Shown here one piece after another: positions 1-34,261 of a DNA stretch of 34,261 bases; the stretch's first letter is position 1, and each line of letters begins with the position of its first letter. Under the pieces are notes generated by a model. That model was not told the DNA's origin, searched no databases, and saw only the letters and a program-made list of their open reading frames with translations. The stretch is taken from positions 1 through 34,261 of IMG/VR virus record IMGVR_UViG_3300006922_000080; one strand, 5' to 3'. The position numbers and the translations under genes were made by a program. The DNA is from a virus.

Positions 1-102
1 ACAAAGCAAAAGCCATTGACCAAAACGCAAGCGGACAAGCGGACCAAAACGCAAGCCGCCAAGGCCAGTGTGAAATCCAACGCCAAAAGAAAAGCGGCAT
101 AG
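1..102 (+). CDS. C-terminal end of a basic Lys/Ala-rich protein (partial)
   Basis: Frame 1 is open from the left edge to a TAG at 100-102, giving 33 residues with no visible start. The peptide is rich in Lys, Ala, Thr and Gln. It holds a near-exact 8-residue tandem repeat (TKTQADKR then TKTQAAKA) encoded by a 24-bp DNA repeat. A strong terminator follows within 20 bp, which supports a real gene end. In composition it resembles the lysine-rich proteins at 20610-21576, but it is too short to assign. Function is unknown. Confidence 0.55.
   Translation, partial: TKQKPLTKTQADKRTKTQAAKASVKSNAKRKAA
18..56 (+). repeat. 24-bp period direct repeat in the partial basic gene
   Basis: The 15-mer GACCAAAACGCAAGC occurs at 18-32 and again at 42-56, 24 bp apart, so the reading frame is kept. 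It encodes the repeated TKTQA motif. Confidence 0.7.
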
Positions 103-118
103 TAAAAGCGAATCAATC

Positions 119-151
119 AGCCCCTACAAGAAATTGTGGGGGCTTTTTTTT
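119..151 (+). terminator. Rho-independent terminator closing the left-edge gene
   Basis: A 10-bp stem (119-128 with 135-144, one G-U pair) has a 6-nt loop and is followed by a run of eight T. It separates the left-edge gene from the early promoter region that starts near 200. Confidence 0.9.
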
Positions 152-201
152 GGTCTGTTTTTTTTGGTCATCCTATCATCCTGTCATACCGCATACCGCC
201 A

Positions 202-250
202 GTTAACCAAGCTGGTGTTATACCTTCCACTTTGGTAATATATACATAGT
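202..250 (+). promoter_or_regulatory. Early promoter A with operator half-site and CACTTTGGTA motif
   Basis: GTTAACC (202-208) is one arm of the dispersed palindrome. It lies just upstream of a weak -35 (TGGTGT, 213-218). After 17 bp comes a -10 (TAATAT, 236-241). CACTTTGGTA (228-237) lies in the spacer. The same order and spacing recur at 1148 and 2121, which is the main support for a regulated host-RNA-polymerase promoter. A full operator follows at 321. Confidence 0.6.
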
Positions 251-297
251 GGGTAGTGAATACCCATGTTTCACAAAATCTTGGAAGGAATACCATC

Positions 298-1038
298 ATG
301 CCGCTAGATAATAGCCCGCAGTTAACCACGGTTAACTCAAACACAATTAAGATACGCAAGGCCGACAAAGACAAGCCGCCGTTTACCATGTACCCAAACG
401 CAAGACGTACCGTTGAAGACTGCACCACTGGCGTTCTCAAGGTATCGCGCAACAAGAAGATTTCCAAAGACAAGCTACCCATGATTCGCAAGGGTGAGTT
501 TAAGGGTTACGTCATCTTTACTCTTACACTTGAAGAACGCGCTACTTGCCCTCGCGAGTGTTTCCATTGGGACAACTGCTACGGCAACAACATGGCATTT
601 GCACACCGCTTCCCTGCTGGCAAGGCTCTTGAGGATGCCATAGAGCGCGAGATTGCCGAGCATTGCGCCATTTATCAGGGCGTTATCGTGCGGCTCCATG
701 TTCTGGGTGACTTCTATTCTGTTGATTATGTCCAGCACTGGCAGAAACTTTTATATCGCCATGCAAACCTTGCTGTCTGGGGATTCACTGGCTACGCACC
801 AAATACGCCTATCGGGTTTGCTATCGAAGCCTTACGCGCTGGTGTTGGCTCTCGTTTTTCCGTGCGGTTCAGCAATGCAACCGATGAAGTTTTCTCCGCT
901 AACTCAACCGAGGTAGCCGCGGAAGAAAGCGGCAAGTCTGCCGTATGTCCTGAACAAACTGGCAAGGCTGAGTCGTGCGCTACTTGCACATTCTGCTGGT
1001 CTGCACAGACCCGCCAAGTCTTATTCCTAACCCATTAA
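298..1038 (+). CDS. GP88-like phage protein with cysteine clusters
   Basis: The 246-residue product looks like the phage GP88 family, whose function I do not know. I chose the ATG at 298 because GGAAGGA lies about 8 nt upstream. An in-frame GTG at 256 would add 14 residues but lacks a comparable site. Visible features are a first cysteine group (C84, C88, C94, with a CPRECFHW context), a conserved-looking LHVLGDFYS stretch and FTGYAPN in the middle, and a C-terminal group C217, C227, C230, C233. The two groups could bind zinc or an iron-sulphur cluster; this is inference. It is the first early gene, behind promoter A. A full 16-bp operator (321-336) overlaps codons 8-13, so a bound protein could block transcription just inside the gene. 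Confidence 0.7.
   Translation: MPLDNSPQLTTVNSNTIKIRKADKDKPPFTMYPNARRTVEDCTTGVLKVSRNKKISKDKLPMIRKGEFKGYVIFTLTLEERATCPRECFHWDNCYGNNMAFAHRFPAGKALEDAIEREIAEHCAIYQGVIVRLHVLGDFYSVDYVQHWQKLLYRHANLAVWGFTGYAPNTPIGFAIEALRAGVGSRFSVRFSNATDEVFSANSTEVAAEESGKSAVCPEQTGKAESCATCTFCWSAQTRQVLFLTH
321..336 (+). promoter_or_regulatory. Operator copy 1 (GTTAACCACGGTTAAC)
   Basis: Exact copy of the dispersed 16-bp palindrome, 80 bp downstream of the promoter A -10 and inside the start of the GP88-like gene, where it encodes LTTVN. The degenerate half-site at 202 lies 119 bp upstream, so the promoter is flanked on both sides. Confidence 0.8.
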
Positions 1039-1056
1039 ACAACGGAGAATAAAAAG

Positions 1057-1152
1057 ATGATTAAAACAGTTGCGATAACTCTTATTGAGTTGCTCTTTTG
1101 TGTTGTATGGTTTGTTATCATACCTTGGTTTGTCCTTGTGGCCTTCAGTTAA
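1057..1152 (+). CDS. 31-residue single-pass membrane peptide
   Basis: A short frame ATG(1057)-TAA(1152) has a good GGAG site 9 nt upstream. The peptide is almost wholly hydrophobic after MIKTVA (for example IELLFCVVWFVIIPWFVLV), so it is probably one membrane helix. It lies between the GP88-like gene and promoter B. Its stop codon sits inside the operator-like half-site GTTAACC at 1148. Function is unknown; a role in membrane modification, exclusion or lysis is possible but nothing seen picks one. Confidence 0.55.
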   Translation: MIKTVAITLIELLFCVVWFVIIPWFVLVAFS

Positions 1153-1196
1153 CCACGTTTGACAATAGCCTTACACTCTGGCAATATATACAGACA
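1148..1196 (+). promoter_or_regulatory. Early promoter B with degenerate operator and CACTYTGGYA motif
   Basis: GTTAACCACGTTTGAC (1148-1163) matches the 16-bp operator at 14 of 16 positions, and its right arm overlaps the consensus -35 TTGACA (1159-1164). After 17 bp comes CAATAT (1182-1187). CACTCTGGCA (1174-1183) lies at the same offset as in promoter A. A and B are almost identical from CCTT to TATATACA. It drives the gene at 1303. Confidence 0.65.
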
Positions 1197-1221
1197 TTAA
1201 CGATTCCTCCCTGAGAAGACT

Positions 1222-1273
1222 GGGGGTAGCAGATAATTAACCACGGTTAACTATTTGTTGCCCCCTTCTTTTT
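1222..1273 (+). terminator. Terminator-like hairpin with an operator in its loop
   Basis: GGGGGTAGCA (1222-1231) pairs with TGTTGCCCCC (1256-1265) over 10 positions, counting wobbles, and TTCTTTTT follows. The interior holds the palindrome at 1236-1251, which can extend the fold. It lies between promoter B and the gene at 1303, so it may attenuate that gene. Confidence 0.65.
1236..1251 (+). promoter_or_regulatory. Operator copy 2 (ATTAACCACGGTTAAC)
   Basis: 15 of 16 match to the dispersed palindrome (A for G at the first base). It lies 49 bp after the promoter B -10 and inside the loop of the hairpin at 1222-1273. Confidence 0.8.
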
Positions 1274-1302
1274 AGAGTCAAACAAGAAGGACACCACCAA
1301 CC

Positions 1303-1857
1303 ATGAATATATTTTATCTTGATGAACAACCGCACCTTGCGGCTCAGTTCCTTTGCGACAAGCACATACCAAAGATGGTGCTTGAGACTGCCCAGATGCT
1401 TTGTACCGCCCAACACGTTAACGGTTGTAGTCACGAAGCATTATACAAAGCGGCATATGTCAAACACCCATCGACTGTTTGGGTAGGCTCCTCACTATAT
1501 GCCTACGAGTGGACGTATATGCTTTTTCTTGACCTGTTGCATGAGTATTCACATCGCTTCGATAGAACCCATGCGTGTGACCGCTTGCGTGAACATCTTG
1601 GTAACTTTCCGTCCTGTCATAAGGGCGAGCGTTCCGTACCGCCTCAGTGTATGCCTGACATTTACAAAGGTATAGATACCGTGAGTGCATACCGCCGCTA
1701 TTACGTTGGCGAGAAGATGTACTTTGCCAAGTGGGTGCGTGGGACTGCGGCTCCCTACTGGCTTAACGACAGGCAATACCGTGCGCCCAGCCCTGAGAAA
1801 AAGACCCTACATGAAATTGAACGTCTACTGGGTCTTTGGAATGGGGAGACTGCGTAA
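1303..1857 (+). CDS. Conserved marine-phage protein of unknown function
   Basis: A 184-residue protein with AAGAAGGA about 11 nt before its ATG. The N-terminus (MNIFYLDEQPHLAAQFLCDKH, then PKMVLETAQML) matches a pattern I recall from uncharacterised early proteins of marine phages and cyanophages. Other features are a KHPSTVWV stretch, several His/Cys residues in the middle (SHRFDRTHACDR, PSCHKGE) and an aromatic C-terminal part (YRRYYVGEKMYFAKW). I see no signal peptide or membrane segment. The stop TAA overlaps the next start (TAATG), so translation is probably coupled. Control is from promoter B, through the terminator/operator hairpin. No function is assigned. Confidence 0.7.
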   Translation: MNIFYLDEQPHLAAQFLCDKHIPKMVLETAQMLCTAQHVNGCSHEALYKAAYVKHPSTVWVGSSLYAYEWTYMLFLDLLHEYSHRFDRTHACDRLREHLGNFPSCHKGERSVPPQCMPDIYKGIDTVSAYRRYYVGEKMYFAKWVRGTAAPYWLNDRQYRAPSPEKKTLHEIERLLGLWNGETA

Positions 1858-2135
1858 TGGCTAACTTTGCAATTAAACTAAAAGATGACCGCTGGTTGTC
1901 ATTTTACCAAGAACCATACGGTTCGTATGATGAGGATGTCGGGATGGACACCTGTGAGGTCGCACTGATGGGTGGTGAACAAATGATTGGGGAACCTGTT
2001 CGTTTCAGTGATGCTGAAGAACTTCGTGACATCATTGTATCAGTGTTAGATGGTGACGATAGTTTGTTTATCCAGCAATACTTGATGGTGTTTGAAGACC
2101 CTGACAACGACAACCAATCAGTTAACCAGACTTGA
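1857..2135 (+). CDS. Small acidic early protein
   Basis: A 92-residue acidic protein starting at the ATG at 1857, which overlaps the upstream stop (TAATG) and has GGGGAG 8 nt upstream. An in-frame start at 1836 would lie inside the neighbour and is less likely. The sequence (MANFAIKLKDDRWLSFYQ, later SDAEELRDIIVSVLDGDD) suggests a small alpha/beta fold, without a family I recognise. Its last codons encode SVNQT across the half-site GTTAACC at 2121, so the gene end doubles as the upstream part of promoter C. Confidence 0.65.
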   Translation: MANFAIKLKDDRWLSFYQEPYGSYDEDVGMDTCEVALMGGEQMIGEPVRFSDAEELRDIIVSVLDGDDSLFIQQYLMVFEDPDNDNQSVNQT

Positions 2136-2168
2136 CCTTTGTCTTACCATAGTGCATACTATACACAA
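2121..2168 (+). promoter_or_regulatory. Early promoter C with degenerate operator and inverted CACTTTGGTA-type motif
   Basis: GTTAACCAGACTTGAC (2121-2136; 12 of 16 to the operator) overlaps a -35 TTGACC (2132-2137). A -10 CATACT (2155-2160) follows after 17 bp, then TATACA at the same offset as in promoters A and B. TACCATAGTG (2145-2154), the reverse-complement form of the second motif, lies in the spacer. It drives the HTH, MarR and integrase region. Confidence 0.65.
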
Positions 2169-2236
2169 TGACATATAAGAAGTAACGTCCTGAGTAAGAC
2201 ATAATCTAAACTGCTCATTCCTAAACAATAACCATA

Positions 2237-2252
2237 ATTAACCACGGTTAAC
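2237..2252 (+). promoter_or_regulatory. Operator copy 3 (ATTAACCACGGTTAAC)
   Basis: 15 of 16 match. It lies between promoter C and the HTH gene and ends 28 bp before its ATG, 116 bp from the half-site at 2121. The position suits autoregulation of the HTH gene or of the whole downstream lysogeny block. Confidence 0.8.
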
Positions 2253-2280
2253 TCTGTATCTTTGAAAGGATATAAAGAAC

Positions 2281-2568
2281 ATGAATTACTTTAACGCAGT
2301 GCTGGCACAGCCAGAACCATTCAAGTCCACTATGCTTCCTGAAGTACGTAAGAAGGTTGCCCGTGGTCATCTATCAAAATACAGCAAGGCTGAACAGAAG
2401 CGTATCATTGAACACGCTCTTGTCCACAAGATTCGCTTCGCTGACCTAGCCAAGCATTTCAATGTTTCGCTACCTACCGTCTACAACTGGCGTAGTGATT
2501 ACATGGTTGGCATGTACGCTGATGAGGTCATTTACAATCAGACAATAGCCTTTCGGCGGTCAGTCTAA
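2281..2568 (+). CDS. Helix-turn-helix DNA-binding protein
   Basis: A 95-residue basic protein. Residues about 52-74 (RFADLAKHFNVSLPTVYNW) form a clear helix-turn-helix of the type found in transposase-like and small phage regulators; the preceding SKAEQKRIIEHAL region looks helical. The site AAAGGA lies about 13 nt before the ATG, which is slightly long. It is the first gene after promoter C and has a full operator 28 bp upstream, so it is one of two candidates for the protein that reads the dispersed palindrome. Whether it activates or represses is not visible. Confidence 0.75.
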   Translation: MNYFNAVLAQPEPFKSTMLPEVRKKVARGHLSKYSKAEQKRIIEHALVHKIRFADLAKHFNVSLPTVYNWRSDYMVGMYADEVIYNQTIAFRRSV

Positions 2569-2586
2569 GTATGGGGTTACATGAGT

Positions 2587-2628
2587 CCATCGTTAGAGTT
2601 ATATGTAATATTTTTATTCTAACGGTGG
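2587..2628 (+). terminator. Hairpin after the HTH gene, possible weak terminator
   Basis: CCATCGTTAGA (2587-2597) pairs with TCTAACGGTGG (2618-2628) over 11 positions with one G-U. The loop is AT-rich, 20 nt, and only a short TTCTT follows. It may attenuate readthrough from the HTH gene into the MarR-int genes or protect an mRNA end. Confidence 0.45.
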
Positions 2629-2673
2629 TTCTTACATGGCTCAAAGTAATGTTATATTTCAACTAAGGTAGAA

Positions 2674-2940
2674 ATGAGAGCAATGTCAATGAAGACTAAC
2701 GATATTAAAAAAGGGATGAAGTTCAGACTAGCCAATGGCTGGTTTGCTGAGATGCTTGATAACAAGAAGGGTAACATCCGTCTTGCGAGAGTTGATGGGT
2801 TATATGATGAGGTAGGCTCTGTGTACGCCCATGATATCATTTCGTGTCAGCCAGATTCCACTGAGGACATTTGGCACACTATTATTCTCTCAGATAAACA
2901 GAAGCAACACGCCTCAGTTGTTGCAAATGTTTTTACATAA
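2674..2940 (+). CDS. Small conserved phage protein, probable beta-barrel fold
   Basis: An 88-residue protein. The pattern TNDIKKGMKFRLANGWFAE ... DNKKGNIRLARVDG ... EVGSVYAHDI recalls small early proteins of marine and enteric phages that look like short beta-barrels. A weak TAAGG site precedes the ATG at 2674; in-frame ATGs at 2683 and 2689 are alternatives. It sits between the HTH gene and the MarR-int pair. Function is unknown. Confidence 0.6.
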   Translation: MRAMSMKTNDIKKGMKFRLANGWFAEMLDNKKGNIRLARVDGLYDEVGSVYAHDIISCQPDSTEDIWHTIILSDKQKQHASVVANVFT

Positions 2941-2955
2941 GAAAGGGCTTATAAT

Positions 2956-3171
2956 ATGAGAAAAAGAATGAGTATCAAAGGTGATGCGGATTGGCCTACC
3001 GCGCCGCCACATAGCTGGTGGTATTTCACGGCGTTTGGATACGAGGTATATATAGATTACCTTTCCACTCGTAAGTTTTTGACTATTGGCTTACACTTAG
3101 ATAAGTCTAACAGTAGTGTAAATATTTCACTGGCAAAATTCTTTATAGTAACTTCCCACATTGTGGGCTGA
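2956..3171 (+). CDS. Small protein of unknown function
   Basis: A 71-residue protein with GAAAGGG about 9 nt before the ATG at 2956; an in-frame ATG at 2968 (MSIKGDADW) is possible. It has an aromatic N-terminal half (SWWYFTAFGYEVYIDY) and a hydrophobic C-terminus (AKFFIVTSHIVG), but no clear membrane helix and no family I recognise. Confidence 0.5.
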   Translation: MRKRMSIKGDADWPTAPPHSWWYFTAFGYEVYIDYLSTRKFLTIGLHLDKSNSSVNISLAKFFIVTSHIVG

Positions 3172-3211
3172 TTCAAGAGGGTTTGTCTACACCCCTCGAA
3201 AGGAGAATAAA

Positions 3212-3538
3212 ATGGACATAAAAGACCTACTCATGTGTATGGAGCAGTTTAGGACTCTCAATCCTAATATGCCCATACAGCAGTCACAGACGTTTCTGTA
3301 TATATGCCGACATGAGAATGACCCTGACGGTTTAACAATCAAGGACATTGCGGATGCCCTTGGTTTTTCCCATGCCTCGGCAAGTCGCAATGTTGCGGCA
3401 TTTACTGATTGGTCACGCCATAGGCGAAGCGGTCACGATTTAGTTGTTGCGCTGGAAGACCCAATGGACAGGTCACGGAAACTTGTAACCCTGAACGCTA
3501 ATGGTGTTCGTATGAAACAGTTATTGGAGGCTCTATGA
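3212..3538 (+). CDS. MarR-like winged-helix regulator, coupled to integrase
   Basis: A 108-residue protein from the ATG at 3212, which has AGGAG 6 nt upstream; the longer frame from 3161 lacks such a site. Residues 40-65 (DGLTIKDIADALGFSHASASRNVAAF) form a helix-turn-helix, followed by a wing (DLVVALEDPMDRSRKLVTLN, 77-94) as in MarR-family regulators, which bind short palindromes as dimers. It is shorter than typical MarR proteins (about 140 residues). Its stop overlaps the integrase start (ATGA), so the two are translationally coupled, as expected for a lysogeny pair. It is my first candidate for binding the 16-bp palindrome, as an inference from family and position. No classical CI-like repressor is present. 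Confidence 0.75.
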   Translation: MDIKDLLMCMEQFRTLNPNMPIQQSQTFLYICRHENDPDGLTIKDIADALGFSHASASRNVAAFTDWSRHRRSGHDLVVALEDPMDRSRKLVTLNANGVRMKQLLEAL

Positions 3539-4524
3539 CAATCAAACCAAGAGGTAAAGGCTGGCAAGCTGATATCTATGCAAATGGTCAACGTGCAAGA
3601 AAAAACTTTGATTTGTACGAAGATGCCATTGCTTGGGAAAAAGAGGCCAAGCAGTCTCTAAAGATTGGTCGCCCGTTAACCGCGGTTAACTCCATGGCAA
3701 AGGTAAATGGGTGGACACTCAAAGATGCCGCAGAGCGTACTTATGCAATGAGGTGGGCTGACTCCAAGTCAGAAAAGACCCATCTCATAAACATGAGAAA
3801 GAACCTCGATTATTTTGGGGATAACTGTCCGCTCCGTGACATAACAACAGAGACTGTAGATGACTTCATCCTACACCTAAAAACCACACGGATATCTGGT
3901 TCTACAATCAACCGTGTGCTAATGAACCTCTCTCGCATTCTTCGGACTGCGAGGGAGTATAATAAGATGTCTCACCATGTATTCATCCACAGACAGCCAG
4001 AAGGAGAACACCGACTGCGCTGGCTTACGGAAGAAGAGATGGCAATGATGATAGGACAAGCGGCAGAGATGGAATATGTCAATCTGCATGATGCTATGAT
4101 TGTTGCTGTTGATACTGGTGTAAGAAGAAGTGAACTAATGCGTATCAAGAAAGCTGATATAACTACTCAAGGGCTTGGTATTTGGGAGAGTAAAGCAAAG
4201 CTACCTAGAATTATACCACTGACCAAAAGAGCAAGGGCTATTCTTGAGAATAGAGTTGGTGACCCCTTTTTGTTTCCGCAGAAAGAGTTTATCCGCTCTG
4301 CCTTTGATAGAGTAAAACACCACTGTGGTTTGGGTAGTGATGTTGTATGGCATACCTTGCGTCATACGTTTGCATCCAGACTTGTTCAGAAGAATGTACC
4401 AATACAAGTTGTACAGAAGCTGATGGGTCATAAAACTATACAAATAACAATGAGATATGCTAAGATTAATGATGCAAATATGGTGAATGCCATAAGTGTA
4501 TTAGATAATATATCTGTTGAGTAA
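3535..4524 (+). CDS. int: Tyrosine site-specific recombinase (phage integrase)
   Basis: A 329-residue integrase that would insert the phage genome at a bacterial attachment site. It has an N-terminal arm-binding-type region (about 1-60, RGKGWQADIYANGQRARK), a SAM-like core-binding domain (about 60-165) and a catalytic domain with R197 (TGVRRSE), K220 or K222 in the beta-hairpin, H273-x-x-R276 (HTLRH), H299 (MGHK) and nucleophile Y308 (MRYAK). All expected catalytic residues are present. A tRNA-Leu gene starts 39 bp after its stop and is the likely attachment site. The start overlaps the MarR-like gene (ATGA). A perfect 16-bp operator lies in the coding region at 3675-3690. Confidence 0.95.
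   Translation: MTIKPRGKGWQADIYANGQRARKNFDLYEDAIAWEKEAKQSLKIGRPLTAVNSMAKVNGWTLKDAAERTYAMRWADSKSEKTHLINMRKNLDYFGDNCPLRDITTETVDDFILHLKTTRISGSTINRVLMNLSRILRTAREYNKMSHHVFIHRQPEGEHRLRWLTEEEMAMMIGQAAEMEYVNLHDAMIVAVDTGVRRSELMRIKKADITTQGLGIWESKAKLPRIIPLTKRARAILENRVGDPFLFPQKEFIRSAFDRVKHHCGLGSDVVWHTLRHTFASRLVQKNVPIQVVQKLMGHKTIQITMRYAKINDANMVNAISVLDNISVE
3675..3690 (+). promoter_or_regulatory. Operator copy 4 (GTTAACCGCGGTTAAC), fully symmetric
   Basis: A perfect 16-bp palindrome with GC centre, inside the integrase gene, where it encodes LTAVN. It could act as a roadblock that limits int expression. Confidence 0.8.
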
Positions 4525-4550
4525 ATTGTGACAATATGCGTGACAATTAA
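4525..4550 (+). repeat. TTGTGAC-type repeats, left side of the attachment region
   Basis: Two GTGACAAT elements lie 12 bp apart right after the int stop: TTGTGACAAT (4527-4536) and GTGACAATTAA (4540-4550). The same elements return at 4790-4824 on the other side of the tRNA. Repeats around attP next to int are typical of integrase arm sites; that role is inferred. Confidence 0.55.
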
Positions 4551-4563
4551 GCACCAAAACGGA

Positions 4564-4652
4564 GCGGGCGTGATGGAATTGGTAGACATACAGGACTTAA
4601 AATCCTGAGCCTTTTCAATGGCGTGGGGGTTCGAGTCCCCCCGCCCGTACCA
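4564..4652 (+). tRNA. tRNA-Leu (anticodon UAA), complete, with encoded CCA
   Basis: The acceptor stem GCGGGCG (4564-4570) pairs with CGCCCGT (4642-4648, G-U at the end), followed by discriminator A and CCA. The anticodon arm has a CAGGA/TCCTG stem with loop CTTAAAA, giving anticodon TAA. A long class II variable arm (GCC...GGC) is present, and a T arm GGGGG-TTCGAGT-CCCCC. No terminal base is missing. It lies just after int, so it is probably the phage attachment sequence (integration into a host tRNA-Leu gene). It could also be a working phage-borne tRNA for UUA codons. Confidence 0.93.
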
Positions 4653-4688
4653 AAAAAAGTAGACTTAAAATCGCGTGTAACAATCGTA

Positions 4689-4698
4689 CACTTTGGTA
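4689..4698 (+). promoter_or_regulatory. CACTTTGGTA motif between tRNA-Leu and RNA polymerase
   Basis: Exact CACTTTGGTA, followed by TATATG at the -10 offset seen in promoters A and B (4697-4702). The -35 is poor. It may be a host-type promoter for the RNA polymerase gene, or only a binding site. Confidence 0.45.
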
Positions 4699-4756
4699 TA
4701 TGTGCTTCAATCCCATAGCCTGTATCAAATACTCTTAGATATCATTGAAATACTGA

Positions 4757-4787
4757 CGGGTCTTACACTTACGTAAGACTCGTTTTT
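4757..4787 (+). terminator. Terminator upstream of the phage promoter and RNA polymerase
   Basis: A 10-bp stem (4757-4766 with 4773-4782, one G-U) with a 6-nt loop, then TTTTT. It would stop transcription coming from int and the tRNA, leaving RNA polymerase expression to the elements that follow. Confidence 0.75.
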
Positions 4788-4789
4788 CA

Positions 4790-4824
4790 TTGTCACAAAG
4801 TATTGTGACGGTTGTGACAATTAA
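4790..4824 (+). repeat. TTGTGAC-type repeats, right side of the attachment region
   Basis: TTGTCACAA (4790-4798), TTGTGAC (4803-4809) and TTGTGACAATTAA (4812-4824). The first two form a perfect 7-bp inverted repeat; the last ends inside the phage promoter. They mirror the elements at 4525-4550. Possible integrase arm sites or another regulator site. Confidence 0.5.
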
Positions 4825-4836
4825 TGGACATTATAG
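4820..4836 (+). promoter_or_regulatory. Phage RNA polymerase promoter, copy 1 (ATTAATGGACATTATAG)
   Basis: This 17-mer is repeated exactly at 7329 and with one change at 16101. It is identical to the T3 phage promoter (ATTAACCCTCACTAAAG, as I recall it) at 11 of 17 positions, including the 5' ATTAA, C-7, A-6 and the final AG; it differs at -8 to -11, the bases read by the specificity loop. Located 40 bp before the RNA polymerase gene, it implies self-amplifying expression. Confidence 0.8.
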
Positions 4837-4875
4837 CCCTCGCTGGGTCAACTCTAGTTACCTATAGGAGTAACG

Positions 4876-7302
4876 ATGAAAGAAAATCTCTTAGATATTC
4901 AGAGAAAATTAGAAGCTGATATGCAGACCAAAGGTATTGATTATTACAGGTCTGAGGTCAGTAAGGCTGTAGAGCAGACCAACGAGTCAACTACCCTTTA
5001 TGGTATCCTTGCTATGAAGAAGTCGGTGGATTCTGTAACCAAGAGCATTGAAGATTTCCTTGACGAAGCCTTCACAGGGAAAGCTGGTAGGCTATCGTCC
5101 GCTGGACACCTATTGTCCCTTCTTGACCCTGAAGTCTCTGCATACTTATCGCTCAAGAGTGTGATTGACTCTGTATCCAAGAACCAAACGCTCACTAAGT
5201 GTGCGATGGGGATAGCTGGTATGTTAGAAGACCAGTTTAAGTTCTCAATCTTTGAGGAGAAAGAACCTCACTGGTTCAGGCGTATCCAAAAGGATGTCAA
5301 TAAGCGTACCAGCAATCGGTACTTCCGCCGCTATGCAATCATCCATACGATGAACAAGAAGGCACTCATTGACCATGAGCCTTGGAGCAAGCAAGAGAAG
5401 ATGCACCTTGGCTGTAAGTTGGTTGACCTTATCATTCAATCTACTGGTCTGGTGGAGTTAACTACACATACCTTTGGTCGAACCAAGCGGGTTCTATATC
5501 TAACACCCACGGAAAAGACTATGGAGTGGATTGATAACATCAACGCTCGTGGTGAGATACTTGCGCCTCGTTATATGCCTTGTGTCATACCACCGCGTGA
5601 TTGGACTTCACCTATTGATGGTGGGTATCACACGAGGCACATTCGCCCTCTCCCGCTCATCAAGACGGTGAACCGCCGTTACCTTGAGGAGATGGAGCAT
5701 CACGCGATGCCAGAGGAGTACAAAGCGATTAACGCCCTACAGAGGACTAAGTGGGCAGTGAACAAGCCTGTACTGGAAGTAATGAAGACAGTATGGGATT
5801 CTGGTGATAGCTGGGGTGGTTTGCCACAGCGTGACCCGTTACCTCTGCCACCAACGCAGTTTCCTAACAAACCAAAGTCAGAGATGACTGAGGCTGAACA
5901 GGTGATGTTTAAGGAGTGGAAACACGCCGCGGCGCGAGTACACCAATCTAACTCTAGGCTCACCAGTAAACGCCTACAGCTTGTACGTACTATGTCTATG
6001 GCGGATAGGTTCAAGGATTTTGATACGTTTTACTTTGTTTGGCAAAATGACTTTAGAGGTCGTAAATACGTTGTCAGTAGTTTTCTATCGCCACAAGGCC
6101 CAGACTACGCAAAAGCATTACTCACGTTTTCAGAGGGTGTACCCCTGACAGAACAGGGTATCTATTGGCTGGCTGTCCATGGTGCTAATTGTTTTGGTGA
6201 GGACAAGGTATCGTTTGATGACCGTGCTACGTGGGTCAATGAGAATACTGACTCTATCGAAGCGTGTGCTGAAGACCCCTACGAGAATAAGTGGTGGACG
6301 AAGGCTAGTGACCCGTGGATGTTCCTCGCGTTTTGCTTTGAATGGCGGCAAGCGGCTGTCGGTCGTATCTCTCATCTACCAGTGAGCCTTGATGGGTCTA
6401 ACAACGGACTGCAACACCTGAGTGCTATCAATCTGGACATGAAGGGTGGGGAGTCAACCAACCTTGTACCGTGCGAAATACCCCGTGACATTTATCAGGA
6501 TGTAGCTGACGAGGTAAATCAGGTTCTTGAGAGCCGTAAATCCCACGATGCTATGGCTCGTGATTGGTTGGACTTTGGTGTCACTAGGAAGTGTACCAAG
6601 CGGCCTGTGATGGTGGTTCCATACGGTGGTAAGATATATAGCACCCGCCAGTACATTGAGGACTATATAACTGACTGTGTAGAGGATGGTAAGCATTCCC
6701 CTTGGGGGCATGACCTGTTTGAACCAAGCCACTACCTTGCTGATATTGTATGGGCTTGTATCTCAAAGGTGATTACAGCCGCACGAACAGTCATGGATTG
6801 GCTTCAAGAGATATCTAGTATCGTATCGGCAGAGAACCTTCCAGTTATCTGGGAGACACCAACAGGTTTTCTGGTGCATCAGATGTATCCAGAGACACGA
6901 AGCAGACGTATCACAACCCACATTGATAACAGTCTTATCAAGCCACAGGTTCGTGAGCAAAACTATATGAAGTCAGACCGCCGCCGCGCAGTGAACGGAG
7001 CAAGCCCTAACTTTATCCACTCGTTGGATAGTGCGGCTATGACATTCACAATTAACAACTGCGTGGATGTTGGTATATCTGACTTCGCTATGGTACACGA
7101 TAGTTACGGCGTCCACGCCTCGCTCGTACCTAAGTTGTATGAGCAAACACGACTTTCCTTCGTGCGTATGTACGAACAGAATGATGTCCTTGAGCAGTTC
7201 AAAGGCTTCGCTCTTGAAGTAGTCGATGAAGTGCCTACCCCACCGCAAAAAGGTAAGCTAAATCTTTCCCTTGTGAGAGACAGTAAATACTTTTTTGCTT
7301 GA
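4876..7302 (+). CDS. Single-subunit T7-type RNA polymerase
   Basis: An 808-residue DNA-directed RNA polymerase (T7 gp1 has 883). It would transcribe the phage middle and late genes from the ATTAATGGACATTATAG sites. Key motifs: DFRGRKYVVSSF, catalytic D506 in SLDGSNNG, K575 and Y583 in TKRPVMVVPYGG (the 8-residue spacing of T7 K631 and Y639), and the second catalytic Asp D742 in MVHDSYG. The specificity-loop region after GFLVHQMY differs from T7 (Thr aligns with Asn748 and Lys with Gln758 by eye), in keeping with different promoter bases at -8 to -11. AGGAG precedes the ATG. A phage-type promoter lies upstream, unlike T7, where host RNA polymerase alone makes the enzyme. Confidence 0.97.
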   Translation: MKENLLDIQRKLEADMQTKGIDYYRSEVSKAVEQTNESTTLYGILAMKKSVDSVTKSIEDFLDEAFTGKAGRLSSAGHLLSLLDPEVSAYLSLKSVIDSVSKNQTLTKCAMGIAGMLEDQFKFSIFEEKEPHWFRRIQKDVNKRTSNRYFRRYAIIHTMNKKALIDHEPWSKQEKMHLGCKLVDLIIQSTGLVELTTHTFGRTKRVLYLTPTEKTMEWIDNINARGEILAPRYMPCVIPPRDWTSPIDGGYHTRHIRPLPLIKTVNRRYLEEMEHHAMPEEYKAINALQRTKWAVNKPVLEVMKTVWDSGDSWGGLPQRDPLPLPPTQFPNKPKSEMTEAEQVMFKEWKHAAARVHQSNSRLTSKRLQLVRTMSMADRFKDFDTFYFVWQNDFRGRKYVVSSFLSPQGPDYAKALLTFSEGVPLTEQGIYWLAVHGANCFGEDKVSFDDRATWVNENTDSIEACAEDPYENKWWTKASDPWMFLAFCFEWRQAAVGRISHLPVSLDGSNNGLQHLSAINLDMKGGESTNLVPCEIPRDIYQDVADEVNQVLESRKSHDAMARDWLDFGVTRKCTKRPVMVVPYGGKIYSTRQYIEDYITDCVEDGKHSPWGHDLFEPSHYLADIVWACISKVITAARTVMDWLQEISSIVSAENLPVIWETPTGFLVHQMYPETRSRRITTHIDNSLIKPQVREQNYMKSDRRRAVNGASPNFIHSLDSAAMTFTINNCVDVGISDFAMVHDSYGVHASLVPKLYEQTRLSFVRMYEQNDVLEQFKGFALEVVDEVPTPPQKGKLNLSLVRDSKYFFA

Positions 7303-7306
7303 GTCT

Positions 7307-7316
7307 TACCAAAGTG
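7307..7316 (+). promoter_or_regulatory. Inverted CACTTTGGTA motif before phage promoter 2
   Basis: TACCAAAGTG, the exact reverse complement of CACTTTGGTA, starts 4 bp after the RNA polymerase stop and 13 bp before the phage promoter. The stretch from GTCTTACCA to TACACA matches promoter C (2141 onward) at most positions. Confidence 0.5.
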
Positions 7317-7328
7317 TATGTGTTACAC

Positions 7329-7345
7329 ATTAATGGACATTATAG
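7329..7345 (+). promoter_or_regulatory. Phage RNA polymerase promoter, copy 2 (ATTAATGGACATTATAG)
   Basis: Identical to the site at 4820. It lies between RNA polymerase and the replication genes, where T7 also has class II promoters. The predicted first transcribed base is G7345. Confidence 0.8.
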
Positions 7346-7347
7346 TT

Positions 7348-7488
7348 ATGGAAAAACATATCGAAGCTCTTCTTGTATTTTACAAGATTTTAATCCACCG
7401 CGACTTAGCAGTTCCAGTGGATGTAACAGCCCGTCTTATTGAGGCGGGTATTGACTTAACCACGGTTAACCATAGGAGACAGAATTAA
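7348..7488 (+). CDS. Possible 46-residue protein (doubtful)
   Basis: A short frame ATG(7348)-TAA(7488) encodes a plausible peptide (MEKHIEALLVFYKILIHRDL, then VDVTARLIEAGIDLTTVN) resembling a helical pair. It ends just before the SSB start. The ATG is only 3 nt after the predicted start of transcription at 7345 and has no ribosome site, so it would be read leaderless or only from readthrough RNA. It may equally be the untranslated leader of the SSB mRNA. The operator at 7455 lies in the only frame compatible with this reading. Confidence 0.35.
   Translation: MEKHIEALLVFYKILIHRDLAVPVDVTARLIEAGIDLTTVNHRRQN
7455..7470 (+). promoter_or_regulatory. Operator copy 5 (CTTAACCACGGTTAAC)
   Basis: 15 of 16 match. 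It lies 110 bp downstream of phage promoter 2 and 20 bp before the SSB start, so a bound protein could block the phage polymerase before the replication genes. Confidence 0.78.
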
Positions 7489-7489
7489 T

Positions 7490-8116
7490 ATGGCAACCTT
7501 ACGTACAAGCAAAGGCTTGGCCTACTGGCCTCACATCTTTACGCCTGACACGCAGTTTAATACTGAAGGTGATTACTCAATCAAGTTTCGCTTGATGGGT
7601 GATGATGCAATCAATCTTCAGAAGAAAGTTGATGCGCTGGGTGAAGAGTCAGTCCAGAAAGCAAAGACAGAAAACCCTTCTAAGAAGATTAAGTTAGCCA
7701 ACGTGCCTTACAGTGAAGTTCTGGATGAGTCTGGCAACCCCACTGGTCAGCTTGAGTTCAAATTCAAGCAGAAGGCTAAAATTCAGACAAAGAATGGTCC
7801 AATGGACATGAAGGTAACAGTAGTGGATGCCAAAGGTACTCCAATTATTGAGCCTGTGAACATGGCAAACGGTTCTGAGGTCAAAGTAGCCTTTGAACCT
7901 AACCTCTACTACGTCCCATCGTCTGGGGCTGGTGTATCTCTGCGCCTCAAGGCTGTTCAGGTAATTAACCTGATTGAATATGAGTCCAACGACTTCGGCT
8001 TTGGTGAAGAAGAAGGCTACACGCACGATAACAATAATAATAATGGTAGCGATAATGCCCAAGAAGACAACGAAGAGTTCTTCGACAATAGCGAAGACGA
8101 AGAAGAAGACTTTTAG
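7490..8116 (+). CDS. Single-stranded DNA-binding protein, T7 gp2.5-like
   Basis: A 208-residue protein (T7 gp2.5 has 232) that would coat single-stranded DNA at the fork and bind polymerase and helicase by its tail. The N-terminus MATLRTSKGLAYWPHIFTPD and the body fit the gp2.5 pattern (an OB-fold region about 1-160). The C-terminus (about 165-208) is Asn-rich and then strongly acidic, ending in EEEDF with the terminal Phe typical of this family. AGGAGA precedes the ATG. The last 62 nt overlap the endonuclease I gene in another frame. Confidence 0.88.
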   Translation: MATLRTSKGLAYWPHIFTPDTQFNTEGDYSIKFRLMGDDAINLQKKVDALGEESVQKAKTENPSKKIKLANVPYSEVLDESGNPTGQLEFKFKQKAKIQTKNGPMDMKVTVVDAKGTPIIEPVNMANGSEVKVAFEPNLYYVPSSGAGVSLRLKAVQVINLIEYESNDFGFGEEEGYTHDNNNNNGSDNAQEDNEEFFDNSEDEEEDF

Positions 8117-8453
8117 AAGTAAGTTTGAAGAAACTGTTGCCAACAACTTAGACAGTCAAGGTGTAGACTACGAATACGAAGCCTACAGACTACCTTACAT
8201 TGTCGAGCGTAACTACCTACCCGACTTTCGATTGCCCTCTGGGGTCTACATCGAAGCAAAGGGATATTTCAAATCTGCTGACCAGCGCAAGCATAAGCTC
8301 CTGAAAGCACAAAGCCCTGATATTGAGGTTCGCTTTGTTTTTCAGAATGCCCGTGGTCGTGTTCAAGGAAGCAAGCTCACTTGCATCGAATGGTGTGAGA
8401 AGCATGGCTTTCTGTATGCAGAGGGTACAGTCCCAAAGGAATGGTTACAATGA
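8055..8453 (+). CDS. Endonuclease I, Holliday junction resolvase, T7 gp3-like
   Basis: A 132-residue structure-specific nuclease that cuts branched DNA and, in T7, breaks down host DNA. The active-site pattern is E25 (FRSKFEE), D57 (PDF), E67 and K69 (YIEAKG), matching T7 E20, D55, E65 and K67 in spacing; the C-terminal CEKHG and KEWL also match. I chose the ATG at 8055, 19 residues before FRSKFEE; an ATG at 8043 is a second option and neither has a strong ribosome site. The start overlaps the SSB gene by 62 nt, so translation is probably coupled. The stop overlaps the amidase start (ATGA). Confidence 0.88.
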   Translation: MPKKTTKSSSTIAKTKKKTFRSKFEETVANNLDSQGVDYEYEAYRLPYIVERNYLPDFRLPSGVYIEAKGYFKSADQRKHKLLKAQSPDIEVRFVFQNARGRVQGSKLTCIEWCEKHGFLYAEGTVPKEWLQ

Positions 8454-8878
8454 GTGAAAGACAACAAACAGATTACATTATGATTCACTGTGCCGCCACG
8501 AAGCCATCTATGGATATCACTGCAAAGGATATCGACAAGTGGCATCGTCAAAAAGGTTGGCGGAAGATTGGTTATCACTGGGTTGTTTGCCGTGATGGCA
8601 CAGTCGAGGAAGGCCGTGAAATATCAGAAGTTGGCGCACACTGTCGTGGTTATAACGACAAGAGTATCGGCATCTGTATGGTCGGTGGCATAGATGAAGA
8701 AGGTAATCCTGAATCAAACTTTACAAATGAACAATGGTCAGCCCTTGAGAAGCTGGTCTGGCAGATGAAGCTCCCGTATCCCGATGCGGCAGTCGTAGGT
8801 CATAACCAGTTCTCATCTAAGGCTTGTCCATCTTTTGATGTGGAGGAATGGTGGAACACAACGGAAGCAATTTCGTAG
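8450..8878 (+). CDS. N-acetylmuramoyl-L-alanine amidase, T7 lysozyme (gp3.5)-like
   Basis: A 142-residue zinc amidase that cleaves the peptide-sugar bond of peptidoglycan and, in T7, also inhibits the phage RNA polymerase. Zinc ligands H13 (MIHCAAT), H118 (VGHNQ) and C126 (KACPSFD) and catalytic Y42 (GYHW) and K124 are all present, with T7 spacing. The VGGIDEEGN stretch also matches. I chose the ATG at 8450 (AAAGGA about 9 nt upstream; overlaps the previous stop) over the upstream 8441. Any lysis role needs a holin, which is not seen in the window. The end overlaps the primase-helicase start. Confidence 0.93.
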   Translation: MSERQQTDYIMIHCAATKPSMDITAKDIDKWHRQKGWRKIGYHWVVCRDGTVEEGREISEVGAHCRGYNDKSIGICMVGGIDEEGNPESNFTNEQWSALEKLVWQMKLPYPDAAVVGHNQFSSKACPSFDVEEWWNTTEAIS

Positions 8879-10473
8879 CCCACGTATCTTGCCCAGCCTG
8901 TCCGTCATCCGATGGCTTTGCGGTCTACGATGATGGACACGGTTGGTGCTTTGTATGTGGTCACTACGGAGACAGTAATCAGGACGAGCGGAGACAGATT
9001 AAAGTGAACCATGATTTAGTCAAAGGCGGCTCATACAAAGCACTAGCCAAACGAAACATAAACACGGAAACCGTAAAGAAATGGGGTTATCAGGTAGGTA
9101 AGTTCAAAGGAAAGCCTGTTCAGATAGCTAACTATAAAAACCGTGACGGGGATTTAGTTGCCCAAAAGCTACGGTTTCCTAATAAAGACTTCTTGTTTAT
9201 TGGTGATACCAATGACATTGGCCTCTACGGTCAATGGCTCTGGCGTGACGGGGGTAAGCGGGTAGTTGTTACCGAAGGCGAGATTGATGCTCTCTCGGTC
9301 AGCCAAGTTTTAGGTACATCGTGGCCTGTGTGTTCCGTACCTAATGGGTCACAAGGAGCAAAAAAAGCTCTACAGAAATCACTTGAGTGGCTCAACAAGT
9401 TTGACAGCGTTGTTCTGATGTTTGACTCAGACGATGCTGGTAGAAAAGCCGCCAAGGATTGTGCCACCTTGTTTCCGTCAGGAAAGTGTAAGATTGCACA
9501 TTTGCCCTTAAAGGATGCCAACGAGATGTTGGTAGCTGGTAAGACCAAGGACATCACCAATGCCATGTTTGACGCCAAGGATTACCGCCCTGATGGTATT
9601 ATCAATGGTGACTCTCTGTGGGATGTTGTCACCAAAGAAGACAACACACAGTCCTATGAGTACCCCTACCATGGCCTGAACGCAAAGACCCTTGGAATAC
9701 GTAAGGGTGAAATTGTGACTGTAACGGCTGGTTCGGGCATAGGAAAAAGCCAACTCTGTAGAGAGTTTGCACACTTCCTTCTGCAACAAGGTGAAACTAT
9801 TGGTTACATAGCACTTGAGGAGTCTGTGAAACGTACTTCCTTGGGCTTGATGTCTATTGCTATGAACAAACCCTTGCACCTTGGTAACTCTACCGCAAAG
9901 GAAGAGGAGTTAAAGGAAGCGTTTGATGCCACTCTGGGTACAGGCCGTGTGTATCTCTATGACCACTGGGGTTCAACCGAAAGCGAGAACCTCATGGATA
10001 AGATACGTTACCTAGCCAATGGGTGCGGCTGTGGATTTATTGTTCTTGACCACATCAGTATCGTTGTCAGCGGCATGGAAAATGGCGATGAGCGGCGGAT
10101 GATTGATAACACCATGACGAAGCTACGCGCTCTCGTTGAGGAAGTTAAGATTGGCCTAGTCCTAGTGAGTCACTTGAAGCGTCCTGAAGGTAAAGGACAC
10201 GAGAACGGCGCACAAACGAACTTGTCACAACTGAGGGGAAGTGCGGGTATCGGACAACTATCCGATATTGTGATTGGTTGTGAGCGTGACCAGCAAGATG
10301 CAGAGCTTGCAAACGTAACTCAGGTTCGCGTGTTGAAGAACAGGTGGACAGGAGAAACGGGCGTGGCTTGTAGCCTTGAGTATGACAAGTACACGGGGCG
10401 GATGACTGAGTTGGAAATACCAGATGTTGATGATGAGGCTAACCCCTTCCCAGTAGAAAAAGGAGAGTTTTAA
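8848..10473 (+). CDS. Primase-helicase, T7 gp4-like
   Basis: A 541-residue bifunctional replication enzyme (T7 gp4 has 566). The N-terminal zinc ribbon is C15-x-x-C18 with C34-x-x-C37. The TOPRIM primase core has E143 (VTEGEIDAL) and DSDD at 193-196. The helicase is a DnaB/RecA-type ATPase with Walker A K300 (AGSGIGKS), Walker B-like FIVLDHIS, and a C-terminal SHLKRPEGKGHE plus LRGSAGIGQLSD as in T7. A GGAGG sits almost against the ATG at 8848; the GTG at 8851 is a better-spaced alternative. It overlaps the amidase gene by 31 nt. Confidence 0.95.
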   Translation: MVEHNGSNFVAHVSCPACPSSDGFAVYDDGHGWCFVCGHYGDSNQDERRQIKVNHDLVKGGSYKALAKRNINTETVKKWGYQVGKFKGKPVQIANYKNRDGDLVAQKLRFPNKDFLFIGDTNDIGLYGQWLWRDGGKRVVVTEGEIDALSVSQVLGTSWPVCSVPNGSQGAKKALQKSLEWLNKFDSVVLMFDSDDAGRKAAKDCATLFPSGKCKIAHLPLKDANEMLVAGKTKDITNAMFDAKDYRPDGIINGDSLWDVVTKEDNTQSYEYPYHGLNAKTLGIRKGEIVTVTAGSGIGKSQLCREFAHFLLQQGETIGYIALEESVKRTSLGLMSIAMNKPLHLGNSTAKEEELKEAFDATLGTGRVYLYDHWGSTESENLMDKIRYLANGCGCGFIVLDHISIVVSGMENGDERRMIDNTMTKLRALVEEVKIGLVLVSHLKRPEGKGHENGAQTNLSQLRGSAGIGQLSDIVIGCERDQQDAELANVTQVRVLKNRWTGETGVACSLEYDKYTGRMTELEIPDVDDEANPFPVEKGEF

Positions 10474-10727
10474 TGGCGACACTTAATATGGGTATGGATG
10501 TACATACCGAACTTGCCCACGATGGTGTGGAAGTCACTTTAATGATGGCTGGAGATGACGAAGGTGTCTCTACAACCATCAGCTATGATGACCTATTTGA
10601 TGATATCAAAATGATTTATCTGAGTGACCATCCTGATGACCTCAGAGAAATACAGGCCATTGCAAAGTCATTGGCTGATTTATCAAAAGACCTTTTCTGT
10701 CTATTACCAGAAGAGGAAGATGAATGA
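10473..10727 (+). CDS. Small acidic protein of unknown function
   Basis: An 84-residue acidic protein (SYDDLFDDIKMIYLSDHPDD; C-terminus LLPEEEDE) between primase-helicase and DNA polymerase. Its start overlaps the previous stop (TAATG, with AAAGGAGA upstream) and its stop overlaps the polymerase start (ATGA), so it is made with both replication enzymes. No family is recognised. Confidence 0.65.
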   Translation: MATLNMGMDVHTELAHDGVEVTLMMAGDDEGVSTTISYDDLFDDIKMIYLSDHPDDLREIQAIAKSLADLSKDLFCLLPEEEDE

Positions 10728-12499
10728 GATTAGTATTCGACATCGAAACAGATGGTTTATTGGATACAGTCTCAAAAGTTCACTGCATTGTCGCTCGTAA
10801 CATAGACGATGACAAAGAATATGTCTTCGTTGGTGACGACTGTCGAGAGGGCGTTAAGTTCCTCGCAAGTGCAGATACTCTCATAGGCCACAACATTATA
10901 TCTTTTGATATCCCTGTTCTCCAAAAGTTATATCCAGACGTTGAGTTAACCGCGGTTAACTGGATGGATACTCTAGTCCTTACCCGCCTCATCTGGCCTG
11001 ATAGAAGAGACAGAGATTACAAACTATTCCGTAGTGGCAAACTACCACCAAAACAGATTGGTTCACACAGCCTCAAGGCGTGGGGATATCGTATTGGTGA
11101 GTACAAGGGAGAGTTTGGAGAAACGACTGATTGGGCAGAGTTTAGTGAGGATATGCTCACGTACTGTAAGCAAGACGTTGTTGTGAACTTGAAACTATAC
11201 CTCAAGATTGAGGCAATGAACTACTCACAGGATGCTATTAAGTTAGAACATGGCATCCACAAAATCTTAGTACAACAAGAGCAAGATGGTTTTCCGTTTG
11301 ATGAACGAGCGGCAGAGCAGTTGTTTGTTGTCCTAAACGAAAGAAGGCTTGAGATTGAGCGTGAGCTTATGGATAGCCAACCCCCGTGGATTGAAGAGAC
11401 TGAGTTTATTCCAAAGGTCAACAACAAGACACGCGGGTATCAGAAGGGAGTACCCTTCATCAAGACAAAAGAAATACCTTTTAACCCAAACAGTCGTGAG
11501 CATATCGCAAGAATGTTGACTGAAAAATATAACTGGCAACCAACTCTTTTCACTGAGACAGGGCTGGCACGGGTGGATGAGAAGGTACTTAGCGGTCTGG
11601 AATACCCAGAGGCTAGGTTACTGAACGAATCCCTCATGCTCCAAAAGCGTATTGGTCAGCTTGCCGAAGGTGCAAATGCTTGGTTGAAGCTATCGAAGAA
11701 CGGAGTAATACATGGGCGTGTTAACCACATGGGTGCAGTCACTTCGCGTTGCACTCATTCTAACCCAAATACGGGTCAAATTCCTAGTGTGTCGGCTCCC
11801 TATGGTCGTGAATGTCGGAGTCTTTTTCATGCTCCTTCCAATTACGTGGTCATGGGTTGCGATGTTAGCGGTCTTGAATTGCGCTGTCTGGCTCATTTCA
11901 TGGCCTTATATGATAACGGTCAGTATGCTGATATTCTTCTTAACGGAGACATCCACACGGCAAACCAGAATGCGGCGGGATTACCCTCACGCGACATGGC
12001 TAAGACATTCATTTACGGTTTCCTTTATGGGGCTGGCGATGAGAAAGTCGGCAAGATTGTGGGAAAAGGCAAAAAAGAGGGTGCAAGGCTCAAGCGAGAG
12101 TTTTTGAAGAAAACCCCTGCCCTAGACAAACTACGCAAAGCGGTCAGACAGAGCGCACTCCGTGGTTACCTTATTGGACTTGATAAAAGAAAGATGCCTG
12201 TTCGCAGTGAACACGCGGCACTGAACACACTGCTTCAGGGCTGTGGGGCAATCATCTGTAAACGATGGGTTGTCGAGTTTCACAAGCTACTAAACGAACA
12301 TGGCTACCAACAACAAAAAGACTACTGGCAAGCCGCCTTCGTCCATGACGAGGTTCAGGTCATAGTCAGGCAAGAAATAGGTGATGACATTGGACGACTT
12401 TGTATCGAAGCAATCAAACAAGCAGGGAAATACTACGGTTTCAGAATCCCCCTTGATGGCGAATATAAACTTGGAAGAAACTGGGCTGAAACCCACTAA
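10724..12499 (+). CDS. Family A DNA polymerase with 3'-5' exonuclease, T7 gp5-like
   Basis: A 591-residue replicative polymerase, shorter than T7 gp5 (704). The proofreading domain starts with D6 and E8 (VFDIETDG) and continues with GHNIISFDIPVL. The polymerase domain has motif A with D380 (GCDVSGLELR), motif B (RDMAKTFIYGFLYGAG) and motif C with H541-D542-E543 (FVHDEVQV). All catalytic acids are present. The length difference may mean a reduced thumb or thioredoxin-binding region; I did not map this. A perfect operator lies at 10945-10960 in the exonuclease part. The 3' end overlaps the next gene. Confidence 0.96.
   Translation: MRLVFDIETDGLLDTVSKVHCIVARNIDDDKEYVFVGDDCREGVKFLASADTLIGHNIISFDIPVLQKLYPDVELTAVNWMDTLVLTRLIWPDRRDRDYKLFRSGKLPPKQIGSHSLKAWGYRIGEYKGEFGETTDWAEFSEDMLTYCKQDVVVNLKLYLKIEAMNYSQDAIKLEHGIHKILVQQEQDGFPFDERAAEQLFVVLNERRLEIERELMDSQPPWIEETEFIPKVNNKTRGYQKGVPFIKTKEIPFNPNSREHIARMLTEKYNWQPTLFTETGLARVDEKVLSGLEYPEARLLNESLMLQKRIGQLAEGANAWLKLSKNGVIHGRVNHMGAVTSRCTHSNPNTGQIPSVSAPYGRECRSLFHAPSNYVVMGCDVSGLELRCLAHFMALYDNGQYADILLNGDIHTANQNAAGLPSRDMAKTFIYGFLYGAGDEKVGKIVGKGKKEGARLKREFLKKTPALDKLRKAVRQSALRGYLIGLDKRKMPVRSEHAALNTLLQGCGAIICKRWVVEFHKLLNEHGYQQQKDYWQAAFVHDEVQVIVRQEIGDDIGRLCIEAIKQAGKYYGFRIPLDGEYKLGRNWAETH
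10945..10960 (+). promoter_or_regulatory. Operator copy 6 (GTTAACCGCGGTTAAC), fully symmetric
   Basis: A perfect 16-bp palindrome with GC centre inside the DNA polymerase gene, encoding LTAVN. No promoter is seen nearby, so its likely role is to block elongation or bind a non-transcriptional factor. Confidence 0.8.
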
Positions 12500-12902
12500 G
12501 ATAGACCGTAAGAAGTTTGATATAGATTTAGCTTACGGTCATCTACATGAAGACCGCATTATAGATATGCTTCAAAACAAAAAGATAGAAGTAAAGACAG
12601 AGCGAGATATGTGGTCACGTACTGGCAACATAGCTATCGAATATCAGAGTTATGGTAAACCCAGTGGGGTCAACGCAACGGAAGCTGACTACTGGTTTCA
12701 TAACCTTGCTATAGCGGATGATGTATACTGTACGTTAGTCTTCTCTGTGGACAACCTGAAGAAGATTGTACATGGGCTGGATTATCACAAGAGTGTGAGC
12801 GGTGGTGATAATAACGCTTCACGTATGTTCCTTGTAAATTTATCCAAGCTATTCTCTACAGATACGCTAAAACTTTATAAGAACTTATCCACTTTGGTAT
12901 GA
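12456..12902 (+). CDS. PD-(D/E)XK nuclease-like protein
   Basis: A 148-residue protein if started at the ATG at 12456; the frame is open back to 12381, and a TTG at about 12471 is also possible. No start has a good ribosome site, and the gene begins inside the polymerase 3' end. The core FDIDLAYGHLHED ... KIEVKTERDMW ... TGNIAIEY ... KPSGVNATEADYWF fits small restriction-nuclease-fold proteins of phages, with E-x-K (EVKTE) as likely metal/catalytic residues. It could process replication or host DNA. It lies between polymerase and exonuclease. Confidence 0.6.
   Translation: MANINLEETGLKPTKIDRKKFDIDLAYGHLHEDRIIDMLQNKKIEVKTERDMWSRTGNIAIEYQSYGKPSGVNATEADYWFHNLAIADDVYCTLVFSVDNLKKIVHGLDYHKSVSGGDNNASRMFLVNLSKLFSTDTLKLYKNLSTLV
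12890..12899 (+). promoter_or_regulatory. CACTTTGGTA motif before the exonuclease gene
   Basis: Exact CACTTTGGTA at the last codons of the nuclease-like gene, 12 bp before the exonuclease ATG. AT-rich GTACATATATG follows. No convincing -35 is visible; it may be a binding site rather than a promoter. Confidence 0.4.
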
Positions 12903-12911
12903 GGTACATAT

Positions 12912-13631
12912 ATGACAATATTATTAATAGATGGTGATATCGTAGCTTATCAGTCTGCGTCTGCCACAGAAGTTGCTGTTGCTTGGGATGATGATTTATG
13001 GACTGTCCATGGTTACGCCACAGAGACAAACGCACACGCTGACCAGACCATATCTAGGCTGATGGAAAAGGCGGACTGTTCGCAGTGTATTGTTCTGCTG
13101 TCTGGACGTAACAATTTCCGAAAAGATATTGACCCTGAATACAAAGCCAACAGGGTTGGAAAGCGAAAACCCGTAACACTTTCGGCTGTGCGTAAACATC
13201 TACAGTCTAGCTACAAGTCTATGGTTGGTGACCCTGTAGAGGCGGATGACCTACTAGGTATCTTACTGACTAAGAACCCTGAAAAGTATGTACTTTGGTC
13301 AATAGATAAAGACCTAAGACAGATTGCTGGTAGGCACTTGATTGATGACGGGGTGGTCACAATCACCCAAGAACAAGCAGACCGTGCTTTCTGGATACAG
13401 GTTTTAACAGGCGATGCCGCTGATAACTACAAAGGCATCTCTGGGGTAGGCCCAAAAACCGCCGAAAAAATACTTGATGCAGATGACGGTAAATCATCTT
13501 GGGAGAAGGTCAAAGCGGCTTATGAAAAGGCTGGCATGACTGAAGATGATGCAATCAAGACAGCCAGACTAGCACACATCCTCACTAACCAAACTAAGAA
13601 CGAGCTATGGAGTCCACCAAGTGAGACATGA
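12912..13631 (+). CDS. 5'-3' exonuclease, T7 gp6-like (FEN family)
   Basis: A 239-residue nuclease (T7 gp6 has 300) that removes primers and degrades host DNA. Metal-binding acids include D7 and D9 (LLIDGDIVAY), the EADD cluster (VEADDLLG) and the SIDKD motif. The helix-3-turn-helix GDAADNYKGISGVGPKTAEK is typical of flap endonucleases. A GAGGT site lies close to the ATG. The stop overlaps the region upstream of the DUF3310 gene. Confidence 0.93.
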   Translation: MTILLIDGDIVAYQSASATEVAVAWDDDLWTVHGYATETNAHADQTISRLMEKADCSQCIVLLSGRNNFRKDIDPEYKANRVGKRKPVTLSAVRKHLQSSYKSMVGDPVEADDLLGILLTKNPEKYVLWSIDKDLRQIAGRHLIDDGVVTITQEQADRAFWIQVLTGDAADNYKGISGVGPKTAEKILDADDGKSSWEKVKAAYEKAGMTEDDAIKTARLAHILTNQTKNELWSPPSET

Positions 13632-13638
13632 GGCATTT

Positions 13639-13869
13639 ATGAAAAAAATGGCAGAGGAGTTAGACGTTGTTAATAAACCGAAACACTACAACCAAAGCGG
13701 TATCGAGTGCATTGATGCAATCGAGGCGGCGTCAGGTTCAGGGTTTGAGTCATACCTCCAAGGAAACATCATCAAATACATCTGGCGATACCAGTACAAA
13801 AACGGGGTCGAAGACCTCAAAAAAGCACAGTGGTACTTGAACAAACTTATTGAGGTGAAGGATGTCTGA
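13639..13869 (+). CDS. DUF3310 protein (related to the C-terminal part of T7 gp1.7)
   Basis: A 76-residue protein with the DUF3310 pattern VVNKPKHYNQSGIECIDAIEA ... GNIIKYIWRY ... GVEDLKKAQWYLNKLI. The same domain occurs in T7 gp1.7, a nucleotide kinase, but a kinase role here is uncertain since only this part is present. I chose the ATG at 13639 (GAGG 6-7 nt upstream) over the GTG at 13621 inside the exonuclease gene. It lies with MazG and RNR, which suggests a nucleotide-pool role. The 3' end overlaps the MazG-like start by 8 nt. Confidence 0.82.
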   Translation: MKKMAEELDVVNKPKHYNQSGIECIDAIEAASGSGFESYLQGNIIKYIWRYQYKNGVEDLKKAQWYLNKLIEVKDV

Positions 13870-14179
13870 TTTTAACAACTACCAAACACAAGCACACAAT
13901 ACAGCGGTCTATCCCCCAGATATGGGGATGGCCTACTGCGTTACTGGATTGTGTGCTGAGACAGGTGAAGTAGCCGACAAAATTGCCAAGTATTACCGCG
14001 GTGATGGTGCTTTGGATGAAGAGGGTCTGAAGAAAGAATTAGGAGATGTTCTGTGGTTTATCGCAGAGCTTTCAACACACCTTGGCTTCAAACTAAACGA
14101 TGTTGCCCAACTCAACTTAGACAAATTAGCTGACCGACAAAATAGAAACACCCTCAAGGGTAGCGGAGATGAACGATAG
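13862..14179 (+). CDS. MazG-like nucleotide pyrophosphohydrolase
   Basis: A 105-residue protein of the MazG/dUTPase-like helical family, which hydrolyses nucleoside triphosphates (or ppGpp-type nucleotides) to monophosphates. The metal-binding pattern is visible as AETGEVADKI, then KKELGDVLWFIAEL. GGTGAAGG lies just upstream of the ATG, inside the DUF3310 gene. It ends directly before the RNR gene. MazG genes are frequent in marine phages; the real substrate cannot be told from sequence. Confidence 0.82.
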   Translation: MSDFNNYQTQAHNTAVYPPDMGMAYCVTGLCAETGEVADKIAKYYRGDGALDEEGLKKELGDVLWFIAELSTHLGFKLNDVAQLNLDKLADRQNRNTLKGSGDER

Positions 14180-16048
14180 ATGGACTCTTATCAACAATAC
14201 ATAGCAATATCAAAATACGCACGGTTTATTGAATCAGAAGGTAGGCGTGAAACTTGGGAAGAAAGTGTAGACCGTTACATTGATTACTTCTCAACAAAAT
14301 TTCCTGTGGCAAAGGCCGAACTCAAAAAGGCTTCTAAGTACATAAAAGAGCTTGGTGTTGTGCCTTCAATGAGGGCTATTATGACTGCTGGTCCAGCGTT
14401 AGACAGGGACAACATTGCTGGATACAACTGCTCCTATCTCGCTGTAGATGACCCCAAGGCTTTTGATGAGACACTTTATGTTCTCATGTGTGGCACGGGA
14501 GTCGGTTATTCTGTAGAGCGTGAGTTTGTTGAGAAACTACCAGAAGTACCCGCTGACATTCACGATACAGACGAAACCATTAAAGTAGAAGATAGCAAGA
14601 TTGGCTGGGCAAAGGGTATGCGTAAACTCGTAGCCCGTCTGTATGCTGGCGAGATACCTAAGTGGGACTTGTCGGGCATCCGCCCTGCGGGTGAGCGATT
14701 GAAAGTATTTGGTGGTAGAGCATCTGGTCCTGACCCATTAGAAAACCTTTTTAGGTTTACAGTAGGTATCTTCAAGAAAGCCGCTGGTCGTAAGCTAACC
14801 AGCCTTGAGGCACATGACATTATGTGTGCTGTCGCCGCGGCGGTTGTTGTAGGTGGCGTCAGACGTTCTGCAATGATTAGTCTATCTGACCTAGCTGATG
14901 ACAGGATGCGTCACTGTAAGTCTGGCAAATGGTGGGACGATAACGTGAACCGCTCTTACGCAAACAACAGCGTAGCTTACACCCGACAGCCAGATATGGG
15001 TGCGTTCCTACGTGAATGGACATCACTATATGAGTCAAAATCAGGTGAACGAGGTATCTTTAATCGTCAGGCGGCACAGGCACAGGCTAAGAAATCTGGT
15101 AGGCGTGACCCAGACCATGCGTTTGGTACAAATCCTTGCGGCGAAATTTTATTGAGAAGTATGCAGACTTGCAACCTCTCAGAAATTATCATCCGCCCAG
15201 AGGATACTGAGGAGACACTTACACACAAAGCATACATTGCGGCTCTTCTTGGCACACTACAGTCAGCCCTTACTGATGTAAGGTATCTACGTAGTTCTTG
15301 GAAGAAGAACATGGAAGAGGAAAGATTGCTAGGCGTTAGCTTCACAGGCATTCTCGACAATCCTCTAATGTACGAAGGTGAAGAGTTACCTGAGAGACTA
15401 GAGAGACTAAAGGCTGTTGTCGTTGATACAAATAAGAAGTGGGCAGATAAACTGGGAATCCAGCAATCTACTGCAACCACCTGTGTCAAACCAAGCGGTA
15501 CTGTTTCTCAGTTAAGCTCTTCTGCTTCTGGTATTCACCCACGCTATGCCAAGCATTATGTTCGCCGTGTCCGTGCAGATGTCAAAGACCCACTAGCTGG
15601 TTGGATGATTGACAGGGGCATACCAAACGAAGTGGATACCTACAACCCACTTAACCATGTGTTCTCGTTCCCTATTGAGTCGCCACAGGACTGTATCACT
15701 CGCAATGATATGAGTGCGCTTGAACAATTACACTTGTGGATGACTTACCGAACTCATTGGACGGAACACAATCCAAGTATAACCGTATATGTTTCTGAAG
15801 AGGAGTGGTTTGATGTCGGGGCATATGTTTACAACAATTTTGATGATGTGGGCGGAGTCTCATTCCTACCACGCGAAGATGGAAGCCATTCATATGTGCA
15901 AGCCCCATATGAAGAAATTACCGACTTGCAATTCAAAGAGCTTTCCTCTAAAATGCCAGAGGTTTCTTTCTCTGAATACCGCGAAGTAGATGATATGACG
16001 ATAGCTTCACAAGAGCTTGCGTGTACGTCTGGTGCTTGCGAACTTTAG
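14180..16048 (+). CDS. Class II (adenosylcobalamin-dependent) ribonucleotide reductase
   Basis: A 622-residue enzyme that would make deoxyribonucleotides from host ribonucleotides for phage DNA synthesis. C84 (YNCSYL) and C615/C620 in the C-terminal C-x4-C (CTSGAC) fit the redox cysteines. The active-site loop NPCGE (318-322) holds the radical Cys C320 and E322. KPSGTVSQLSSSASGIHPR is the phosphate-binding region. No small radical subunit gene is adjacent and NPCGE is class II-type, so I call it B12-dependent. It is shorter than the monomeric Lactobacillus enzyme (about 739). B12 use points to a host with cobalamin uptake or synthesis, which is inference. An operator, a terminator and a phage promoter follow. 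Confidence 0.9.
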   Translation: MDSYQQYIAISKYARFIESEGRRETWEESVDRYIDYFSTKFPVAKAELKKASKYIKELGVVPSMRAIMTAGPALDRDNIAGYNCSYLAVDDPKAFDETLYVLMCGTGVGYSVEREFVEKLPEVPADIHDTDETIKVEDSKIGWAKGMRKLVARLYAGEIPKWDLSGIRPAGERLKVFGGRASGPDPLENLFRFTVGIFKKAAGRKLTSLEAHDIMCAVAAAVVVGGVRRSAMISLSDLADDRMRHCKSGKWWDDNVNRSYANNSVAYTRQPDMGAFLREWTSLYESKSGERGIFNRQAAQAQAKKSGRRDPDHAFGTNPCGEILLRSMQTCNLSEIIIRPEDTEETLTHKAYIAALLGTLQSALTDVRYLRSSWKKNMEEERLLGVSFTGILDNPLMYEGEELPERLERLKAVVVDTNKKWADKLGIQQSTATTCVKPSGTVSQLSSSASGIHPRYAKHYVRRVRADVKDPLAGWMIDRGIPNEVDTYNPLNHVFSFPIESPQDCITRNDMSALEQLHLWMTYRTHWTEHNPSITVYVSEEEWFDVGAYVYNNFDDVGGVSFLPREDGSHSYVQAPYEEITDLQFKELSSKMPEVSFSEYREVDDMTIASQELACTSGACEL

Positions 16049-16053
16049 AGAGA

Positions 16054-16069
16054 GTTAACCGTGGTTAAC
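16054..16069 (+). promoter_or_regulatory. Operator copy 7 (GTTAACCGTGGTTAAC)
   Basis: Exact palindrome arms with GT centre (the reverse-strand form of the AC copies). It lies 5 bp after the RNR stop, 3 bp before a terminator stem and 31 bp before phage promoter 3. It marks the boundary between replication and virion genes. Confidence 0.82.
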
Positions 16070-16072
16070 TAT

Positions 16073-16100
16073 AGGGTCACCTTCGGGTGGCCCTTTTTTT
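16073..16100 (+). terminator. UUCG-loop terminator after ribonucleotide reductase
   Basis: A 9-bp stem AGGGTCACC/GGTGGCCCT with loop TTCG and a following run of seven T. It is among the strongest terminators in the window, and it is directly followed by phage promoter 3. Confidence 0.93.
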
Positions 16101-16117
16101 ATTAATGGACATTATCG
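16101..16117 (+). promoter_or_regulatory. Phage RNA polymerase promoter, copy 3 (ATTAATGGACATTATCG)
   Basis: 16 of 17 match to the sites at 4820 and 7329, with C for A at -1; GG follows the predicted start G16117. It begins directly after the terminator T-run and precedes all virion genes, so it is likely the main late promoter. Confidence 0.78.
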
Positions 16118-16130
16118 GGTTCACAGAAAT

Positions 16131-16319
16131 ATGCAAATTTTTACAGATACACCCTTAATAACTAAAGAAGTCCTAGAGTACCTAGAACGCCAATACCCTG
16201 ACCGCATACCAAAAGATGCAAAGATAGGTATTGAAGAAGTTCGGTTCTTACAAGGGCAACAGAGCGTTATCGAAAAGATACGCCAACTAACCGAATTTCC
16301 AGAGGACGAGGAAACCTAA
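16131..16319 (+). CDS. Small protein at the head of the virion gene block
   Basis: A 62-residue protein (TDTPLITKEVLEYLERQYPD, then EEVRFLQGQQSVIEKIRQL) of a type I recall in front of portal genes in marine T7-like phages, with no known function. The ATG lies 14 nt after the predicted late transcription start and lacks a clear ribosome site. The C-terminus is acidic. The next start is 2 nt after its stop. Confidence 0.6.
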   Translation: MQIFTDTPLITKEVLEYLERQYPDRIPKDAKIGIEEVRFLQGQQSVIEKIRQLTEFPEDEET

Positions 16320-16321
16320 TT

Positions 16322-16564
16322 ATGTGTGTTGGTCCATTCAAACCAAAAATGCCAAAAATGCCTGACCCCCCTGCACCACCACCGTCATCTGCCGCATCTC
16401 CTTTATCAAATAGTGATATTGACTTTAATGCTGTGGATACAACGTCTGGGCAGTTAAAGAAGAAGAAGCGCGGTAAAGGCATGTTCAAAGTACCCCTTCA
16501 AAACAACGTGAACGTCAGTGGCCTTGGTGGTACTGGCCTCAACATACCAAAAGGGGGAAGTTAA
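16322..16564 (+). CDS. Virion-associated small protein, gp6.7-like
   Basis: An 80-residue protein. The N-terminus MCVGPFKPKMPKMPDPP recalls T7 gp6.7 (MCFSPKIKTPKM, as I remember it), a small virion protein, and it has the same place before the portal gene. A Pro/Ser stretch follows, and the C-terminus (KKKKRGKGMFKVPL ... GGTGLNIPK) resembles that of the next gene. GAGGAAA lies upstream of the ATG. The stop overlaps the next start (TAATG). Confidence 0.55.
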   Translation: MCVGPFKPKMPKMPDPPAPPPSSAASPLSNSDIDFNAVDTTSGQLKKKKRGKGMFKVPLQNNVNVSGLGGTGLNIPKGGS

Positions 16565-16860
16565 TGTGCGCTCCGCCAGTTAAGAAGATTGTTAAAAGAC
16601 TACCTAAACCAATTAGACGGGTTTTACCAAAAGTAGTGAAGCCTAAAAAACCAGCCCCAAAACCCGCACCAGCACCTGAAAAGAAGGTGGCGGCGGGTGC
16701 ATCTACCCCTCTATATTCTGAGGAACAATCTAACCCAAACAATGCGTCAAACGTCAAGAAGCGTAGACGTATGGGTAAGAACCAATTCAAGATACCAAAG
16801 AAAGATAGTGGTGCTGTTGGTGGTGTAGGTAGTGGAGCGGGTGTGAACGTACCTAAGTAA
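16564..16860 (+). CDS. Virion-associated small basic protein, gp7.3-like
   Basis: A 98-residue, very basic and Pro/Ala-rich protein (KKIVKRLPKPIRRVLPKVV, then PKPAPAPEKK) with a C-terminus KKRRRMGKNQFKIPKK ... GAGVNVPK. T7 gp7.3, a tail-assembly/virion protein, has a similar lysine-rich start and a Gly-rich end finishing in GGGINI, as I recall. It shares its C-terminal layout with the gene before it. Probably a structural accessory; low sequence complexity limits confidence. Confidence 0.55.
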   Translation: MCAPPVKKIVKRLPKPIRRVLPKVVKPKKPAPKPAPAPEKKVAAGASTPLYSEEQSNPNNASNVKKRRRMGKNQFKIPKKDSGAVGGVGSGAGVNVPK

Positions 16861-16877
16861 TTAGTGGAGATATCCTT

Positions 16878-18455
16878 ATGCAAATGGAAAAAAGTAAGTC
16901 CGTTGCTGGTCGGTACTCTCAGCTTGAGTCACATAGACATTCATTTCTTGAACGTGCAAGGGACGCCTCAGAGCTAACAATCCCTACACTTATTCCACCG
17001 TCAGGACATACTGGAAGCACAGTTTACAAAACCCCCTACCAATCTGTAGGGGCAAGAGGTGTAAACAACCTAGCCAGCAAACTCCTAATGGCACTATTGC
17101 CGCCAAACTCACCCTTCTTTCGCCTCTCTATTGATGATTTTGATATTGAAGCAATGGCTGGCAAGGATGCTCGTGGTGCAGTCGAAGAGGCTCTTGCCCG
17201 AATAGAACGGGCTGGGATGCAAGAAATCGAAGGTTCTGCGGTTCGTGTACCAATTCACGAGGCTCTAAAGCAACTTATTGTTGCTGGTAACTCCCTAGTT
17301 TACCTACCAAAAGAAGGTGGTATGAAGGTGTTTCGCATTGACCGTTACGTTGTTAAACGTGACACGATGGGTAACGTCATGGAGATTATCACCAAGGAGT
17401 CCGTATCACCCCTGATGCTACCTAAAGAAGCACAGGAGATGCTGAGTCAATCTGAGGACTACAGCGAGACTGATACACACACAAAATCATTAGACCTTTA
17501 CACATACATTTGTCGTAAAGAAAACAAATTTGAGGTATATCAAGAGGTAATGGGTTTCCAAATCCCTTCTACCAGAGGAACCTACCCTCTTGACCGTGTA
17601 CCCTTCATACCCCTTCGCCTAACCAGAATTGATGGTGAAGATTATGGGCGGGGCTATGTCGAAGAGTATATAGGTGACTTACGAAGTCTTGAGGCTCTTA
17701 CTAGAGCTATCGTAGAAGGCTCCGCCGCGTCATCAAAAGTATTATTCTTGGTTCGTCCTAACGGTACAACCAAACAAGCCACCCTCGCTCAAGCACCTAA
17801 TGGGGCTATCGTACAGGGTGATGCTAACGATGTAACAACCCTTCAAGTTCAAAAGTATAATGACTTTAGGGTTGCACAGGAAACTGCACTTCGTATTACA
17901 GAAAGATTGCAGTTTGCTTTCCTACTCAACAGTGCAGTCCAGCGAAACGCTGAACGTGTTACTGCTGAAGAAGTTCGCTATATGGCGCAAGAGCTAGAGA
18001 CTGCCCTTGGCGGTGTCTATAGTATTCTATCTCAAGAGTTTCAATTCCCACTTGTAAAGCTGTTGCTGGCTCGTCTTGAACGCACAGGCAAAATGCCAAA
18101 GATGCCAAAGGATGCTGTTAAGCCACAGATTGTCACAGGCATCGAAGCCCTTGGGCGAGGACAGGACTTAAATAAGTTGTCTCAGTTCTTACAGATGCTA
18201 CAGCCTCTTGGTCCTGAGATTATAGCGCAAAACCTAAATGTTGATGATTACATTGACCGACTAGGGGCTTCTCTTGGAATTGATACTGGTGGTCTAGTCA
18301 AAACACTAGAGCAAAAGACACAAGAGCAACAAGCTATGCAAATGGCACAAGAGCAAGCGTTGACACAACAGACAATGGGTAAGATGGCTGAAAAAGCCGC
18401 CCCTGAGATTGTCGGACAAATGATGAATCAACCAACCGAAGAAGAGACAGTGTAA
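16878..18455 (+). CDS. Portal (head-tail connector) protein, T7 gp8-like
   Basis: A 525-residue portal (T7 gp8 has 536), the dodecameric ring through which DNA is packaged and the tail is attached. The N-terminal part (RDASELTIPTLIPPSGHTG, then GARGVNNLASKLLMALLPP) matches T7-like portals closely. The C-terminal part is Gln/Met-rich (EQKTQEQQAMQMAQEQA), as in many connectors. A GTGGAG site lies upstream of the ATG at 16878; the ATG at 16884 is an alternative. The stop overlaps the scaffold start (TAATG). Confidence 0.95.
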   Translation: MQMEKSKSVAGRYSQLESHRHSFLERARDASELTIPTLIPPSGHTGSTVYKTPYQSVGARGVNNLASKLLMALLPPNSPFFRLSIDDFDIEAMAGKDARGAVEEALARIERAGMQEIEGSAVRVPIHEALKQLIVAGNSLVYLPKEGGMKVFRIDRYVVKRDTMGNVMEIITKESVSPLMLPKEAQEMLSQSEDYSETDTHTKSLDLYTYICRKENKFEVYQEVMGFQIPSTRGTYPLDRVPFIPLRLTRIDGEDYGRGYVEEYIGDLRSLEALTRAIVEGSAASSKVLFLVRPNGTTKQATLAQAPNGAIVQGDANDVTTLQVQKYNDFRVAQETALRITERLQFAFLLNSAVQRNAERVTAEEVRYMAQELETALGGVYSILSQEFQFPLVKLLLARLERTGKMPKMPKDAVKPQIVTGIEALGRGQDLNKLSQFLQMLQPLGPEIIAQNLNVDDYIDRLGASLGIDTGGLVKTLEQKTQEQQAMQMAQEQALTQQTMGKMAEKAAPEIVGQMMNQPTEEETV

Positions 18456-19216
18456 TGGTTGACGTACTAAATACCCATCAAGAGCAACCGCCTGAAGACC
18501 CAAACTATGTTAAAGAGATGGTTGAAAAGGCGGAAGGTCTTAATAATACTTCTGAGGAACGCCCAGAGTGGCTACCAGAGAAGTTTAAGTCTCCTCAAGA
18601 TATGGCAGATGCCTACTCAAATCTTGAGAAGCAATTTCACCAACAGAGCGAACCTGACGAAGAAGCAGAAAGCTCTGTAGACGATATGGAAACAGAAGAA
18701 GTCCAAGAGTTTCTAAACGAAAACGGTATTGACTTTGATACCATGTCGAACACCTTCTGGGAAGAAGGCGGTCTATCTGATAACGATTATGATACGCTTG
18801 AAAAAGCTGGTATCCCGTCAGATGTTGTAGACCAATTTATTGACGGTCAGATGGCGATTATGGAATCAACCCGCCAACAAGCATTTAATACCGTAGGTAG
18901 CGAAGAAGGCTATAACGATATGATGCAGTGGGCTTCCACCTCATTATCTGAAGCAGAGCAAGACGCATTTAACTCAGCCGTTGACAGTGGCGATATGGGT
19001 ACAGCAATGTTTGCAATTCAAGGTCTTGCCGCTCGTTACCGTTCCGAAGCTGGTGTAGAACCCAACCTAGTTGGTGGTGAAGCATCCAGTAATTCAGTAG
19101 GGGCTTTCAACAGTCTGGCGGAACTAACGTCCGCTATGTCTGACCCAAGGTACGAGAAAGACTCTGCATACCGTGACCAAGTAGCCCGTAGGTTACAACA
19201 GTCTTCGGTACTATAA
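18455..19216 (+). CDS. Capsid assembly scaffolding protein, T7 gp9-like
   Basis: A 253-residue acidic protein (T7 gp9 has 307) directly between portal and capsid, the standard place for scaffold. It is Glu/Asp/Gln-rich, with WLPEKFKSPQDMADAYSNLE near the N-terminus, which is typical of T7-like scaffolds, a helical middle, and a C-terminal SDPRYEKDSAYRDQVARRL region that would contact capsid. It acts inside the prohead and is not kept in the virion. A terminator follows about 20 bp after the stop. Confidence 0.9.
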   Translation: MVDVLNTHQEQPPEDPNYVKEMVEKAEGLNNTSEERPEWLPEKFKSPQDMADAYSNLEKQFHQQSEPDEEAESSVDDMETEEVQEFLNENGIDFDTMSNTFWEEGGLSDNDYDTLEKAGIPSDVVDQFIDGQMAIMESTRQQAFNTVGSEEGYNDMMQWASTSLSEAEQDAFNSAVDSGDMGTAMFAIQGLAARYRSEAGVEPNLVGGEASSNSVGAFNSLAELTSAMSDPRYEKDSAYRDQVARRLQQSSVL

Positions 19217-19235
19217 ACACTGTCTCCAAATACTA

Positions 19236-19269
19236 AGAGGGGTGGGATTTTTGTCTCACCTCTTTTTTA
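19236..19269 (+). terminator. Terminator between scaffold and capsid genes
   Basis: AGAGG pairs with CCTCT and TGGGA with TCTCA, with a GG bulge on the 5' side and loop TTTTTG, followed by six T. Readthrough must still reach the capsid gene, as no phage-type promoter is seen after it, so it is likely partial or acts on mRNA ends. Confidence 0.7.
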
Positions 19270-19408
19270 TATACACAAAGCCAAAGCACATGAACGACTA
19301 CCCCCTGACCCCTTGCGAGGGACAATCTTGTCGGAGAAAGGGAGTGAGAAGAGGCTGAGTGGTCATAACAACTAACTAAATCACAACACTTATAAAGGAG
19401 AGATTAAG
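19270..19408 (+). other. Capsid gene leader, about 140 nt without a gene
   Basis: No frame of note. It holds a small inverted repeat (GACAA/TTGTC, 19321-19332), purine-rich stretches and a good ribosome site (AAAGGAGA) before the capsid ATG. No match to the phage promoter consensus was found. It may be a processed or structured leader of the capsid mRNA. Confidence 0.4.
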
Positions 19409-20524
19409 ATGGCAATGCAAGGCGCATCTAATCCAGCCTATGACGTATCCCGTTTAGGCCAAACAAACCTTTCTGGTGATGTGCGTGATTTGTTCTTAAA
19501 GCTGTATGCTGGTGAGATTCTTACTAGCTTTGAAGCTAAGAACATTATGATGCCGCTCATTCGGACTCGCACAATCACTAAGGGGAAGTCAGCATCATTC
19601 CCGATGCTTGGACGCACAACTGCTGAGTACCACACCCCCGGAAACGAAATTACTGGTGGTCAGGTACGAGCTTCAGAACGTATCGTAACTATTGATGACT
19701 TGCTCATCTCTAGTCAGTTCATCACAAACATTGATGAAGCGATTAACCACTATGATGTTCGTTCTACTTACTCTAAAGAAGCTGGTATTGCACTGGCTAC
19801 TGAAGCAGATAAGAACATCCTACGTACTGCTCTGAAGGCCGCGCTTTCAACCAACGCTACCCGTGCCGCCGCACTGGTACAGGACTACAAAGCGTTCACT
19901 GAAGAAGACTTTACTGATAATATTACAATCGGTACTGGTAGTGGCGCAGATATTATTGACCCAGCTAAAATCGCTAAGTCAATCTTTGACGCTAAGAAAG
20001 AGTTCGATAAGAAGAACGTAGGCTACGAGAGTGGTGCAGTAGTTGTACTCCCACCAGACCAGTATTACGCTCTGCTTGATGTAACTGATGGCAATAAGCT
20101 GACATACATGAACCGCGACTTCGGTGGCAATGGTTCAGTAGCGTCAGGTGTTGTTCCAACAATCGCTGGTATGCCAGTAGTTATGTCGAACCACCTTGTA
20201 ACCGCAGACCTTCTTGAGGTTGCTGGCGGTTCTAAGGGTCAGTCAAAGGGCAACCGTCCGTTGGCTAACTCTGCTGGTTCAGGTCGTACAACTGCTTACG
20301 ACATCACTAACACTACAACAGATGGTGTAAACCTTGTTGACCTTGCCGCGAAAGTTCGTGGTCTGATTATGACTCGTGATGCTGTTGCTACTGTTAAGTT
20401 GATGGACTTGGGCGTTGAGTCTGAGTACCAAATTAACCGTCAAGGCACATTAATGGTTGCTAAGTACGCGATGGGCCATAACGTCCTTCGCCCTGCTTGT
20501 GCAATCGCACTGATGACTGCATAG
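19409..20524 (+). CDS. Major capsid protein, T7 gp10A-like
   Basis: A 371-residue HK97-fold capsid protein (T7 gp10A has 345). The start GASNPAYDVSRLGQTN, then LFLKLYAGEILTSFEAKN and GKSASFPMLGRTTAEYHTPG, matches T7-like capsids. An Ala/Gly-rich loop lies in the middle, and the C-terminus is NVLRPACAIALMTA. A strong AAAGGAGA precedes the ATG. No slippery site or gp10B-like extension is seen. The gene stands alone between two terminators; an operator lies 5 bp after its stop. Confidence 0.96.
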   Translation: MAMQGASNPAYDVSRLGQTNLSGDVRDLFLKLYAGEILTSFEAKNIMMPLIRTRTITKGKSASFPMLGRTTAEYHTPGNEITGGQVRASERIVTIDDLLISSQFITNIDEAINHYDVRSTYSKEAGIALATEADKNILRTALKAALSTNATRAAALVQDYKAFTEEDFTDNITIGTGSGADIIDPAKIAKSIFDAKKEFDKKNVGYESGAVVVLPPDQYYALLDVTDGNKLTYMNRDFGGNGSVASGVVPTIAGMPVVMSNHLVTADLLEVAGGSKGQSKGNRPLANSAGSGRTTAYDITNTTTDGVNLVDLAAKVRGLIMTRDAVATVKLMDLGVESEYQINRQGTLMVAKYAMGHNVLRPACAIALMTA

Positions 20525-20528
20525 GGTA

Positions 20529-20544
20529 GTTAACCACGGTTAAC
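20529..20544 (+). promoter_or_regulatory. Operator copy 8 (GTTAACCACGGTTAAC)
   Basis: Exact 16-bp copy between the capsid stop and the terminator, ending 9 bp before the terminator stem. The arrangement resembles the operator-terminator pair at 16054-16100. Confidence 0.82.
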
Positions 20545-20553
20545 TCAAAATTT

Positions 20554-20591
20554 AGGGGGTTTCTCATTCATATGGGGAACTCCCTTTTTTT
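20554..20591 (+). terminator. Strong terminator after the capsid gene
   Basis: A 12-bp stem (20554-20565 with 20574-20585, some G-U) with an 8-nt loop, then a run of T. Its place matches the T-phi terminator of T7 after gene 10. Confidence 0.9.
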
Positions 20592-20609
20592 CGTTTTATA
20601 GAGGGTTCT

Positions 20610-20981
20610 ATGAGTACAGCAATAAAACGTGACCCGAAGAAATGGGAAGCGGCTAAAGCAAGAGCCAAGGCGAAGATGGGTGGAAAGCACTCTGCCCGTG
20701 CAATGCAGTTGGCTGTTCAATATTACAAGAAAGATGGTGGTTCATACTCTGGTGCAAAAAAGTCATCTAACAAACTTCGTAAATGGGGAAAACAGGATTG
20801 GCAATATGCGGGTAAAAAAGGTGAGTCCCGCTACCTTCCCAAGAAAGCGGTTGCATCACTCACACCGTCCGAAAGGGCGGCAACGAATAGAAAGAAGCGA
20901 GAAGACACCGCCAAGGGAAAACAATTCTCCAAGCAACCCAAGTCTATTGCTAACAAAACCAGAAAATATCGGAGAGCGTGA
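20610..20981 (+). CDS. Lysine-rich phage protein, DUF5872-like
   Basis: A 123-residue, strongly basic protein. The pattern KWGKQDWQYAGKKGESRYLPKKA ... PSERAATNRKKRE ... KQFSKQPKSIANKT resembles a domain of unknown function that I recall as DUF5872, found in marine phages. The N-terminal half (DPKKWEAAKARAKAKMGG) looks helical. It is the first of three small basic genes between capsid and tail tube A, so a DNA-packing or head-linked role is possible but unproven. A GAGGG site precedes the ATG; the stop overlaps the next ATG. Confidence 0.65.
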   Translation: MSTAIKRDPKKWEAAKARAKAKMGGKHSARAMQLAVQYYKKDGGSYSGAKKSSNKLRKWGKQDWQYAGKKGESRYLPKKAVASLTPSERAATNRKKREDTAKGKQFSKQPKSIANKTRKYRRA

Positions 20982-21229
20982 TGCCACAATTAAATGGAAA
21001 AAAGTATGCCTACAACAAAGAAGGTATGCGGAACTTCAAGCAAGACAAACAGAAAAAAGAGAACAAGAGCATGACAAAAACAGAGCTTGATAAATACAAA
21101 AAAGAAAAAGGTAAGTTCCACGAGTCTGACCCACGGCATCCAATGAACGCTGAGAGAACAAAGAGCAACCCAGCGGTCAAAATGAAAAAAGCTGGCGGAC
21201 GTAAGTACCTCAAGAAAAAGGGTGGCTAA
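20981..21229 (+). CDS. Small lysine-rich protein
   Basis: An 82-residue protein, about a quarter Lys (YNKEGMRNFKQDKQKKENK; C-terminus GGRKYLKKKGG). I chose the ATG at 20981 (GGAG 6 nt upstream, overlapping the previous stop as TGATG) over the GTG at 20978. No family is recognised; it looks like a nucleic-acid-binding or poorly folded protein. It follows the DUF5872-like gene and precedes another basic gene by 2 nt. Confidence 0.55.
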   Translation: MPQLNGKKYAYNKEGMRNFKQDKQKKENKSMTKTELDKYKKEKGKFHESDPRHPMNAERTKSNPAVKMKKAGGRKYLKKKGG

Positions 21230-21231
21230 TT

Positions 21232-21576
21232 ATGGCGAAGACACCCGCATGGCAACGCAAGGCGGGACAGAACGCAAAAGGCGGACTGAACGCCAAAGGT
21301 CGAGCTTCTTACAATGCAAAGACAGGTGGAAATCTCAAAGCTCCCGTCAAGAAAGCCGCCAATACACCAGAACAGAAAAGGCGGAAGGGTTCATTTCTTA
21401 CTCGCATGGGTTCAGCCGCGGGGCCACTCAACAAGGATGGCAAGAAGACCCGTTTGAAACTATCGCTAGAAGCATGGGGTCACTTTGGTGACAAAGCATC
21501 TGCCGTAGCAAAAGGTCGGCGCATTCTTGAGCAATATAAAAACATGAAGATTAAGAAGAAGAAGAGGAAAGCGTAA
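21232..21576 (+). CDS. Lysine-rich phage protein (MAKTPAWQRKAGQ type)
   Basis: A 114-residue basic protein with the start MAKTPAWQRKAGQNAKGGLN and then RASYNAKTGGNLKAPVKK, a pattern I recall from uncharacterised phage proteins (possibly DUF6321). The middle SFLTRMGSAAGPLNKDGKKT and the end YKNMKIKKKKRKA are also conserved-looking. The stop overlaps the tail tube A start (TAATG), so it is made with late structural proteins. Function is unknown. Confidence 0.6.
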   Translation: MAKTPAWQRKAGQNAKGGLNAKGRASYNAKTGGNLKAPVKKAANTPEQKRRKGSFLTRMGSAAGPLNKDGKKTRLKLSLEAWGHFGDKASAVAKGRRILEQYKNMKIKKKKRKA

Positions 21577-22178
21577 TGGCACTTACAGCTACTACAAAAC
21601 TAGAGGCAGTTAACACGCTTCTCAGTTCTATTGGCGAAACACCTGTAAACTCACTTACCTCTGGTCTTGTTGATGCTGAAACAGCCGAAACTATCCTTGA
21701 TTCTGCTAGTCGAGAAGTCCAATCGCAAGGTTGGTCATTTAACACTGACCTCAAGAAATCTTTCACTCCTGACTCAACAAACCAAATAACAATACCAGAT
21801 AATGTTCTTCGCATTGACATGGCTCAAGACCGTAAAGCCAATCTTGATGTGGTACAGCGTGGTAGCAAGTTATACAACCGCGCTACAAATAGCTTCTTTT
21901 TCTCTACGGACACAACTGAAGTAATTATGAACACTGTTGTTCTACTAGAGTTTACAGACCTACCAGAAGCCGCAAGGCGTTACATCACGCTGAAGGCGGC
22001 TCGTGTCTTTCAGGACAGGGTTGTTGGTTCGGCTGAGTTACACGGCTACCAGCAACGAGATGAGCTACTGGCAAAAGTTGAGCTAGAGGATGCTGAAGGA
22101 CAAGTGAACGATAACACGATATTTGATAACTTATCCGTCTACTACATCGTAGATAGATTAGGTGGAAGGGTACTCTAA
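21576..22178 (+). CDS. Tail tubular protein A, T7 gp11-like
   Basis: A 200-residue adaptor (T7 gp11 has 196) forming the ring between portal and nozzle. The start TTKLEAVNTLLSSIGETPVN, then REVQSQGWSFNTD and PDNVLRIDM, is diagnostic. The C-terminal half includes LPEAARRYITLKAARVFQDR, common to this family. It overlaps the basic gene upstream (TAATG) and ends 1 nt before the tail tube B start. Confidence 0.95.
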   Translation: MALTATTKLEAVNTLLSSIGETPVNSLTSGLVDAETAETILDSASREVQSQGWSFNTDLKKSFTPDSTNQITIPDNVLRIDMAQDRKANLDVVQRGSKLYNRATNSFFFSTDTTEVIMNTVVLLEFTDLPEAARRYITLKAARVFQDRVVGSAELHGYQQRDELLAKVELEDAEGQVNDNTIFDNLSVYYIVDRLGGRVL

Positions 22179-22179
22179 G

Positions 22180-24480
22180 ATGACCTTAATCTCTGCTTCA
22201 ATACCAAACCTCATCAATGGGGTGTCACAACAACCAGCATCACTTCGTTTGAACACACAAGCAGAGCTTCAAGAAAACGGTCTGTCTACTGTGGTGAACG
22301 GGCTGGAAAAACGCCCTGCCACACAACATATCGCTACACTTGCTAACGTGCCTTCCAGTATTGACTCCGCGTTCATCCACACAATCCGAAGGGATGAGGC
22401 TGAGTCATACACCATGATAATTACTTCTGGTGTACTAAAGGTTTATGATGCGGCTGGTGTGGAACAAACGGTTACATCTTCACCCGCAACCGCTATCAAC
22501 TACCTTAGTGGCCTGACAGACCCCTCTACAGAGATATCTGCCACCACCATCGCTGACTACACCTTTATAGTTAACAAGACCAAGGTGGTTGCAAAGGACA
22601 CTAGCAATCTCACCCCATCCAGACCATCAGAAGCGATGTTCTATTGTAAGCAAGGTGACTATAAGACAGATTTTACGATTAAAGTGTCCTATGGTGGACA
22701 GACTTACACCTCCACTAAGCAAACACTAGATAGCTCTAATGCCGCTAATCAATCGGATGTTAGAACCAACAAAATTATGTTTGACTTGGATGCGGGCCTT
22801 AACCTACCCGCTGGTTTTACAAAGCAACGTTTGGATAACGTACTGTATATCAAAAGAGATGATGGTGCGGCCTTTGACGTATCTGCTACTGACTCCCGTG
22901 GTGACACGTTTCTGTTAGCATTTAAGGGGCAAACTGCGGATTTCAAAAAGTTACCACCAAAAGGTAAAAAGGGTTTTCTTATTGAGGTGGTTGGTGACAA
23001 CAACAAGAACCAAGATGATTACTATGTTCAGTTTCAAGACCCAGATGGTAATGGTCAGTTGGTTTGGAAAGAGGTTACTAAACCTTCTATTGAGAAGCAG
23101 TTCGATAACACGACAATGCCTCATCAGCTTATTCGGAATGCAAACGGAACATTCACATTCCAACCAGCAACTTGGAATGAGAGAAAGGCTGGGGATGACG
23201 ACACAAACCCGTTCCCATCGTTTGTAGGATATAAACTGAATGACCTCTTCTTTCATAGAAACAGGCTTGGTGTTCTGTCCGAAGAGAATGTCATCATGTC
23301 AGAGGTTGGTTCTTACTTTAACTTCTTCCAAAACACCGTTCTCACACTCGTAGACTCCGCGCCGATTGATGTCGCAGTTTCTAACAACCAAGTATCAATT
23401 CTCAAACACGCTGTTCCCTTCTCAGAGCAACTGTTACTATTCTCAGACCTAACACAGTTTAAGCTATCTGCCGTAGACCTACTGGCTCCTGATACAGTAT
23501 CCATTGATGTAACTACACAGTTTGAGGCGAGTCTTCGCGCAAAGCCTGTAGGTGCTGGTAAGTATGTTTTCTTTCCCACGAAGCGCGGAAACTTCTCTGG
23601 TGTACGCGAATACTTTGTAGATGTTGAGGCGGAAACAAACGATGCGGCTGACATTACATCGCACGTACCTGATTACGTATCTGGTGAAGTTATAAAACTA
23701 TCAGCCTCTTCCAATGAGGATATGCTTGCTTGTCTGACAGCTACAAACAAATCGACTGTCTACGTCTATAAATATTACTGGGGCGGACAGGAGAAACTTC
23801 AATCCTCTTGGTCATCTTGGGTTTTTGGTGGTGATGTCCTAAACCTCGATTTCAATAAATCTGAAATCTTTATGATTATAAAAAGAGGCTCTAGCGTATG
23901 TCTTGAAAAGCTCGATTTATCTGTAGATACGTCAGTAAGTGTAATGGATAATAACCATCCAGTGCTACTAGACAGGCGTGTAAAGTTGACCACAGGCGGG
24001 ACAACTTCTCTACCCTACACGGATTCAACTACAATTTATGTACGTCAGGACGGACAGACCATAGCATCTTCCGATTTAGCCGCCACGCTGGCGGATAATA
24101 AGGTTGTCTATGCTGGGATTCCTTACACGTTCAAATACAAGTTCTCCGAACAGGTTATGAAGAATAATGACCAACCAATTACTATTGGTCGGCTACAGCT
24201 TCGCAACTGGAACATTGTATATAACGATAGTGGCTTCTTCCGAGCTAAAGTTACGCCTCTTAGACGTTCTACAAACACAACCACATTCACAGGACGTAAC
24301 CTTGGTAGCATCAACAATCTAATTGGTACAGTATCCATTGATAGTGGGACATTCACGTTTCCCATTTTATCTAACTCATCCAACGTAGATATTGAGCTTG
24401 AAAACGATAGCTTCTTACCATCGACTTTTCAGTCGGCTGAGTGGGAAGGTTTTTACCACGAGCGTTCCAGAAGGATATAA
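22180..24480 (+). CDS. Tail tubular protein B (nozzle), T7 gp12-like
   Basis: A 766-residue nozzle protein (T7 gp12 has 794). I chose the ATG at 22180 (GGAAGGG upstream) over a GTG at 22162 inside tail tube A. The N-terminus ISASIPNLINGVSQQPASLR and GLEKRPATQHIA are typical. The middle contains FVGYKLNDLFFHRNRLGVLSEENVIMSE, also family-typical. The C-terminus ends in the EGFYHERSRRI type. It forms the channel end of the short tail. Confidence 0.95.
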   Translation: MTLISASIPNLINGVSQQPASLRLNTQAELQENGLSTVVNGLEKRPATQHIATLANVPSSIDSAFIHTIRRDEAESYTMIITSGVLKVYDAAGVEQTVTSSPATAINYLSGLTDPSTEISATTIADYTFIVNKTKVVAKDTSNLTPSRPSEAMFYCKQGDYKTDFTIKVSYGGQTYTSTKQTLDSSNAANQSDVRTNKIMFDLDAGLNLPAGFTKQRLDNVLYIKRDDGAAFDVSATDSRGDTFLLAFKGQTADFKKLPPKGKKGFLIEVVGDNNKNQDDYYVQFQDPDGNGQLVWKEVTKPSIEKQFDNTTMPHQLIRNANGTFTFQPATWNERKAGDDDTNPFPSFVGYKLNDLFFHRNRLGVLSEENVIMSEVGSYFNFFQNTVLTLVDSAPIDVAVSNNQVSILKHAVPFSEQLLLFSDLTQFKLSAVDLLAPDTVSIDVTTQFEASLRAKPVGAGKYVFFPTKRGNFSGVREYFVDVEAETNDAADITSHVPDYVSGEVIKLSASSNEDMLACLTATNKSTVYVYKYYWGGQEKLQSSWSSWVFGGDVLNLDFNKSEIFMIIKRGSSVCLEKLDLSVDTSVSVMDNNHPVLLDRRVKLTTGGTTSLPYTDSTTIYVRQDGQTIASSDLAATLADNKVVYAGIPYTFKYKFSEQVMKNNDQPITIGRLQLRNWNIVYNDSGFFRAKVTPLRRSTNTTTFTGRNLGSINNLIGTVSIDSGTFTFPILSNSSNVDIELENDSFLPSTFQSAEWEGFYHERSRRI

Positions 24481-24484
24481 ACGC

Positions 24485-24946
24485 ATGGCTTACTACCGCC
24501 CGTCAAAGTTCGGGGACTGTAAGGTACTTGCGCCAAACCTCAGAGATTCAGACAAAAGAGAAGTGTGGGCTTCACACGGATTAGAGCCGCTAAAAGCCTT
24601 ACAGTTCTCTTTTTTACTGTCTGAGGAGTGCAACACCATCATAAGTGATAAACAGGACATTATAGGTATGTTCGGTGTTAACAACATGGGAAACATAGGT
24701 GTTCCATGGATGCTGGCAAGCGATGGTCTATACGAGCCAAGTACAGCCCGTAAGTTCATCAAGGAAAGCAAAGAATGGGTGAACAACACGCAAGGCAAAT
24801 ATTCTGTCCTTGTTAATTATGTTGCCAAGGATAACCACAAAACTCTCAAGTGGCTAAAATTCCTTGGGTTTACCTTTATAAACCTCCACAAAAAATATGG
24901 GGTAAACCCACAACCATTTTACGAATTTATAAGAATTAGGAGTTAG
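24485..24946 (+). CDS. gp13-like protein with an acetyltransferase-type fold
   Basis: A 153-residue protein (T7 gp13 has 138). The start at 24485 has AAGGA about 9 nt upstream; the longer frame from 24392 overlaps tail tube B. MAYYRPSKFGDCKVL, EECNTIISDKQDIIGMFG, and a C-terminal NHKTLKWLKFLGFTFI follow the layout of T7 gp13 and look like a GNAT fold. In T7 it is needed to assemble the internal core and may not stay in the virion. GGACATTATAG, matching 11 bp of the phage promoter, lies inside the gene at 24655. Confidence 0.8.
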   Translation: MAYYRPSKFGDCKVLAPNLRDSDKREVWASHGLEPLKALQFSFLLSEECNTIISDKQDIIGMFGVNNMGNIGVPWMLASDGLYEPSTARKFIKESKEWVNNTQGKYSVLVNYVAKDNHKTLKWLKFLGFTFINLHKKYGVNPQPFYEFIRIRS

Positions 24947-24950
24947 CCAA

Positions 24951-25556
24951 ATGTGTTTTGTAACGATTGGTACAGCTCTGGGTGCATCTTCGGCTACCGC
25001 CGCCACTGTTGGAATGACTGCTGTAAGCACAGCTATTTCTGCTTCTACGGCTTTGATGCAAGCCCAGCAAGCCAGTGCTACGGCAAAAGCCCAAACTGCA
25101 AAATTTAACCAGAATAAGCTCCTTGCCCAGCGGTCAATGCTTGAGCAAGCCAGACAGCTTTCCTTACGCGAAGAACAAGAGAGAGCCGCCGCGATGGACA
25201 AGAAGTTCCAGAGCAACATAGAGGCCGCAAAATTAAAAGGTAGGCAATTAGCCTCCGCTGGTGAAGCGGGTGTTGCGGGTATGTCGATTGCTGGCTTGCT
25301 ATCAGATATTGAACGTACACGATTAAACAACGAGGGAACTATTAACAGAAACTTCGACTCAATTCTTCAGCAAGGCAAGGTAGACCGTGAGGGTCTTCTG
25401 TCGCAAGCAGAGGGACGCATAGCCAGCGTACAGCAAGGCACACGCCCAAGCCTATTAGCAAGTGGACTACAGATTGGTGGCGTTGCGCTTGATGGTTATA
25501 GGCAACTCAGCAAGGACAAAAAACCTGTCTACAGCTACAACTTAAAAGAAGATTAA
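24951..25556 (+). CDS. Internal virion (core) protein, T7 gp14-like
   Basis: A 201-residue protein (T7 gp14 has 196), ejected into the host envelope in T7 to form the outer-membrane part of the DNA channel. The N-terminus (MCFVTIGTALGASSATAATVG) is small-residue rich and hydrophobic. A long Gln/Ala/Glu helical middle (QEERAAAMDKKFQSN) and GEAGVAGMSIAGLLSDIER follow, as in gp14. AGGAG precedes the ATG. It is directly followed by the gp15- and gp16-like genes, as in T7. Confidence 0.9.
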   Translation: MCFVTIGTALGASSATAATVGMTAVSTAISASTALMQAQQASATAKAQTAKFNQNKLLAQRSMLEQARQLSLREEQERAAAMDKKFQSNIEAAKLKGRQLASAGEAGVAGMSIAGLLSDIERTRLNNEGTINRNFDSILQQGKVDREGLLSQAEGRIASVQQGTRPSLLASGLQIGGVALDGYRQLSKDKKPVYSYNLKED

Positions 25557-25568
25557 AGAGAGATACAA

Positions 25569-27512
25569 ATGGCACCAAGACGAGTTAAAGTGGATACTTC
25601 AAGACTGCGGTCTTTGGGTGGTGTACAGAACGTGGTTGCACGGCCTGTAGACTCCTATGTACGGCCTTCGGCTCCTACAGAAGATGTTCGCTCTAAACAA
25701 ATACTCAATGCGTTGAGTAACTTTAGTCCAGCAGTAAACAGATTCATTGATGAAAAAAAAGATGAAATAAAGGGTGAGCAATCAGCCCAAGGTGAAAAAA
25801 CCTTTTACAACGCTACCCCAGAGGAGCGTCAGACTTTCTTAAAGAAAATTAAAAGTGGTGAGATAGATGAAACCCAATCACCCTTTTGGGTGGAGGGCTA
25901 TGCTCGTTCGTTACTTCGTAACCACGCAAAAGACTTTGGTGACCAGCTTATTGTTGGTTGGGACACAGAGAAGGACACGGATAATTTCGACTTCAATACG
26001 TGGGCTAACAAAACACGCCAAGAGTATGCAGAAAAGAATGGATTAGACGGGTTTCGGTCTGATATTTTTAACGAAGAATTTAACGAAGTAACACAGCGGT
26101 TTGAAGCTCAAGTACAACAGCGAAACTTTGAGCATCAACTGAAGAAAGCAAGGGATAGCCGCAATGACCTTCTTATTGGTGAGCTAACAACTGACCTTGA
26201 AACAATGGATGATATGTTTGACCAACAAAGTAAGAACATATCTTCACAGGTAACCGCATCAATCAATGCTCGTATTCAAACTGCTATTGACCAAGGTGGT
26301 GACGCAAAGACCGTACTTGATACAGCAGTTAATTTCCTTGAGGGTGAGGCCAGAGAACAAGCCGCCAAGGGTGGTAATTGGGAACAAGTTTTAGAGACAT
26401 TAGCTGGACTCAAGAACAAGAGTTCTGTCTACGGTGTGTCCAACAAAGCTGGTATCGAAACACTACGCTCAACGCTTGAGGGTATTGAAGATAAGGCAGA
26501 AACCGAAGCGTTTGAACAAGAGCTAAAAGAAGACCAAAGAGATGCTGTTAAGTTGCGTAAAGAACTTATAGAGGGCTTACAGAAAAACAAATATAACAGC
26601 GATTGGTGGAACAGCGAAGAAACCATAAAACAGAGAAACAGACTTGCTGTACTCAGCCAATCTGAGAGTGCTTATGTTGATGGTGAGTTTCAGGATAGAG
26701 GACAGATTAAGCAAGTTAGTGACCAGACAACCTTTGAATCAATCTATCAAGGCATTTCTGATGGTAACGATATGGAAGCCCAGATTGACCTAGCTGTTAA
26801 AGAAAAGAATTTATCTGTTAACGATGCGGCAACACTGGAAAACCTAAACAACCAGACATACTCAAGGTTTAAGGAAGAGTATGGCATCACAGGCATTGAG
26901 ACAGCCTTGGAAGGGGCTATCAAGCAGACAACCACGTTAGACGGTTTGTTTGGAAATGATGCTAATAGAAACCTTTTAGCCAACAACGCCAAGCGTGACC
27001 TGACCTACTTTATAAGGGATATTATCCCACAAGTAGAAAAAGGTAGCCTAACTCGTGATGCGGCTATGGCAAAGATTGATAAAGAGGCTCAACGTCTTCA
27101 GAAGTTCTATAGGGACAAAGCTGAAGAACAGAACAGAGCCGTACTGCTAGAAAACATTCCACCAGCCGATGATACAACACTCTCAAACTGGAATCAGGGT
27201 AAGTCTCCTTGGCAAAGCCCTTCTGGTACTGGCTGGGATAAGCCTATGTCAACCTATGCGGCTATGGCTAACACAGCCTTCAAAGTGTTGGAAAATCCAA
27301 ATCAATCAGGAAACTGGCTAACCACAACAGACCTTGGAATGCTTCTAGCCCCTCTGGTCGCTGGGGGTGTTGACCCTGACGTTGCTATTAGGCGGTTTGT
27401 TGAAGAGTTTGTCGCTGAACAGGAGAGACTTAGAGCCAGTGCAGTAGTGCAAAAAAATGAAGGTAGCTCAATAGGCTCAAATGACATAGACCCAATGGAT
27501 GGCGGAGCATAA
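25569..27512 (+). CDS. Internal virion protein, T7 gp15-like
   Basis: A 647-residue protein (T7 gp15 has 747) by position and architecture: mostly helical, charged, with ATPEERQTFLKKIKSGEID and SPFWVEGYARSLLRNHAKDF near residues 80-120, a pattern of gp15-like proteins in marine phages. In T7 it forms the periplasmic tube of the ejection machine with gp16. AGAGA lies before the ATG. The stop is 2 nt before the next start. Confidence 0.85.
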   Translation: MAPRRVKVDTSRLRSLGGVQNVVARPVDSYVRPSAPTEDVRSKQILNALSNFSPAVNRFIDEKKDEIKGEQSAQGEKTFYNATPEERQTFLKKIKSGEIDETQSPFWVEGYARSLLRNHAKDFGDQLIVGWDTEKDTDNFDFNTWANKTRQEYAEKNGLDGFRSDIFNEEFNEVTQRFEAQVQQRNFEHQLKKARDSRNDLLIGELTTDLETMDDMFDQQSKNISSQVTASINARIQTAIDQGGDAKTVLDTAVNFLEGEAREQAAKGGNWEQVLETLAGLKNKSSVYGVSNKAGIETLRSTLEGIEDKAETEAFEQELKEDQRDAVKLRKELIEGLQKNKYNSDWWNSEETIKQRNRLAVLSQSESAYVDGEFQDRGQIKQVSDQTTFESIYQGISDGNDMEAQIDLAVKEKNLSVNDAATLENLNNQTYSRFKEEYGITGIETALEGAIKQTTTLDGLFGNDANRNLLANNAKRDLTYFIRDIIPQVEKGSLTRDAAMAKIDKEAQRLQKFYRDKAEEQNRAVLLENIPPADDTTLSNWNQGKSPWQSPSGTGWDKPMSTYAAMANTAFKVLENPNQSGNWLTTTDLGMLLAPLVAGGVDPDVAIRRFVEEFVAEQERLRASAVVQKNEGSSIGSNDIDPMDGGA

Positions 27513-27514
27513 GC

Positions 27515-30500
27515 ATGAAACAACAAGAAATTATTCAACTACGTGACCGTCTAAATCAGTCTGTTGCCCAAGACCTAGCTTGGTATGAGGTTGGCGGTGA
27601 TATGGCAAAGGGTGTCTTTGCTGGCGGTGTAGATGCCGCAGAGGAAACCTACCAGTTTACCCGTTGGGCGGCTGACAGTCTTGTAGAAGGTGCTGGGTAT
27701 GTTCTTGGACAAGAGTGGGAAGGGTTTGATGATGAAACAGAAAGACTGTTCTTTGAACCCCCTCGCCCAGTTACTATGGCGGGTCAAATTACTGAGGATA
27801 TCTCTCAGTTTGGTTTTGGTTTAGTTGGGGCTGGTAAATTAAAGATTGGCCAAAAACTTTTTGCAGGGTCAATTAAGGGTGCTACGAAAGCTGTTTCTAA
27901 AAAAATAGGTAAACCAAAAGAAGTCAAAGAGGGCGGAAAGCTAGATAAAATCTCAGCATCTGCTGGCAACTCAGCGGCTTCATCAATGATTGCTCACAAC
28001 CCTTATGAAGAGAGGTTGTCAGATATTGTCCAGAAAGTTCCTGCACTACAAAACCCTGTTACGGAGTTTTTACAGTCAGATGAAGATGATACTCAGGCTG
28101 AACGCCGATTAAAGATGGCGGCAGAAGACCTAATGCTAACTGGTCCACTTGAGGGTCTTTTTGCTATTGCCCGTGGTGTCAAGAGGGTACGTAAGGGTGC
28201 AGACTCTGTAGCTACAGAAAAAGAAGTTACCGAAGAGTTAACCACGGTTAACGCAAAGGAAACAAAGAAGCGTGTAGCCAAAAGTAATGAACACAAAAAG
28301 AGGGTCAAGGCGGCAGATAAGGAGCAAAAGGCTCTTGAGGAAGCTGGTGATGACATCTCAAAGGTAGACCTTACAAACACCATCGAAGTTATGGCTGACG
28401 ATTTGGATAGAGCATCATTCAAGGCTGGTAGGTCACGCCAAGATGTTCTCCTACGGGACAATAAAGGAACACTTGTACAAAAAGCAAAAGCACTAGGGCT
28501 TCCTATGTCTGACAAGACAACCAAGAAGCAACTTGCAGAAGCTATTGATGACAAGCTGTCCATGCCACGGTTCATTACTAGCAGTGGTACAACAGTTAAA
28601 AAGCTACCTGAAGAGGTTTCAGTAACACCATCTAAAACAGGCGTACAGAAGCCAAAACAACCAAAGTTATCTAACGCGGCACAGGTAAAGGCGTTAGTAG
28701 CTGGCGTTAAAGAGCCAAAGGATATCACTGAGGTATTTAGCGAAGCTAAAAATGTAAAGTTCTTTAATCGTACTAAAGAAGGTGATGTTCTTACTACTGA
28801 CTATGTTGATGATGTCGCTTCAGTGCTTCAAGAAACCATGAACGCGGCAAAACCTATGCTTGATAGAGTCCGTGGCAAACAGGGCGTACAAGATGTTTTT
28901 GAAGAGGCCGCAGTACGTGCATCTGAAATGACTGGGCTTACACCTAAAGAAATTATGAGTGTAGGATTCAGACATGCTAAATCTATTGAGGAAGCAACTT
29001 TTGCTGTACACGCGATTGAGTCTATGTTGAAGGAATCAGGTGAGCGTATGTATCGCTTGTTTGAAAACCCAAAGTATGACGCAGACCCTAACATCCAAAT
29101 CAAAGCACAATCTGAACTAGAAAACTTTAACCAGTTACTTGCTGGTGTTCAAGGCATCGAAACTGGTATGGGTCGTGCGCTACGTATGCGCCAAGAAAAA
29201 ATCTTTGACCTAAAGGCTCTTGATGAATCTGTTAAGAGTATGGGTGGTAAAGAGACACTAGAACAGTTCCGAACAGTCTTACGTGGCACTGGTGGTGACT
29301 TATCAAAGATTAGCAGAGCGGCGGCTAACATTAAAGGTCGCGGTGCGGTCTTCAAAGGTACGGCTATAACGGGTGAATTATTCCGTTCAATGATTCTGTT
29401 CAATATAAAAACACACGTAACGAATACCCTATCGGGCTTCACGGAAACCGTTTTGGTTCCTATGGAGAGATATGCTGGTTCTTACCTCATGCAACCCTTT
29501 ATCGGTGGTAAAGCCGCCCGTGAGATACGGGATGATGTTACATACCATTTAATGGGTTTGAGTTCTACTTTCAAAGACTCTATTGAGATGTCAAAAGCAT
29601 CTCTCAAGGCAGAGAGAAACTACCTTGACCCAGCAAACACAAAGCTGGACGGAAACGAAGTACAGAACAAAATAAACTCTTCGTTTGTTGGTATTAAGTC
29701 CGATACGTTGCTTGGTCGAAATCTGGACACTATCGGTAAGATTACTCGTGGTTCACTCCGCGCACTTGGAGCAGAAGACGAGTTCTTCAAACAGATTAAC
29801 TATCGCTCAAGAGTATTTGCCGATGGTATGCAAGAAGCAAAACTGAAGTTTCCTAATGACCCAAAGGCCGCACAAAAGTATGCACTCAAGCGAGTATCAG
29901 ATTCACTTGATGGTACAGGGCGTGGTACTGATATGGAAGCCCTACAGTATTCTCGTGAGATTACGTTTACTGAAGACCTACTGGATGGCTCAAAGGCTTT
30001 GAAGCTACAACAGTGGGTCCAACAGCACCCTTCGTTTCAAATCTTTTTACCGTTTATCCGTACACCAACAAACTTGATTGTTCGTGCGGCACAGAGAACC
30101 CCATTGGTAAACTTTGCATCAAAGCGATATCGGGATACTCTGAAGAACGGCACACCCGCTGAAAAAGCACAGATGATAGGACGTACCACTCTTGGTACTA
30201 CATTCCTTGGTGGTGCGCTTATCTATGCGATGGAAGGAAAGATTACAGGCGCAGGACCAGCCCTACCAGACCAGAACAGGCTTTGGAGAAACGCTGGTAA
30301 TCAACCGTACAGTATCCGAATAGGTGATGAATGGGTTTCATATAACCGCTTTGACCCTCTTTTTATGCCTGTTGGTTTGATGGCTAACGTGTTTGACATT
30401 AATAAACACATGGCGGGTTCTGAAGTAGAAGATGTATTTTCTACCGCTGTCTTTGCGCTTTCCACCACACTTCAGGATAAGGCTTACCTTCAAGGTATCT

Positions 30501-31189
30501 CTAATCTGTTCTCAGCGTTACAAACAGATGACCCTAATCAAATATTCAAGGTCACAAACATCACTGATGGTATTCTTACCAGCTTTCTGCCAGCCGCTCC
30601 TCTGCAAGTTGTAGAAGGTATACAGGCTATGGGTGATGATAATTACCCAGAGCTACGGGAAGCTGTTGGACTTGCTGATAAGTTCCAACGCCGTATCCCA
30701 ATGATGGTTGATAATCTACCTAAGAAGTATAACTGGCTAACTGGCGAATCAATCAGAAACCCTGATGCGTTCTCTACTGGCTTCCCTATCGTTCCTGACA
30801 AGACTACAGAGTTTGTTGGGGCTGAACTGATGGCATTAAACTATCCGTTCAAAGGGCCAGCGCGGCGCATCAATAAGATTGAGCTAACCAGCGAACAGTT
30901 GTCTGATTATAACCAGTTTATGGGGACTACTCGTATTGGCGGACTTACACTAATGCAAGCGTTACAGAAGATTATGAAAAGCCCTCAGTATCGCGCTGGT
31001 GATGAAAACAGGGTCTACGATGGTGAGTTCCAGACAAATGAAATCAAAGCAATCAGTAAAATCATGTCCACCTACAAAAGAGCGGCACGACAACAGTTGT
31101 TTGCTAAATATCCAGATTTCTACATGGAGTATCGCAACAGGAAAATAAACCAGAAGGCTGGGACACGCCTACTAGAAACCAATAGGTAA
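27515..31189 (+). CDS. Large internal virion protein, T7 gp16-like, without transglycosylase domain
   Basis: A 1224-residue ejection protein (T7 gp16 has 1318) that would cross the inner membrane during DNA entry. It follows gp14- and gp15-like genes. The first 150 residues (SVAQDLAWYEVGGDMAKGVF ...) show no lytic transglycosylase motif, unlike T7. A charged stretch (about 180-400, KK/EE-rich) precedes helical regions; a conserved-looking core near 850-1000 (FQIFLPFIRTPTNLIVRAAQ, then GTTFLGGALIYAMEG) is hydrophobic enough to insert in a membrane. Operator copy 9 lies at 28237-28252. Confidence 0.85.
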   Translation: MKQQEIIQLRDRLNQSVAQDLAWYEVGGDMAKGVFAGGVDAAEETYQFTRWAADSLVEGAGYVLGQEWEGFDDETERLFFEPPRPVTMAGQITEDISQFGFGLVGAGKLKIGQKLFAGSIKGATKAVSKKIGKPKEVKEGGKLDKISASAGNSAASSMIAHNPYEERLSDIVQKVPALQNPVTEFLQSDEDDTQAERRLKMAAEDLMLTGPLEGLFAIARGVKRVRKGADSVATEKEVTEELTTVNAKETKKRVAKSNEHKKRVKAADKEQKALEEAGDDISKVDLTNTIEVMADDLDRASFKAGRSRQDVLLRDNKGTLVQKAKALGLPMSDKTTKKQLAEAIDDKLSMPRFITSSGTTVKKLPEEVSVTPSKTGVQKPKQPKLSNAAQVKALVAGVKEPKDITEVFSEAKNVKFFNRTKEGDVLTTDYVDDVASVLQETMNAAKPMLDRVRGKQGVQDVFEEAAVRASEMTGLTPKEIMSVGFRHAKSIEEATFAVHAIESMLKESGERMYRLFENPKYDADPNIQIKAQSELENFNQLLAGVQGIETGMGRALRMRQEKIFDLKALDESVKSMGGKETLEQFRTVLRGTGGDLSKISRAAANIKGRGAVFKGTAITGELFRSMILFNIKTHVTNTLSGFTETVLVPMERYAGSYLMQPFIGGKAAREIRDDVTYHLMGLSSTFKDSIEMSKASLKAERNYLDPANTKLDGNEVQNKINSSFVGIKSDTLLGRNLDTIGKITRGSLRALGAEDEFFKQINYRSRVFADGMQEAKLKFPNDPKAAQKYALKRVSDSLDGTGRGTDMEALQYSREITFTEDLLDGSKALKLQQWVQQHPSFQIFLPFIRTPTNLIVRAAQRTPLVNFASKRYRDTLKNGTPAEKAQMIGRTTLGTTFLGGALIYAMEGKITGAGPALPDQNRLWRNAGNQPYSIRIGDEWVSYNRFDPLFMPVGLMANVFDINKHMAGSEVEDVFSTAVFALSTTLQDKAYLQGISNLFSALQTDDPNQIFKVTNITDGILTSFLPAAPLQVVEGIQAMGDDNYPELREAVGLADKFQRRIPMMVDNLPKKYNWLTGESIRNPDAFSTGFPIVPDKTTEFVGAELMALNYPFKGPARRINKIELTSEQLSDYNQFMGTTRIGGLTLMQALQKIMKSPQYRAGDENRVYDGEFQTNEIKAISKIMSTYKRAARQQLFAKYPDFYMEYRNRKINQKAGTRLLETNR
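28237..28252 (+). promoter_or_regulatory. Operator copy 9 (GTTAACCACGGTTAAC)
   Basis: Exact 16-bp copy inside the gp16-like gene, encoding LTTVN. It is far from any recognised promoter, so it is hard to explain as a simple promoter operator. Confidence 0.8.
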
Positions 31190-31197
31190 GAAACATC

Positions 31198-33093
31198 ATG
31201 CCAATTTCAAGAAAAGAAATCATATCGAATGGGCAAGCTAGTCAGGCGTTAACCTTTAACTTTGACTATTTATCCCAATCCGATATCGCTGTGTATGTCG
31301 ATGGGGTGCAGAAGACACTGGGGGTAGACTTTACGTTTACCAATGCTAGTGAGATAGACTTTGCATCCCATCCAAATAGCGGTGCAGTTATCCGCATGGA
31401 AAGACAAACACCAAACATAACACGTAATGTAGACTTTCAGGACGGTGCGGTACTCTCTGAAGATGATTTAGATAACTCTGCAAAGCAGAACTTCTTTATC
31501 GCACAGGAAGCTATTGACACTGCAAGCGAGTCTGTAACAGTTGATGTTGACGGTAAGTGGGATGCACAAAACAAAGTTATTAAGAATGTTGCAGACCCCG
31601 TAAGCGCACAAGACGTTGCCTCAAAGAACTACGTTGATACAGCGGGTACTTCGCAAGTAGCGGCGGCAACAGGACAGGCTACTGCCAGTGCCAATAGTGC
31701 TACTGCCAGTGCCAACAGTGCTACTGCTAGTGCTAACAGTGCTAATGCCAGTGCTAACTCAGCATCAGCGGCTTCTGCATCAGAGACAAATGCCGCTTCA
31801 TCAGCCTCTACATCCACTACTGAGGCTACCAATAGTTCTAACTCAGCAACAGCTAGTGCCAATAGTGCTACCAATAGTTCTAACTCAGCAACAGCTAGTG
31901 CCAATAGTGCTACTGCTAGTGCTAATAGTGCTACTGCTAGTGCCAATAGTGCTAATAACGCCGCTACATCAGAAACAAGTGCAACAAACTCTGCTTCAGC
32001 ATCTGCGGCCAGCGCGGCTTCGGCAGAAGCCACGTTTGACCTGTTTGACGATTCGTATCTTGGGGCAAAATCAAGCAATCCTTCAGTAGACAATGACGGT
32101 AATGCTCTTCAAGATGGTGCATTATACTTCGACACAACCAACAACGTGATGAAGGTCTATGACCTCGGCAGTACGACTTGGTTTCAGCTTACCCCTACTG
32201 TATCAAACCAAACTAACATCAACACTGTCGCTGGTATTTCAAGTGAAGTGACTGCTGTGGCTGGTGATGCGGCTGATATTGGGACTTTGGCTACAGACAT
32301 TAATGGGTCAAACAACATTGGCACAGTAAGTGGTGCAATCACTAACGTAAATCTAGTTGGTGGTTCGATAGCTAATGTAAATACAGTTGCCACTAATATT
32401 GCTGACGTAAACAACTTCGCAGACACCTACTTCGTAGGCACGACTGCACCATCTAACCCAACCACAGGTGACCTCTGGTTCGACAGTAACCCTTCCGTCC
32501 TAGTGATGAAGGTTTACAACGGAACAGGGTTTATCAACGCTGGTTCTGCTGTGAACGGTACGGCTCAACGGGAAAGCTACATTGTAGGTACATCCTCTGG
32601 GTCATACAACGGTTCAACCACAGTCTTCCCTGCCACATACGATAGTGGCTTTGTGGACTTCTACCTGAACGGTGTGAAACTTGCCGCCGCAGACTTCACT
32701 GCAACTAACGGTACGTCAATCACACTGGCATCTGCCGCCGCTACAGGCGACACCGTGGACATCCTCTCGTTTGGTACATTCACGCTGGCAAACATTGCGG
32801 CTAATGACCTGACCGATGTGTACACCACAGGCGTAGCTGATGGTCAAATCCTTCAGTACAGTGGTTCAAACTCTCGCTTTGAGCCAGTGACGTTTCAGGG
32901 TGGGGCTGGTTACTTTGTTGGTGAGAATGGTACGACAGGTAACACAGGCACAGGCTTGGGTGACATCTTCCGTGTCCATGAAGCCGCACTGGATACAGCA
33001 ACAACAATCCCTAGTAATACCAATGCTTTAGCGGCTGGCCCTCTAACTCTAAATGCCGCCTTAACAGTCAACGGCACAGTAACGGTGGTATAA
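31198..33093 (+). CDS. Tail fibre protein with T7 gp17-like N-terminus
   Basis: A 631-residue fibre (T7 gp17 has 553). Residues 1-140 (LTFNFDYLSQSDIAVYVDG, then VDFQDGAVLSEDDLDNSAKQNF) are the virion-attachment domain. Residues about 160-275 are a Ser/Ala/Asn/Thr heptad-like repeat (ASANSAT) that should form a trimeric coiled rod. Then come a YFDTTNNVMKVYDLGSTTW domain, a VAGISSEVTAVAGDAADIG helical repeat, GDLWFDS, and a C-terminal domain (GTTGNTGTGLG ... LTLNAALTVNGTVTVV). The C-terminal part should bind the receptor. The repeat DNA contains a recent 42-bp duplication. Confidence 0.92.
   Translation: MPISRKEIISNGQASQALTFNFDYLSQSDIAVYVDGVQKTLGVDFTFTNASEIDFASHPNSGAVIRMERQTPNITRNVDFQDGAVLSEDDLDNSAKQNFFIAQEAIDTASESVTVDVDGKWDAQNKVIKNVADPVSAQDVASKNYVDTAGTSQVAAATGQATASANSATASANSATASANSANASANSASAASASETNAASSASTSTTEATNSSNSATASANSATNSSNSATASANSATASANSATASANSANNAATSETSATNSASASAASAASAEATFDLFDDSYLGAKSSNPSVDNDGNALQDGALYFDTTNNVMKVYDLGSTTWFQLTPTVSNQTNINTVAGISSEVTAVAGDAADIGTLATDINGSNNIGTVSGAITNVNLVGGSIANVNTVATNIADVNNFADTYFVGTTAPSNPTTGDLWFDSNPSVLVMKVYNGTGFINAGSAVNGTAQRESYIVGTSSGSYNGSTTVFPATYDSGFVDFYLNGVKLAAADFTATNGTSITLASAAATGDTVDILSFGTFTLANIAANDLTDVYTTGVADGQILQYSGSNSRFEPVTFQGGAGYFVGENGTTGNTGTGLGDIFRVHEAALDTATTIPSNTNALAAGPLTLNAALTVNGTVTVV
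31678..31968 (+). repeat. 21-bp coding repeats in the tail fibre gene, with exact 42-bp duplication
   Basis: Units such as GCTACTGCTAGTGCTAATAGT repeat in frame (7 codons, ATASANS type). The segment 31825-31866 is repeated exactly at 31867-31908. The repeats are in frame, so copy number can change rod length without breaking the gene. Confidence 0.85.
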
Positions 33094-33639
33094 ATGGCAA
33101 GTGAAATTATCGTAAATACAATCAAAGCCCCTACTACGGGGGCTAACGCAAACAAGGTGATTATACCTAGTGGGCATGAGCTTCATGCTTCGGGGCATGT
33201 AATACAAATTGTGAATACCACTTTTACAACACAGTACGGAATTAATACAGATACGGGCTGGACTGAAATTGGTTCACTTACAATTACTCCAAAATTTGCA
33301 TCTAGTAAAATTGTAATAACAAGTACAAATCACGTTTATGTGAACACTGGAACTGCTAATAATTGGCATTCAGCACATCAGAGGCTTTTAAGAAACAGTA
33401 CCGAATTAGCTGGAGATACTGGAAGCGACCCATACGGTGAAGGTATAAATGTATCTAATTCTTCAGACAGATTTATGACATATTCAACATTCCATTATGT
33501 TGATGAACCTAACACAACAAGTTCAACAACTTATAAAATGCAATTTAGGCGCAAGAATAATGACACAAGTAGCCTTAATATTAACTCTGTAGCTTATGGT
33601 AGACAAGGAATGATGATGATTATGGAGATTGCACAATGA
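33094..33639 (+). CDS. Fibre-region protein, tandem paralog 1
   Basis: A 181-residue protein starting directly after the fibre stop. The start MASEIIVNTIKAPTTGAN and the end MMMIMEIAQ, with TITPKFASSKIVIT in the middle, are shared in pattern with the next two genes. It is beta-rich in appearance. Proteins of this kind follow fibre genes in marine phages and may be fibre accessory or receptor-binding parts; this is inference. The stop overlaps the next start (ATGA). Confidence 0.7.
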   Translation: MASEIIVNTIKAPTTGANANKVIIPSGHELHASGHVIQIVNTTFTTQYGINTDTGWTEIGSLTITPKFASSKIVITSTNHVYVNTGTANNWHSAHQRLLRNSTELAGDTGSDPYGEGINVSNSSDRFMTYSTFHYVDEPNTTSSTTYKMQFRRKNNDTSSLNINSVAYGRQGMMMIMEIAQ

Positions 33640-34154
33640 CGACATTATACGTTGATAACATTGCGCCTAATCTCAACAGCACGATTAGTGCGCCTAACTT
33701 GATGTTACCTTCTAAATCTATCCTACAGGTTGTTAGAAGCACATATATAAGAACTGGTGGTAGTCTTTCAACTTCTTCCAGTTATACAGAAATTACTCCT
33801 GACTATCGTGTCACAATCACCCCAAAACAAGCCAACAGTAAAATGATTATCACATTTACTTATGGTGCGGCGGTTTCTGGTGGCACCCGAATGGGAGTAA
33901 AGGCATATGTGAGTACAGATAATTTTGTGACTAACAATGTTATCACATCAGCTAGTCACGATGAGTCTTATAGAAACGAGACTGGCAGTTACATGATTAG
34001 CAGGGGTAATACAGTAACTTGGTATGACGCTTATTCTACTACGGACACTCTTTACTTTTCTCATTGGTTTAACAGAGCGGCTGGTTCAGGAAACGCTAGA
34101 ATAAATGACAATACAGGCCAAGCCTTTGTAACAGTAATGGAGATAGCGGGATGA
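33636..34154 (+). CDS. Fibre-region protein, tandem paralog 2
   Basis: A 172-residue protein with the same layout as its neighbour: MTTLYVDNIAPNLNSTISAP at the start, VTITPKQANSKMIITFTYG in the middle and VTVMEIAG at the end. The central part differs strongly, as expected of receptor-contact regions under diversifying selection. It overlaps both neighbours by ATGA. Confidence 0.7.
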   Translation: MTTLYVDNIAPNLNSTISAPNLMLPSKSILQVVRSTYIRTGGSLSTSSSYTEITPDYRVTITPKQANSKMIITFTYGAAVSGGTRMGVKAYVSTDNFVTNNVITSASHDESYRNETGSYMISRGNTVTWYDAYSTTDTLYFSHWFNRAAGSGNARINDNTGQAFVTVMEIAG

Positions 34155-34261
34155 GCAGTATTCTCAAAGTAGACCAAATCCAGCTATCGAATGGCAACAC
34201 GCCTACTGCTGGTGACTTGGGGCTGAACGACACTGGTACTGTTATTCAAACAGTTTCTTAC
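34151..34261 (+). CDS. Fibre-region protein, tandem paralog 3 (partial, cut by window edge)
   Basis: The first 37 residues (MSSILKVDQIQLSNGNTPTA, then LNDTGTVIQTVSY) follow the family start seen in the two genes before (short strand, V-D/N-x-I, then a Val/Ile-rich strand). The ATG overlaps the previous stop. The rest lies beyond the window. Confidence 0.65.
   Translation, partial: MSSILKVDQIQLSNGNTPTAGDLGLNDTGTVIQTVSY

Follow-up and report, generated by a model that had tools for sequence, protein, structure and literature searches.

The window analysed here is a 34,261-nt stretch of viral DNA (IMG/VR record IMGVR_UViG_3300006922_000080). On its plus strand, a MarR-like open reading frame of 108 codons runs from the ATG at 3212 to a stop ending at 3538 and overlaps the integrase gene int (ATG at 3535, 3535–4524) in the tetranucleotide ATGA. 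Coordinates and overlap agree with the first-pass annotation, which had proposed the pair as a lysogeny switch of a T7-like phage, with the MarR-like protein as repressor. The MarR-like protein scores over the cut-off for Pfam MarR_2 (E = 2e-7) and matches phrog_9665 (E = 9e-26). Its AlphaFold model has a mean pLDDT of 89.7, and Foldseek aligns it with MepR/MarR crystal structures, including MepR bound to DNA, at E values of about 2e-5. The product of 3212–3538 is thus a winged-helix regulator of the MarR fold. The int product is a tyrosine integrase (Pfam Phage_integrase, E = 3e-24; phrog_1, E = 9e-58). Downstream on the same strand, 4876–7302 encodes a single-subunit RNA polymerase (RNAP; phrog_414, E = 6e-258), which confirms the T7-like assignment. 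The order is therefore MarR, int, RNAP, with MarR directly upstream of int. No CI- or Cro-like repressor is found among the early genes scanned against Pfam and PHROG, as had been noted before. The early region also encodes a GP88-like protein (PF17338, 256–1038) and a Pyr_excise-like protein (PF03013, 1303–1857), and both recur in relatives.

The 14-mer TTAATGGACATTAT occurs in three exact copies on the plus strand, at 4821–4834 upstream of the RNAP gene, at 7330–7343 and at 16102–16115; the copies are kept in relatives, and we consider the motif a candidate promoter for the phage RNAP. A half-site, GTTAACCA, is found at 202, 1148 and 2121, at a fixed distance upstream of the -35-like motifs of three early promoters. 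It is conserved in the close relative G001 and not in the clade with 15-bp sites, so it is not essential. A promoter scan gave a result not clearly above chance.

The attachment region lies between int and the RNAP gene. Candidate Int arm-type repeats (TTGTGACAAT and GTGACAATTAA, 4526–4550), suggested by alignment of attP regions, precede a complete tRNA-Leu(TAA) (4564–4652, plus strand, ARAGORN), presumably a spare tRNA. The 11 bases at 4662–4672 on the plus strand, GACTTAAAATC, are a second copy of the anticodon loop of this tRNA (4594–4604) and form the predicted attP core; CTTAAAAT at this position is conserved in six relatives. Further putative arm-type repeats stand on the RNAP side, at 4795–4824. 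The window thus runs from int through tRNA-Leu, anticodon-loop copy and arm-like repeats to RNAP, and it shares its plan with an integrated T7-like prophage of 40.6 kb in G320, an alphaproteobacterial genome. In this prophage the RNAP gene is at the left end and MarR-int at the right. A 15-bp core (CAGACTCAAAATCTG) lies in the anticodon loop of the host tRNA-Leu(CAA), whose halves stand outside both ends; a complete phage tRNA-Leu(CAA) adjoins the right core, and the left end has no tRNA. The joined flanks, which represent the empty site, fold as an intact tRNA-Leu(CAA). A tyrosine integrase with a short tRNA core, as in tRNA-dependent lysogeny, is thus common to both phages (15 bp in G320; 11 bp, predicted, in the window). 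The other two features of that mode, a host tRNA that is not rebuilt and a phage tRNA of the same isotype, are found in G320, and of these the window shows only the tRNA-Leu(TAA). Pelagiphages HTVC119P and HTVC200P also carry the 11-mer between int and RNAP (L007 4129–4139 and L008 3966–3976), together with a tRNA-Leu(TAA), which suggests the same mode of integration. The G320 prophage (contig C1) additionally contains TGTTCCN6GGAACA twice (fetched coordinates 19755 and 54589, +58000), once upstream of RNAP and once within an early promoter of sigma-70-like type, in its spacer, as a candidate operator. With an integrated prophage of this layout and the same gene order published for LUZ100 and other phages (PMC10134795), the proposed role of the MarR-int pair in lysogeny is upheld, and the pair in the window is a further case of the MarR-int lysogeny module already proposed for T7-like phages.

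The perfect 16-bp palindrome that had been reported inside int is present at 3675–3690 (GTTAACCGCGGTTAAC, codons 47–52, in the linker region), and it is one of nine TTAACCNNGGTTAA sites in the window. GTTAACCACGGTTAAC at 321–336 lies in the early leader or 5' end of the GP88-like gene, at the same position as in G001 (13027). ATTAACCACGGTTAAC occurs in the leader of the gene at 1303 (1236–1251; G001 14466, L031 1451) and again in the leader of the gene at 2281 (2237–2252; homologous in G001, G003 and G004). The int operator is kept in G001, L031, G002, G003 and G004 though the encoded residues change. CTTAACCACGGTTAAC at 7455–7470 stands just before ssb, and relatives that cover the region have a homologous site. 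A second copy of GTTAACCGCGGTTAAC, at 10945–10960, is inside the DNA polymerase gene (homologous in G001, G002, G003, G004, G005, L025 and L027), and GTTAACCGTGGTTAAC at 16054–16069 lies between the gene at 14180 and the terminator and phage promoter (homologous in G001, G002, G003, G005 and L027). Two more copies of GTTAACCACGGTTAAC are found just after the capsid gene (20529–20544; G001 and G002 have a homologous site, and in G003 and G005 it is found in ttA) and inside the gene for a 1224-residue internal virion protein (28237–28252; homologous in G001 and G009).

Such an array is far from chance. Nine palindromes of the GTTAACCNNGGTTAAC type compare with 0.05 expected, and the best palindrome family of 30 Markov-randomised genomes has at most 4 copies. 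With up to 3 mismatches allowed, TTAACCNNGGTTAA matches 22 positions versus 0.9 expected, and none of 100 shuffles reaches 22. Contig L176 overlaps the first 123 bases of the window exactly and adds four operator sites, making at least 13. The operators are thus genome-wide, as the first-pass annotation had supposed, and more numerous than it had stated. Many sites are away from promoters, and several are inside genes that a T7-like phage transcribes with its own RNAP. No array site lies in the window between 2253 and 3674, nor between 3691 and 7454, the span around the candidate RNAP promoter, although MarR may have a site of another sequence there. Two other identities for the array were considered and rejected: the candidate phage-RNAP promoters look like TTAATGGACATTAT, and the repeats around the predicted att core, where Int arm sites would be, are GTGAC-type.

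Relatives carry arrays at homologous positions with sequences of their own. Counts are 9 in the window, 12 in G001, 13 in G002, 16 in G395 and 8 in G400, versus at most 4 in randomised genomes. G001 (MarR 92% and RNAP 94% identical to the window) has all nine sites, and 108 of 108 core bases are identical, versus about 88% identity in coding-region flanks. Where RNAP identity is 75–81%, the array is GTTAACTNAGTTAAC, one base pair shorter than that of the window, and the sites keep homologous positions, namely gene leaders, the interior of int and of the DNA polymerase gene, and points ahead of ssb and the terminator. At 63–69% RNAP identity, the arrays are CGTTACANTGTAACG or TGTCTCANTGAGACA/TGTCGCAN1-2TGCGACA. 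The clade sequences among relatives are GTTAACT-N-AGTTAAC, CGTTACA-N-TGTAACG, TGTCTCA-N-TGAGACA and TGTCGCA-N-TGCGACA. In a loop of DNA polymerase, the residues encoded by the operator are ELTAVNW in the window but RLTQLTL in G003; in int, again in a loop, they are PLTAVNS in the window versus PELTELT in a relative. By these comparisons, the protein sequence in both genes has followed the DNA site and not the reverse, and the array sites are, as judged from sequence, functional. A DNA polymerase tree left undecided whether the CC-type array is ancestral. When 79 more distant MarR loci, many of them short, were searched for palindromes, no arrays were found. One 33-kb contig of the window's clade (L031/G009 C1) is binned in a Rhodobiaceae MAG, a weak host link; it was rejected as proof of a prophage, as only phage genes matched on it.

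The strongest comparison is between G395/G397 and G396. G395/G397 have 24 TGTCTCA-type sites and no TGTCGCA-type site; G396 has 12 TGTCGCA-type sites and no TGTCTCA-type site. The sites are at homologous positions, and their flanks are 82–94% identical. G396 and G395 are otherwise close in several proteins (ssb 97%, primase 96%, HTH-2281 protein 87%; RNAP 99%, measured against G397). The comparison that decides comes from a single pair of metagenome contigs. In G396 the best single 5-mer family has 6 copies versus 5 in random sequence, little above random, since 15-bp and 16-bp sites alternate in this contig. These three genomes have 8–16 array sites each and neither MarR nor int. G396 spans the terminase, the left end, the early region and RNAP, so the absence of MarR and int from their usual place is real in this contig. 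This clade has no integrase, which shows that array and integration are not strictly coupled; an immunity role in the clade would likewise be independent of integration.

One early protein changes along with the array. The window begins inside a gene, lef, of which 1–102 (plus strand) encodes the C-terminal tail (TKQKPLTKTQADKRTKTQAAKASVKSNAKRKAA*); an identical tail is present in L176 through the exact 123-base overlap, where the full gene encodes 229 residues (L176:5568-6254). Lef, the leftmost early protein, is found in every one of the 12 contigs that bear an array and cover the left end, and it is the sole candidate for the protein that reads the array that was found in every clade. A tblastn search of 50,697 phage records gave no match to Lef, nor is there one in Pfam (above cut-off), PHROGs or PDB sequences, and no PDB fold match is significant. 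The whole-chain model is moderately confident (pTM 0.58), with an N-terminal domain of pLDDT about 90. This domain is predicted to be helical with an HTH-like helix and is followed by a basic, Lys/Ala-rich helical tail. The sequence of the helix (residues 101–113 in the window phage) changes with the half-site: WPKG[TK]LSTYR[AS] goes with GTTAAC, TPVWLRTMRSAI with TGTCTCA and TPSSLRDIRSAI with TGTCGCA. Lef of G395 (178 residues) and Lef of G396 (232 residues) are only 29% identical; five other short early ORFs of G396 are also without counterpart, and Lef is not the sole difference. In L176 operators stand at -217, -176 and -43 from the lef ATG. The leader in most clades has a near operator, 32–43 bases ahead of the start, together with one or two more distant ones at -131 to -245. 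With two or three operators around the lef promoter, autoregulation by Lef is probable. Together these observations suggest Lef as the most likely reader of the array.

The first-pass annotation had assigned the 16-mer to MarR, with the HTH protein at 2281 as fallback, and neither assignment stands up well in the relatives. HTH-2281 (2281–2568, plus strand; HTH_23/HTH_Tnp_1-like, Pfam E = 1.7e-5) is missing from the array phages G002 and L159–L162, and it is near-identical across the array switch, with one HTH residue changed; it was rejected. MarR was favoured at first, as it co-diverges with the array in the first relatives, and was dropped when arrays were found without it. It is present in the GTTAACC, GTTAACT and CGTTACA clades, and across these three array sequences its recognition helix stays almost the same, S-[HQL]-ASASRN. 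The MarR-int pelagiphages tested, with MarR about 35–44% identical, had no detectable array. MarR is thus probably not the reader. One could still regard MarR as a palindrome-binding repressor that forms, with int, a single regulatory pair, in which the operator 140 nt inside int shuts off int and RNAP while MarR stays on. Proteins of this family bind palindromes of such size, the predicted fold matches that of MepR on DNA, the three MarR-bearing clades all have arrays, the int site is conserved, and 2253–3674 is free of sites. Against arrays in G395/G396/G397 without MarR, pelagiphages with a related MarR and no array, and a recognition helix almost constant across three different operator sequences, we consider this reading unlikely. 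What remains of the switch first proposed is the coupled MarR-int pair, a phage built for lysogeny and the genome-wide operators, without MarR as reader of the 16-mer.

Each clade might instead have its own reader, MarR where it is present and Lef or a clade-specific early ORF where MarR-int is missing. The gaps of MarR and HTH-2281 are complementary across clades and several clade-specific early ORFs do exist, but array positions would have to be kept through a change of reader, and Lef, alone in being present in all clades, offers a single explanation; this seems to us slightly less probable than even the MarR reading. Least probable of the three is an array that serves not immunity but DNA organisation or partition, as with KfrA or ParB, with the Lys/Ala-rich tail of Lef condensing or bridging the genome. 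An HTH-like domain joined to a basic helical tail would suit such a protein, as would the autoregulatory layout and an array kept in a clade without integrase. However, many sites are in gene leaders, and immunity selection predicts that near-identical phages switch specificity in concert, which partition does not.

We favour two modules side by side, with Lef reading the array next to a MarR-int-tRNA-Leu-attP unit, and give this full explanation a probability of about 55%. The first module would be the genome-wide array of 14–16 bp palindromes in early gene leaders, ahead of ssb, near terminators and inside int, the DNA polymerase gene and the internal virion gene. Lef dimers bound there would block both initiation and elongation, and any genome of matching specificity, whether resident or incoming, would have its lytic genes silenced, as in stoperator immunity. 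The array probably acts in a stoperator-like manner in immunity, and immunity selection would be expected to favour phages that have exchanged their specificity as a whole while remaining nearly identical otherwise. In the second module, Int would direct insertion of the phage at the anticodon loop of a tRNA-Leu gene in the host, and the phage tRNA-Leu would stand in for the disrupted copy. With integration, the RNAP gene would also be parted from the early promoters upstream of it. Control of this module probably falls to MarR, which is translated together with int. That Lef founds a new family of phage immunity repressors, silencing a T7-like genome through a palindrome array with a specificity that can be swapped wholesale, we put forward more tentatively, at somewhat short of even odds. 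If true, between phages with 99% identical RNAP every operator, those within genes included, would have changed its sequence to suit a new Lef. The G395/G396 pair opens to direct testing the old question of how the specificity of a repressor can shift in step with that of a dozen or more operators. The case also cautions against crediting the closest annotated repressor with the operators of a phage.

For strict lysis, T7-like phages are the model case. In their relatives, a stoperator-like array, integration with a spare tRNA and a prophage found in a chromosome together point to a temperate toolkit that was earlier guessed mainly from MarR-int pairs. In LUZ100 and other T7-like phages, the MarR-int-RNAP order has been described as a candidate lysogeny switch (PMC10134795), and Boeckman et al. 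2022, as quoted there, proposed that MarR sites flank the RNAP promoter. The window is similar in having MarR directly upstream of int, followed by RNAP, with a tRNA-Leu nearby, but its nine-site array differs from LUZ100, which has only three palindromes, at P1, P2 and phi2. These are GCGCAN5TGCGC at 386, 587 and 6699 of L006, where two overlap host promoters, P1 and P2, and the third closely precedes phi2, and they may be a MarR operator; the searched text of the LUZ100 paper mentions neither these nor any palindrome or stoperator (PMC10134795). Two other MarR-int T7-like phages have five-copy palindromes, GTCACN6GTGAC in L014 (Pasto; 698, 8768, 8868, 11856 and 30078) and TCTCGN4CGAGA in L016 (YIMV22061; 7888, 10416, 14324, 14771 and 26758). 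Lef was not found in the LUZ100 and MarR-int pelagiphage genomes.

The G320 prophage fits tRNA-dependent lysogeny as described for Fionnbharth and other actinobacteriophages, where a short att core lies in a tRNA gene, the tRNA is not rebuilt and the phage supplies a tRNA of the same isotype (PMC10865867). Unlike those, the phages here are T7-like, the prophage is alphaproteobacterial and the core is in the anticodon loop of tRNA-Leu. The closest parallel to the array is the stoperator system of the cluster A phages L5 and Bxb1, in which 20–30 repressor sites are spread over the genome, a minority of them at promoters, and the site sequence is clade-specific, co-diverges with the repressor and, with it, sets immunity groups (PMC6550527, PMC9283540). 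The window resembles it in having many repressor-type sites genome-wide, at and away from promoters. Cluster A stoperators, however, are asymmetric 13-mers that share one orientation, lie for the most part in short gaps between genes and are read by a monomer with an HTH and a stoperator domain (PMC6550527, PMC9283540), whereas the sites here are palindromes, several of them inside genes, Lef matches no known family by Pfam or PDB fold, and the phage is T7-like rather than a cluster A mycobacteriophage. An array spread over the genomes of T7-like phages, with sites that switch in concert and an orphan protein as candidate reader, amounts to a novel variation on the stoperator principle.
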